DNA of 48,342 nt. It comes from Candidatus Woesearchaeota archaeon (GTDB lineage: Archaea > Nanobdellota > Nanobdellia > Woesearchaeales > ARS49). Below the pieces are notes generated by a model, which worked only from the letters and a program-made list of their open reading frames with translations, was not told the DNA's origin and ran no database searches. The stretch spans positions 1 to 48,342 of the forward strand of contig WJJT01000008.1 in NCBI GenBank assembly GCA_014729555.1. The letters run 5' to 3'. This document shows, one piece after another, positions 1 through 48,342 of the stretch (positions are counted from its first letter, which is position 1; each line of letters starts with the position of its first letter). Position numbers and translations under genes: made by a program.

Positions 1-74
1 CGTTTATATATCTCACGCGTGCATGTCCAGTGGATAAGCAAAATATTTAAACCAAAACAGTATTTTTCTCTCCA

Positions 75-743
75 ATGGCAAAAAAACCAACAGTTCTTGT
101 AATAGGGGCGCACAGTGACGACCCTACATTCGGGACAGGAGGAACTATCGCAAAATACGCCCTGGAAGAAAAGAAAATCAAAACAGTCATATTCTCATAC
201 GGAGAGCTAAGCCCTCCACACCTAAAGCCAGAGATAGTGAGAGAAAAAAGAAAAAAAGAGGCAGAACAGGCAGACAAGATACTTGGAGGAAAAGGAGTTG
301 TTTTCTTTGACTGCAAAGAAGGAAGATTTGCACAAGGAATAAAAGACCTGAAAATCAAATCAAAACTTAAAAAAATAATACAAAAAGAAAAACCAGAAAA
401 AGTATTCACACACGGGGCCAATGACGCGCACCCAGACCACCTGGCAATACACAACCTAATAAAAGAAATGATACACAAAAAAGAGATAAACTGCCCAGTA
501 TACTCATTTGACATCTGGAGCCTGTGGAGGGTTAGAAAAAGAATGGTGCCAAGACTTGTAGTGGACATAACAAAAACATTCCACACAAAAATAAACGCAA
601 CAAAAGTGCACAAAAGCCAAACCTGCCTGCCAGCAACACAATTCCTGATATTTCCGATAACATGGATGATATACTTTAAAGCAGTAATCAATGGATGGAA
701 CAACAACTGCAAATACGCTGAAGTCTTTGACAAGATAGAATGA
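75..743 (+). CDS. PIG-L/LmbE-family deacetylase
   Basis: N-terminal VLVIGAHSDDPTFGTGGTIAK and later HPDH motif typical of LmbE/PIG-L metal-binding deacetylases. Confidence 0.85.
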   Translation: MAKKPTVLVIGAHSDDPTFGTGGTIAKYALEEKKIKTVIFSYGELSPPHLKPEIVREKRKKEAEQADKILGGKGVVFFDCKEGRFAQGIKDLKIKSKLKKIIQKEKPEKVFTHGANDAHPDHLAIHNLIKEMIHKKEINCPVYSFDIWSLWRVRKRMVPRLVVDITKTFHTKINATKVHKSQTCLPATQFLIFPITWMIYFKAVINGWNNNCKYAEVFDKIE

Positions 744-1846
744 AACCAAAGTTACTAGTGACAACAGACTGCTTCTTGCCAAGATGGGACGGCATATCCA
801 GATTCTTATCAGAACTGCTGCCAAGCCTGACAAAACAATACAAAGTAACAGTGATAGCGCCAAAATTCCCAGGCAAACTAAAGCAGTTTAAAGGAGTCAA
901 GATAATCAGGCTTCACTTAATCCCAATAAAATTCGGAGATATATACTTTGCACACGTTAACCAAAAAATAATCAGAGAGGCGGTGCAAAAAACAGACTTA
1001 ATATTCAACCAGACAGTCGGACCAATAGGAATGACAGCAATAAAAACAGCACACAAGCAGAAAAAACCAGTAATAAGCTATGTACACAACATAGAATGGG
1101 AGCTAAGCTCAAAAGCAGTAAAACACTTCCAAGGATTAGTGTATCATATAGTGAAAAGAACGGCAAGAAAATACTACAACAAATGCAGCCTATTAATAGT
1201 GCCGTCAGACGAAGTAGGAAAAATACTTTCTGCAAACGAGATAAAAACAAGAAAAATAACCACACCAATAGGAGTAGACCCAAGCAAGTTCAAGCCGGCG
1301 GAATCAAAAAACAAAGCAAAAAAGAAAATCAAGCTAAACCCAAAAAACACAATAATCGGGTTCTCAGGCAGGATAGGAAGAGAAAAAGACATACCAACAC
1401 TACTACAAGCATTTGAAAAACTAAAACAAAAAAACCTCAAACTATTAATCGTAGGAACAGGAATAAACATACAGACAGGAAAAAACACAATACAAACAGG
1501 AGCAACAAACAACGTGCTAAAATACCTGCAGGCCCTGGACATCTTTGCACACGCATCACTGACAGAAACAAACTCATTATCAACAATGGAAGCAATGAGC
1601 TGCGAACTGCCAGTAGTGGTGACACCAACAGGCTCAATAGCAGGCTATGTAAAACACGGCAAAAACGGGCTATTATTCCCAAGACGCAATGCAAAAGCAA
1701 TGCAAAAACAACTTGAAAAACTCATTAAAAGCAAGAAATTACGCCAGAAACTGGGAAAACAGGCAAGAAAAACAATAATCAAAGAACACAACTGGAAAAC
1801 AACAGAAAAAAACATTCTAAAAACACTAAAAGAATTCAGGCATTAG
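740..1846 (+). CDS. Glycosyltransferase family 4 (GT-B)
   Basis: GFSGRIGREKDIPTLLQAF and SLTETNSLSTMEAMSCELPVV motifs; overlaps the upstream CDS by 4 nt. Confidence 0.88.
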   Translation: MKPKLLVTTDCFLPRWDGISRFLSELLPSLTKQYKVTVIAPKFPGKLKQFKGVKIIRLHLIPIKFGDIYFAHVNQKIIREAVQKTDLIFNQTVGPIGMTAIKTAHKQKKPVISYVHNIEWELSSKAVKHFQGLVYHIVKRTARKYYNKCSLLIVPSDEVGKILSANEIKTRKITTPIGVDPSKFKPAESKNKAKKKIKLNPKNTIIGFSGRIGREKDIPTLLQAFEKLKQKNLKLLIVGTGINIQTGKNTIQTGATNNVLKYLQALDIFAHASLTETNSLSTMEAMSCELPVVVTPTGSIAGYVKHGKNGLLFPRRNAKAMQKQLEKLIKSKKLRQKLGKQARKTIIKEHNWKTTEKNILKTLKEFRH

Positions 1847-4800
1847 CAATCTTCTTGGCCTTGCTGATATCAAGGCTCACAACATTACTCAAGCCAGCAT
1901 CAGTCTGCATAGATACACCATACAAGGCATCTGCCTCTGAAATAACAGCATCATTATGGCTAATCACAACATACTGAGCATTATTACAATAATCCCTAAT
2001 CAAATCAGCAAGCTTCTGGGAATTAGCCTTGTCAAGAGCAGCATCAACCTCATCCAAAATATAAAACGAAGCAGGCTCATGCTCCTGAATAGCAAACAAG
2101 AAAGCCAAAGCAGTAAGAGTCTTTTCACCACCACTAAGACTCCGTATATCCATAAACTTCTTGCCAGTCAACTTAACCTTAATCCTCAAGCCCTCTTCAA
2201 AAGGACTCTCAGGATTCTCCAGCTCAAGAAAAGCCTCACCCTTGGTAGACAGGGCAGTAAAAATATCAACAAAATTCTTGTTAACAACCTCTAAAGCACC
2301 CATAAACAAGCCCTTCTTGCTGGACTCAATCTCATCCATCATCTTGACAACATCATCCTTTTCCTTAACAAGACTGTTCTTTTTCTCAATCAGCACAGAA
2401 TACTCTTTTTCAACAGTCTCATAAATCTCCAGAGCCCGCAAATTAACATTGCCGATATTAGCCATCATCTTCTCAAAATCAGAAATCTCTTTTTTCAATT
2501 TCTCCTCAGACTTCTTTATATCAAGCTCAACACCCCCATACTGGGCAAACTCGGCATTCATACCAGCAAGCTCTGCCTTAACCTTAGCCTCTTCAATAGA
2601 GAAAGTATTAATCGCCAATTCCTCTTTACGAGAGCCTTCCTGCAGGCTCAGAATCCTGTTCTCCTTGTCTGAAATCTCATCACCAAGCTTAGTCCTCTGC
2701 TCAAACAAAGACTTGAACTGAGAAAAAAACCTGCTCTGCTCACTTTCCTTGGTCTTAAGCTCTGCAGAGTGCCCCTTTATATCCTTGTTCAAGCCATTTA
2801 TCTCATCCTTGAAAGCACCCTCCTCTTTCTCAAGCTCCTTAAGAATCTTATCAGTATTATCCTTGTCCCTGCCAACAATATCCTTTTCCTGACTATCAAT
2901 ATTCTTCAAGTCAGCATCAATCTTAATAACCTCTTCATAAAACTCCTTTTTCTTGTGCTCAAAAGTGTTAAGCTCTGCAAGCAGCCGCGGGTTTCTCAAC
3001 TCATTCATCTCAGCACGCAGTTTCTGCTTCTCAACCTTAAGTTCTGTGAGTTTTTCTGTCTCTTCTGCAATATCATCCTCAACCTTGGCAATATCCTTGT
3101 TTAATTTCTCCATGTTCTCCTGAAGCTCTTTTTTGTAAGCTTCATTAGCCTGCAAATCACTGGAATCAAGATGCAGGGACTTTTCAGTCTTGATAATGTC
3201 CCCCTCAAGATTGGCCTTAAGCTCCCTGGTAGCATAAATCTTTTTCTCATTCTCAGAACGCTCTTTCTCAAGACCCTCAACAAGATTCTGGGCTTTTTTC
3301 AAGTCCTTTTTAAAATCAGAAATATCACCAGAAAGATCCTTTTGCTTGAAACTACCCTCTTTCTTGTGCCTGAAGCCGCCAACCATGGCACCAGAGGACT
3401 CAGCCAAGTCACCATCCAGGGAAACCATCCTGGCCCTGCCAATGCCAATCTTCCTGGCAGTCTCAATACTGTCAACAACCAAGGTATTGCCAAAAACGTG
3501 ACTAAACGCATTCTTAAACCGCGGGTCAAAATCAATCAAATCAATAGCAAAACCATGGACACCCTTCTGCTTTGCCAGCTTTTTTAACTCAGCATCTGGT
3601 TTGGCAGGCTTAATCTTATTCAAAGGAAGAAAAGAAGCAACACCCAACCTGCCATCCTTCAAAAACTTAATGCACTTGGCAGCAGTCTTGTCATCCTCAA
3701 CAACAACACCCTGAATCCTCTTGGCAGCAGCAATCTCCAAAGCCAAAGAAAATTTCTTGTCAGCAGTGCCCAATTCTGCAACAGTGCCATAAATCTGGCC
3801 AAGCTTATTCTTGTTCTCCAGAACCTTCTTGACAGCAATATTAGAAGAAATCGACTCCTTAATGCCGGCATTCTTAACCTGCAGTTTTTCAATCTTCTCA
3901 TTAAGCTTGAAAACATCTTTCCGAGCATCAGCAAGCTTGTTAGCATGAGCAGAATCAGCATTCAACAACTCATTTAATTCTAAAGTTAACTTCTTGAACT
4001 GCGACTTTTTCTTCTTTAACAAATCAATCTCATTCTTGTGCTCTTTCTCCAATTCAAGAACTTTCTCAATCTGCTGGTCAATAGTCTCAAGCTGAAACTC
4101 ACACTTATCCTTTTCCCTGACAAAATCCTGCTGTTTCTCTCTCAAAGACTGAATAGACTTCTGGACATCATCAGCCTGCCTGTCCAAATCCTCAATCTTT
4201 TTCTCAAAACCAGAATCCTCACCCAACTTATGCTTTTTCTTGAAATCAGCAATCTTCTTGTCCAGAATCACAAGCTCTTTCTTATAAAAATCCTTTTTAT
4301 CACTCAACTCTTTTTTCTGGTCTTTTAATTCCTTAACCTTTTCATCCAACTCCTCAAGATTCTTTTTTAACTGCTCTTTTCTCTGAGAGATGCGAGCAAC
4401 CTCATTATTACAAGAACTCACACGAGTCTTTTTAGTAGCCAAGTCAACCCTCAAAGTCTCAACCTCTTTCTGAAGCTTAATCTGCTCAACCTCCCCTTTT
4501 TCCTCAATCTCAGCAGAAATCCTGTTAATCTTATCCTTTCTCTCTGCAATCTCTTTTCTCAAACTATCAATCTGGGAATTAAGCTTTTCAAGACGCTCCT
4601 TGTTCTTGGAGCTTTTTTCCTCTAATTTTGCCTTTTCATCCTCTTTCTTGTCAATCTTTCTCTTCAGGTAAGAGGCCTTGTTCTTCTTGATATCATCACT
4701 CAATCTCTTGTACTTCAGGGCCTGATCCCTGTCTTTCTTTAACTCCTTCAGGTAAGTTTCTCTTTCCTTTAAAATAATTTCAGCCTCATTAAGCTTTTCC

Positions 4801-5396
4801 TCAACCTTTTGCAATTCATTCAAGGCCTTCTGCTTTTTCTCCTCATAAACAGAAATGCCTGCAATTTCCTCCACTATCTGCCTTCTTTCCGCAGGGCTCA
4901 TCTCAACAAGCCTGACAATATCACCCTGCAAAATAATATTATAACCATCAGGATAAATCTTTGCCAGGGCAAGCATATCAACAATCTCCTGCCTGGTCTT
5001 TGTCTTATTATTAATCTTATACCTGCTCACGCCATCAGGCCTGACAATACGGGAAACCTTTACAGAATCCTCTTCAACAGGAAAAATACGCCCCTTGTTG
5101 TCAAAAACAATACTGACCTCTGCAGTATTAGCAGGTTTCTTGGCCTTGCCGCCATTGTAAATCAAGTTAGCAGATTTTTCAGCACGCAGGGATTTTGAAG
5201 AAGACTTTCCAAGAACAAAACACAAAGCATCCAGGATATTAGACTTTCCAGAGCCATTAGGACCAAGAACTACATTAAAGCCCGGCTCAAACAAAAGCTC
5301 TGTCCTCTTACCAAAGGACTTAAACCCGTCCATAACCAGCTTATTGATCTTAGTAATCTTACTATCCTTTTCAGTAGCTGCTGCTTCTGTCATCAA
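1836..5396 (-). CDS. smc: Chromosome segregation protein SMC
   Basis: 1186 aa; Walker A GPNGSGKSNILDAL, long coiled coils, hinge, C-terminal LSGGEKTLTALAFLFA signature and FYILDEVDAALD Walker B. Confidence 0.95.
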   Translation of the reverse strand: MMTEAAATEKDSKITKINKLVMDGFKSFGKRTELLFEPGFNVVLGPNGSGKSNILDALCFVLGKSSSKSLRAEKSANLIYNGGKAKKPANTAEVSIVFDNKGRIFPVEEDSVKVSRIVRPDGVSRYKINNKTKTRQEIVDMLALAKIYPDGYNIILQGDIVRLVEMSPAERRQIVEEIAGISVYEEKKQKALNELQKVEEKLNEAEIILKERETYLKELKKDRDQALKYKRLSDDIKKNKASYLKRKIDKKEDEKAKLEEKSSKNKERLEKLNSQIDSLRKEIAERKDKINRISAEIEEKGEVEQIKLQKEVETLRVDLATKKTRVSSCNNEVARISQRKEQLKKNLEELDEKVKELKDQKKELSDKKDFYKKELVILDKKIADFKKKHKLGEDSGFEKKIEDLDRQADDVQKSIQSLREKQQDFVREKDKCEFQLETIDQQIEKVLELEKEHKNEIDLLKKKKSQFKKLTLELNELLNADSAHANKLADARKDVFKLNEKIEKLQVKNAGIKESISSNIAVKKVLENKNKLGQIYGTVAELGTADKKFSLALEIAAAKRIQGVVVEDDKTAAKCIKFLKDGRLGVASFLPLNKIKPAKPDAELKKLAKQKGVHGFAIDLIDFDPRFKNAFSHVFGNTLVVDSIETARKIGIGRARMVSLDGDLAESSGAMVGGFRHKKEGSFKQKDLSGDISDFKKDLKKAQNLVEGLEKERSENEKKIYATRELKANLEGDIIKTEKSLHLDSSDLQANEAYKKELQENMEKLNKDIAKVEDDIAEETEKLTELKVEKQKLRAEMNELRNPRLLAELNTFEHKKKEFYEEVIKIDADLKNIDSQEKDIVGRDKDNTDKILKELEKEEGAFKDEINGLNKDIKGHSAELKTKESEQSRFFSQFKSLFEQRTKLGDEISDKENRILSLQEGSRKEELAINTFSIEEAKVKAELAGMNAEFAQYGGVELDIKKSEEKLKKEISDFEKMMANIGNVNLRALEIYETVEKEYSVLIEKKNSLVKEKDDVVKMMDEIESSKKGLFMGALEVVNKNFVDIFTALSTKGEAFLELENPESPFEEGLRIKVKLTGKKFMDIRSLSGGEKTLTALAFLFAIQEHEPASFYILDEVDAALDKANSQKLADLIRDYCNNAQYVVISHNDAVISEADALYGVSMQTDAGLSNVVSLDISKAKKIANA

Positions 5397-5474
5397 AATT
5401 TGCTAGAACACAAAGGTATATAAAGGCTTCGCTTATCGACAATATAAATAAAAAAAGAAATTAAAAAAAAGAAA

Positions 5475-5816
5475 TTAATTCCAGGAACGCCTTGGCCATG
5501 TAGGGCTTTTAGCATAAGAGTCTGTCCAGTAATGATTCACATAACCCATACTCTGGCACTCATAAGCACACTGGTTCTGAGTCCTTTGGCCAAGAAACTT
5601 CACTTCCTTGCCATAAATACCCAAAGACGGGTCTTTAGGCTGGGAAACAACATACTTGCCATCATGACAGTAGCAATTCCTGTAGCCATTTCCCTCATAA
5701 ACATTACCCCAAGCAAAAGCAGTACTGCTTGGCTTCAGCATAGTAACAAGGCCAACAACACTCACAACTGCAATAAACAACAAGGCAATGAGCATTAACT
5801 TACGGTCTTCCATCAT
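5475..5816 (-). CDS. Small single-TM, Cys-containing predicted exported protein
   Basis: N-terminal hydrophobic helix LMLIALLFIAVVSVVGLVTML followed by an extracellular-type segment with several Cys (NCYCHD, QCAYEC). Confidence 0.6.
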   Translation of the reverse strand: MMEDRKLMLIALLFIAVVSVVGLVTMLKPSSTAFAWGNVYEGNGYRNCYCHDGKYVVSQPKDPSLGIYGKEVKFLGQRTQNQCAYECQSMGYVNHYWTDSYAKSPTWPRRSWN

Positions 5817-5874
5817 ATCACCTCTTGAATGTTATTAAGCAAATTAAAATGAATGGACTATATAAACTTTTTGT

Positions 5875-6570
5875 CTAAAACTCGCCCAGCTTCTTCTGGT
5901 TCTTTACACCAGCAACACGCTTGTAAGAAGACCATGTCTTCCTGAAAATATCTGGGAAATCCTTGTAATGCTTTTCCAAGAACTCTTTTGTAATCTCATC
6001 AGAAGGATAGCCAGAACCGCAGTCAATACCTATCTTTTTCTTAATCTTTTCTATCTCCCTGTCTCTTGTCACCTTTGCAATAATAGAGGCTGCAGAAACA
6101 ACAGGAAACTTTACATCTGCCTTGTGCTCTGCAACAATAATTACTTTCTTGTTGTCTAGTTTCTTCTTTACATACGCCTTGTAAGCAGGAATATTCGGGC
6201 TGGGACAATCCAAGATAGCCTTGTCTGGCTTCAAAGCATTGATTATTTTAGCAGAGATATCTGCCTCAAGCCAATTAAGATTAGAATCCTTAGATAAAAG
6301 AACCTTGTCAATCTCTGCAGGAGAGGTGATAATTATCTTGTGAGCCTTGACCATACCCTTAATCTGGTCAAACAAAATCTCTCTAGTCCTCGGAGTAAGC
6401 AGCTTTGAATCTTTTGCGCCAATAGAGCGCAATTTAGCTTCATCTTTCTCATCAATCAATACACCGCACATCACTAAGGGACCGATGACAGGACCTCTCG
6501 GCAAACAAAGTCAAAATAAGATTCGGCTTTGTTTTCTGCCAGCCTCTTCGACCCCTGCGAGTAATACCAT
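5875..6570 (-). CDS. rnhB: Ribonuclease HII, interrupted by a 39-nt BHB-type intron: complement(join(5875..6496,6536..6570))
   Basis: Exon 2 encodes GPVIGPLVMCGV...KDSKLLTP...AEHKADVKFPVVSAASIIAKVTRDREI...GSGYPSD. The missing N-terminus MVLLAGVEEAGR lies upstream across a 39-nt insertion with an in-frame TGA; excision restores GVEEAGRGPVIGPLV in frame. Confidence 0.88.
6497..6535 (-). other. Predicted 39-nt BHB intron in rnhB mRNA
   Basis: Minus strand: exon UGGC-AG^A | AAACAAAG...CUUUGUUU perfect 8-bp inner helix | GCCG-AG^A exon. UGGC/GCCG is the 4-bp central helix between two 3-nt bulges; 39 nt removed keeps frame. Confidence 0.75.
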
Positions 6571-6713
6571 AAAATGCAGATAAGCAAAGAGTGTTTTTAA
6601 ATATTGCTATAAAAAAATAAAATGTAAGAAAGAATTGGGTTCTTGTAGAGTGTTTGAGTTGTTGGATTGAGTGTTTAAATTACTAATAAAATAATTAATA
6701 AAAAACTAAGAAT

Positions 6714-7040
6714 TTAATCAAAATCTTTAATTGTTTTTTTAGGTAAATGAGGATTATTCATTGTTTCGAAAAAAATATCTCTCCAAGAAGCTCCTTCAGC
6801 TCTTAATTCTGAAATCACTCCTTTTTTGCCATCTTTAGTTAATAATTCTATACCTTCAAAATTATCTATTGCTTCTCTTCTAATATGCCCATCACTTAAT
6901 CTTGCAGCAATATAGAACGTTCCTTGTTCATTTATTCCATCCATTGAATAAAAATTATTGTCTTCCATTATTGCTTCAGACTCTACATGTTTAATAGAGT
7001 ATTTTTTACAAATTTGATCTCTTAATTCTTCTGGCGTCAT
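6714..7040 (-). CDS. Hypothetical protein
   Basis: 108-aa open frame with an AT-rich promoter region upstream; no family recognised. Confidence 0.5.
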   Translation of the reverse strand: MTPEELRDQICKKYSIKHVESEAIMEDNNFYSMDGINEQGTFYIAARLSDGHIRREAIDNFEGIELLTKDGKKGVISELRAEGASWRDIFFETMNNPHLPKKTIKDFD

Positions 7041-7160
7041 AATTATTTAAGAATAGCATTTTATATATAATTCTTTCTATAACCCTCTCAAATCCTACAG
7101 CCGCCAAGACTATTCTCAAAACACAAAAAATATAAATACCAGCAATAAAAAGAAGACAAT

Positions 7161-7514
7161 ATGGCAAAGAAATATCCAGAAAACGAAATAATCCAGTTTG
7201 TAGGAGTGCATGACCTGGAACCAATGGAGCAGGAGACAGTACAGAAACTGACCACAGAAAACTATCAAAAGATAAAAAGAGACCTAAAGGCTGCAACAAG
7301 CATGAGAGTTCACATCAAGACATACAAAAAAGAAGGAGACAAAAAGAAATACTCCATCCATATACTAATTGCATACCCAGGAAAAGTCATAGAGAGCTGC
7401 AGAGCGCACGACTTTGAACTGCCAAGAGCACTGCACAAGGCATTCAATGACATAAAAGAACAAATAAACCACACATTTCACTCTGACACAACCAGAGATA
7501 AGGCTTATGAGTGA
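7161..7514 (+). CDS. Conserved hypothetical protein, possibly HPF/RaiA-like fold
   Basis: 117 aa; TATA-like AAAATATAAATACC upstream; composition vaguely like ribosome-hibernation factors. Confidence 0.5.
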   Translation: MAKKYPENEIIQFVGVHDLEPMEQETVQKLTTENYQKIKRDLKAATSMRVHIKTYKKEGDKKKYSIHILIAYPGKVIESCRAHDFELPRALHKAFNDIKEQINHTFHSDTTRDKAYE

Positions 7515-8164
7515 GCTTTTGATTTAAAATATTTACTCACTTTTTCTATATGCCTTTGATTATGAAAATTTACTAGTTTTAGCCATTTATTTAACTGTGT
7601 TTTGCCATTCATTTGAACCCTAACTTTACCTCGCCCAATATCATACACACCAAATCTAAAGCCCCTCTTCTCTAATATGTCTATAAGTTGTTTCTGCATC
7701 GGACTTGGAGATATTTTCATCTCTAGCCTTACGTATGCTATTCCATTATTATTTGTTAAAACAACACAACCATCTGTATCAAAATATCCTCTTAACACTG
7801 CTAGATCCAGCCTCTTATTTAAGCACAAATCAGGGATAACTGCACGATTCCACTTAGGAGAAGATGCCATGCCAAATTCGTCAAGTAAAATAGAAATTAT
7901 CCTTCTGTTGTATAATACAATATCTGCAGTATTTTCCTTTTTTCTGTACAATACTTCTGGTTTTATATAGAATAACATATGAATTAAATTACAAATATGC
8001 CGCGAATATTCTTTTTCTCTAGAATCAAGTGTAATTTTCATCCGCTGAGAATTATTTGATTTATACCTGCTCAAAGATCCATCGCCAAGCAGAATGCCAA
8101 TAAATTCTGCAAAATTTTCAAGATTATTCAAACAATTTGCTATTATTTCAGATTTAGCGACCAT
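7505..8164 (-). CDS. Freestanding LAGLIDADG homing endonuclease
   Basis: Two LAGLIDADG-like motifs: FAEFIGILLGDGSLSRY and LAVLRGYFDTDGCVVL. Confidence 0.85.
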   Translation of the reverse strand: MVAKSEIIANCLNNLENFAEFIGILLGDGSLSRYKSNNSQRMKITLDSREKEYSRHICNLIHMLFYIKPEVLYRKKENTADIVLYNRRIISILLDEFGMASSPKWNRAVIPDLCLNKRLDLAVLRGYFDTDGCVVLTNNNGIAYVRLEMKISPSPMQKQLIDILEKRGFRFGVYDIGRGKVRVQMNGKTQLNKWLKLVNFHNQRHIEKVSKYFKSKAHS

Positions 8165-8284
8165 ACTTAAAGTTAATTAAACTTACTTAAATATCCTGCC
8201 TCTAAATGTCCAGTGATTTTCCGAAAAAATCAAAGAAAAAAGAAAAAATAGCGGGGAGAGGATTTGAACCTCTGACCTGAGGGT

Positions 8285-8299
8285 CTCTCAGCGAGTGCA
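8285..8299 (-). other. BHB intron 3 of initiator tRNA (15 nt, canonical 37/38)
   Basis: CUCA-UA^U ... UGAG-AG^A; splicing gives CUCAUAA anticodon loop. Confidence 0.85.
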
Positions 8300-8307
8300 T
8301 ATGAGCC

Positions 8308-8337
8308 TTCCAGGACCACTCCTCGCGGAATGAATCA
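8308..8337 (-). other. BHB intron 2 of initiator tRNA (30 nt, position 29/30)
   Basis: CCGG-AG^U ... CUGG-AA^G; inner hairpin CAUUCC-GCGA-GGAGUG capped by a GNRA tetraloop; splicing restores GAGGG/CCCUC. Confidence 0.82.
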
Positions 8338-8353
8338 CTCCGGGCACTCCTGA

Positions 8354-8384
8354 CTGGGCGGGTTAAAGCATTTGCTTAACACCA
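8354..8384 (-). other. BHB intron 1 of initiator tRNA (31 nt, position 15/16)
   Basis: GGGC-AG^U ... GCCC-AG^U; inner helix GG(U)GUUAAGCA/UGC(U)UUAACC. Confidence 0.8.
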
Positions 8385-8451
8385 CTGCCCCACCCCGCTA
8401 TAAAGTGAAAGAAATATGGCATATTTATAAAGGTTTTGTGTAATGGGAAGA

Positions 8452-8460
8452 TTTATAAAT
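8452..8460 (+). promoter_or_regulatory. TATA box for the tRNA-Ser transcript
   Basis: TTTATAAAT about 26 nt upstream of 8482-8484, where the first GCCGCGG copy begins. Confidence 0.5.
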
Positions 8461-8483
8461 ATCTGGGAGTTAATATAAACTAT

Positions 8484-8562
8484 GCCGCGGTCGCATACGC
8501 ACCGAATTAAAAATTCAGTGGTCGCGACCTTGCGCTCATTTCATTCACGCCGCGGTCGCATA
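8484..8562 (+). repeat. 14-nt direct repeat GCCGCGGTCGCATA (8484..8497 and 8549..8562) bracketing hairpin-rich sequence
   Basis: Exact repeat starting at nucleotide 1 of tRNA-Ser; 65-nt offset; between the copies lie GAATTAAAAATTC and the palindrome GGTCGCGACC. Confidence 0.9.
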
Positions 8563-8569
8563 ACCTGGT

Positions 8570-8614
8570 ACGCGCTGGAAACCTGCGGTTTCCGCTGGCG
8601 TCCTTGCGCAGGAC
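8570..8614 (+). other. BHB intron in tRNA-Ser D-loop (45 nt, 20/21)
   Basis: CCUG-GU^A ... CAGG-AC^A with inner CGCG/UGCG; contains the perfect hairpin GGAAACC-TGC-GGTTTCC. Confidence 0.85.
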
Positions 8615-8663
8615 ATTGCGCTGGATTGCTAATCCAGTTTCCTTCGGGATATATGGGTTCAAA

Positions 8664-8696
8664 AGTGGGGGATTGCATAAAGTCCCTTGTTGAAAG
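8664..8696 (+). other. BHB intron in tRNA-Ser T-loop (33 nt, 59/60)
   Basis: UUCA-AA^A ... UGAA-AG^U; outer helix AUGGG/CCCAU, inner helix GUGGGGGA/UCCCUUGU; splicing yields TTCAAAT loop. Confidence 0.88.
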
Positions 8697-8720
8697 TCCC
8701 ATCCGCGGCGTATTATTACA

Positions 8721-9404
8721 ATGGCAAAAAAAGAGACAATTGCGATAAGCCTTGGAGGCTCAATAATAGTACCAGACAAGATAGACATAGACTTCCTGAA
8801 AGATTTCAGAAAACTAATCCTTGAATACACAGACAAATATAATTTCATAATCTCAACAGGAGGCGGGCACACAGCAAGAGAATATGCACAGGCAGCAGAA
8901 AAAATAACAGAGACAACAAAAGACGACAAAGACTGGATAGGAATATACTGCACAAGAGTGAATGCACAGCTCGTAAGAGCAGTATTCCAGGACAAGGCAT
9001 ACAAAGACATAATAAAAGACCCAACAAAGAAAACAAAAACAGCAAAACCAATACTGCTTGCAGCAGGATACAAGCCAGGAAGCAGCAGCGACTACGACGC
9101 AGTACTTCTCGCAAAAACACACAAGACAAAAAAAATACTAAACCTCACAAACATAGACTATGTATACAACAAAGACCCGGCAACACACACATTTGCAAAA
9201 CCACTCAAGCAACTAAGCTGGGAAGAATACAGAAAAATAATACCAGCAGAATTTGAATACGGCATGCACACGCCATTTGACCCGGTTGCAAGCAAGCTGG
9301 CTGAAAAACTAAAGCTTGAAGTCACAATAATGAACGGCCGCAAACTAAGGCAAATCAAGAATTATCTAGACAAAAAAGAATTCATAGGAAGCGTGATAAA
9401 ATGA
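8721..9404 (+). CDS. pyrH: Uridylate kinase (archaeal PyrH)
   Basis: IAISLGGSIIVP, STGGGHTAREYA, NLTNIDYVYNKDP motifs of amino-acid-kinase fold UMP kinases. Confidence 0.9.
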   Translation: MAKKETIAISLGGSIIVPDKIDIDFLKDFRKLILEYTDKYNFIISTGGGHTAREYAQAAEKITETTKDDKDWIGIYCTRVNAQLVRAVFQDKAYKDIIKDPTKKTKTAKPILLAAGYKPGSSSDYDAVLLAKTHKTKKILNLTNIDYVYNKDPATHTFAKPLKQLSWEEYRKIIPAEFEYGMHTPFDPVASKLAEKLKLEVTIMNGRKLRQIKNYLDKKEFIGSVIK

Positions 9405-11236
9405 ACAACAAAATAGTCCCAGACACATCAGTAATAATAGAAGGAGCCCTAAGACAGCAGATAGAAAAAGGGCAGTTAAAAGGAAAAGAAATCCTGCTCC
9501 ACGAAGCAGTATTTGCAGAACTCGAGCACCAGGCAAACCAAGGCAGGTCAACAGGATTCATCGGGCTTGACGAGCTAAGACAGATACAGGAAACAGCAGA
9601 AAAGAACAAAATAAAGATAACAATATCAGGCAAAAGGCCGACAGCATCTGAAATAAAATACGCAGGAACAGGAGAGATAGACGCACTGATAAGGCAATTA
9701 GCCTGGGATGAAGACGCAACACTACTGACATCAGACAAAGTGCAGGCAAAAGTAGCAGAAGCAAAAGGAATGTCAGTAATACTTGTGCCGATGGAAACAG
9801 GGCCAAGGGAAAAAATCAAGCTTGAGAGTTACTTTGACTCAACAACAATGTCAGTGCACCTGCGAGAAAACGTGCAGCCAATGGCCAAAAAAGGAATTCC
9901 AGGAAAATGGAAATTTGCTGAACTGACAAAAACAAAACTAACAGCAGAAAAAATCAAAGATATAAGCCAAGAAATAATAGAAGAAGCAAGAAGCAGGACA
10001 GACGGTTTCCTGGAAATCGAAAGAGAAGGAAGCACAATAATACAATTAGGGCCATACAGAATAGTCATAACAAAACCACCCTTCTCAGACGGATGGGAAA
10101 TAACAGCAGTAAAACCAATCAAAAGGCTAAGCCTGAAGGACTACAATCTAAGCGAAAAAATGCAGAAAAGAGTTGCAGAACAGGCAGAAGGAATACTGAT
10201 AGCAGGAGCACCAGGACATGGAAAAACAACATTTGCACAGGCACTATCAGAATACTTTGCAGGCCAGGATAAAATAGTAAAAACAGTAGAAGCACCAAGA
10301 GACCTAGTGCTGCCAGACACAATCACACAACTCGCAATAAGCAGAGGAACACCAGAAGAAGTACACGATGTTTTATTATTATCCAGACCGGATTACACAG
10401 TATTTGACGAGATGAGAAACACACCAGACTTCATACTCTATTCAGACCTAAGACTTGCAGGGGTAGGAATGGTAGGGGTAATCCACGGAACAAACCCATT
10501 AGATGCAATACAAAGATTCATCGGCAAGCTTGAACTGGGCGTGATACCTCATGTAATAGACACAGTTGTATTCATAAAAAACGGACAGATAGACAAAGTC
10601 CTGGCAGTAGAGATGATAGTAAAAGTGCCCTCAGGCATGACAGAAGCAGACCTTGCAAGACCAGTAATAGTAATTGCAGACTTTGAAACAGGAACACCAG
10701 CAGCAGAAATATACTCCTACGGAGAAGAGACAGTAGTAGTGCCTGTCACAGAAACAACAGCACAGATGACAGGAGCAAAAAAGCTGGCAGCAGAGGCAAT
10801 AGAAAAAGCAATGCAGAAATTCACAGACCAGATAAAAGTAGAGATGCCGTCAGAACACAAAGCAGTAGTATACGTGCCAAAACAATACATAGCAGGAATA
10901 ATAGGAAAAGAAGGTAAAAACATAACAAAACTTGAGGAAAGACTGGGAATTGGCCTAGACATAAGAGAACTTGGGGCAGAAGAGAGAGCAGAGGCTTCAA
11001 AACCAGAAGGAAAAGAAGTGCATCACGAGCTGAACCTTGCAAGCAAATACATCGAGATACACCTTGAAGAAAACCTAAAAGGGCAGGATGCAGACATTTA
11101 TGTCTCAAACGAATACCTCGCAACATTCAACATAGGCAAAAAAGGGCTTATACGAATCAAAAAAAGCAATCCAATAGGAAAAGCAATACTAAACGCCAAA
11201 AAATACCAGGAAAAGATAAGAATATTCCAAGCATAG
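9401..11236 (+). CDS. PIN domain - VirB11/PilT-like ATPase - KH domain protein
   Basis: N-terminal PIN motifs (IVPDTSVIIEGAL, GTGEIDALI, LLTSDK), Walker A GAPGHGKTTFAQAL, C-terminal KH motif IIGKEGKNITKLEE. Confidence 0.85.
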   Translation: MNNKIVPDTSVIIEGALRQQIEKGQLKGKEILLHEAVFAELEHQANQGRSTGFIGLDELRQIQETAEKNKIKITISGKRPTASEIKYAGTGEIDALIRQLAWDEDATLLTSDKVQAKVAEAKGMSVILVPMETGPREKIKLESYFDSTTMSVHLRENVQPMAKKGIPGKWKFAELTKTKLTAEKIKDISQEIIEEARSRTDGFLEIEREGSTIIQLGPYRIVITKPPFSDGWEITAVKPIKRLSLKDYNLSEKMQKRVAEQAEGILIAGAPGHGKTTFAQALSEYFAGQDKIVKTVEAPRDLVLPDTITQLAISRGTPEEVHDVLLLSRPDYTVFDEMRNTPDFILYSDLRLAGVGMVGVIHGTNPLDAIQRFIGKLELGVIPHVIDTVVFIKNGQIDKVLAVEMIVKVPSGMTEADLARPVIVIADFETGTPAAEIYSYGEETVVVPVTETTAQMTGAKKLAAEAIEKAMQKFTDQIKVEMPSEHKAVVYVPKQYIAGIIGKEGKNITKLEERLGIGLDIRELGAEERAEASKPEGKEVHHELNLASKYIEIHLEENLKGQDADIYVSNEYLATFNIGKKGLIRIKKSNPIGKAILNAKKYQEKIRIFQA

Positions 11237-11271
11237 AAAAGTATATAAACAAAGAGTTCTGAATCAGTCAT

Positions 11272-12564
11272 ATGTTTGACATAAACCTAATAAGAGAAAA
11301 CCCAGAAAAAGTAAAAGAAAACCTCAAGAAAAGATATGACAAAGAGCTAATTCCACTAGTCGATGACCTAAAGAAAAAAGACGCAGAGTGGAGAAAATTA
11401 AAGCAGGAAGTAGACGCGCTAAGAGCAAAAAGAAACGAATTAAGCAAAAAAATAAACAAGCTCAAAAAACAAGGAAAAAAAGCAGAAAAAGAAATCAAAC
11501 AGGCAGCAGAAATCGCAGACAAGATAGAAAAAATAGAAGAAGTAATGGACAAGCTGCAGTACGGCATAAACTACTACCTGATGGACCTGCCAAACATGCT
11601 TGACAAATCAGTGCCAATAGGAATGGAGGAAAAAGACAACAAAGTCATAAAAACAACAGGAAAACCAAAAAAATTCAATTTTGAGATAAAAGGACACGGA
11701 GAAATCGCAGAACAATTAGGGATTGCAGACTTTGAAAGAGCAGCAAAAGTATCAGGCGCAGGATTCTATTACATAAAAAACGAACTAGCAATACTAAACC
11801 AGGCACTAATAAGGTATGCAATAGACTTCTTAATGAAAAAAGGATATGACTACATAGAACCGCCGCTAATGCTAAGAAGAAAAGCATATGAGGGGGTAAC
11901 TGACCTGGAAGACTTCAAGAACGTCATGTACAAGGCAGAAAAAGAAGACTTGTATTTCATAGCAACAAGCGAGCACAGCCTGATAGCGCAATACATGGAT
12001 GAGAATATTCCTATTGAGAAACTTCCGATAAAACTAGCAGGATACAGCATGTGCTTTAGAAAAGAGATAGGAAGCCATGGCGTGGACACAAAAGGACTAT
12101 TCAGGACACACCAATTCAACAAAGTAGAGCAAATCGTGCTGTGCAAACCAAAAGAAGACATGCTGTTCTTCAATGAATTACTTGTTAATTCTGAAAAACT
12201 CATTGAATCACTTGATCTGCCATACCGGCTGTTAGAGATGTGCTCTGGAGATTTAGGACCATTAAAATCCAAGCAGATTGATATAGAAGTATGGATGCCA
12301 AAACAAGGCAAGTATCAGGAAGTAGGAAGCTGCAGCAACTGCACAGACTACCAGGCAAGAAGACTAAACATAAAAGCAATAGACAAGCACCTTGAAAAAA
12401 CACCCATTTACACTCTTAATAACACAGCAATAGCAACATCCAGAATAATAGTGGCGATTTTAGAGAATTTCCAGAACAAAGACGGCTCTGTAGACATACC
12501 AAAAGCACTTCACAAATACACAGGATTCAAGAAAATAAAAGCGCCAAAAAAAGCCAACAAGTGA
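11272..12564 (+). CDS. serS: Seryl-tRNA synthetase
   Basis: N-terminal coiled coil MFDINLIRENPEKVKENL and class II motifs (CFRKEIGSHGVDTKGLFRTHQFNKVEQ; EVGSCSNCTDYQARR). Confidence 0.95.
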   Translation: MFDINLIRENPEKVKENLKKRYDKELIPLVDDLKKKDAEWRKLKQEVDALRAKRNELSKKINKLKKQGKKAEKEIKQAAEIADKIEKIEEVMDKLQYGINYYLMDLPNMLDKSVPIGMEEKDNKVIKTTGKPKKFNFEIKGHGEIAEQLGIADFERAAKVSGAGFYYIKNELAILNQALIRYAIDFLMKKGYDYIEPPLMLRRKAYEGVTDLEDFKNVMYKAEKEDLYFIATSEHSLIAQYMDENIPIEKLPIKLAGYSMCFRKEIGSHGVDTKGLFRTHQFNKVEQIVLCKPKEDMLFFNELLVNSEKLIESLDLPYRLLEMCSGDLGPLKSKQIDIEVWMPKQGKYQEVGSCSNCTDYQARRLNIKAIDKHLEKTPIYTLNNTAIATSRIIVAILENFQNKDGSVDIPKALHKYTGFKKIKAPKKANK

Positions 12565-12613
12565 TTTCTCCACTACAATAAAGCTTAAATAATCTGCCAC
12601 ATACTTTCAGGTT

Positions 12614-13675
12614 ATGAATTTATTTGACGGCATACTGGGCGATGAAGAATCATTATTTAAAAACGAAGATGCACTAGATACAGAATTTGTTCCAAAATTA
12701 TTACCTTTTAGAGAAGGGCAGCAAAAAGAGATAATACTAAGCATAAAGCCACTGATGCAAAACAGAAACGGCAAAAATCTCTTTATCTGCGGAGCACCAG
12801 GCATAGGCAAAACAGCAGCAACAAAATGGATATTCAGGGATCTTGAGTACAACACAGATGAAGTTGTGCCAATTTACATCAACTGCTGGCAGAAAAATAC
12901 CACGTATAAAATAATCGTAGAGATATGCCACCAACTAGGATACAAGTTTACACAAAACAAAAACACAGAAGAACTGTTTAAAGTAGTGCAGAACATGGCA
13001 AACAGAAAACCAATAGTTTTCGCGTTTGATGAGATTGACAAGGTAGAAGATTTTGACTTTCTATATTCAATCCTAAATGATATCTACAAAAAAAGCATAT
13101 TCCTGATAACCAATTACAAAGAATGGCTAGACAAACTAGAAGACAGGATAAAATCAAGACTAATACCAGAAATAATAGAATTCAAATCATACGATGAAAA
13201 AGAAACATCAGAGATACTAAAACAAAGAACAATGTACGCATTTCTTCCAGACGTACTGGATGACTCAGCGTTTTCATTGATATCCAAGACATCATCAGAA
13301 AGAGGAGACATAAGAGCAGGACTTTACTTACTCAGAGAGGCAGGAAGGATAGCAGAAAGCCAAAGCTCAAAAAAAGTAACAGAAGAGCATGCGCAGAAGG
13401 CCATTGATAAATTAGAGGATTTTAAAATCAAGAAATCAAGCGACTTAGATGAAGACACACAACTAGTGCTGTCGGTAGTAAAAGAGAATTCTGACAAAAA
13501 AATAGGAGACTTGTTTGATGAATACAAGAAAAAAGGCGGAACAGGCGCGTATAAAACATTCCAGAGAAGAATAGAGAAACTAAGCAAAGCACAGTTTATC
13601 ACAGCAAACAAAGTGACTGGAAAAGAAGGAAATACAACAATCATAAGTTATACAAAGAAGTTGACTGAATTCTAG
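12614..13675 (+). CDS. Orc1/Cdc6-type replication initiator
   Basis: Walker A CGAPGIGKTAATKW, FAFDEIDKVED Walker B, C-terminal winged helix. Confidence 0.85.
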   Translation: MNLFDGILGDEESLFKNEDALDTEFVPKLLPFREGQQKEIILSIKPLMQNRNGKNLFICGAPGIGKTAATKWIFRDLEYNTDEVVPIYINCWQKNTTYKIIVEICHQLGYKFTQNKNTEELFKVVQNMANRKPIVFAFDEIDKVEDFDFLYSILNDIYKKSIFLITNYKEWLDKLEDRIKSRLIPEIIEFKSYDEKETSEILKQRTMYAFLPDVLDDSAFSLISKTSSERGDIRAGLYLLREAGRIAESQSSKKVTEEHAQKAIDKLEDFKIKKSSDLDEDTQLVLSVVKENSDKKIGDLFDEYKKKGGTGAYKTFQRRIEKLSKAQFITANKVTGKEGNTTIISYTKKLTEF

Positions 13676-14385
13676 GATTTCTTAGCAATCTTCCACAAAA
13701 CTTCAAAATGATTCTTGTAAGTCTGTGCTATTAACTTGTTTTTTATCAAAATAATTAACGGCTTTTGCTTTATTAGATGGATAGCTATATAGTCACCGAA
13801 TATGTTAGTTGTTGCTTCGCTGTCAATATCTAAGTATCTGTATTCAAAGCGCTTATACGCAAAAGGAGGCGTGCCTTTTAATATAGAGTTTCCAATAATT
13901 CTTACCCGTATATTTGACTTCATAACTTGCTTGGCAATCCTTGGAATCTCATACAAAGCATAGAATGCTCTTCCGGTTGAACCAAAAGCACAATACTCTT
14001 TTGATTTAAGCATTAAATTAATCAACACTCTCAAACCCTCTTTTCCCTCATAAACCTTGATTTCCTGAGGAATCTCCTGAACTTTCTCAATCTGTTTTAA
14101 CTCTGGAATCAAATCCTTGATAAATGCAGACTTTTCCTTGACAGGATTCAGTAAGTTATCTGGCTCTGAAGCAGAAAAGAACTTCTTGTTTGCTTTTATG
14201 ATGTAATTAACTAGGCCTTTTTCAATCAAGTGATTAAGGACAGTGTAAACTAGAGTTCTATCCATGCCAATCTTTTTGGCTATAGTGTTTGCAGAGCTAG
14301 AGCCACGCTTAAGCAATTCTAGGTAAACTTTGGATTCATTACCTGTAAGCCCTGATTTCTGCAGTCTTTCCTCAAATGCGGTCAT
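13672..14385 (-). CDS. TrmB-family transcriptional regulator
   Basis: LTGNESKVYLELLKRGSSSANTIAKKIGMDRTLVYTVLNHLIEKGLV winged HTH; ORF track start extended upstream, likely start at internal Met. Confidence 0.8.
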   Translation of the reverse strand: MTAFEERLQKSGLTGNESKVYLELLKRGSSSANTIAKKIGMDRTLVYTVLNHLIEKGLVNYIIKANKKFFSASEPDNLLNPVKEKSAFIKDLIPELKQIEKVQEIPQEIKVYEGKEGLRVLINLMLKSKEYCAFGSTGRAFYALYEIPRIAKQVMKSNIRVRIIGNSILKGTPPFAYKRFEYRYLDIDSEATTNIFGDYIAIHLIKQKPLIILIKNKLIAQTYKNHFEVLWKIAKKS

Positions 14386-14473
14386 ATTTGGCAGGAATTG
14401 TTTGAAGTATATAAAATTGTTGTTATTTATCATAACAACTATTCTTTAAGTAGTTCTGAGAGGTAGAGATAAT

Positions 14474-14803
14474 ATGGTGAGTAAGATGAGTGAAGACAGC
14501 AAACTAGCACGGATACTGGAAAAAATAGGAGAAAAAAGATTAAAATCCATTCTGTGTGCAGGAATGGGTGCAGCAGTGGGCAGTATTGATTGCATATCTT
14601 CAGGCCTGCCCATACTAACTACAGGTCTTCCTATTTTAGATCATATCAGAAGTGCAGAAGCTTATGAGTACGGTTTTGGCGATAGTAGATTTCCGCCCAG
14701 AGAATACTATACAGGATTAATAACATATGCTCTGAGTGCGAGCATTCCTTTTATAGTCAAGTACCATACAGAAATAGCAGAACTGACTGACAAAATTCTT
14801 TAA
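14474..14803 (+). CDS. Hypothetical small membrane-associated protein
   Basis: 109-aa frame with hydrophobic segments. Confidence 0.5.
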   Translation: MVSKMSEDSKLARILEKIGEKRLKSILCAGMGAAVGSIDCISSGLPILTTGLPILDHIRSAEAYEYGFGDSRFPPREYYTGLITYALSASIPFIVKYHTEIAELTDKIL

Positions 14804-14902
14804 TTTTCTCTAATTATCCCATAATCAAGCCCACTGGACACTGGACAAGGTGTCGTGGCGTATTTAAATGAATCTGATTCTGATAATTCTTAGAGAGGCA
14901 GC

Positions 14903-14950
14903 GCAGAATCATACATGATTCTGCTGGTCTCAAAATTTAAAAATTTTGAG
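14903..14950 (+). promoter_or_regulatory. Tandem perfect hairpins in a 5' leader, second overlapping a Shine-Dalgarno
   Basis: GCAGAATCA-TACA-TGATTCTGC (14903..14924) and CTCAAAATTT-AA-AAATTTTGAG (14929..14950); GAGGTGAT SD at 14948..14955 shares its GAG with the second stem; TATTTAAATG promoter about 30 nt upstream. Confidence 0.7.
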
Positions 14951-14959
14951 GTGATTAAT

Positions 14960-15031
14960 ATGATAGACCTGAGCCAAACAACAATCAAACACTTATTTTT
15001 CGAACAAATAAAAGCATTAAACAAGAGGTGA
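14960..15031 (+). CDS. 23-aa micro-ORF MIDLSQTTIKHLFFEQIKALNKR
   Basis: ATG 4 nt after a strong GAGGTGAT SD. Confidence 0.5.
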   Translation: MIDLSQTTIKHLFFEQIKALNKR

Positions 15032-15037
15032 TAAACT

Positions 15038-15187
15038 GTGGGAGTAACCCCAATACCAGAAGATCCTCTATTTGAGGAACTGCAAGAACTAGACATATAT
15101 GAAGAAGAAGGCGTGGAAAATCTAATGGATGAAGACGGAATATCTGACGCAGAATACGGATTCATGACAGGCTTTTTAGCTTCATAA
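15038..15187 (+). CDS. 49-aa acidic small protein (GTG start)
   Basis: GTG 5 nt after a second GAGGTGAT SD; VGVTPIPEDPLFEELQELDIYEEEGVENLMDEDGISDAEYGFMTGFLAS. Confidence 0.55.
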   Translation: MGVTPIPEDPLFEELQELDIYEEEGVENLMDEDGISDAEYGFMTGFLAS

Positions 15188-15251
15188 TATTTTTTTCTTT
15201 TTATAATGTTCAAAAGTAAATTTATTAAAGTATAAAGTACAAATACTGTAT

Positions 15252-15649
15252 ATGATAACAATAAGAAAAGCAGGAGCGCTGATTATTAAGGATAAAAAAC
15301 TACTAATTGTTAAGCCAAAAGGAAAGCTGTATTTCATCAATCCTGGCGGCAAATATGAAGAAGATGAAACTGCCAAGACTGCCTAAGACAAGAATTAAAA
15401 GAAGAACTCCAAGTAACTGTCGATTCTATAAAAAATTTCAAAACTTATACCCTTGACAAGGCGGCACACGGCAATCACCCACTGATACTGGAATTATACC
15501 TTGTGGAGATATATGGCAAAATAATACCTTCTTCTGAAATTGGCACTATTCAATGGATGAGCAAAGACGATTTTGAAACAAGAAAATTTAATACACCTCC
15601 TTCTTTTGAAAAATATATTCCTGATTTAATTAAAAAAGGGTTGCTATAG
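15252..15649 (+). pseudogene. NUDIX hydrolase with single-base frameshift
   Basis: MITIRKAGALIIKDKKLLIVKPKGKLYFINPGGKYEEDETAKTA then -1 frame LRQELKEELQVTVDSIKNF...; the Nudix box spans the shift near 15381-15386. Confidence 0.8.
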
Positions 15650-15722
15650 ATTACATTTTTTATATAACCTTATATAAACACAAATCATAAGCTTTTTAAA
15701 GGCCCTACTGCTTCTATTAATT

Positions 15723-16295
15723 ATGACGACGATAAACAAAGACGAGTATCATGTAAACAAACCAAGAATACTCAAGCAAATAAAAGACGGAGCAGTATTC
15801 ATACACCCAACAGACACAATCTATGGGATAGGGTGTGATGCAACAAATGAAAAGGCAGTAGAAAAAGTAAGGCAAGCAAAACAAAGAAAAGACCTGCCAT
15901 TCAACATAATCGCGCCATCAAGAGAGTGGGTCAAAGCAAACTGCGAAGTAGACAAGGAAGCAGAGGAGTGGCTAAACAAGCTACCAGGACCTTACACAAT
16001 CATTCTCAAACTAAAAAAAGACAGTGTAATAGCAAAGAACGTCAACCCAACAAGAGACGGAACAGTGGGAATACGAAGGCCAGACCACTGGATAAGCGAG
16101 ATAACAAACGACCTAGACACACCAATAGTAACAACATCAGCAAACATAACAGGAAAAAACTTTATGACAGACATGGACAACCTAGACGTCGATGTGAAGA
16201 AAAAAATGGACTTTGTAATCTACGAAGGCGAGAAAAACGGAAGGCCAAGCACAATAGTCGACCTAGCCAGAAAACGTGGATTAATCAAAAGATAA
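15723..16295 (+). CDS. Sua5/YrdC threonylcarbamoyl-AMP synthase
   Basis: FIHPTDTIYGIGCDATNEKAVEKV and TTSANITGK motifs. Confidence 0.92.
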   Translation: MTTINKDEYHVNKPRILKQIKDGAVFIHPTDTIYGIGCDATNEKAVEKVRQAKQRKDLPFNIIAPSREWVKANCEVDKEAEEWLNKLPGPYTIILKLKKDSVIAKNVNPTRDGTVGIRRPDHWISEITNDLDTPIVTTSANITGKNFMTDMDNLDVDVKKKMDFVIYEGEKNGRPSTIVDLARKRGLIKR

Positions 16296-16326
16296 AGTTT
16301 TTTTTCTTGTTCCTAAGAGAGGAAAA

Positions 16327-16427
16327 AAATGAAGATACTTGCTGCCGGAGACAATGAAAAATTTAAAAAATTTTCAAGCCTCCAGCACCAAAGAGGCATA
16401 ACAAATGAAGATACTTGCTGCCGGAGA
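16327..16427 (+). repeat. 25-nt exact direct repeat of a gene start bracketing two hairpins
   Basis: AAATGAAGATACTTGCTGCCGGAGA at 16327..16351 and 16403..16427, offset 76 nt; between them GAAAA...TTTTC (16356..16375) and GCCTC...GAGGC (16378..16397). Confidence 0.9.
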
Positions 16428-17019
16428 TTTCCACGGAGACCAAACAATAGCCAAGCAACTGGCTGAACAAGCAGAAAAAGAAAAAGTAGACCTAGTCATA
16501 CTAAACGGGGACTTAGTAGAGGAAGGACAGGCAGAAGGAATCACAGGCATATTCAAGGAAAAAGGACAAAAAGTATTGATAGTATCAGGCAACCACGAAA
16601 TGCCTGCAACAACACAATTCCTGGCAGACCTATACGGATTCACAAACCTGCACGCGTACTCACTACAATCAGGAAACGTAGGCGTATTCGGGTGCGGAGG
16701 AGCAAACCTTGGGCTGAGCCAATTAAGCGAGAAAGAAATATTCTATGCACTAAGAACAGGATTTGAGAGAGTAAAAAACCTGCCTAAAAAAATCATGGTA
16801 ACACACGTGCACCCAAGCGACAGCATGATAGAAAAACTATCAAAAACCGCAGGAATCATACCCATGTCAGGAAGCTCTGGACTGAAAAAAGCAGTGGATG
16901 AATTCAAGCCAGACATACTAATATGCGGGCACGTACATGAAGCAGAAGGCATAGAAGAAAAAATCGGCAAAACAACAGTGCTGAATGTCGGAAAAAAAGG
17001 AAAAATAATAGAAATCTAA
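16405..17019 (+). CDS. Metallophosphoesterase (YfcE/MJ0936-like)
   Basis: AAGDFHGD, LNGDLVEEG, SGNHE, CGHVHEAEG metal-ligand motifs; possible alternative first exon at 16329..16350. Confidence 0.88.
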   Translation: MKILAAGDFHGDQTIAKQLAEQAEKEKVDLVILNGDLVEEGQAEGITGIFKEKGQKVLIVSGNHEMPATTQFLADLYGFTNLHAYSLQSGNVGVFGCGGANLGLSQLSEKEIFYALRTGFERVKNLPKKIMVTHVHPSDSMIEKLSKTAGIIPMSGSSGLKKAVDEFKPDILICGHVHEAEGIEEKIGKTTVLNVGKKGKIIEI

Positions 17020-17996
17020 AGCTTTGAAGCAAGATTAGCTGCCCCAAGCAAAGCAACATCCTCATTCATCACAACATAAACAGGAATATTCTTAAGCAAA
17101 GACTTCATCTTGGACTTATCCTCAAAAGACTTCTTGAAAACAGAAGACTTTAATTTTTTGGCAAGAAGCTTAGACATGCTGCCAACCAAGAAAACACCAC
17201 CACCTGCCTTTGCAGTCAGGGCAAGATTACCTGCCTCAGAGCCATAGAAAGAAGTAAACATGTCAACAGCCTTTTTACAGGCAGCATCCGTGCCCTTAAG
17301 AGCCTCATCAGCAATAACAAGATATGGCGCTTTCTTTTTTAGCAATTTCTTAACCCTGCCAGACTCCTTTACATGACCTGCCCTAGTCAAGAACTGATAA
17401 ATATTATACAGGCCTTTCTTGGAAACAACAGTCTCAATATCAGCACGGCCGGTCTTGCGCTTGATGAACTTCTTCAACTCCCACTCCAGCTCATTCCTTG
17501 CAGCAAAATCAACATGACCACCCTCAGAAGGAAGCACAAAATCATCATGACCGAGCCAGGCAATAATCGCCTCACCAAGACCAGTGCTTGCCCCAAGAAC
17601 AGCTTTCCTGCTGAGCTTCACAGGCTTGCCTGGCTTAACCTGCTTTAAGTCAGATTTTTTCAAGACCTCAATGCCAAAAGCAATACCCTCATAATCATTA
17701 ATGACAGTAACCTTCTTAATACCAAACAACTTGTTGATTCTTGCAGCATCAATAGACCAAGGAAGATTAGTCATCTCGCAAACATTATCATGGCAAGGCC
17801 CTGCAGCAGCAAAACAAGCAGCACGCGGCTTTGCCTTTGCAACTGAAAGAAAATTCTTAAGCATAGAATAAAAATCCTTGAACTTAGGAGTGTTATACTC
17901 CTCGCTAGCCAACCTCTTAAAAGTGCCGTTAGAATAATCAAAAACAGCCAATTTTGTCTTTGAACCACCAATTCTTCCAGCCAGTATCAAGCTCAT
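17016..17996 (-). CDS. Glucokinase (bacterial Glk-like, ASKHA)
   Basis: VTVINDYEGIAFGIE, GASTGLGEAIIAW, PSEGGHVDFA motifs. Confidence 0.8.
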   Translation of the reverse strand: MSLILAGRIGGSKTKLAVFDYSNGTFKRLASEEYNTPKFKDFYSMLKNFLSVAKAKPRAACFAAAGPCHDNVCEMTNLPWSIDAARINKLFGIKKVTVINDYEGIAFGIEVLKKSDLKQVKPGKPVKLSRKAVLGASTGLGEAIIAWLGHDDFVLPSEGGHVDFAARNELEWELKKFIKRKTGRADIETVVSKKGLYNIYQFLTRAGHVKESGRVKKLLKKKAPYLVIADEALKGTDAACKKAVDMFTSFYGSEAGNLALTAKAGGGVFLVGSMSKLLAKKLKSSVFKKSFEDKSKMKSLLKNIPVYVVMNEDVALLGAANLASKL

Positions 17997-20827
17997 CCTT
18001 TCACCACCCCTATTGGAACCAATCTAGCAACCTTATTGCCAATGCCCAAGGCAGTTGACACCCTAATAACTTCATCTATGTCCTTATAAACCTTGTGACA
18101 TTCCTCTGCCAAGCCTTTCTTAGAGCCAGCCTTAACCTTAATATCCAGCTCCTCAAGATGCCTCTGAACCTCCTGGCCCCTATAATGCTTCAGGGCATAA
18201 GAACGAGAAGCAACACGACCAGCACCATGAGCAGTAGAACCCCATGAGATTTCCTCTGCCTTCCTGGTTCCCACAAGCAAATAAGAAGCAGTACCCATAG
18301 AGCCAGGAATCATAACAGGCTGGCCAATCTTCCTGTAAACCTCCGGAACCTCTGACCTGTCAGGCCCAAAAGATCTTGTAGCGCCCTTTCTGTGAACACA
18401 AACATCCTTGCTCTCACCATCAACAGCGTGCTTCTCAAACTTAGCAATATTATGACAAACATCATAAACCATATTCATGCCAGAACAATCACCCATGACC
18501 TTGGCAAAAACATCACGCGTCCAATGCGTAATCATCTGGCGGTTGGCAAAAGCAAAATTAATAGCACAAGCCATTGCGGCGACATACTTCTGGCCCAAAT
18601 CAGAATGAATAGGAGCATTAATCAACTCCCTGTCAGGCAGGCCTTCACAACCATACTTGTTCTCCATCAACTTAATATAATCAGAAGCAACCTGGTGGCC
18701 AAAACCACGAGAACCACAATGAATCATAACAGTAACCTGGCCCTCCTTGTCAATACCAAAAGCCTTTGCAATCTCAGGCTCATAAATCTTATCAACCTTT
18801 TGAAGCTCCAAAAAATGATTGCCTGCACCAAGAGTACCAAGCTGGGAAAGACCCCGAGAAATAGCCTTTGTAGAGCAATGAGAAGGATCTGCACTCTTCA
18901 TAAAACCATTCTCCTCTGTCCTGTCCAAATCATCCTTAACACCATAACCATTCTTTAAAGCCCAGGAAGAACCAGTATTCAAAACCTCATCAAACTCATC
19001 TCTTGAGAGCTTAAGCAAGCCACCCCTGCCAACACCAGCAGGAATCTCCTTAAACAGCATATCCAATAATTCCTGACGCTTCTTGTCAACATCCTCAGCA
19101 GTCCAGTCAGTTCTCAATAGTCTAACACCGCAGTTGGAAACAATAAAGGAATTAGCAAAAAAATTATGATTATCCCTTACATTAAAATCATAAACCTCTT
19201 CCTTTCCGCAATGTGTGATTGCCTGAACTTTGTCAAAAATGGCCCCAAAATCAGCATATTCTTCCAGTTTTTGATCTTTAAAATCCTTAAAAGAAATAAA
19301 ATCTAGAGAAAGCCTCTGCCCTGCATTCTCATAATAATGCCTTTCAATAAACCTTTCATTTATTACTCCTGAAAATGCTTTCTTGACTTCAGATATGCCA
19401 AAACCTATTTTACGATATTGCTTTATCTTTTCAGCCAGTTCTTGTCTTGTAATATTTTCCTGCTTTTTCAGTAAAATATAAAGAACCGCGATATTTGCCA
19501 GCCTGCTTCGCCAAGTATTGTATTCAAAACCAACAGACCGCCACAACCTAACAAGATTACTCTCTTCTGCAGACAAGATTAATCTAAATCTTTTGGTTTT
19601 TTCACCATACTGATTGATAAATTCATCCCTCTCGCTTATCTTATTAACTACAACTCCAAAATCTTCAAGCATTCTGCTTATTTCCAGCATAAACGATTTA
19701 GCACCTGAACTTAAAGATGAAATCTTATTTTGCGAAAGCACAGGAGAATAAAAGCCGGTTTTAGTGTGCGTAGCAGGAGCACTCAATTCAGCACCAAAAA
19801 AAGCAGCAAGAAACATCCTCTTAATACATTTATGACCTTTTTTAATCCAGTCAGGAACAGAATAATCCTGCCTAGTCTTATTTCCTGCAGGAACACCAAG
19901 CTCTTTTAAAATATCCACAAATTCCCTTGTTTTAACATGCAATTCAAAAGTGGTTGATGCAAACTCCTTGTTACCATACTGCGTTAGTATATTATGTTCT
20001 CTTGTCCTGGAATGAATCTGAGACCTGAAACCCAACTGAGAAATGTCTTCTTGTATCTGCAGCAAGTCCTCTTTTTTGCCGTAAAAAACCGCATAGCCTT
20101 TTTTGTCAGAAAAATACATGCAACCATCTCCGAAAAGGTAACCCACAATTTTTGCAAGTATTAAGCTCTTTTCTGACACGCTTTGTCTTGGGACCCCTTC
20201 AAAAAGATTCACACCAACTTCCTGTCCGAAAAGAGACTCCACAGCAGCCATGCCTTCTTTAGTCAAAAACGGATGATCCTTTGTTGCCTTGATAGTTAAC
20301 CCGGACTCTAATCTTACCTCAAAAACATCATCAATCTTCTTTTTCATAAATGCCGATGCAGGTTTAATCTCAATTTGCTTTGTCTTTAAATTCAATGTCT
20401 TAAGACGCGCATTCAACTTTTTCATAACAACATTATCTACAATAACTTCTTCATCCAGACAAAACTCCTCAAACTCACTGATTTGCTTATAGCAGCCAAA
20501 TTCATCAAGTATCTTAGAATCACCGGTTAAGCAATTGATATCATAACCAACCCCTCCAGGGCTGATGATTCCTTCGTCCATGTCAAAAGCAGCAACACCA
20601 CCAATAGGAAAACCATAACCCTGATGAGCATCAGGCATAACATAAGAAGCCTTTTGAATGCCTTTCAAACAGGCAACATTCTGCGCCTGCAACAAAGTCT
20701 TATCCTCTTTAATCTTTTTAATCAGAGCCTCAGAAGCATAAACAAAAGCAGGAACCCGCATCTTGCCAGACTTAGGAATCTCCCAAACAAACTCCTCCTT
20801 TTTCTTAATATCTATTTCTTCCCCCAT
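17993..20827 (-). CDS. rtcB: RNA 3'-terminal phosphate ligase RtcB containing an intein
   Basis: Exteins: YVMPDAHQGYGFPIGGVAAFDMDEGIISPGGVGYDIN / CGVRLLRTDW...GAGNHFLELQ...HCGSRGFGHQV...; start at MGEEIDIK preferred over the upstream ORF-track Met. Confidence 0.95.
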   Translation of the reverse strand: MGEEIDIKKKEEFVWEIPKSGKMRVPAFVYASEALIKKIKEDKTLLQAQNVACLKGIQKASYVMPDAHQGYGFPIGGVAAFDMDEGIISPGGVGYDINCLTGDSKILDEFGCYKQISEFEEFCLDEEVIVDNVVMKKLNARLKTLNLKTKQIEIKPASAFMKKKIDDVFEVRLESGLTIKATKDHPFLTKEGMAAVESLFGQEVGVNLFEGVPRQSVSEKSLILAKIVGYLFGDGCMYFSDKKGYAVFYGKKEDLLQIQEDISQLGFRSQIHSRTREHNILTQYGNKEFASTTFELHVKTREFVDILKELGVPAGNKTRQDYSVPDWIKKGHKCIKRMFLAAFFGAELSAPATHTKTGFYSPVLSQNKISSLSSGAKSFMLEISRMLEDFGVVVNKISERDEFINQYGEKTKRFRLILSAEESNLVRLWRSVGFEYNTWRSRLANIAVLYILLKKQENITRQELAEKIKQYRKIGFGISEVKKAFSGVINERFIERHYYENAGQRLSLDFISFKDFKDQKLEEYADFGAIFDKVQAITHCGKEEVYDFNVRDNHNFFANSFIVSNCGVRLLRTDWTAEDVDKKRQELLDMLFKEIPAGVGRGGLLKLSRDEFDEVLNTGSSWALKNGYGVKDDLDRTEENGFMKSADPSHCSTKAISRGLSQLGTLGAGNHFLELQKVDKIYEPEIAKAFGIDKEGQVTVMIHCGSRGFGHQVASDYIKLMENKYGCEGLPDRELINAPIHSDLGQKYVAAMACAINFAFANRQMITHWTRDVFAKVMGDCSGMNMVYDVCHNIAKFEKHAVDGESKDVCVHRKGATRSFGPDRSEVPEVYRKIGQPVMIPGSMGTASYLLVGTRKAEEISWGSTAHGAGRVASRSYALKHYRGQEVQRHLEELDIKVKAGSKKGLAEECHKVYKDIDEVIRVSTALGIGNKVARLVPIGVVKG
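19133..20533 (-). mobile_element. RtcB intein (467 aa) with LAGLIDADG-like endonuclease domain
   Basis: Begins CLTGDSKIL after ...GGVGYDIN, ends ...NHNFFANSFIVSN before CGVRLL; internal KIVGYLFGDGCMYF and FLAAFFGAELS. Confidence 0.93.
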
Positions 20828-20913
20828 ATATAGTCGCAAGAAAGATCCCTTTAAAAATCTTGTGATTAAGAACACCAATACATACTGTTTAAATACAAAC
20901 TGTTTTTTAAGTA

Positions 20914-21398
20914 ATGCATGATACGCTTAAAGCAGATTTGCCTGGCCCGGATGGAAAAACACACTCGATAACATTTACTAGAAATGTAGAAATCGAAGAA
21001 ATTCTTTATGATTGCACAAAAGTGCGAATCAAGGTATATGAAGGAAAGTTTCCATGGGTCAAGACAGACTCTGTCAATAAATACAGAGTGCATCTCAGGG
21101 CAGGGTGGAAAAAGTTTAACACTGCTGTAAGAGCAGGATTTTTTATTGAAAGAACTGTGTACTTACACAAGAACTTGCCTGTAGAAGAAAAACTTGCAAA
21201 GCATTCCACGAACTAATCCACATAATAGAACAACACCCTGAAGGAGAGGACGTTGAGACAGAAAAAATCACAACAGAAGCAGCAGTAGCAGTAGTTGCAA
21301 AGAACCAAGACTATCTAGAAAGCAAAAACATCAATACTAAGAAAATAATAACTTCTTTGCAAAGGAGATTGAAGATTTATATTGAGTCGAAATTATAG
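20914..21398 (+). pseudogene. Hypothetical protein gene with single-base frameshift
   Basis: Frame 0 ends ...VEEKLAKHSTN*; the -1 frame continues FHELIHIIEQHPEGEDVETEKITTEAAVAVVAKNQDYLESK...RLKIYIESKL* without a start; total length 485 nt. Confidence 0.55.
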
Positions 21399-21809
21399 AT
21401 CCACAACAACTTGGACATATTCTTCTGTTACTTCCATCTCTGCATAAGTAACAGCCTTGACAGAGCCGACATGCTCATACTTCTCAGCAGAATCACCAAG
21501 AACAGAACCTTGGATTTTAAAACCGTCTTTGGTCTTATTTATTTTGATGTTTTCTATCCTGCTGGGAATAAACGCATCTGTATCAAGCAGAACAAGAAAC
21601 TCCTCAAGCCAGTTATACAACAAAGCCTTTTCATCACTGCCTGTGGTTTTAACCTTTTTCTTAATTTTGGAGTCGACATCTTCTATCTTAAACATAAATG
21701 AAAACATGGCAAGCAGAGCATTGCCAAACTGCTCCTCAATATCCTTTCCATACGCGCGGAACTTTCCATCAGCAGTGTGCTCAAGAATATCAAACTTCTT
21801 CATTTTCAA
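21393..21809 (-). CDS. Archease (RtcB activator)
   Basis: FDILEHTADGKFRAYG, ALLYNWLEEFLVLLDTDAFI, VKAVTYAEMEV motifs. Confidence 0.93.
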   Translation of the reverse strand: MKMKKFDILEHTADGKFRAYGKDIEEQFGNALLAMFSFMFKIEDVDSKIKKKVKTTGSDEKALLYNWLEEFLVLLDTDAFIPSRIENIKINKTKDGFKIQGSVLGDSAEKYEHVGSVKAVTYAEMEVTEEYVQVVVDL

Positions 21810-22099
21810 TAAAACTCTAACTGAGGCATATCCTCATCTTTTTCTTCTTGTTTTTTCTCTTCTGACCCTGAAGCACCAGAAGAATTGTCAAAAATACTTG
21901 CAAAAGCATTGCCAGTATCCTGCTCTGCAGCCGGCTCTGGCGCGCCAGAAGAATCTAAACCAGGGGAAGGATCATCAAAAATGTTCCTTGAAGGACTATT
22001 GGAATAAACAAGACCCTCTCCAACAATACTCTGCAGCATCTTAATAGCCTTGCGAATATCATTATGAGAATCCTGCGAAGTATCAATAGTTATCTTCAT
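21806..22099 (-). CDS. Hypothetical protein with disordered acidic C-terminus
   Basis: 97 aa; overlaps the archease start by 4 nt. Confidence 0.5.
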   Translation of the reverse strand: MKITIDTSQDSHNDIRKAIKMLQSIVGEGLVYSNSPSRNIFDDPSPGLDSSGAPEPAAEQDTGNAFASIFDNSSGASGSEEKKQEEKDEDMPQLEFY

Positions 22100-22176
22100 G
22101 AACAGAACTTAGGAAATCGAGTATAAATAATTTTCTATCCAGCACCTTTAAATATGGCAATAAACTATGCACTGAT

Positions 22177-23088
22177 ATGAAAAAAGCAGTATTGCTATTA
22201 TTAGTTACCTTGCTGATTGCAACAAGTGTGCAGGCAGTTGAAGTAAGCTTAAAAGACAGTGAAACAGGCACAACAATAGCAGACAAGATAATTTCTATAA
22301 ACATCGAAGGCAGGGAATCAACAAAACAAATAAGCTCTCTTGGAAAGATAAGCCTGCCTATAACAGAAGGTCAGACAATAGAATTAACAGTAGACAACCC
22401 AGAGACACAAGGAAAAGACTATTACAGCAAGATAATATATGATGGAGAGAGCGAAATACTGCTGTTCCAGATCTCATCTATACGGGGCATAGTAAAAGAC
22501 AGCCTGGACAACATAGTAAGCTATTCAGACATTAAATTTGCGTGCAAGCCTCTGCCAAAAATAAACCACCCCTCTAATGCAGACAGGTTTGGAACTTTCT
22601 CAACAATAACGCCGACAGGAAAATGCAAAATATACGCGAGCTATGAAGACGCGCTGGGATTTAAAGAAATCGTGCTTGAGCAAGGGGAACTAAGAGACAT
22701 TGAAATCAGGCTGGACAAGACAATTGTTTCGTTTCCAGTAAAAACATACACTGGCTGGATTGTTGCGATTGTTCTGGCAATCACAATATTTGCAGGAGCA
22801 GCCTACTTAATGCTGCGAAAAAAAGCACCAAAAGAAAATAAAAAAGAGACAACAAAAAGCAAAGACATACTGCCAACACTCAGTACAAAAGAAAAAGAAA
22901 TAGTGAATTACATTGAGCTGAACAAAGGAAAAGCATTACAAGCACAAATAAGACATAATACAGGAATACCAAGAACAACACTGGCAAGAATAATCAAAGG
23001 TTTGGAAGAAAAGAACATACTCCGAGTACGAAAAGAAGGAAAAGCAGTTAAAATCAAGCTAACAGACTGGTTCTTAGGAAAAGAGTGA
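22177..23088 (+). CDS. Signal peptide - beta domain - TM - C-terminal winged-HTH protein
   Basis: Leader MKKAVLLLLVTLLIATSVQA; TM WIVAIVLAITIFAGAAYLML; HTH QAQIRHNTGIPRTTLARIIKGLEEKNILRVRKEG. Confidence 0.75.
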   Translation: MKKAVLLLLVTLLIATSVQAVEVSLKDSETGTTIADKIISINIEGRESTKQISSLGKISLPITEGQTIELTVDNPETQGKDYYSKIIYDGESEILLFQISSIRGIVKDSLDNIVSYSDIKFACKPLPKINHPSNADRFGTFSTITPTGKCKIYASYEDALGFKEIVLEQGELRDIEIRLDKTIVSFPVKTYTGWIVAIVLAITIFAGAAYLMLRKKAPKENKKETTKSKDILPTLSTKEKEIVNYIELNKGKALQAQIRHNTGIPRTTLARIIKGLEEKNILRVRKEGKAVKIKLTDWFLGKE

Positions 23089-23222
23089 AATGGGCATTAA
23101 ATAAAGTTTTAATAACCAAAAGAAAGCCTAAACAAACTTATTTCTGATATTGTTCCAGTGAATCAATATATATTTGCCCATACTTTAGACAGTACATTAA
23201 CATGATTGGAGGATGAAAAACA

Positions 23223-25247
23223 ATGAAAAACAAGATTTTAGGGATTATGATTTTACTGGTGATATGCTTAATAAGTGTATCTGTTGCACAGGCAGGATGC
23301 AGTGAAGGAATCTGCTGTGACAAAGACCTATGGGCAAAATTATCTGAAAACGAGCTTCATTTTGCCCATGCAAACAATGTAGAATATGAAATAAATGTAA
23401 TAGTAATATCAGAAACAAGCAAAGAAGCAAAATTCAAAATCAATGGCCAAATCACAGATGCTTTATCTGAAGGAGAAGAATACACTCTTGCAGATGATTC
23501 TGTGATAGAAGTCAAAAAAATAATCACAGATGAAAGCCCATCAAAAGTAATAATATGCTTTGATTATGGAAACCTGCAAAACAGCAAATCAATCAATATT
23601 GCAGAAGTTACACCTGCTCCACAGCAGAAATACGCACCAGGGCAAGAAGTAACTTTCAGATTAAAAGCAACAGAAAATTTTGAAAATGGAATTGCTTCAC
23701 CTGACGAAGGCTTTAACATCCAATTCTATACATTTGATGCAACTGAGTTTACTGAAGACCAAATGTTCCACGGAGCAGGAATACCTGGAGACTACATACC
23801 TGTTGACATTGTAAAACAATACAATGCTAATTTCATGAGCCCTCACTGGACTGCTACTTTTAATGTCCCACAAAACCCTGGAAAATACTACACTCTTTTC
23901 ACGCTTTACTGCAGCAGAGACCAAAACACCTGCGGACATGACAATGTCTTAAGAGGCGCGCATTCCAAATACTTAATCAAATATGAAGTTGAAGGAGATG
24001 CTCCAAGGCAGAACTATGCCTGTGACGGACATAAAGCAATACTGGCAGATGGAGAAAAAGAAACATATGTCATAGGAAGAACAGAATATGAAATAAAAGC
24101 AGAAAAACACAAAGGTAATTTCAAGCTAAATGTAAACGGAGAGTACACTGATTGGCTATATATAGAAACTAAACAGACAATGGCAGACAGGCTGCAAATA
24201 AAAATACTGGATGTAGGATCAGACGACATAACATTCTGCATGACACCTGGCCCTGCACCACCAGAGCAAAGCCAACCAGAAAACAAGATAGACCTATCCA
24301 ACTTTCCAGAATTATTTATCAAGGGAAACAGGCTTAATGGCAACTTTGTGGTGGGAGACCAGGCACCAGCAGATGACGTAATTGCAGCAATAGACATCTC
24401 TGTATCATTCCAGAAATACGGGGTAAGCAAAACAGGGGGAGCAATGCTGGCAAGCGAAGTAAGTAATTACAACAGAAACATAATCAGCGTGGGAAGACCA
24501 TGCGACAATGCAGTCACAGCACAGATACTAAGATCAAATGGAATCAGTGCCTATGATTCTAACTGCTCATACGGCCTGAAACCAGGACAGGCAGTAGTGT
24601 ACTTATTCGAGTATAATGAGTATGCACACATGCTTGTATTCGGATACTCAAGACTAGAGACAAGAAAAGCAGCAAGAGCACTGACCTTTCAAAAACTAAA
24701 AGGCACAAGGCAATGGCTAACTTTTGATGAAGACATGCCACAGCCAGAAGAACCGCCTGAAGAAACAGCTGAACCAGAACCAGCAAGAGACATACCAGAA
24801 TGCCAAAAAGAATTAGAGCGGTTCAAAAAAGAGCTTGTTGAAAAATACGACAACAAAGGACTGCCAATTCCAGAAAGCTTCATGGTAAAATACGACTCGC
24901 TGCACAAAAGCTGCTTTGGCTACACAGAGAACCAAAAACCCCCAGTCACTGAAGAAACATATGAAGACTGCCCAGGATGCAGAAAAAACGGAGCATGCAT
25001 GCAAATAGGAATAAGATTCCTTGAAGGAGACGCACCAGTATACTGCGACATAGACCATGCATTCAAGCCGCAGAAAGAAAACGGCAAAACCTGCATGAAC
25101 AACTACGAATGCCTGAGCAATACCTGCCAAGATGGAGTTTGCCAGAGCATGTCTGAGCAGATACAAGGTATCCAGAGAGAACTAGAAGAGCAAAAAAGCA
25201 TTCTAGAGAAGATTATGGGTTTTTTCAAAAGAATGTTCAGCTTTTAG
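23223..25247 (+). CDS. Large secreted Cys-containing protein
   Basis: Signal peptide MKNKILGIMILLVICLISVSVAQA; multiple Cys clusters; no enzymatic motif recognised. Confidence 0.65.
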   Translation: MKNKILGIMILLVICLISVSVAQAGCSEGICCDKDLWAKLSENELHFAHANNVEYEINVIVISETSKEAKFKINGQITDALSEGEEYTLADDSVIEVKKIITDESPSKVIICFDYGNLQNSKSINIAEVTPAPQQKYAPGQEVTFRLKATENFENGIASPDEGFNIQFYTFDATEFTEDQMFHGAGIPGDYIPVDIVKQYNANFMSPHWTATFNVPQNPGKYYTLFTLYCSRDQNTCGHDNVLRGAHSKYLIKYEVEGDAPRQNYACDGHKAILADGEKETYVIGRTEYEIKAEKHKGNFKLNVNGEYTDWLYIETKQTMADRLQIKILDVGSDDITFCMTPGPAPPEQSQPENKIDLSNFPELFIKGNRLNGNFVVGDQAPADDVIAAIDISVSFQKYGVSKTGGAMLASEVSNYNRNIISVGRPCDNAVTAQILRSNGISAYDSNCSYGLKPGQAVVYLFEYNEYAHMLVFGYSRLETRKAARALTFQKLKGTRQWLTFDEDMPQPEEPPEETAEPEPARDIPECQKELERFKKELVEKYDNKGLPIPESFMVKYDSLHKSCFGYTENQKPPVTEETYEDCPGCRKNGACMQIGIRFLEGDAPVYCDIDHAFKPQKENGKTCMNNYECLSNTCQDGVCQSMSEQIQGIQRELEEQKSILEKIMGFFKRMFSF

Positions 25248-25305
25248 CTGGAAATGTGGGGGGCAAAAAAGAGGGTCACCTCCCCTCTGCTCCCTAACCA
25301 CCCTT

Positions 25306-26433
25306 TTAAAGAAACTGCACATCGATTTCAAGAGCATCCCAGGTGGGGTACTCTTCGATAATAGCGGGAACAAGCTTTAATTTCTTTATTTCTTCTTTTA
25401 ACTCATCAACAAGAGCAATAGAAGTAAGAATGCGCGGCTTAAACACATCTATCTTCAGAGCACTTGCAGGAATACCCAACTGCTTTTGCAGCGCAATCTT
25501 GGCTTTCTTTAGCTTACCCAGAAATTTCTTTGTGTTAATGCTTTCAACCTGCAGGCCATAACCAAAGCCAGGCTTGAGTTCTGGAAGATATATTGCGCCC
25601 CTGACTAAAGTTCCTTCTTTTGTGATGAAATCTGTCTTTAAAGCAACATTCAAGGCACGCCGCTTTATTCTCCTGGCTAACTGAGCCTTGTCTTTAGTTG
25701 TAGTAGTGCAATAATGAATGTTCAGTTTTGCTTTTTTCAGGTAATTTAACAATTCTTTAGCCAGTTTTTCAGAGCCTTTTATACCGTAAGATATTTTGTT
25801 TTTAGGCTTAAAGCCCTTTTCAACCAATTTATTAACATTAGTGTCTGAAATCTCCAGTTCGTTTAAATTAAGAAAGTCAACTTTATCTTTTATGTAATCA
25901 AGCAGTTTTAGTGTCTCTTTCTTCCTTCCAGGAATGACAGGAATCTCAACACCAACATCCCAATCAAACTTTTTTGCAAGCTCTACTCTCTTCCATTCAT
26001 TAGGCTTGTCAAGCATAGGATGGAAACGGATTTCATCAAGGCCTGCTTTATGCAGTTTCTTTAGTTTTGCTTCTGTAACTAAATTAAGAGGAGTGTATAA
26101 GTGAATATGAAACTTCCTGCCAAACTTTTTCTTTAGAAGCTTGATGTATTTTATTGTCCTGTCAAGCTTAACCAAAGGATCTCCACCGGTAATGCCTGCA
26201 CCTTTAGCATCTGTTAACTCTGCTTCCTTGATTATGTCTTTAGGAGAAGTAATTTTCCATTCGTTAGCATAAATCACATCTTTGCCTGCTTTTTGTTCTG
26301 ACAGCGGGCAAAAGAAGCATTTATTGGGGCATAGTCCAGTGACCACTAAAACTAATTTCTGGCCCTTGACACAATAAGCACACCCTTTAGGAAGCTTTCC
26401 TTTTTTCCAGGAATAAAAACCAGTATTAATCAT
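25306..26433 (-). CDS. Radical SAM protein
   Basis: GLCPNKCFFCPLSEQKAG CxxxCxxC and GAGITGGDPLVKLDRT. Confidence 0.85.
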   Translation of the reverse strand: MINTGFYSWKKGKLPKGCAYCVKGQKLVLVVTGLCPNKCFFCPLSEQKAGKDVIYANEWKITSPKDIIKEAELTDAKGAGITGGDPLVKLDRTIKYIKLLKKKFGRKFHIHLYTPLNLVTEAKLKKLHKAGLDEIRFHPMLDKPNEWKRVELAKKFDWDVGVEIPVIPGRKKETLKLLDYIKDKVDFLNLNELEISDTNVNKLVEKGFKPKNKISYGIKGSEKLAKELLNYLKKAKLNIHYCTTTTKDKAQLARRIKRRALNVALKTDFITKEGTLVRGAIYLPELKPGFGYGLQVESINTKKFLGKLKKAKIALQKQLGIPASALKIDVFKPRILTSIALVDELKEEIKKLKLVPAIIEEYPTWDALEIDVQFL

Positions 26434-27224
26434 CCAAACATCCTCTGATAATTAAGGAATATAGAATCAGCAGTCTCCTGCTCATTAAACTTCTTTACTT
26501 CTGCAATCTTCCTGATGCTCCAAATAATATTGGCAGGCTCATTTCTCTCAAACTTAACAGGGCTTAGCCAGGGAGCATCTGTCTCTGTAAGCAATTGATT
26601 GATATTAACTAATGATACAAGAGTCTCAAAATGCTGCAAACGCGCAATAACCGCAGGAACACTAAAAGACCAGCCATTATCAGCAGCACGCCTGATAACA
26701 GATTTCCTGCCTCCAAACGAATGAAGGATTACTTTTTTTAATTTAGATGACTCAAGCATCTCAACACACTCAAGCTCAGCAGAGCGGGTATGGACTATAA
26801 TAGGTTTTTTTATTTTTTCAGCACAATCAATACATTTCTGAAAAGTCTCTTTCTGCTGTTTTTCATAATCTTTCAAATACTTAAAATCCATGCCACACTC
26901 GCCAATGCCCATAATCTCATCTTTCTTAGACTTAATAAACTCTAATTCCTTGTCAACATCAAAAGGTTCTGCCTGGCGCGCGAGACCAACCTCATCCAAG
27001 GCATCAATCTTGATGTTTAGCGCGTCTATTGGGTATATTCCTAAAGTGCATTTGACAATATCATATTTTTTTGTTAACTCTAGAACCTCCCTATTAGTCG
27101 GGACATTAACCCCAGAAGTAATAATAACCTTAACACCTGCTTTTTTAGCTCTCTCAACCACTTTATCACGGTCTTCATTGAATTTCTCGTGATTCAGGTG
27201 GCAGTGGACATCTACTAGATTCAT
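26430..27224 (-). CDS. TatD-family hydrolase
   Basis: VDVHCHLNHEKF, GIGECGMDF, IIVHTRSAE, LTETDAPW motifs. Confidence 0.92.
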   Translation of the reverse strand: MNLVDVHCHLNHEKFNEDRDKVVERAKKAGVKVIITSGVNVPTNREVLELTKKYDIVKCTLGIYPIDALNIKIDALDEVGLARQAEPFDVDKELEFIKSKKDEIMGIGECGMDFKYLKDYEKQQKETFQKCIDCAEKIKKPIIVHTRSAELECVEMLESSKLKKVILHSFGGRKSVIRRAADNGWSFSVPAVIARLQHFETLVSLVNINQLLTETDAPWLSPVKFERNEPANIIWSIRKIAEVKKFNEQETADSIFLNYQRMFG

Positions 27225-28007
27225 ACCTAATACAGAAGCAGGCTATTTTAAAAAGGTTTCTGAAACTATCGCCTGGAAAAGAAGCATATTCTTTTAATAA
27301 TTCCTGCAATTCTGGCTTGCTTAAAGACTGATGAGCTCCCCAGATTTTCTCAATCATATACCACTTATTTTCCCACCTGTTTTTCCAGCAAATCGCCTCA
27401 TGACTTTTCTTAATTTGCTCCAGTAATACAAAAATATCTGACCAGCTTTTTGCTTCATGTATCCTCTGCTTATCCCCTGCAGATAATTCTTGATTAACAT
27501 TCTCTGGCTGGCGGCAATAAATCAATTCTATGGGGCATTCTTCAAGCTGTTTTAATTTCTGAATATCATCATCAATATGTACGCGAGGCTTAAGTCTTTG
27601 AACAAATTTTGTTTTAGGCTCATCACACGTATTGTGAATCTTTTCTATTAAATCAGGGAATTTTGCGACAACAAACTGCACGGCATAAGGATAATCATGT
27701 TGATTTCGTGAAGTAATAATCATAAATCTAAAGCCCATTGCATAAAGCTTTTTTAAAACAGGGATGCAGTCTCCTGGGACTTCATATTCCATAATTTGCT
27801 CCTCATTAAGAGGATCCATAAGATCACGATAAGTATGCGGTTTTCCTAGTTTTTGCATCAGGGCATTAAACCCTTGTTTTTTGTCTGTTCTAGGGCAAGA
27901 TCCACCCCGAACCATTTTTTAGCGTATTTTATTTTAGCATTAACTCCCTGCGCTAAAACACCATCAAAATCAATGCTTGTAATTACAGTTTTAGCAATAT
28001 ATTCCAT
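27175..28007 (-). CDS. HAD-superfamily hydrolase encoded in two frames joined at a -1 slippery site
   Basis: Frame 0 from 28007: MEYIAKTVITSIDFDGVLAQGVNAKIKYAKKWFGVDLALEQTKN...; -1 frame: ...KKQGFNALMQKLGKPHTYRDLM...FMIITSRN...VHIDDDIQKL. HAD motif I and motifs II/IV are in different frames. Confidence 0.75.
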
Positions 28008-28031
28008 AAAAAAATAAGTAACCTACTTTGT

Positions 28032-28649
28032 TTAAATATTTTTCTGCAAAAAATCTGCCACTTTATTAAAAAGAGCAATATCATATTTAAAATAGGATAA
28101 ATTCAGATATTTTTCATCTCTATTAAATTGGATAACAGACAAATCATACTCTTGGATCTCCTGTACAGACAATTTGTCTTTTTGTTTGACCATTAATTCA
28201 TATGCCTCAGCTGATGCAAGAAGATTATCTTTATAATCTTGATTTGCATGCCTTAAAACCAGCTGTTTCATAATAGTATTTTTATCAGTAAAAATCACAT
28301 GAATGACTAACAAATTGATATTATTCTTTTTACAGAATCTATATATCCCTTCTCTCCTGTATTTTTTATGAAAAGTAGCATCAAGAAGGGGTATTCCTCC
28401 CTGCTTTAAAACTTTTTTTGCTAAAGACAACAAAGCACGTTAAGACTTGTCTTTTTCAATCCTTGTTGACTCTATAGATTCATCAATATGCTGTGCTGTG
28501 AACAGAATACTCTTTTTACCTTTATATCTTGTAACAACAGTCTTAAGTATAAAAGCAGAATTTCCTTCTGCATCTAAAAAAGACTTGATTTTATCAGCTA
28601 GAAAAGATTTGCCAGAACATGGATCTCCAACAAACATTATCAGATTCAT
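28032..28649 (-). pseudogene. P-loop kinase (AAA_33/PSTK-Kti12-like) split by an in-frame TAA
   Basis: MNLIMFVGDPCSGKSFLADK...STRIEKDKS*RALLSLAKKVLKQGGIPLLDATFHKKYR...; same frame across the stop at about 28440. Confidence 0.75.
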
Positions 28650-29563
28650 GGTAACTTACTTTTTACACTAGCCCAAATCAAGGGCAAAGCAATAGTAGCA
28701 TCACAATAAACATCAATATACCTGCCTTCTTCTTTCATCTTGCCCCAGGAGATTCCTTCGCACAGGTTTGCTCCGCTAGAGCCGCCCCACTGAGGCATAT
28801 CAGTTGAAATCTGAACACCATACATTGCTCCCTTGCTAAACTGCATAGACTGCTGGATGAAATTCTTAGGCAGGCCTCCGCCAATATAAATAACGCCGTT
28901 CTTCTTGGAATCCCAAGCCAAGCTAATTATTTCTTTCATATCCTCAAAAACAGGCAAGTCAAACTTCTTGCCCTCTGCCTGCCTGCCCCAGATCATCAAG
29001 CCAATACCAGAATCAGCAATACCAGGACAGAATACAGGAATATTTTTTTCATAACAAACCTTTAAAATAGAATCACTCTCAGGCAGAATCTCACCAAGCT
29101 TCCAAAGGAACTCTTGGATATTCTTTGTCCTGGATAATTCATCAAAGTTCTTCTTGAAAAAATCCTCCATCTTCTCATAAACCTCATTTTTCAGGAAAGT
29201 ATCATAAATCCTGTCAATACCCTCTTTATGCAGCTTAGCATCATCAGCCTTTGCACAGCCCTGAAAATGATTAAAACCCAAAGCCTCAAAAACATCATGA
29301 GTCAGATTCGCTCCTGTAGAGACAAAAACATTTATCCTGCCAGACTTAAGCATATCAACAAGCAAATTCTTCATGCCGCCAGGAACCATAGCACCAGCCA
29401 AACCAAGAAAAACAGTGCATTCTTTATCTGAAAACATCTCAGACATAATCACAGAAGCCTTGGCAACCCTGCCAGCACCCATAACACCAGAGCCAGCCAT
29501 CTGATTAACCAAATCAGAGACCTTCATGCCCTTTTTTATGCTAATATGATTAACAGGCTTCAT
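28646..29563 (-). CDS. dys: Deoxyhypusine synthase
   Basis: MGAGRVAKASVIMSEMF, FVSTGANLTHDVFEALG, IYIGGGLPKNFIQQ, QWGGSSGANLCEGISWGK motifs; start at MKPVNHISIKKG. Confidence 0.93.
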   Translation of the reverse strand: MKPVNHISIKKGMKVSDLVNQMAGSGVMGAGRVAKASVIMSEMFSDKECTVFLGLAGAMVPGGMKNLLVDMLKSGRINVFVSTGANLTHDVFEALGFNHFQGCAKADDAKLHKEGIDRIYDTFLKNEVYEKMEDFFKKNFDELSRTKNIQEFLWKLGEILPESDSILKVCYEKNIPVFCPGIADSGIGLMIWGRQAEGKKFDLPVFEDMKEIISLAWDSKKNGVIYIGGGLPKNFIQQSMQFSKGAMYGVQISTDMPQWGGSSGANLCEGISWGKMKEEGRYIDVYCDATIALPLIWASVKSKLP

Positions 29564-29708
29564 AGACGATAAAAAAACAAGTGGGTTTATAAAAGTAATG
29601 GTCAACAAGTTCATAACCCCCGAGTAACAAAGACCGAAAACTTTAAATACAGACATGCGCTTCAAGAGAGCAAAGCCTTTAAAAAAAGGTAAAATAAGGT
29701 GGTAAAAT

Positions 29709-30116
29709 ATGACAATAGCAGGATTACAGTTTGACAAGATTGTTGTTGACAGAATGGACATTCCACAAGGCAAGATGAGTGTCAAGAACAACATTGTAAT
29801 AAAAAACCTGGAGAAAAAAGACTTCAGCACAGGCAAGACCAAACAACACGTATTGCTGTTCAAGTTTGAGTATTCCGCAGATTATGAACCAAAAATCGCA
29901 AAAATCACACTTAACGGAACAACAACATATGTTGAGCAAGAGGCAAAGATTGATGAAATAATGAAGGGATGGAAAAAAGACAAAAAAATACCAAAAGACA
30001 TCATGACACCACTGCTCAACAACATACTAAACAGGTGCAACATAGAGGCACTGATATTTGCAAGAGAGGTAGGGCTTCCACCGCCAATACAATTACCAAA
30101 AGTCACAGTAAAATAG
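29709..30116 (+). CDS. Conserved hypothetical protein
   Basis: 135 aa; TTTAAA-type promoter upstream. Confidence 0.55.
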   Translation: MTIAGLQFDKIVVDRMDIPQGKMSVKNNIVIKNLEKKDFSTGKTKQHVLLFKFEYSADYEPKIAKITLNGTTTYVEQEAKIDEIMKGWKKDKKIPKDIMTPLLNNILNRCNIEALIFAREVGLPPPIQLPKVTVK

Positions 30117-30167
30117 GGTAACTTAAAGGCTTTCTAATCTGGTGGGATAATTAAACTAGAGACTGAA

Positions 30168-32459
30168 ATGAAACAGGAAATAAAACTAAAAGTTGTAGAA
30201 GCAATACAGGATGACGTAAATAAAGGCATAGTTAGAATAGACTCTAACTTCATGAAAGAAATAGGCATAAAACCAGGAGACATAGTAGAAATCCTGGGCG
30301 GGAAGCCAACAGTAGCAATGGCAGACAGGGCACTGCCAGGAGACATAGGACTAAGCACAATCAGAATGGACGGCCTGTTAAGAAGAAACGCAAAAACAGG
30401 AATAGGAGAAGAAGTAAAAGTCAAGAAAGCAGAAATAAAAGAAGCCAAAAAAATCACAATCGCACCAGCAAGCGAGAGAGTGGAAGTAAGAACCTCCAAC
30501 ACACACGTATTCAAGCAAGGACTCCTTGGAAGAGCCTTGATAAAAGGAGACATAATTTCTTTAGGCGGAACAAAAAGAAGACGCAGAACAATGACCGGAA
30601 GCCCGTTCTTTGACGAAGTCTTCAGCATGATGGAGGAACAGAACTCAGGACCGGGATTTGGATTTGGGTTCGGAGACCTAAAACTAGTAGTGGCAGAAAC
30701 AACCCCTTCAAAACAACCAGTGATAGTAACAGAACAAACAGAGATACTATTAAACCCAAAAGCAGTAAAAATAGAGGAAGAAACAATACCAGAAGTAACA
30801 TACGAAGACATAGGCGGACTGAGCGAAGAAATCAAAAAAATAAGAGAAATGGTAGAGCTGCCATTAAAACATCCTGAAATATTCGAAAGACTGGGAGTAG
30901 AACCGCCAAAAGGAGTCTTACTGCACGGCTCGCCAGGAACAGGAAAAACACTATTAGCAAAAGCAGTGGCAAATGAGACAAACTCGCACTTCATACTGAT
31001 AAATGGGCCAGAGATAATGAGCAAATACTACGGGCAATCTGAGGAGAATATACGGAAAAAGTTTGAAGAAGCAGAACAAAACGCGCCAGCAATCATATTC
31101 ATAGACGAAATAGACGCAATAGCAACAAAAAGAGAGGAAACAAAAGGAGAAGTCGAGAAAAGAGTTGTAGCACAACTGCTTGCACTAATGGACGGCCTGA
31201 AAAACAGGGAAAGAGTGGTAGTCATAGCAGCAACAAATGTTCCAAACATACTTGACCCTGCAATAAGAAGACCAGGAAGATTTGACAGAGAGCTCGAAAT
31301 AAACGTTCCAAACGAAGAAGGCAGACTGAATATTTTAAAAATTCACACAAGGAATATGCCACTGGCAAAAGACGTGAAACTAAAAGAGATAGCCAAAAAA
31401 ACACACGGTTTTGTAGGAGCAGACCTTGCAAGCCTGGCAAAAGAATCAGCAATGATAGTACTAAGAAGACTCCTGCCAGACCTGCAGTATGACAAAGAAG
31501 AATCAATACCAAAAGAAATCCTGGAAAAACTAATAATCACAAAATCAGACTTTATAGAAGCACTAAAAACAGTAAGACCATCAGCACTAAGAGAAGTCCT
31601 GATAGATGTCCCAAATGTAAAATGGGAAAATATCGGCGGACTAGAAAGCGTCAGGCAGGAACTGGCAGAAGCAGTAGAGTGGCCGCTAAAGCACCCAGAG
31701 GTATTCAAAAGAATGGGAGTAAAGGCGCCAAAAGGAATATTACTATACGGCGCGCCAGGAACAGGAAAAACACTAATGGCAAAAGCAGTAGCACATGAAA
31801 GCGAAGCAAATTTCATCTCTGTCAAAGGGCCAGAGCTATTATCCAAATGGGTGGGGGAAAGCGAAAAAGCAGTAAGAGAAATATTCAAAAAAGCAAGACA
31901 GACAGCACCAACAATAATCTTCTTTGATGAGATTGACAGCCTGGTTCCAAGAAGAAGCGCAAGCTCAGATTCACACGTATCTGAAAGAGTTGTGAACCAG
32001 TTATTGACAGAAATAGACGGACTAGAGGACTTGCATGACATTGTAATAATCGGGGCAACAAACAGGCCAGACATGGTAGACACAGCACTATTAAGGCCAG
32101 GCAGGTTTGACAGAATAATACTAACACCAGCGCCAGACGAAAAAGCAAGAGAAGAAATATTCACAGTACACACAAAAGGAATGCCGATCAAAGGCATGAC
32201 TGTAAAAGAACTGGCAGCAATGACAGAAGGTTATGCGGGCGCAGACATAGAAGCAATATGCAGAGAAGCAGCAATAATCGCACTAAGAGAAGACATGCAA
32301 GCAAAAGAAATAAACAAAAAACACTTTGAGGAAGCACTGCAAAAAGTAAGACCGTCAGTAACAGAAGATATAGAAAAAGCATATGAAGAGCTAAAAGAAC
32401 AATTCAAGGCAGCAAGAGCAAAAGAAATGCAGCAGCAAAAACCAGCATATTTTGGATAA
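30168..32459 (+). CDS. CDC48/VCP-like AAA ATPase
   Basis: Double-psi beta-barrel N domain and two AAA modules ([36 protein letters not shown]). Confidence 0.95.
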
Positions 32460-32461
32460 GA

Positions 32462-33307
32462 ATGAAAAAATTATGGATATTACTCATTTTACTTTTAGTA
32501 TTACCTAATGTTCTAGCGCAGATTCCTTCATACAAAGGATATGTAACAGACAATGCAAACATTTTGGGAGAATATGGGCAACAGATAGAGAAACTATGTG
32601 AAGAAATAGATAAGAATACAACAGCAGAAATTGCAGTGCTTACTATCGAAAGTCTTGAAGGAAGACCGCTAGAAGAATATTCACTGGAAATTGCAAGAAA
32701 CTGGGGCATAGGAAAAGAAGAAAAAGACAACGGACTGCTGCTTCTAATATCTGTAAAAGACAGAAAATACAGGTTTGAAACAGGCTATGGCCTTGAAGGA
32801 GTCCTGCCAGACGCAAAAACAGGAAGAATCGGAAGATACATACTAACACCAGCATTCAGGCAAGAAGAATACGGTAAAGGTGTGCATGAAGCAATAACAG
32901 AAATAAAAGGAATACTGCAAGAAGACCCAAGCATAGTAGCAAAATACAAACCAACAACGATGAGCACATTTGGCGGGCTTATTGTGTTTGGATACCTGAT
33001 TTTACTTTTAGTACTACTTGTTGCAACAGAGAAACTAAAAAAACACAAATGGAAAACAAGAGCAGGAACAGACGCAGCAATACTGGCAGCATCATTATTC
33101 TTAGGAGTAACATATTTTACAGTAGCATTTGTGCTTAGCATATTGTTCTGGATACTGGCAGCACAGATAAGCTGGATGGCAAAACACGGCAAATCAGGAG
33201 GCTCTGGAATCATATGGGGCGGATTTGGAAGAAGCTCTGGAGGATTTGGCAGAGGCGGATTTGGGGGCGGGGGCTTTGGAGGAGGCGGAAGCTCTGGAGG
33301 CTGGTAA
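32462..33307 (+). CDS. TPM-domain (YgcG-like) membrane protein
   Basis: GYVTDNANILGEYGQQIEKL...; C-terminal TM helices and Gly-rich GGFGRGGFGGGGFGGGGSSGGW tail. Confidence 0.88.
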   Translation: MKKLWILLILLLVLPNVLAQIPSYKGYVTDNANILGEYGQQIEKLCEEIDKNTTAEIAVLTIESLEGRPLEEYSLEIARNWGIGKEEKDNGLLLLISVKDRKYRFETGYGLEGVLPDAKTGRIGRYILTPAFRQEEYGKGVHEAITEIKGILQEDPSIVAKYKPTTMSTFGGLIVFGYLILLLVLLVATEKLKKHKWKTRAGTDAAILAASLFLGVTYFTVAFVLSILFWILAAQISWMAKHGKSGGSGIIWGGFGRSSGGFGRGGFGGGGFGGGGSSGGW

Positions 33308-33351
33308 GATTTTTATATTACTTTCATAATAAATAATCGAGGTGTCAATAA

Positions 33352-33957
33352 ATGGCAAAGAAAACAAACAAAACAAAAATCTGGCTCATAGTCGGAGGAG
33401 TAATACTGGTTATATTAATGTTATGGCTTGTGATGGGATACAACAAGCTGGTTGGCCTAGACAATACAGTAGCAGAGAGCTGGGCAAATGTAGAGACACA
33501 GTACCAAAGAAGACTGGACCTGATACCAAACCTGGTAAACACAGTAGAAGGCGCAGTACAATTTGAGAAAGAAACACAAACAGAGATAGCAGCACTAAGA
33601 ACAGGGGTAGCAAAAGCAAAACAAGCATTATCAACTGCAACATCACCAGAACAACAACAGGCAGCACTGGCAGAGAGCGATGCAGTAGTAAGCAGATTCC
33701 AGGGACTGAACATAAATGTGGAAAACTACCCGCAGCTAAAAGCAACTGAAAACTTCCTGAGCCTGCAAGACGAACTGGCAGGAACAGAAAACAGGGTTGC
33801 AGTGGCAAGAAAAGACTTTAATGCAGCCATCAAAAACTACAATAACGCTGTAAGAAAAGTGCCAACAAACCTGATTGCTTCAACATTCGGCTTTGAGAGA
33901 AAACAGAGCTTTGAAGCAGACAAAGGAGCTGCAACAGCACCAAAAGTTGAATTTTAA
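33352..33957 (+). CDS. LemA-family protein
   Basis: YNKLVGLDNTVAESWANVETQYQRRLDLIPNLVNTVEG. Confidence 0.92.
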   Translation: MAKKTNKTKIWLIVGGVILVILMLWLVMGYNKLVGLDNTVAESWANVETQYQRRLDLIPNLVNTVEGAVQFEKETQTEIAALRTGVAKAKQALSTATSPEQQQAALAESDAVVSRFQGLNINVENYPQLKATENFLSLQDELAGTENRVAVARKDFNAAIKNYNNAVRKVPTNLIASTFGFERKQSFEADKGAATAPKVEF

Positions 33958-34016
33958 TTTCTTTTTTCTTCTTATTTTAGTAAAGTTAATAAATAAGCAA
34001 TTCTAAGTCCAGTAAT

Positions 34017-35321
34017 ATGGCAAAACCAGGTGAAAGAGTAAAAATCAAGACAGACAAAGAAGAAATAGAAGGAGTTCTAATGCCTGAAGAAAAGGAATTT
34101 GTAGTCATAAAACTAGACACTGGCTACAACATGGGCATAGACAAGCAAAGAGTGAAGGCAATCCACACAATCAGCAAAAAAGAAGAGAAAAAAGCAGAAT
34201 TCCCAAAAGAAAAACAGAAAAAAGACCTGCCAACAATCACGATATTACACACTGGCGGAACAATTGCCTCAAAAGTAGACTATGAAACAGGCGGCGTGAT
34301 TGCAAGATTTGAACCAGAAGAAATACTCGCAATGTTCCCAGAACTAAAAGACATAGCAAACATCAAGTCAAGGCTAGTATCAAACATGTTCTCAGAAAAC
34401 ATGCGATTCGGACATTACAACATATTAGCAAAAGAGATTGACAAAGAGAAAAAAGCAGGCGTTGATGGGGTAATCATAACACACGGCACAGACACAATGC
34501 ACTATACATCAGCAGCCCTGTCATTCATGCTAAAAGACTTACCAATGCCAGTAATATTAGCAGGAGCGCAAAGAAGCTCTGATCGGGGAAGCTCTGACGC
34601 AGCCCTGAACCTGATATCAGCAGCATTCTTCATAGCAGCAAACAAGAAATTTGCAGAAGTAGCAGTATGCATGCATGAAAACACAGAAGACAAGACCTGC
34701 GTGATACTGCCAGGAACAAAATGCAGGAAAATGCATTCAAGCCGGCGCGATGCATTCCAGGCAATAAACGTACTGCCCTGGGCAAGAGTAGACTATGACA
34801 AAAAACAAGCAAACTACCTAAGAACAGGATTCAGAAAAACAACAGCTAAGAAAAAAACACAAATAATGCCAATGAAAGAAGACCTGAAAGTTGGAATAAT
34901 CTATTGCTGTCCAAACATGTATGCAGAACAATTCAAGGCATTCTCTGGATATGCAGGCCTGGTAATAGACGGAACAGGGCTGGGACATGCACCAGTATCA
35001 GAGACTGACAAACTAACAAAAGAAAACGCAAAAATCATGAAAGAAATTCAAAATCTCATCAAAAAAGGAACAACAGTCGTAATGACAACACAAACAATCT
35101 TTGGAGCAGTTGACATGAATGTCTATGCACCAGGAAGACAACTGATAGACATAGGGGTGCTGGGAAATTACTGCGACATGACACCAGAAACAGCATACAT
35201 CAAACTATCCTGGCTATTAAGCAATTACCCAAAAGAAAAAGCAAAAGAAATGTTTGGACAAAACCTTGTAGGAGAAATTTCTGAAAGACTTGAATATGAA
35301 AAAGAGTTTATCAAGCAATGA
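34017..35321 (+). CDS. gatD: Glu-tRNA(Gln) amidotransferase subunit D
   Basis: L-asparaginase-like ILHTGGTIASKVDYETGG and THGTDTMHYT. Confidence 0.94.
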   Translation: MAKPGERVKIKTDKEEIEGVLMPEEKEFVVIKLDTGYNMGIDKQRVKAIHTISKKEEKKAEFPKEKQKKDLPTITILHTGGTIASKVDYETGGVIARFEPEEILAMFPELKDIANIKSRLVSNMFSENMRFGHYNILAKEIDKEKKAGVDGVIITHGTDTMHYTSAALSFMLKDLPMPVILAGAQRSSDRGSSDAALNLISAAFFIAANKKFAEVAVCMHENTEDKTCVILPGTKCRKMHSSRRDAFQAINVLPWARVDYDKKQANYLRTGFRKTTAKKKTQIMPMKEDLKVGIIYCCPNMYAEQFKAFSGYAGLVIDGTGLGHAPVSETDKLTKENAKIMKEIQNLIKKGTTVVMTTQTIFGAVDMNVYAPGRQLIDIGVLGNYCDMTPETAYIKLSWLLSNYPKEKAKEMFGQNLVGEISERLEYEKEFIKQ

Positions 35322-35572
35322 TTCCAATAAAAGAACTACTAAACAAAATCAAGTGGGACAAAAACGAAAATCCAGAAGACTACACAGTCGGATATTATGA
35401 CCGCTTAAAAAAGGAAATCATCGAGATTCCCTATAACAAAATAACACACATCTCAGAAAACTTCATGCTGATTGACGCAAATGGAGAGGAAAAAATGATA
35501 CCCCTCCATGCAATAAAAATCGCCAGGAAAAAAGGAGAACAATTATGGAAAAGGCCAATCTCAAAAGACTAG
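35318..35572 (+). CDS. DUF504/UPF0248 family protein
   Basis: IKELLNKIKWDKNENPEDYTVGYYDR...EIPYNKI; IPLHAIKIARKKGE. Confidence 0.75.
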   Translation: MIPIKELLNKIKWDKNENPEDYTVGYYDRLKKEIIEIPYNKITHISENFMLIDANGEEKMIPLHAIKIARKKGEQLWKRPISKD

Positions 35573-37380
35573 GATTCAAGTGCGGAATAGAGATACACCA
35601 GCAACTAGAAGGCAAGAAACTATTTTGCAACTGCCCAACCACATTAAGAGATGATGAGCCACATTTTACTGTCAAAAGAAAATTAAGAGCAGTAGTAGGA
35701 GAGACAGGCAGGATAGACATTGCTGCAAGAGAAGAAACAGAAAAAGGAAAATACTATGTCTATGAAGGGTATTATGACACTAATTGTTTAGTTGAGCTTG
35801 ATGAAATGCCGCCAGAACCAATTAATTCTGAAGCCTTTGAGACAGCACTGCAAGTATGCAAGATGCTAAAAGGAGATTTTGTAAACGGAGCGCAGGTGAT
35901 GAGAAAAACAGTAGTTGACGGCAGCAATACAGCAGGATTCCAGAGAACAGCTTTGCTTGCGCGCAATGGAATATTGAAAACAAGTGAAGGGGATGTTCGA
36001 ATTCCCACCATCATTCTTGAAGAAGATGCCTGCAGGCCGATAAAAAATGAAAAAGACCATGTATTGTTTAGATTGGATAGGCTGGGAATACCACTAATGG
36101 AAATAGGAACAGAGCCGGATATCATTAGTCCTGAGCATGCAAAAGAAACAGCAGAGAAATTAGGAATGTTGTTAAGGAGCACGGGAAAAGCAAAAAGAGG
36201 AATAGGAACAATCAGGCAAGACGTAAATGTATCCATAAAAGAAGGAAACAGAGTAGAAATAAAAGGAGCACAAGATTTGAAGAGCATCCCAACACTTATT
36301 GAGAATGAAGTAAAACGACAAATCAATCTAGTTGATATTCATAAGGAATTAGAAAAAAGAAGAGTAAAAAAGTTTACCAACAAAGCAAAAGACGCAACAC
36401 AGACACTAAAAAATTCAGGAGCAAAACTAATCACAAAAACATTACAAGCAGGAAACACTGTAATGGGAATAAAATTAAACGGGTTTGCAGGACTAATTGG
36501 TATGGAAACACAACCAAAAAAAAGGTTGGGAACTGAGTTTTCTGAGAGAGCAAAAGTAATTGCAGGAGCAGGAGGAATAATACACTCAGACGAGCTTCCA
36601 GCATATGGAATAACAGACAGAGAAGTAGGGGTGCTAAGAAAAGAATTGCTGTGCGAAGAGCAAGACGGTTTTGCACTAGTAGCAGATGAAAAAGAAAGAT
36701 GCTTGAAGGCATTAGCAGCAGTTAATGAAAGAGCAAACCAGGCAATACAAGGAGTGCCAATGGAAGTTCGCAAGGCAAACCCAGACAATACAACCAGCTA
36801 TGAAAGACAGATGCCAGGAGCAGCCAGAATGTACCCAGAGACAGACATACCACCAATAAAAATTACTAAAAAAATGATTGATACTGTTAAATTACCTGAA
36901 TTGATTACAGACAAAATACCAAAGTATGAAAAAATGGGCTTAGGAAAGGATCTTGCTGTATTGACTGCAAAATCACCAAAATCAGAATTATTTGAGAAAT
37001 TAGTTGAAAAACACAAGAAAATAAAGCCAGCATTCATAGCAGAAATAATAATGACAGCACCAAAAACAATACAAAGACAATACAAAATAGAAATAAACCC
37101 AACAGAAGAAGACTTTGAGTTGCTCTTTGATGAACTAAGTTCAGACAAAATAGCTAAAGAAAATGTTCTGGACATTCTGAAAGAGAACAAACCAGTTGCT
37201 GAAATAATAGAGAAATATCACATGATGTCTGATGCAGATTTAGAGAAAGAACTGAAGAAGATTGTTGAAGCGAATAAAGGATTACAGTTTAATGCGCTCA
37301 TTGGAGAAGCAATGAAGAAGTTAAGAGGAAAAGCAGCAGGCAAAAAGATTTCTGAAATGCTGAAGAAGATGGTCGGGTAG
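35545..37380 (+). CDS. gatE: Glu-tRNA(Gln) amidotransferase subunit E
   Basis: GIEIHQQLEGKKLFCNCPT, DGSNTAGFQRTALLARNG, EDACRPI, GAARMYPETDIPP motifs. Confidence 0.95.
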   Translation: MEKANLKRLGFKCGIEIHQQLEGKKLFCNCPTTLRDDEPHFTVKRKLRAVVGETGRIDIAAREETEKGKYYVYEGYYDTNCLVELDEMPPEPINSEAFETALQVCKMLKGDFVNGAQVMRKTVVDGSNTAGFQRTALLARNGILKTSEGDVRIPTIILEEDACRPIKNEKDHVLFRLDRLGIPLMEIGTEPDIISPEHAKETAEKLGMLLRSTGKAKRGIGTIRQDVNVSIKEGNRVEIKGAQDLKSIPTLIENEVKRQINLVDIHKELEKRRVKKFTNKAKDATQTLKNSGAKLITKTLQAGNTVMGIKLNGFAGLIGMETQPKKRLGTEFSERAKVIAGAGGIIHSDELPAYGITDREVGVLRKELLCEEQDGFALVADEKERCLKALAAVNERANQAIQGVPMEVRKANPDNTTSYERQMPGAARMYPETDIPPIKITKKMIDTVKLPELITDKIPKYEKMGLGKDLAVLTAKSPKSELFEKLVEKHKKIKPAFIAEIIMTAPKTIQRQYKIEINPTEEDFELLFDELSSDKIAKENVLDILKENKPVAEIIEKYHMMSDADLEKELKKIVEANKGLQFNALIGEAMKKLRGKAAGKKISEMLKKMVG

Positions 37381-37400
37381 GTTGAGTGTTCAATCAGATA

Positions 37401-38285
37401 TTATTCTTTTCGTATTGATCTTGGACTAGTACGAAGAAATTGTTTATACTTATTGAAAATATCCTTAATTGTATCATCAAATATTTTTTTGGGAGAAGGC
37501 TTATGTTCTGGCAATATTAACAGATTACCTTGATTATCAAAAACAGGGTATGCTTTGAACCAATTTTCTTTTGTTCTGTTAAGATCTGCATACATAAAAT
37601 GAATTGATAAATCAGAATGTTCTTTTAGTCCCTCTTGTAATCTTTTAATATTGGCTTCATCAACAAATAAATTGGTTTCTTTTGCTCTGCCTATTGGAAG
37701 AAGGCGGATTAATTGTAAGTCAGATATGCCTTTTTCTCTACAAAACGCAGGAAATGCAGGTATATTGCCATAATTATTATTGTTGACGACGCAATTCAAT
37801 CGAACTTGTACTCCTGAAGCTACAACTTTTTCGATATTATTTGTAACTTGTGCAAATCTATTTTTCCCCATACTTCTAAAATATGTTTCTTCATTTGTAC
37901 CATCTATGTGGATATCTAGACAATCAACATAAGCAAGTGCTTCATCAGGAATATGAACTCCATTGGTTGCAACATATATTGAACAATTTGCTGCGCGCAT
38001 TGTTTTAAGTAAATTAATAATATTGGGCAAAATAAATGGCTCCCCACCTCCAAGAATCAGTTTAAACGGCGCAAGTTCTTCTAATCTAGCAACTAATGAA
38101 TCAGGTAACTCTGCGGCTTTTTTAATCTCACTCTCAGAAAGACAATAAGGACATTCCAAATTGCATGCATCTGAAACTTCGACTGTTAAACTAATTGGTT
38201 TTCCAGATAAAGATAACTTCTCTGAAAAAATGAATTGATCCTTTGCAGGATTATACCAAGTATCTACATCAAATTGCCTAGCCAT
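37401..38285 (-). CDS. Radical SAM protein
   Basis: EVSDACNLECPYCLSES and LILGGGEPFILPN. Confidence 0.88.
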   Translation of the reverse strand: MARQFDVDTWYNPAKDQFIFSEKLSLSGKPISLTVEVSDACNLECPYCLSESEIKKAAELPDSLVARLEELAPFKLILGGGEPFILPNIINLLKTMRAANCSIYVATNGVHIPDEALAYVDCLDIHIDGTNEETYFRSMGKNRFAQVTNNIEKVVASGVQVRLNCVVNNNNYGNIPAFPAFCREKGISDLQLIRLLPIGRAKETNLFVDEANIKRLQEGLKEHSDLSIHFMYADLNRTKENWFKAYPVFDNQGNLLILPEHKPSPKKIFDDTIKDIFNKYKQFLRTSPRSIRKE

Positions 38286-38328
38286 TTCTCCAATACGCTC
38301 CTACTTCCTGCAGTAATTAGATCCATCT

Positions 38329-39000
38329 TCAATACCCATCAAACAAATTCTTCCTGGGCTGCTTAATAACATAATGAATGAGAATCATAATCAAAACAGC
38401 TGCTAAAGCACCCATAGAGTTCCAGACTAAGTCATACATTGTGTTGAACCAGCCGCCGCCATATGCATCAATTTCTTCGAATGTTGAGACTAACTGGCCT
38501 GTGCAGGCATCACCAGCACCAAACGCAAGAGCACCCTCGCCAAAACCATACATAAGGAATCCAGAGAACTCAACAAGCTCAATAATGACACCAACACCAG
38601 AAGCAGCCAACAAGACAACCAAAATCAAAAAAATAGTCTTCTGAGTAAAAAACTTCCTGTCCATCCAAGGATACAGGAAATTAAAAAACAGCAAACCAAA
38701 ACCAAAAATAGCCGTTATATGTGTAAAATGATCCCAGGCCAAGCCAATAGGAGTATTCAAATAAAAACCCATAAAACCCAAAGCATGCGGAATAAAACCC
38801 AGAATCAACATAGTATATATTGGAAGATTCAAGTTCCACTTCTCATAAGTAAAGTAAAAAAACAATGAAAGAACAATAAATGCAATCATGTCAGGAACAA
38901 AGCCCGTATTGCCAACAATATAAGACATCAGAATCATGACTAGAAAAATAACCACGCCTAATCCAAGCACTATTGAAGCATAAATATCTCTACCAGCCAT
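38329..39000 (-). CDS. Polytopic membrane protein (DUF2238-like)
   Basis: Multiple TM helices; WDHFTHITAIFGFGLL and WNSMGALAAVLIM; start at MAGRDIYASIV, since the longer ORF-track start runs into an inverted repeat. Confidence 0.65.
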   Translation of the reverse strand: MAGRDIYASIVLGLGVVIFLVMILMSYIVGNTGFVPDMIAFIVLSLFFYFTYEKWNLNLPIYTMLILGFIPHALGFMGFYLNTPIGLAWDHFTHITAIFGFGLLFFNFLYPWMDRKFFTQKTIFLILVVLLAASGVGVIIELVEFSGFLMYGFGEGALAFGAGDACTGQLVSTFEEIDAYGGGWFNTMYDLVWNSMGALAAVLIMILIHYVIKQPRKNLFDGY

Positions 39001-39033
39001 ACACACTAAAAATAGGGCTTTATTTAAAAAGGT

Positions 39034-39130
39034 TATTAAGTGGTTATTAGTAGGTAGTTGGTGGTTGGTAGTCGCGGAATATCGAATTTCCGAATAACTA
39101 CAAACCACAAACTAAAAACAACTAACCAAA
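39034..39130. repeat. Long imperfect inverted repeat
   Basis: Left TAGTTGGTGGTTGGTAGT versus right ACTACAAACCACAAACTA (reverse complement TAGTTTGTGGTTTGTAGT), capped by CGGAATATCGAATTTCCG. Confidence 0.7.
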
Positions 39131-39171
39131 TGACCACAAGCTTTAAAAAGGCAAATATGCCAATTAGAGGT

Positions 39172-40413
39172 ATGTTACAGCACATATTATGGGTCATATT
39201 GTTCTTCACACTATGGCTCTCAATCATATGGATAAGCGTACTTCATGCAGAAAAGTCAAAAAAAACAAAGCTAAAAAAGCATCCAAAAGTCACAATAGGC
39301 ATTCCTGCATATAATGAAGAAAAAACAATAGAAAAAACAGTCAATTCTATAGTAAACTCAGACTATCCAAAAGAAAAAACAGAGATAATAATAGTAAATG
39401 ACGGCTCAAAAGACAGAACAGCAAAAGTATCACAAGAAATAATAAACAAAAACAAAGAATACAACATAATACTAATCAACAAGCCAAACGGCGGAAAATC
39501 AAGCGCAGTAAATGCAGCAATAGACAAGGCAACAGGAGAATTCTTTGCAGTAGTAGACGCAGACAGCAGAATAGAGAAAGATTCAATACACAAAGTAATA
39601 CCACACTTTGAAGAAGAAAATACAGGCGCAGTAATAAGCAGAGTAAGAGTAGACAGCCCGAACAAAACCCTGGAAAGAATACAATTCTTTGAATACGTAA
39701 TGAGCAACTTCATAAGAAAACTAATGGCAGTGCTTGGAACACTGGCAATAACACCAGGAGTATTATCAGTATACAGGACAGAAATACTAAGAAAAGTAGG
39801 AGGATTCACAAAAGACAGAAACAACCTAACAGAGGACCTGGAAATAGCAATGCGCCTGAAATACCAGGGATACAGGGTAGAGATGGAAACAGACAGCACC
39901 ACACACACAATAGCACCACAAAACCTGAAAGCATTCTGGAAGCAAAGAATAAGATGGGCAAGAGGATACATCTACAACATGTGGAACTACAGAGCAATGA
40001 TGTTCTCAAGAAAACACGGCGTGTTCGGGCTGTTCCAAATGCCTGTAAACGTGCTTGTAGTAGGACTATTAATAACAAACATAAGCATAATCGCATACAA
40101 TTTCCTGGACCAAACAATAGAATTCACAATAAGAAGCGCAACAATAAAAGGATATTTCTGGACAAAACTTCTGGAATACCCAACACTACAGGAACTAATG
40201 CTTGCACAAAACCTAAGAATAATGCTGCCAATAATGCTCGCAGCAGTGCTTGGCTTTTACCTGATACTGCACGCACACAAGAAATTCAATGAAAAAATAA
40301 CAAAAAACATAATCGGAGCAGCAGGATATTTCCTGTTCATACCATACTTTACAACAGCAAACTGGATAAGCTCAATCTTCCAGGAAGTCTTCAAGACAAA
40401 AAGAAAGTGGTAA
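39172..40413 (+). CDS. Glycosyltransferase family 2, membrane-bound
   Basis: VTIGIPAYNEEKTIEKTVNSI, VNDGSKDRT, VVDADSRIE, QRIRWARG motifs; start chosen by TATA spacing. Confidence 0.88.
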   Translation: MLQHILWVILFFTLWLSIIWISVLHAEKSKKTKLKKHPKVTIGIPAYNEEKTIEKTVNSIVNSDYPKEKTEIIIVNDGSKDRTAKVSQEIINKNKEYNIILINKPNGGKSSAVNAAIDKATGEFFAVVDADSRIEKDSIHKVIPHFEEENTGAVISRVRVDSPNKTLERIQFFEYVMSNFIRKLMAVLGTLAITPGVLSVYRTEILRKVGGFTKDRNNLTEDLEIAMRLKYQGYRVEMETDSTTHTIAPQNLKAFWKQRIRWARGYIYNMWNYRAMMFSRKHGVFGLFQMPVNVLVVGLLITNISIIAYNFLDQTIEFTIRSATIKGYFWTKLLEYPTLQELMLAQNLRIMLPIMLAAVLGFYLILHAHKKFNEKITKNIIGAAGYFLFIPYFTTANWISSIFQEVFKTKRKW

Positions 40414-40467
40414 ACTTTAAAAACACAACACAACTAATTCTTTAAATGCACTCGTAGCTCAGCTTGG

Positions 40468-40511
40468 ATACTGCAAAATTCGGAGAATTTTGCCGGATTT
40501 GCGTAGAGCAA
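40468..40511 (+). other. BHB intron in tRNA-Arg D-loop (44 nt, 19/20)
   Basis: GCUU-GG^A ... GAGC-AA^A, inner helix UAC/GUA, internal perfect hairpin GCAAAATTC-GGA-GAATTTTGC. Confidence 0.82.
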
Positions 40512-40530
40512 ATAGAGCACTTGCCTCCTA

Positions 40531-40544
40531 ATTCTAAAGGAGCC
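40531..40544 (+). other. BHB intron in tRNA-Arg anticodon loop (14 nt, 37/38)
   Basis: CUCC-UA^A ... GGAG-CC^A. Confidence 0.85.
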
Positions 40545-40641
40545 AGCAAGGGGTCGGGGGTTCGAATCCCCTCGAGTGCGTTAGCAACAGGAGGCTGAGA
40601 GAAAGCTCTGCTTTCGACCATGTCTCTGGGTGCGTCTAAAA

Positions 40642-41577
40642 ATGTACAGGATAAAAGAAAAAACAGAAGATTTCATTGTCAAAGAAATAAGCACAATAAA
40701 GCCAAAAGAAAAAGGAAAATACACCTATTTCTTGCTAAAGAAAAAAAACTACAACACAATAAGAGCACTAGAGCATGCAGCGAATGCATTGCATATTAAT
40801 CCTAAAAAATTCGGCTTTGCAGGAAATAAAGACAAAATAGCAATAACAGAACAAGTGTGCTCTGTGCCAGAAGTCAACAAAGACAGGCTAGAGAAAATAA
40901 AACTAAGAGACATTGAACTAAAGTTCTTGGGAAAAGGAAATGAGCCAATAAGCCTGGGAGACCTGGAAGGAAATGAATTTGAGATTATTGTTCGAAACAT
41001 TGACAAAAAACCAGCGGCAAAAAAAGAATTTGTGAATTATTTTGGAGAGCAAAGGTTTGGAAAGATAAATGTGCCAATAGGAAAAGCAATAGTCAAGAAA
41101 GACTTTGAAAAAGCAGTCAAGCTGATGCTTTCTAACAAAGGGCCTGAAGAAGTAAAGGTAAGGGATTATAACCATAAAAATCCAACAAATTATGTCGGAG
41201 CACTAAAAACACTTCCTTTGAAATTGTTGAAGATATACATTCATGCTTACCAAAGCTGGATATGGAACAAAGTAGTTGAAAAAACAGGAAAAAAAGGCAC
41301 GCTGCCACTAGTCGGATTTGGAACAATAGTGGATAATTCTGTACTCGCTGATTTCTTGGCAGAAGAAGGAATCAGGCCAAGAGACTTCATAATCAAGGAA
41401 ATACCAGAACTAAGCTCAGAAGGAGATGAAAGAGAGATAATTGCAGAAGCAAAAGACCTGAAAATAGGGCCTCTTGAAGAAGACGAGATAAACAAAGGCA
41501 AGAAAAAAAATTTGGTAAAGTTTACATTACCAAAAGGAAGCTATGCAACTGTTTTTATCAACCAGCTATTCACCTAA
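40642..41577 (+). CDS. truD: tRNA pseudouridine synthase D
   Basis: KTEDFIVKEIS, FGFAGNKDKIAITEQ, NYFGEQRFG motifs. Confidence 0.92.
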   Translation: MYRIKEKTEDFIVKEISTIKPKEKGKYTYFLLKKKNYNTIRALEHAANALHINPKKFGFAGNKDKIAITEQVCSVPEVNKDRLEKIKLRDIELKFLGKGNEPISLGDLEGNEFEIIVRNIDKKPAAKKEFVNYFGEQRFGKINVPIGKAIVKKDFEKAVKLMLSNKGPEEVKVRDYNHKNPTNYVGALKTLPLKLLKIYIHAYQSWIWNKVVEKTGKKGTLPLVGFGTIVDNSVLADFLAEEGIRPRDFIIKEIPELSSEGDEREIIAEAKDLKIGPLEEDEINKGKKKNLVKFTLPKGSYATVFINQLFT

Positions 41578-42180
41578 TACCTTAATAATATCCTTAAAGA
41601 CTTCTTCAACAGGCCTGTCACCATCAACAACATGAACAACATCTCTTGGCTTGTAATATTCTATCAAAGGCTGTGTCTGGTCATGATACACTTTCAGCCT
41701 ATGCTTACTGGTTTCAACATCCTCATCAGAGCGCTTGACAAGCTTGCCACCGCATTTCTTACAAGTATCACCTTCATCAGCAGTCGTAGACCTGCCGCAC
41801 TTGGCACAAGTCCTTCTATTCATAATCCTATCTACAACAACATCATCAGGAACATCCAAAACAATAACAAAACCAAGCTCAGCCATCTCATCAAGAGCCT
41901 CTGCCTGCTCAAGAGTCCGAGGAAAGCCATCCAAGATAAAACCCTCTGTGCAATCAGCATCTTTTAAACGCATCTCAACCAAGCGAATAGTAATCTCATC
42001 AGGAATAAGAATACCTTTTGCCATCATATCCTTAATTTTCAAGCCAAGCTCTGTTTTCTTGTCCATAGCAGCACGGAACATATCACCAGTAGAGATATGA
42101 GGAATACCATACCTTTCAGCAATCTTGCCGGCTTGTGTCCCCTTTCCAGAGCCAGGAGGCCCAAAAATGACAATATTCAT
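41566..42180 (-). CDS. adk: Adenylate kinase
   Basis: MNIVIFGPPGSGKGTQAGKIAERYGIPHISTGDM; LID zinc-binding CAKCGR...CKKCGG. Confidence 0.95.
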   Translation of the reverse strand: MNIVIFGPPGSGKGTQAGKIAERYGIPHISTGDMFRAAMDKKTELGLKIKDMMAKGILIPDEITIRLVEMRLKDADCTEGFILDGFPRTLEQAEALDEMAELGFVIVLDVPDDVVVDRIMNRRTCAKCGRSTTADEGDTCKKCGGKLVKRSDEDVETSKHRLKVYHDQTQPLIEYYKPRDVVHVVDGDRPVEEVFKDIIKVLGE

Positions 42181-42638
42181 CCTAAATACTCCTTTAAACC
42201 ATGATCAGAGGAAGGTATCTCTTGCCAACAAGCCTCTAAAGACTTCACAAAAGGAATCATCTCCTTTCTGATATCAGGCCACTTCTCAGCAACTTCCTTG
42301 ATAATCTCAGCATCTTTCTTCTCGTCCAGCAAAAACTCTGACTCGACAATCTTCCTGCTCAAATACAAAATCCTGCTAAAAAGCTCAAAAATTTTCTGCT
42401 TGTCCTCATCATCAAAACAACGATATTCATACAAATCAGACAAAGCAGCAGTCTCTGGCTGAATTATCTTATTCAAGATATCAGAAGCATAATTCAACCT
42501 GTCTTTAATCTTGCGCTTAATCTCACGCAACAAAAATCCATCCGGCTCAATAGTAGCTATCTCAAACTCCTTGTTAAGAAAATCAAAATCAGGAAGATCA
42601 AATTCTTTCTTTAATTTAGCATACACTTTTTCAACCAA
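42177..42638 (-). CDS. Conserved hypothetical helical protein (GINS-like possible)
   Basis: 153-aa helical frame overlapping adk by 4 nt. Confidence 0.5.
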   Translation of the reverse strand: MVEKVYAKLKKEFDLPDFDFLNKEFEIATIEPDGFLLREIKRKIKDRLNYASDILNKIIQPETAALSDLYEYRCFDDEDKQKIFELFSRILYLSRKIVESEFLLDEKKDAEIIKEVAEKWPDIRKEMIPFVKSLEACWQEIPSSDHGLKEYLG

Positions 42639-42814
42639 ATGATGTCACCAAACAAAGCACAAACAAACGCATATTTAAAGTTTTGTTTTTTGAGGAGAAA
42701 GAAAGAAAGCCCTGTTTCCCAAACCCATACAAAAAAAGGGTAAAGCCAAGGGGCAGTGCCTAAAATCAAAGATTTTGGCTGGTTCTCATACACCTTTCTC
42801 ATTGACGTTCGAAA

Positions 42815-42901
42815 GCCTCCGAAGGGAGTTGCACCCTTGATCTTCTGATTGCTTGCAATTTTGCTACAAGTCAGACGCTTTAGCTACTAAGCTACGGAGG
42901 C
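42815..42901 (-). tRNA. tRNA-Thr(TGT) with a 15-nt intron (42850..42864)
   Basis: GCCTCCG/CGGAGGC acceptor; TCTGA-CTTGTA^A-TCAGA; BHB CUUG-UA^G ... CAAG-CA^A. Confidence 0.92.
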
Positions 42902-42958
42902 AATAATAAAATTGCGAACCAAGAATTTGAATTACAGAACAATTTATAAAGCTTTTCC

Positions 42959-43471
42959 TTACTTCTTATAGAGATTTAAAAACGCCTTAATCTGCTCTTT
43001 CAGGTGTTCTGTATCCTCGCGAAGAGCATTCTTGAAACCGCTTAAGAAAGGAGTGTAAATATACTTCTCAAAAATCGTCCTCAGGACATACAGCCAGGGC
43101 TTCATCTCCCACCTATGCTCATAATCTGTCTCTAAAACAGACTTAATTTCAATAACGACCCGGCCTTTATTCAATTTCTGCTTTTTGCCAGCCCTTGTAA
43201 CCTCAACCTCTTTGCAGTCAGAAATCAGGATTTCAATCTTGATGATTGCCTTGGCATAATCAGTCAGTTTCTTGAAAGGCTCAAGCTTTGCTGTAATAAC
43301 CTTTCCCTCTTTCTCAACACTCTCTTCAATAAACTTCTCAATAGGAAAATAACCCTTTGAATTCACCCAGTCCGCAATAAGCTGATAAAGTTCTTTAACA
43401 GAAAACAAACCCTCATACTTGATTGCTTCTTTTTCCACAACAGTTGTTTTTTCAGACATTTTATTACGCAA
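42959..43471 (-). CDS. Hypothetical protein, tandem paralog C
   Basis: Shares EVEVTRAGKKQKLNKGRVVIEI layout with the two upstream neighbours. Confidence 0.55.
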   Translation of the reverse strand: MRNKMSEKTTVVEKEAIKYEGLFSVKELYQLIADWVNSKGYFPIEKFIEESVEKEGKVITAKLEPFKKLTDYAKAIIKIEILISDCKEVEVTRAGKKQKLNKGRVVIEIKSVLETDYEHRWEMKPWLYVLRTIFEKYIYTPFLSGFKNALREDTEHLKEQIKAFLNLYKK

Positions 43472-43964
43472 CAGCCTCTTGTTGACACATTTCCCTTATA
43501 AACTTTCCTAAATTAACTATTTTAAGCATAATTTCATCTTCCCAATAATCACCAATATCCTGCTTGATGATATATTTATGATAAAAATCCTGAAAAGCCT
43601 GCAGGAATTTTGAACCATCAAAACGATTCTCAAAATCCAATTCAATCTCCCCGCTTATGTCCGCAGTAATCCGTCCACTATTGGTCTGCACCTTTTTACC
43701 TTCTTTAATAACCTCAATATCCTTTATGTCATACAAGCGAATAAAAAGAGTTATTGTGAACTTGACATACTCATTCATCTTGCGCTCGCCATAAATTGTC
43801 ATCTCATGCTCCCAGCCTCCGGCAGGCTGCTTAAGCTTATGCGCAGGATAATGGACCTTGAACTCATCGCCCTCAAACCAGTTCTTAATGCCCTGAAGAA
43901 CAGCAGACAAATCAAAAATACCTTTATGCTTTATGTTAATACTTGGCGTGCTTATTTTTGTCAT
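43464..43964 (-). CDS. Hypothetical protein, tandem paralog B
   Basis: DIEVIKEGKKVQTNSGRITADISGEIELD segment. Confidence 0.55.
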   Translation of the reverse strand: MTKISTPSINIKHKGIFDLSAVLQGIKNWFEGDEFKVHYPAHKLKQPAGGWEHEMTIYGERKMNEYVKFTITLFIRLYDIKDIEVIKEGKKVQTNSGRITADISGEIELDFENRFDGSKFLQAFQDFYHKYIIKQDIGDYWEDEIMLKIVNLGKFIREMCQQEAVA

Positions 43965-44000
43965 TAATTAAAAAATTAGAACAAGAATATATAAAAGTTT

Positions 44001-44606
44001 CTACTGCTCTGGAGTCCGTTTTGGCCAGAACTCAAACCCAGCCATCTTGCTTGGCAGGTAAGTCTCAAGCTGCAGGTAATAATTTATCGCATCCCTGAAC
44101 TCATAAGCCTCATTGTACAACTCTTTCTCAATCATATCCTTTTTCTTGCTCAAGAACCTCTTGAAATAAAAATTCCTGAACGGCTTTAAGAGCGCACTCT
44201 TTTTCCACTCACCTGAAGCATCATAAATCAGGTTTGCAGCAACCTGCACCTCAACCTCGCCCTTATTAGCCTTTACTTTCTTATTCTGAACAACCAGCTC
44301 AACATCTTTCAAGCCAAGAACATGCATGTCAATATCCAAATCAAACCTCCAGAACTTGTTTCCAGGAATAGGGTGTCTCTTAGGCCTCCACCTGATCCAC
44401 ACCTCTTTGCCGGCAGGGCCTGTCCTGTCAAGATAATACCGTTCAGGAAAATCAGCATCAACCCTTGTTGCAAAACCGCGCTCAACAAGCCACTCATACA
44501 TCAAAACATACAGGTCTTCAAGAATAAAAACATCCTTGAACTTTACAGAAAACCTGGTAACAGTCTTGTACTCAACACCAGTATACCTGTGCTTTATTGA
44601 AACCAT
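44001..44606 (-). CDS. Hypothetical protein, tandem paralog A
   Basis: DVELVVQNKKVKANKGEVEVQVAANLIYD segment. Confidence 0.55.
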   Translation of the reverse strand: MVSIKHRYTGVEYKTVTRFSVKFKDVFILEDLYVLMYEWLVERGFATRVDADFPERYYLDRTGPAGKEVWIRWRPKRHPIPGNKFWRFDLDIDMHVLGLKDVELVVQNKKVKANKGEVEVQVAANLIYDASGEWKKSALLKPFRNFYFKRFLSKKKDMIEKELYNEAYEFRDAINYYLQLETYLPSKMAGFEFWPKRTPEQ

Positions 44607-44682
44607 TACTACCTTTTAAATTCACGCATTTATAAGGTTTTCGCCCAAAGATTTTTATAATTTCAGCAAATCAGAGAACAAC

Positions 44683-45876
44683 ATGCTAATCGGAGTTGTA
44701 GGAAAAGCAAACGTGGGAAAAAGCACATTTTTCAAGGCACTTACATTAGCAGAGGTGCTAATAGCAAACTATCCCTTTGCAACAATAGATCCTAACAAAG
44801 GATTTGGGTTTGTGAAAGTAGAATGCGCTGACAAGGATTTCAATGTACAGTGCAATCCAAGAACAGGATACTGCATAGAGCACAACCGCTTTGTTCCAGT
44901 AGAGGTGCTTGACGTGGCAGGACTGGTTCCAGGAGCGCACGAAGGAAAAGGGATGGGAAACAAATTCCTTGACGACCTGAGACAAGCAGATGCACTGATA
45001 CACATAGTGGACATATCAGGCAGCACAAATGAAAAAGGAGAGCCAGTAGAGCCAGGAAGCTATGACCCTGCATTTGACATAAACTTTCTTGAGACAGAAC
45101 TGGACATGTGGTATCTATCAATACTAAAAAAAGGATGGGAAAAATTCGCAAGACAGATACAGCAGGAAAGCAAAGAAGTATCAGCAGCACTGGCAAAACA
45201 AGTATCCGGGCTTAATGTAGACGAAAAAATGATAGAAGCAGTCATACAAAAATTCAGTCTTGACCCTGAAAAACCAGCACAGTGGAGTGAGAAAGACCTT
45301 AATAATATTGCAGTAGAACTGAGAAAAAAAACAAAGCCCATGATAATCACAGCAAACAAAATAGATATGCCAACAGCAAAAGACAACCTTGAAAGAATAA
45401 AAAAACAGTTTCCAGACCACATAATCACACCCTGCTCAGCAGAATCAGAGCTGGCACTGAAAGAAGCAGCAAAAACAAACCTTATAAAATACATACCAGG
45501 AGAAAAAGAGTTTGAGATAACAGGAAAACCAAGCGAAAAACAAAGAAAAGCGCTTGAATTCATAAGAAAAAACATACTGGACAAATACAGCACAACAGGG
45601 GTGCAGCAGGCAATAGACGCAGCAGTATTCCAACTGCTGAATTACATAGCAGTATTTCCCGGGGGAGTGAACAAGCTCGCAGACCAGCACGGCAACATAC
45701 TCCCAGACTGCTTTCTTCTTCCAGAAGACTCAACAGCGCTTGACTTTGCATACAGAATCCACACAGACATAGGGAAAAAGTTCATAAGAGCAATAGACGT
45801 AAAAACAAAAAGAACAGTAGGAAAAGAACACATCCTGAAGCACAAGGATGTCATAGAAATCATCACATCAAGATGA
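44683..45876 (+). CDS. ychF: YchF-type (Obg-like) GTPase/ATPase with TGS domain
   Basis: GVVGKANVGKSTFFKALT, LDVAGLVPGAHEGKGMGNKFLDDLR. Confidence 0.92.
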   Translation: MLIGVVGKANVGKSTFFKALTLAEVLIANYPFATIDPNKGFGFVKVECADKDFNVQCNPRTGYCIEHNRFVPVEVLDVAGLVPGAHEGKGMGNKFLDDLRQADALIHIVDISGSTNEKGEPVEPGSYDPAFDINFLETELDMWYLSILKKGWEKFARQIQQESKEVSAALAKQVSGLNVDEKMIEAVIQKFSLDPEKPAQWSEKDLNNIAVELRKKTKPMIITANKIDMPTAKDNLERIKKQFPDHIITPCSAESELALKEAAKTNLIKYIPGEKEFEITGKPSEKQRKALEFIRKNILDKYSTTGVQQAIDAAVFQLLNYIAVFPGGVNKLADQHGNILPDCFLLPEDSTALDFAYRIHTDIGKKFIRAIDVKTKRTVGKEHILKHKDVIEIITSR

Positions 45877-46848
45877 AGCCTCCTGCACATCAATAGGGGC
45901 AATACTCTTATCAATCACAACAAAATTAACAGTCCGATTCTTGCCAAGACTCTTGGCCTTATACAGGGCAGCATCTGCATGCTTTATCATCTTGTTCTCA
46001 TCAATACTTGAATTCATGCACGTAACAACACCCAAAGAAACTGTTGTCAAGCCGGAAAAAGCAGATTCAACAGACTTTCTCATCCTCTCTGCAATAGAAA
46101 AAGCATCATCCTGCGAAGTCTCTGGAAGAATAACAGTGAATTCCTCACCCCCATACCTGCAGGCAATATCCATTGAACGAATCTGCTCCTTAAGAAGCCT
46201 GCCAACCTCTTTAAGAATCCGGTCGCCCTCAACATGGCCTTTAGTATCATTCAATTTCTTGAAATTATCAAAATCAAACATGATCAAAGAAAGAGGCTTT
46301 TGATTGCGCTTTCCACGGGCAAGCTCTGTCTTGACAGCCTCAAGAAAATACGCCTTGTTATACAAGCCTGTCAAAAGATCTGTGATAGCGCATTGCTGTG
46401 CATCCTCAAAATACTTTGCCCTTGAACAGGCAACAGCCATCTTGGACAAAAGCGATGAAACAAGCTCAACATAACTGCTCAAGTCAAGACCAGAATAAAA
46501 AAAACAAACACCAACAGCTTTTTGCTCGTGAGGAACAGGAAAAGCAAGAATCGAGTGCTCCATAGCCTTGACATTTTTGCAGTCAGAGAGAGAAATATCT
46601 GACTTTGGGTCTTTTATGAACAAAAAAGAGTTAGAATCAAGAACCTGGCTCTGCAGGAGTGCCTCAGCCTCCTGCATTCCAAGGGATGCAGTATTCTGCC
46701 TTTTTTGTGTGCTGTTATAAAAAATAGAACAATCAGACAGCCTGAACTCTGTATAAAAGAAGTCACAGCTACGCTGAAGAACCTGGTCGACGTTCATTGC
46801 AGAGTTCAGCAGGTCTAAAAACTTCAGCAATATCTCTTCATAAGCCAT
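45868..46848 (-). CDS. GAF-like sensor - GGDEF (GGEEF) diguanylate cyclase-like protein
   Basis: ITDLLTGLYNKAYFLEAVK...LIMFDFDNFKKLNDTKGHVEGDRIL...ACRYGGEEFTVILPET...HADAALYKAKSLGKNR. Confidence 0.93.
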   Translation of the reverse strand: MAYEEILLKFLDLLNSAMNVDQVLQRSCDFFYTEFRLSDCSIFYNSTQKRQNTASLGMQEAEALLQSQVLDSNSFLFIKDPKSDISLSDCKNVKAMEHSILAFPVPHEQKAVGVCFFYSGLDLSSYVELVSSLLSKMAVACSRAKYFEDAQQCAITDLLTGLYNKAYFLEAVKTELARGKRNQKPLSLIMFDFDNFKKLNDTKGHVEGDRILKEVGRLLKEQIRSMDIACRYGGEEFTVILPETSQDDAFSIAERMRKSVESAFSGLTTVSLGVVTCMNSSIDENKMIKHADAALYKAKSLGKNRTVNFVVIDKSIAPIDVQEASS

Positions 46849-46905
46849 AAAAAAACATGAATAAAACTATTTTAAATAGTTTTATGTGATGCAAGCACTA
46901 ATTAC

Positions 46906-47172
46906 TCACTTCAGGCTGGACTCACAGCAGTACCATCCAGGGTATGCTGCCTTAATACACTTATAGCCTGCTTTTTGCTTGGCTTCTAACACCGGGGAAT
47001 CTCCAGCATGGCTTGTCATACCCATAGGACACAACCGGGGAGAAGCATAAACTGCCTTTCCAGTGCCTTGTGATTTCATAGTCATTACCAAGCCAACTAT
47101 AGCAACTATCACTAAAATGCCAAGCATCAGCACGATAATTGTCTGTGATGACATTTTCTTGCTCTTTGCCAT
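46906..47172 (-). CDS. Small single-TM Cys-containing protein
   Basis: TM TIIVLMLGILVIVAIVGLVMTMKSQ followed by a Cys-rich tail. Confidence 0.6.
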   Translation of the reverse strand: MAKSKKMSSQTIIVLMLGILVIVAIVGLVMTMKSQGTGKAVYASPRLCPMGMTSHAGDSPVLEAKQKAGYKCIKAAYPGWYCCESSLK

Positions 47173-47179
47173 TCCTGTT

Positions 47180-48277
47180 TCACCTCCTTTTTTTGCTTAA
47201 AATATTGAATATTCGCTTCTTGAATTTTTGATAGTGTTTTTTAGGAACAGTGGCGCCTGCAGAGACAGCATGGCCTCCTGCAGATGCCTTAGAAATGCCT
47301 TTGCAGGCATCTTCCAAAACCTGATTTATCTTTACCTTGACATCACCGCGCCTGCCGCTGATACCAACAGGATTCCTGGATATGTCCACAACAAAGACAG
47401 AACGATGAGGATATCTCTGCCCAAGAATCGTGCATAAAGGCGACTTGGTGTGGTATTTAGGCTTTATTTCATAATAAATGCTGTCCTTCTCAAACAATGC
47501 ATCTTTCCTTAGCAGTTTGAGGTATTTCTTAATTTCATCATCAATCTTTTTGCGAAATGCTCTTAATTTTGAATTCAGTACGTCATGATAAGAATCTGCA
47601 TTGTACAAAACATCAAAAGCAAGCTTTACATTCTTTACATCAAAAGACTCTGCAGAACTGATAAGAATAGCGCACTCTCCCAGTTTTGTCTTAAACAGAT
47701 CCTCCTGCTTTTTAATCCGGTATCTTCTAAAAACACGATTAAGCCAGGCAGTCCAGGGCTTGACTGCAATATCACCGATAGAGCCTACTGCAGCAACCCA
47801 GTCAAGGTCAGAAACAATAGTAGCAAGCATGCTCAAGTCATAGCATAATTTGGAGGCAGCATACCGTGCAGGATCCACATCACAGACAAGCTGCGGCTTG
47901 ATGAACACTATCTTTTTAGAAGACAACTTATTGTAGATCTTGTGATGATCAATAATCAGGATGTCTGCAAACTTCTCAATCTTTTTCAGGTATTCTGGGT
48001 TTTCATCAGTGCCTAAATCTGTAATTATTACCTTGTTTATCTTTTTTGACTTTAGTAATTTTAAAGTTTCCGGTGTCATAACATGAACACTGCCTTTTTG
48101 ATTATGCCTTAAATCAATCTTTTTTCCGCGAACCCTTTCAACAACCTTGGCCATGATAACACCAGAACAAACACCATCTGGGTCTGTGTGGTGAATCACT
48201 GCAACGCGGTCCTCAAGAGTTATAGAAGTAATGAATTTCTTGAACCGGTTAACCAAGGCCTTGTTTTTGAATTTCAT
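47180..48277 (-). CDS. DHH-family phosphoesterase (archaeal RecJ-like)
   Basis: VIHHTDPDGVCSGVIMAK and LIIDHHKIYN motifs, C-terminal DHHA1 GISGRRGD...SAGGHAVSAGA. Confidence 0.9.
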   Translation of the reverse strand: MKFKNKALVNRFKKFITSITLEDRVAVIHHTDPDGVCSGVIMAKVVERVRGKKIDLRHNQKGSVHVMTPETLKLLKSKKINKVIITDLGTDENPEYLKKIEKFADILIIDHHKIYNKLSSKKIVFIKPQLVCDVDPARYAASKLCYDLSMLATIVSDLDWVAAVGSIGDIAVKPWTAWLNRVFRRYRIKKQEDLFKTKLGECAILISSAESFDVKNVKLAFDVLYNADSYHDVLNSKLRAFRKKIDDEIKKYLKLLRKDALFEKDSIYYEIKPKYHTKSPLCTILGQRYPHRSVFVVDISRNPVGISGRRGDVKVKINQVLEDACKGISKASAGGHAVSAGATVPKKHYQKFKKRIFNILSKKRR

Positions 48278-48342
48278 TGTCTTTTGATCTGCGTGATCAT
48301 CATCTCAACAAAAGCAGGCCTGTTGATGAATAACAATGGAGA

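Follow-up and report, generated by a model that had tools for sequence, protein, structure and literature searches.

The tRNA-Arg(CCU) gene studied here is interrupted by 44 nucleotides within its D-loop, which raises the question of whether these nucleotides are an intron, a retained part of the mature tRNA or the trace of a dead gene copy. The gene is located on the forward strand, at positions 40448-40580 of the window, that is, the whole stretch of 48,342 nucleotides that was analyzed and that makes up contig 48 of the host assembly (1.04 Mb, 58 contigs, 89% complete). The host belongs to the Woesearchaeota (DPANN). Downstream of the gene lies its neighbor, encoding a TruD-like tRNA pseudouridine synthase (40642-41577, forward strand), and the named genomes from which the closest TruD proteins come are Candidatus Woesearchaeota bins. 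The gene spans 133 nt and reads GCACTCG TA GCTC A GCTT GG (44 nt) ATA GAGC A CTTGC CTCCTA (14 nt), followed by the 3′ exon A GCAAG GGGTC GGGGG TTCGAAT CCCCT CGAGTGC G. Its exons were positioned by script at 40448-40467, 40512-40530 and 40545-40580. The D-loop insertion (40468-40511) is placed between G19 and A20, which is sequence-equivalent to 20/20a, and a 14-nt intron (40531-40544) occupies the canonical position 37/38. Both insertions had been proposed in a previous sequence-only reading and are correct to the base, the span 40468-40544 given there running from the start of the first intron to the end of the second. All seven acceptor pairs are formed, and direct reading shows that the invariant bases T8, A14, G15 with C48, G18, G19, A21, T33 and the T-loop TTCGAAT are present.

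When the raw window is searched, the gene is missed both by ARAGORN and by Rfam cmscan at the gathering score. ARAGORN finds no tRNA as long as the 44-nt D insert is left in. With only this insert removed, the program recognizes the tRNA and assigns it an intron of 14 nt, and the doubly spliced 75-mer is called as tRNA-Arg(cct) of 75 bases, the normal product that had been predicted upon removal of both introns. A sub-threshold Rfam match (40517-40580, 27 bits) was rejected as a false start at an exon stretch, GCACTTG, that resembles GCACTCG of the acceptor strand. A group I intron was also rejected, as an insert of 44 nt falls well below the size of such introns and no models other than those for tRNA and mascRNA match at E<=1. 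Elsewhere in the window, the only tRNA that reaches the Rfam gathering score is a tRNA-Ala(UGC) (42814-42901, reverse strand), whose intron of 15 nt lies at position 37/38 or close to it. A tRNA-like match below the threshold (L028, 8249-8322, reverse strand, 16 bits) may correspond to a CAT-anticodon tRNA with long insertions.

Judged from its sequence, the D-loop insertion can adopt the BHB geometry, with a 4-bp central helix, two 3-nt bulges and predicted cuts after the second bulge base. The 5′ strand of the outer helix is the D stem (40457-40460), which pairs with 40515-40518. In the central helix, GCUU at exon positions 15-17a (40462-40465) pairs with GAGC in the intron (40506-40509), 4/4 pairs being formed. 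The 5′ bulge is GG^A (40466-40468, predicted cut after G19), the 3′ bulge is AA^A (40510-40512, predicted cut before A20), and UAC (40469-40471) and GUA (40503-40505) form an inner helix of 3 bp. The grammar GCUU-GG^A...GAGC-AA^A described earlier for this locus is hence the one read in the DNA. For the 37/38 intron, the central helix is CUCC (40525-40528) with GGAG (40539-40542), and the bulges are UA^A and CC^A.

We consider it very probable that this is a single-copy tRNA-Arg(CCU) gene with two BHB introns, spliced by EndA and RtcB. Upon transcription, the precursor would fold by pairing the D-loop exon bases with intron 1, UAC/GUA closing inside, and the bulges of this motif would be offered to the archaeal splicing endonuclease EndA; CUCC/GGAG and its bulges would present the 37/38 intron in the same way. 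In the presumed order of events, EndA would cut the four sites and RtcB would then join the exons, the product being a normal 75-nt tRNA that reads AGG.

Orthologues were collected across the order with a tRNA-Arg(CCU) pattern, in a census that covers loci. About 50 of the 75 parsed rows show a normal D-arm, most same-family members included; in same-family genomes the same tRNA appears without insert (GCTCAGCTTGGATAGAGC). A D-loop insertion is found in 17 rows, the window gene counted, and 14 of these 17 share one grammar: exon positions 15-17a pair with four bases of the intron, after which comes AA^A (AC^A in one case), and GG^N stands at the 5′ side. D-region insertions that fit this grammar poorly (L099, L115 and L141) were left out of the statistics. 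The pattern search gave the window gene as the only tRNA-Arg(CCU) match in the host genome. A second, anticodon-blind pattern retrieved further D-loop introns, mostly in tRNA-Lys(UUU). The tRNA-Lys(UUU) of the host itself (L257, G000:C14:10638-10680) contains a 26-nt D-loop intron of the same design, with an inner helix of 8 bp, together with a short 37/38 intron. At three other loci of the census, L116 (G097), L127 (G056) and L209, tRNA-Arg(CCU) introns are located in the anticodon stem and not in the D-loop.

Covariation of the two helices was evaluated by a shuffle test in which partners are swapped among sequences. For the 14 tRNA-Arg D-loop introns, analyzed with a fixed splice point, the central helix forms 55/56 pairs, a value that shuffles do reach (P=0.001), and the inner 4-bp helix forms 50/56 pairs versus 32.7 expected, which was attained by 0 of 20000 shuffles. 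Over all 34 introns, which are related and not strictly independent though many share no detectable intron sequence, the inner helix forms 142/170 pairs versus 78.6 in shuffles, never reached in 20000. The corresponding central helix value, 130/136 pairs, likewise matched by 0 of 20000 shuffles, is slightly biased upward, since for this set the 3′ splice point was whichever of three candidates gave the best central pairing; no such optimisation was applied to the inner-helix score, and the fixed-point test with 14 introns agrees with that performed with 34. All three UAC/GUA pairs of the inner helix form in 12 of 15 homologous introns. A strict hBHBh′ form would call for a stable inner helix; that of the window gene, with just 3 bp, is a point against the BHB reading, and many homologues have a longer one. 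The inserts range from 18 to 65 nt and their sequence varies freely, only the BHB pairs and the splice-site bases being kept. Comparative evidence favors reading the D-loop insertion as a BHB intron: its presence or absence in orthologues and the covariation of both helices support this, as do the unrelated sequences found at the same site and the second example in the genome.

The two tandem inverted repeats that had been noticed within the D-loop insertion are both exact. Hairpin 1, GCAAAATTC-GGA-GAATTTTGC (40473-40493, arms at 40473-40481 and 40485-40493), is a perfect 9-bp stem located entirely within the intron; it forms part of the unconstrained MFE structure and fits inside the intron loop. 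Hairpin 2, ATTTGC-GTAGA-GCAAAT (40497-40513, arms at 40497-40502 and 40508-40513, two exon bases included), is an alternative structure that lies over the 3′ splice site and does not belong to the splicing grammar. As it uses bases of the GAGC strand, hairpin 2 and the BHB central helix are mutually exclusive. Were the insertion retained, the mature tRNA would have an extended D-arm made of these two hairpins, and precursor folding is consistent with such a structure: the cloverleaf with two hairpins (-49.0 kcal/mol) is slightly better than the cloverleaf with the BHB (-48.5 kcal/mol), the unconstrained minimum being -52.0 kcal/mol. In the thermodynamic fold the BHB central helix has a probability of 0.04, and the precursor does not favor the BHB. 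Several relatives also score low in BHB fold energy; energy folding therefore neither supports nor excludes the BHB, and we rejected it as proof because of this ambiguous outcome. A perfect hairpin 2 occurs in 6 of the 15 homologous introns, and only in these does its stem reach at least 6 bp. Against retention, most orthologues have no insert, and the freedom of length and sequence spares just the BHB pairs and splice-site bases. Moreover, in genes with U at exon position 16, the intron strand mostly changes to GGAC, matching exon GUCU, by which the BHB is saved and hairpin 2 is destroyed. Retention of the insertion appears very unlikely on this evidence. As hairpin 2 is lost or poor in homologues in which the BHB pairs stay, the conserved structure is the BHB; hairpin 2 was rejected as a functional part or processing signal, since it is unsupported across homologues and competes with the BHB.

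A bistable intron would be an addition to splicing of two BHB introns rather than an exclusive alternative. Hairpin 2 would mask the 3′ splice site, a change of fold brought about by hairpin 1 or by a protein would expose it, and splicing could thereby be regulated. Such a role is in line with the exact hairpin 2 (6-8 bp) found in the host genome and in G033, G069, G177, G355 and G041, the last of them showing a C-G to T-A double change. We nevertheless regard it as unlikely, taking into account that hairpin 2 is broken in G148 despite being intact in its congener G177, that it is poor in G065, G079, G099 and G109, all of which retain the BHB, and that these copies share ancestry, so that their likeness needs no selection. 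The fragmented and incomplete assembly, together with the failure of the tools to detect the gene, would also fit a pseudogene, with a repeat inserted into a dead tRNA copy, or an artefact of assembly. This we hold to be extremely improbable: splicing leaves every stem and the usual invariant bases in place, the genome offers no other match to the pattern for this tRNA, and homologous introns exist in independent genomes of other families.

Comparison of syntenic loci bears on the history of the intron. G007, which belongs to the same family and has the closest TruD, shows the gene order of the window (glycosyltransferase, tRNA-Arg(CCU), TruD), and linkage of the tRNA to TruD recurs in many relatives within the order. 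In the tRNA-Arg(CCU) of G007, the same D-loop site holds an intron of 34 nt and position 37/38 one of 12 nt, the latter with the same CUCC/GGAG helix; the sequence of its D-loop intron is unrelated to that of the window gene (z=0.01). The window intron resembles those of G033 (z=7.0), G069 (z=6.3), G079, G065, G099 and G148, all of them from other families. In a wider search, this sequence type was found in 14 of 359 genomes, and most of these introns begin their inner helix with UAC/GUA. Two histories would account for this distribution: loss or replacement of an ancient intron on many occasions, or lateral spread of introns from one tRNA gene to another. Introns being present, absent or replaced at one syntenic locus, their gain and loss can be tested.

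The splicing enzymes predicted to act on this precursor are encoded by the host. A single EndA of 177 aa (L001:1255-1788) contains both family domains, PF01974 and PF02778. The EndA family is present in 72/72 high-quality genomes of the order, with one hit in nearly all of the 99 positive genomes. The PDB entries nearest to the host protein are Methanopyrus EndA, the Nanoarchaeum alpha subunit (3iey chain A) and the M. jannaschii homotetramer, with E=1.8e-34 for 1a79 and 4.5e-35 for 3iey chain A. The host protein is like the alpha4 type (Methanocaldococcus, 1a79) and the Nanoarchaeum alpha subunit; unlike in Nanoarchaeum, a search with PF01974 at E<=10 gave no second EndA or beta subunit gene in the host, whose genome is 89% complete and in which a very divergent beta, of the kind known in Crenarchaeota, could escape. 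The crenarchaeal specificity loop is missing as well: when aligned with 3p1z chain B and 2cv8, the host EndA has a gap where the enzymes of A. pernix and S. tokodaii have the loop inserted. In A. pernix EndA we take VEKPRGADF, near the N-terminal domain, to be this Crenarchaea-specific loop. Judging by the lone alpha gene, the architecture of the enzyme would be of the alpha4 type.

The host genome contains several 14-16-nt 37/38 introns and non-canonical introns. Reviews report that relaxed-BHB introns are removed efficiently only by (alpha-beta)2 and epsilon2 EndA (PMC6379350), and that non-canonical introns accompany enzymes of these two types (PMC4090602, PMC4033280). A lone alpha EndA gene is therefore hard to square with the introns found in the host. 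We tentatively suggest, as a possibility of somewhat less than even standing, that a plain alpha4-type EndA with neither beta subunit nor specificity loop removes both the many non-canonical and the short relaxed 37/38 introns of these Woesearchaeota. If this is so, the accepted rule of co-evolution between enzyme architecture and intron diversity would be contradicted, and the single plain EndA gene makes that supposed co-evolution directly testable with purified protein. The likely exon ligase for this tRNA is RtcB, of the tRNA-splicing ligase family, which is encoded in the window itself (17996-20689, reverse strand; two PF01139 matches, E=2.7e-143 and 1.1e-20, within a single open frame of 977 aa). 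About 1.27 kb of in-frame sequence separates the match to PF01139 positions 1-50 from that to positions 49-426, and this insert is probably an intein.

Non-canonical BHB tRNA introns are known from Crenarchaeota (Thermoproteales), Nanoarchaeum and others, at positions such as 20/21, 22/23, 25/26 and 59/60 (PMC4090602). D-loop BHB introns are already established as a kind, and the window gene is a well-supported further member. It shares with the known examples a location other than 37/38, often in a gene that has a 37/38 intron as well, the 4-bp central helix and the two 3-nt bulges; it differs from them in the recurrent 19/20 site, in the tRNAs affected, tRNA-Arg(CCU) and tRNA-Lys(UUU), and in the host order, which belongs to the Woesearchaeota. 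The 14-nt intron of the gene resembles canonical archaeal 37/38 introns in position, but it is very short and has almost no inner helix, a relaxed, loop-closed form. Neither the recurrent 19/20 site in this order nor its pairing with a single alpha-type EndA is described in the literature searched, outside which most subscription journals lie. The order in which this D-loop site recurs is one of the DPANN known mainly from metagenomes. Standard tRNA finders can overlook tRNAs with D-loop introns, and genomes may therefore appear to lack essential tRNAs.

Other host tRNAs also show unusual insertions. Several of them (L018, L022, L023, L024, L025 and L027, apparently including His, Phe and Val) seem to have introns of some 20-95 nt in the T-loop, immediately downstream of TTCRA(A), and a tRNA-Arg of the host (L015) shows an apparent intron in the T-stem.
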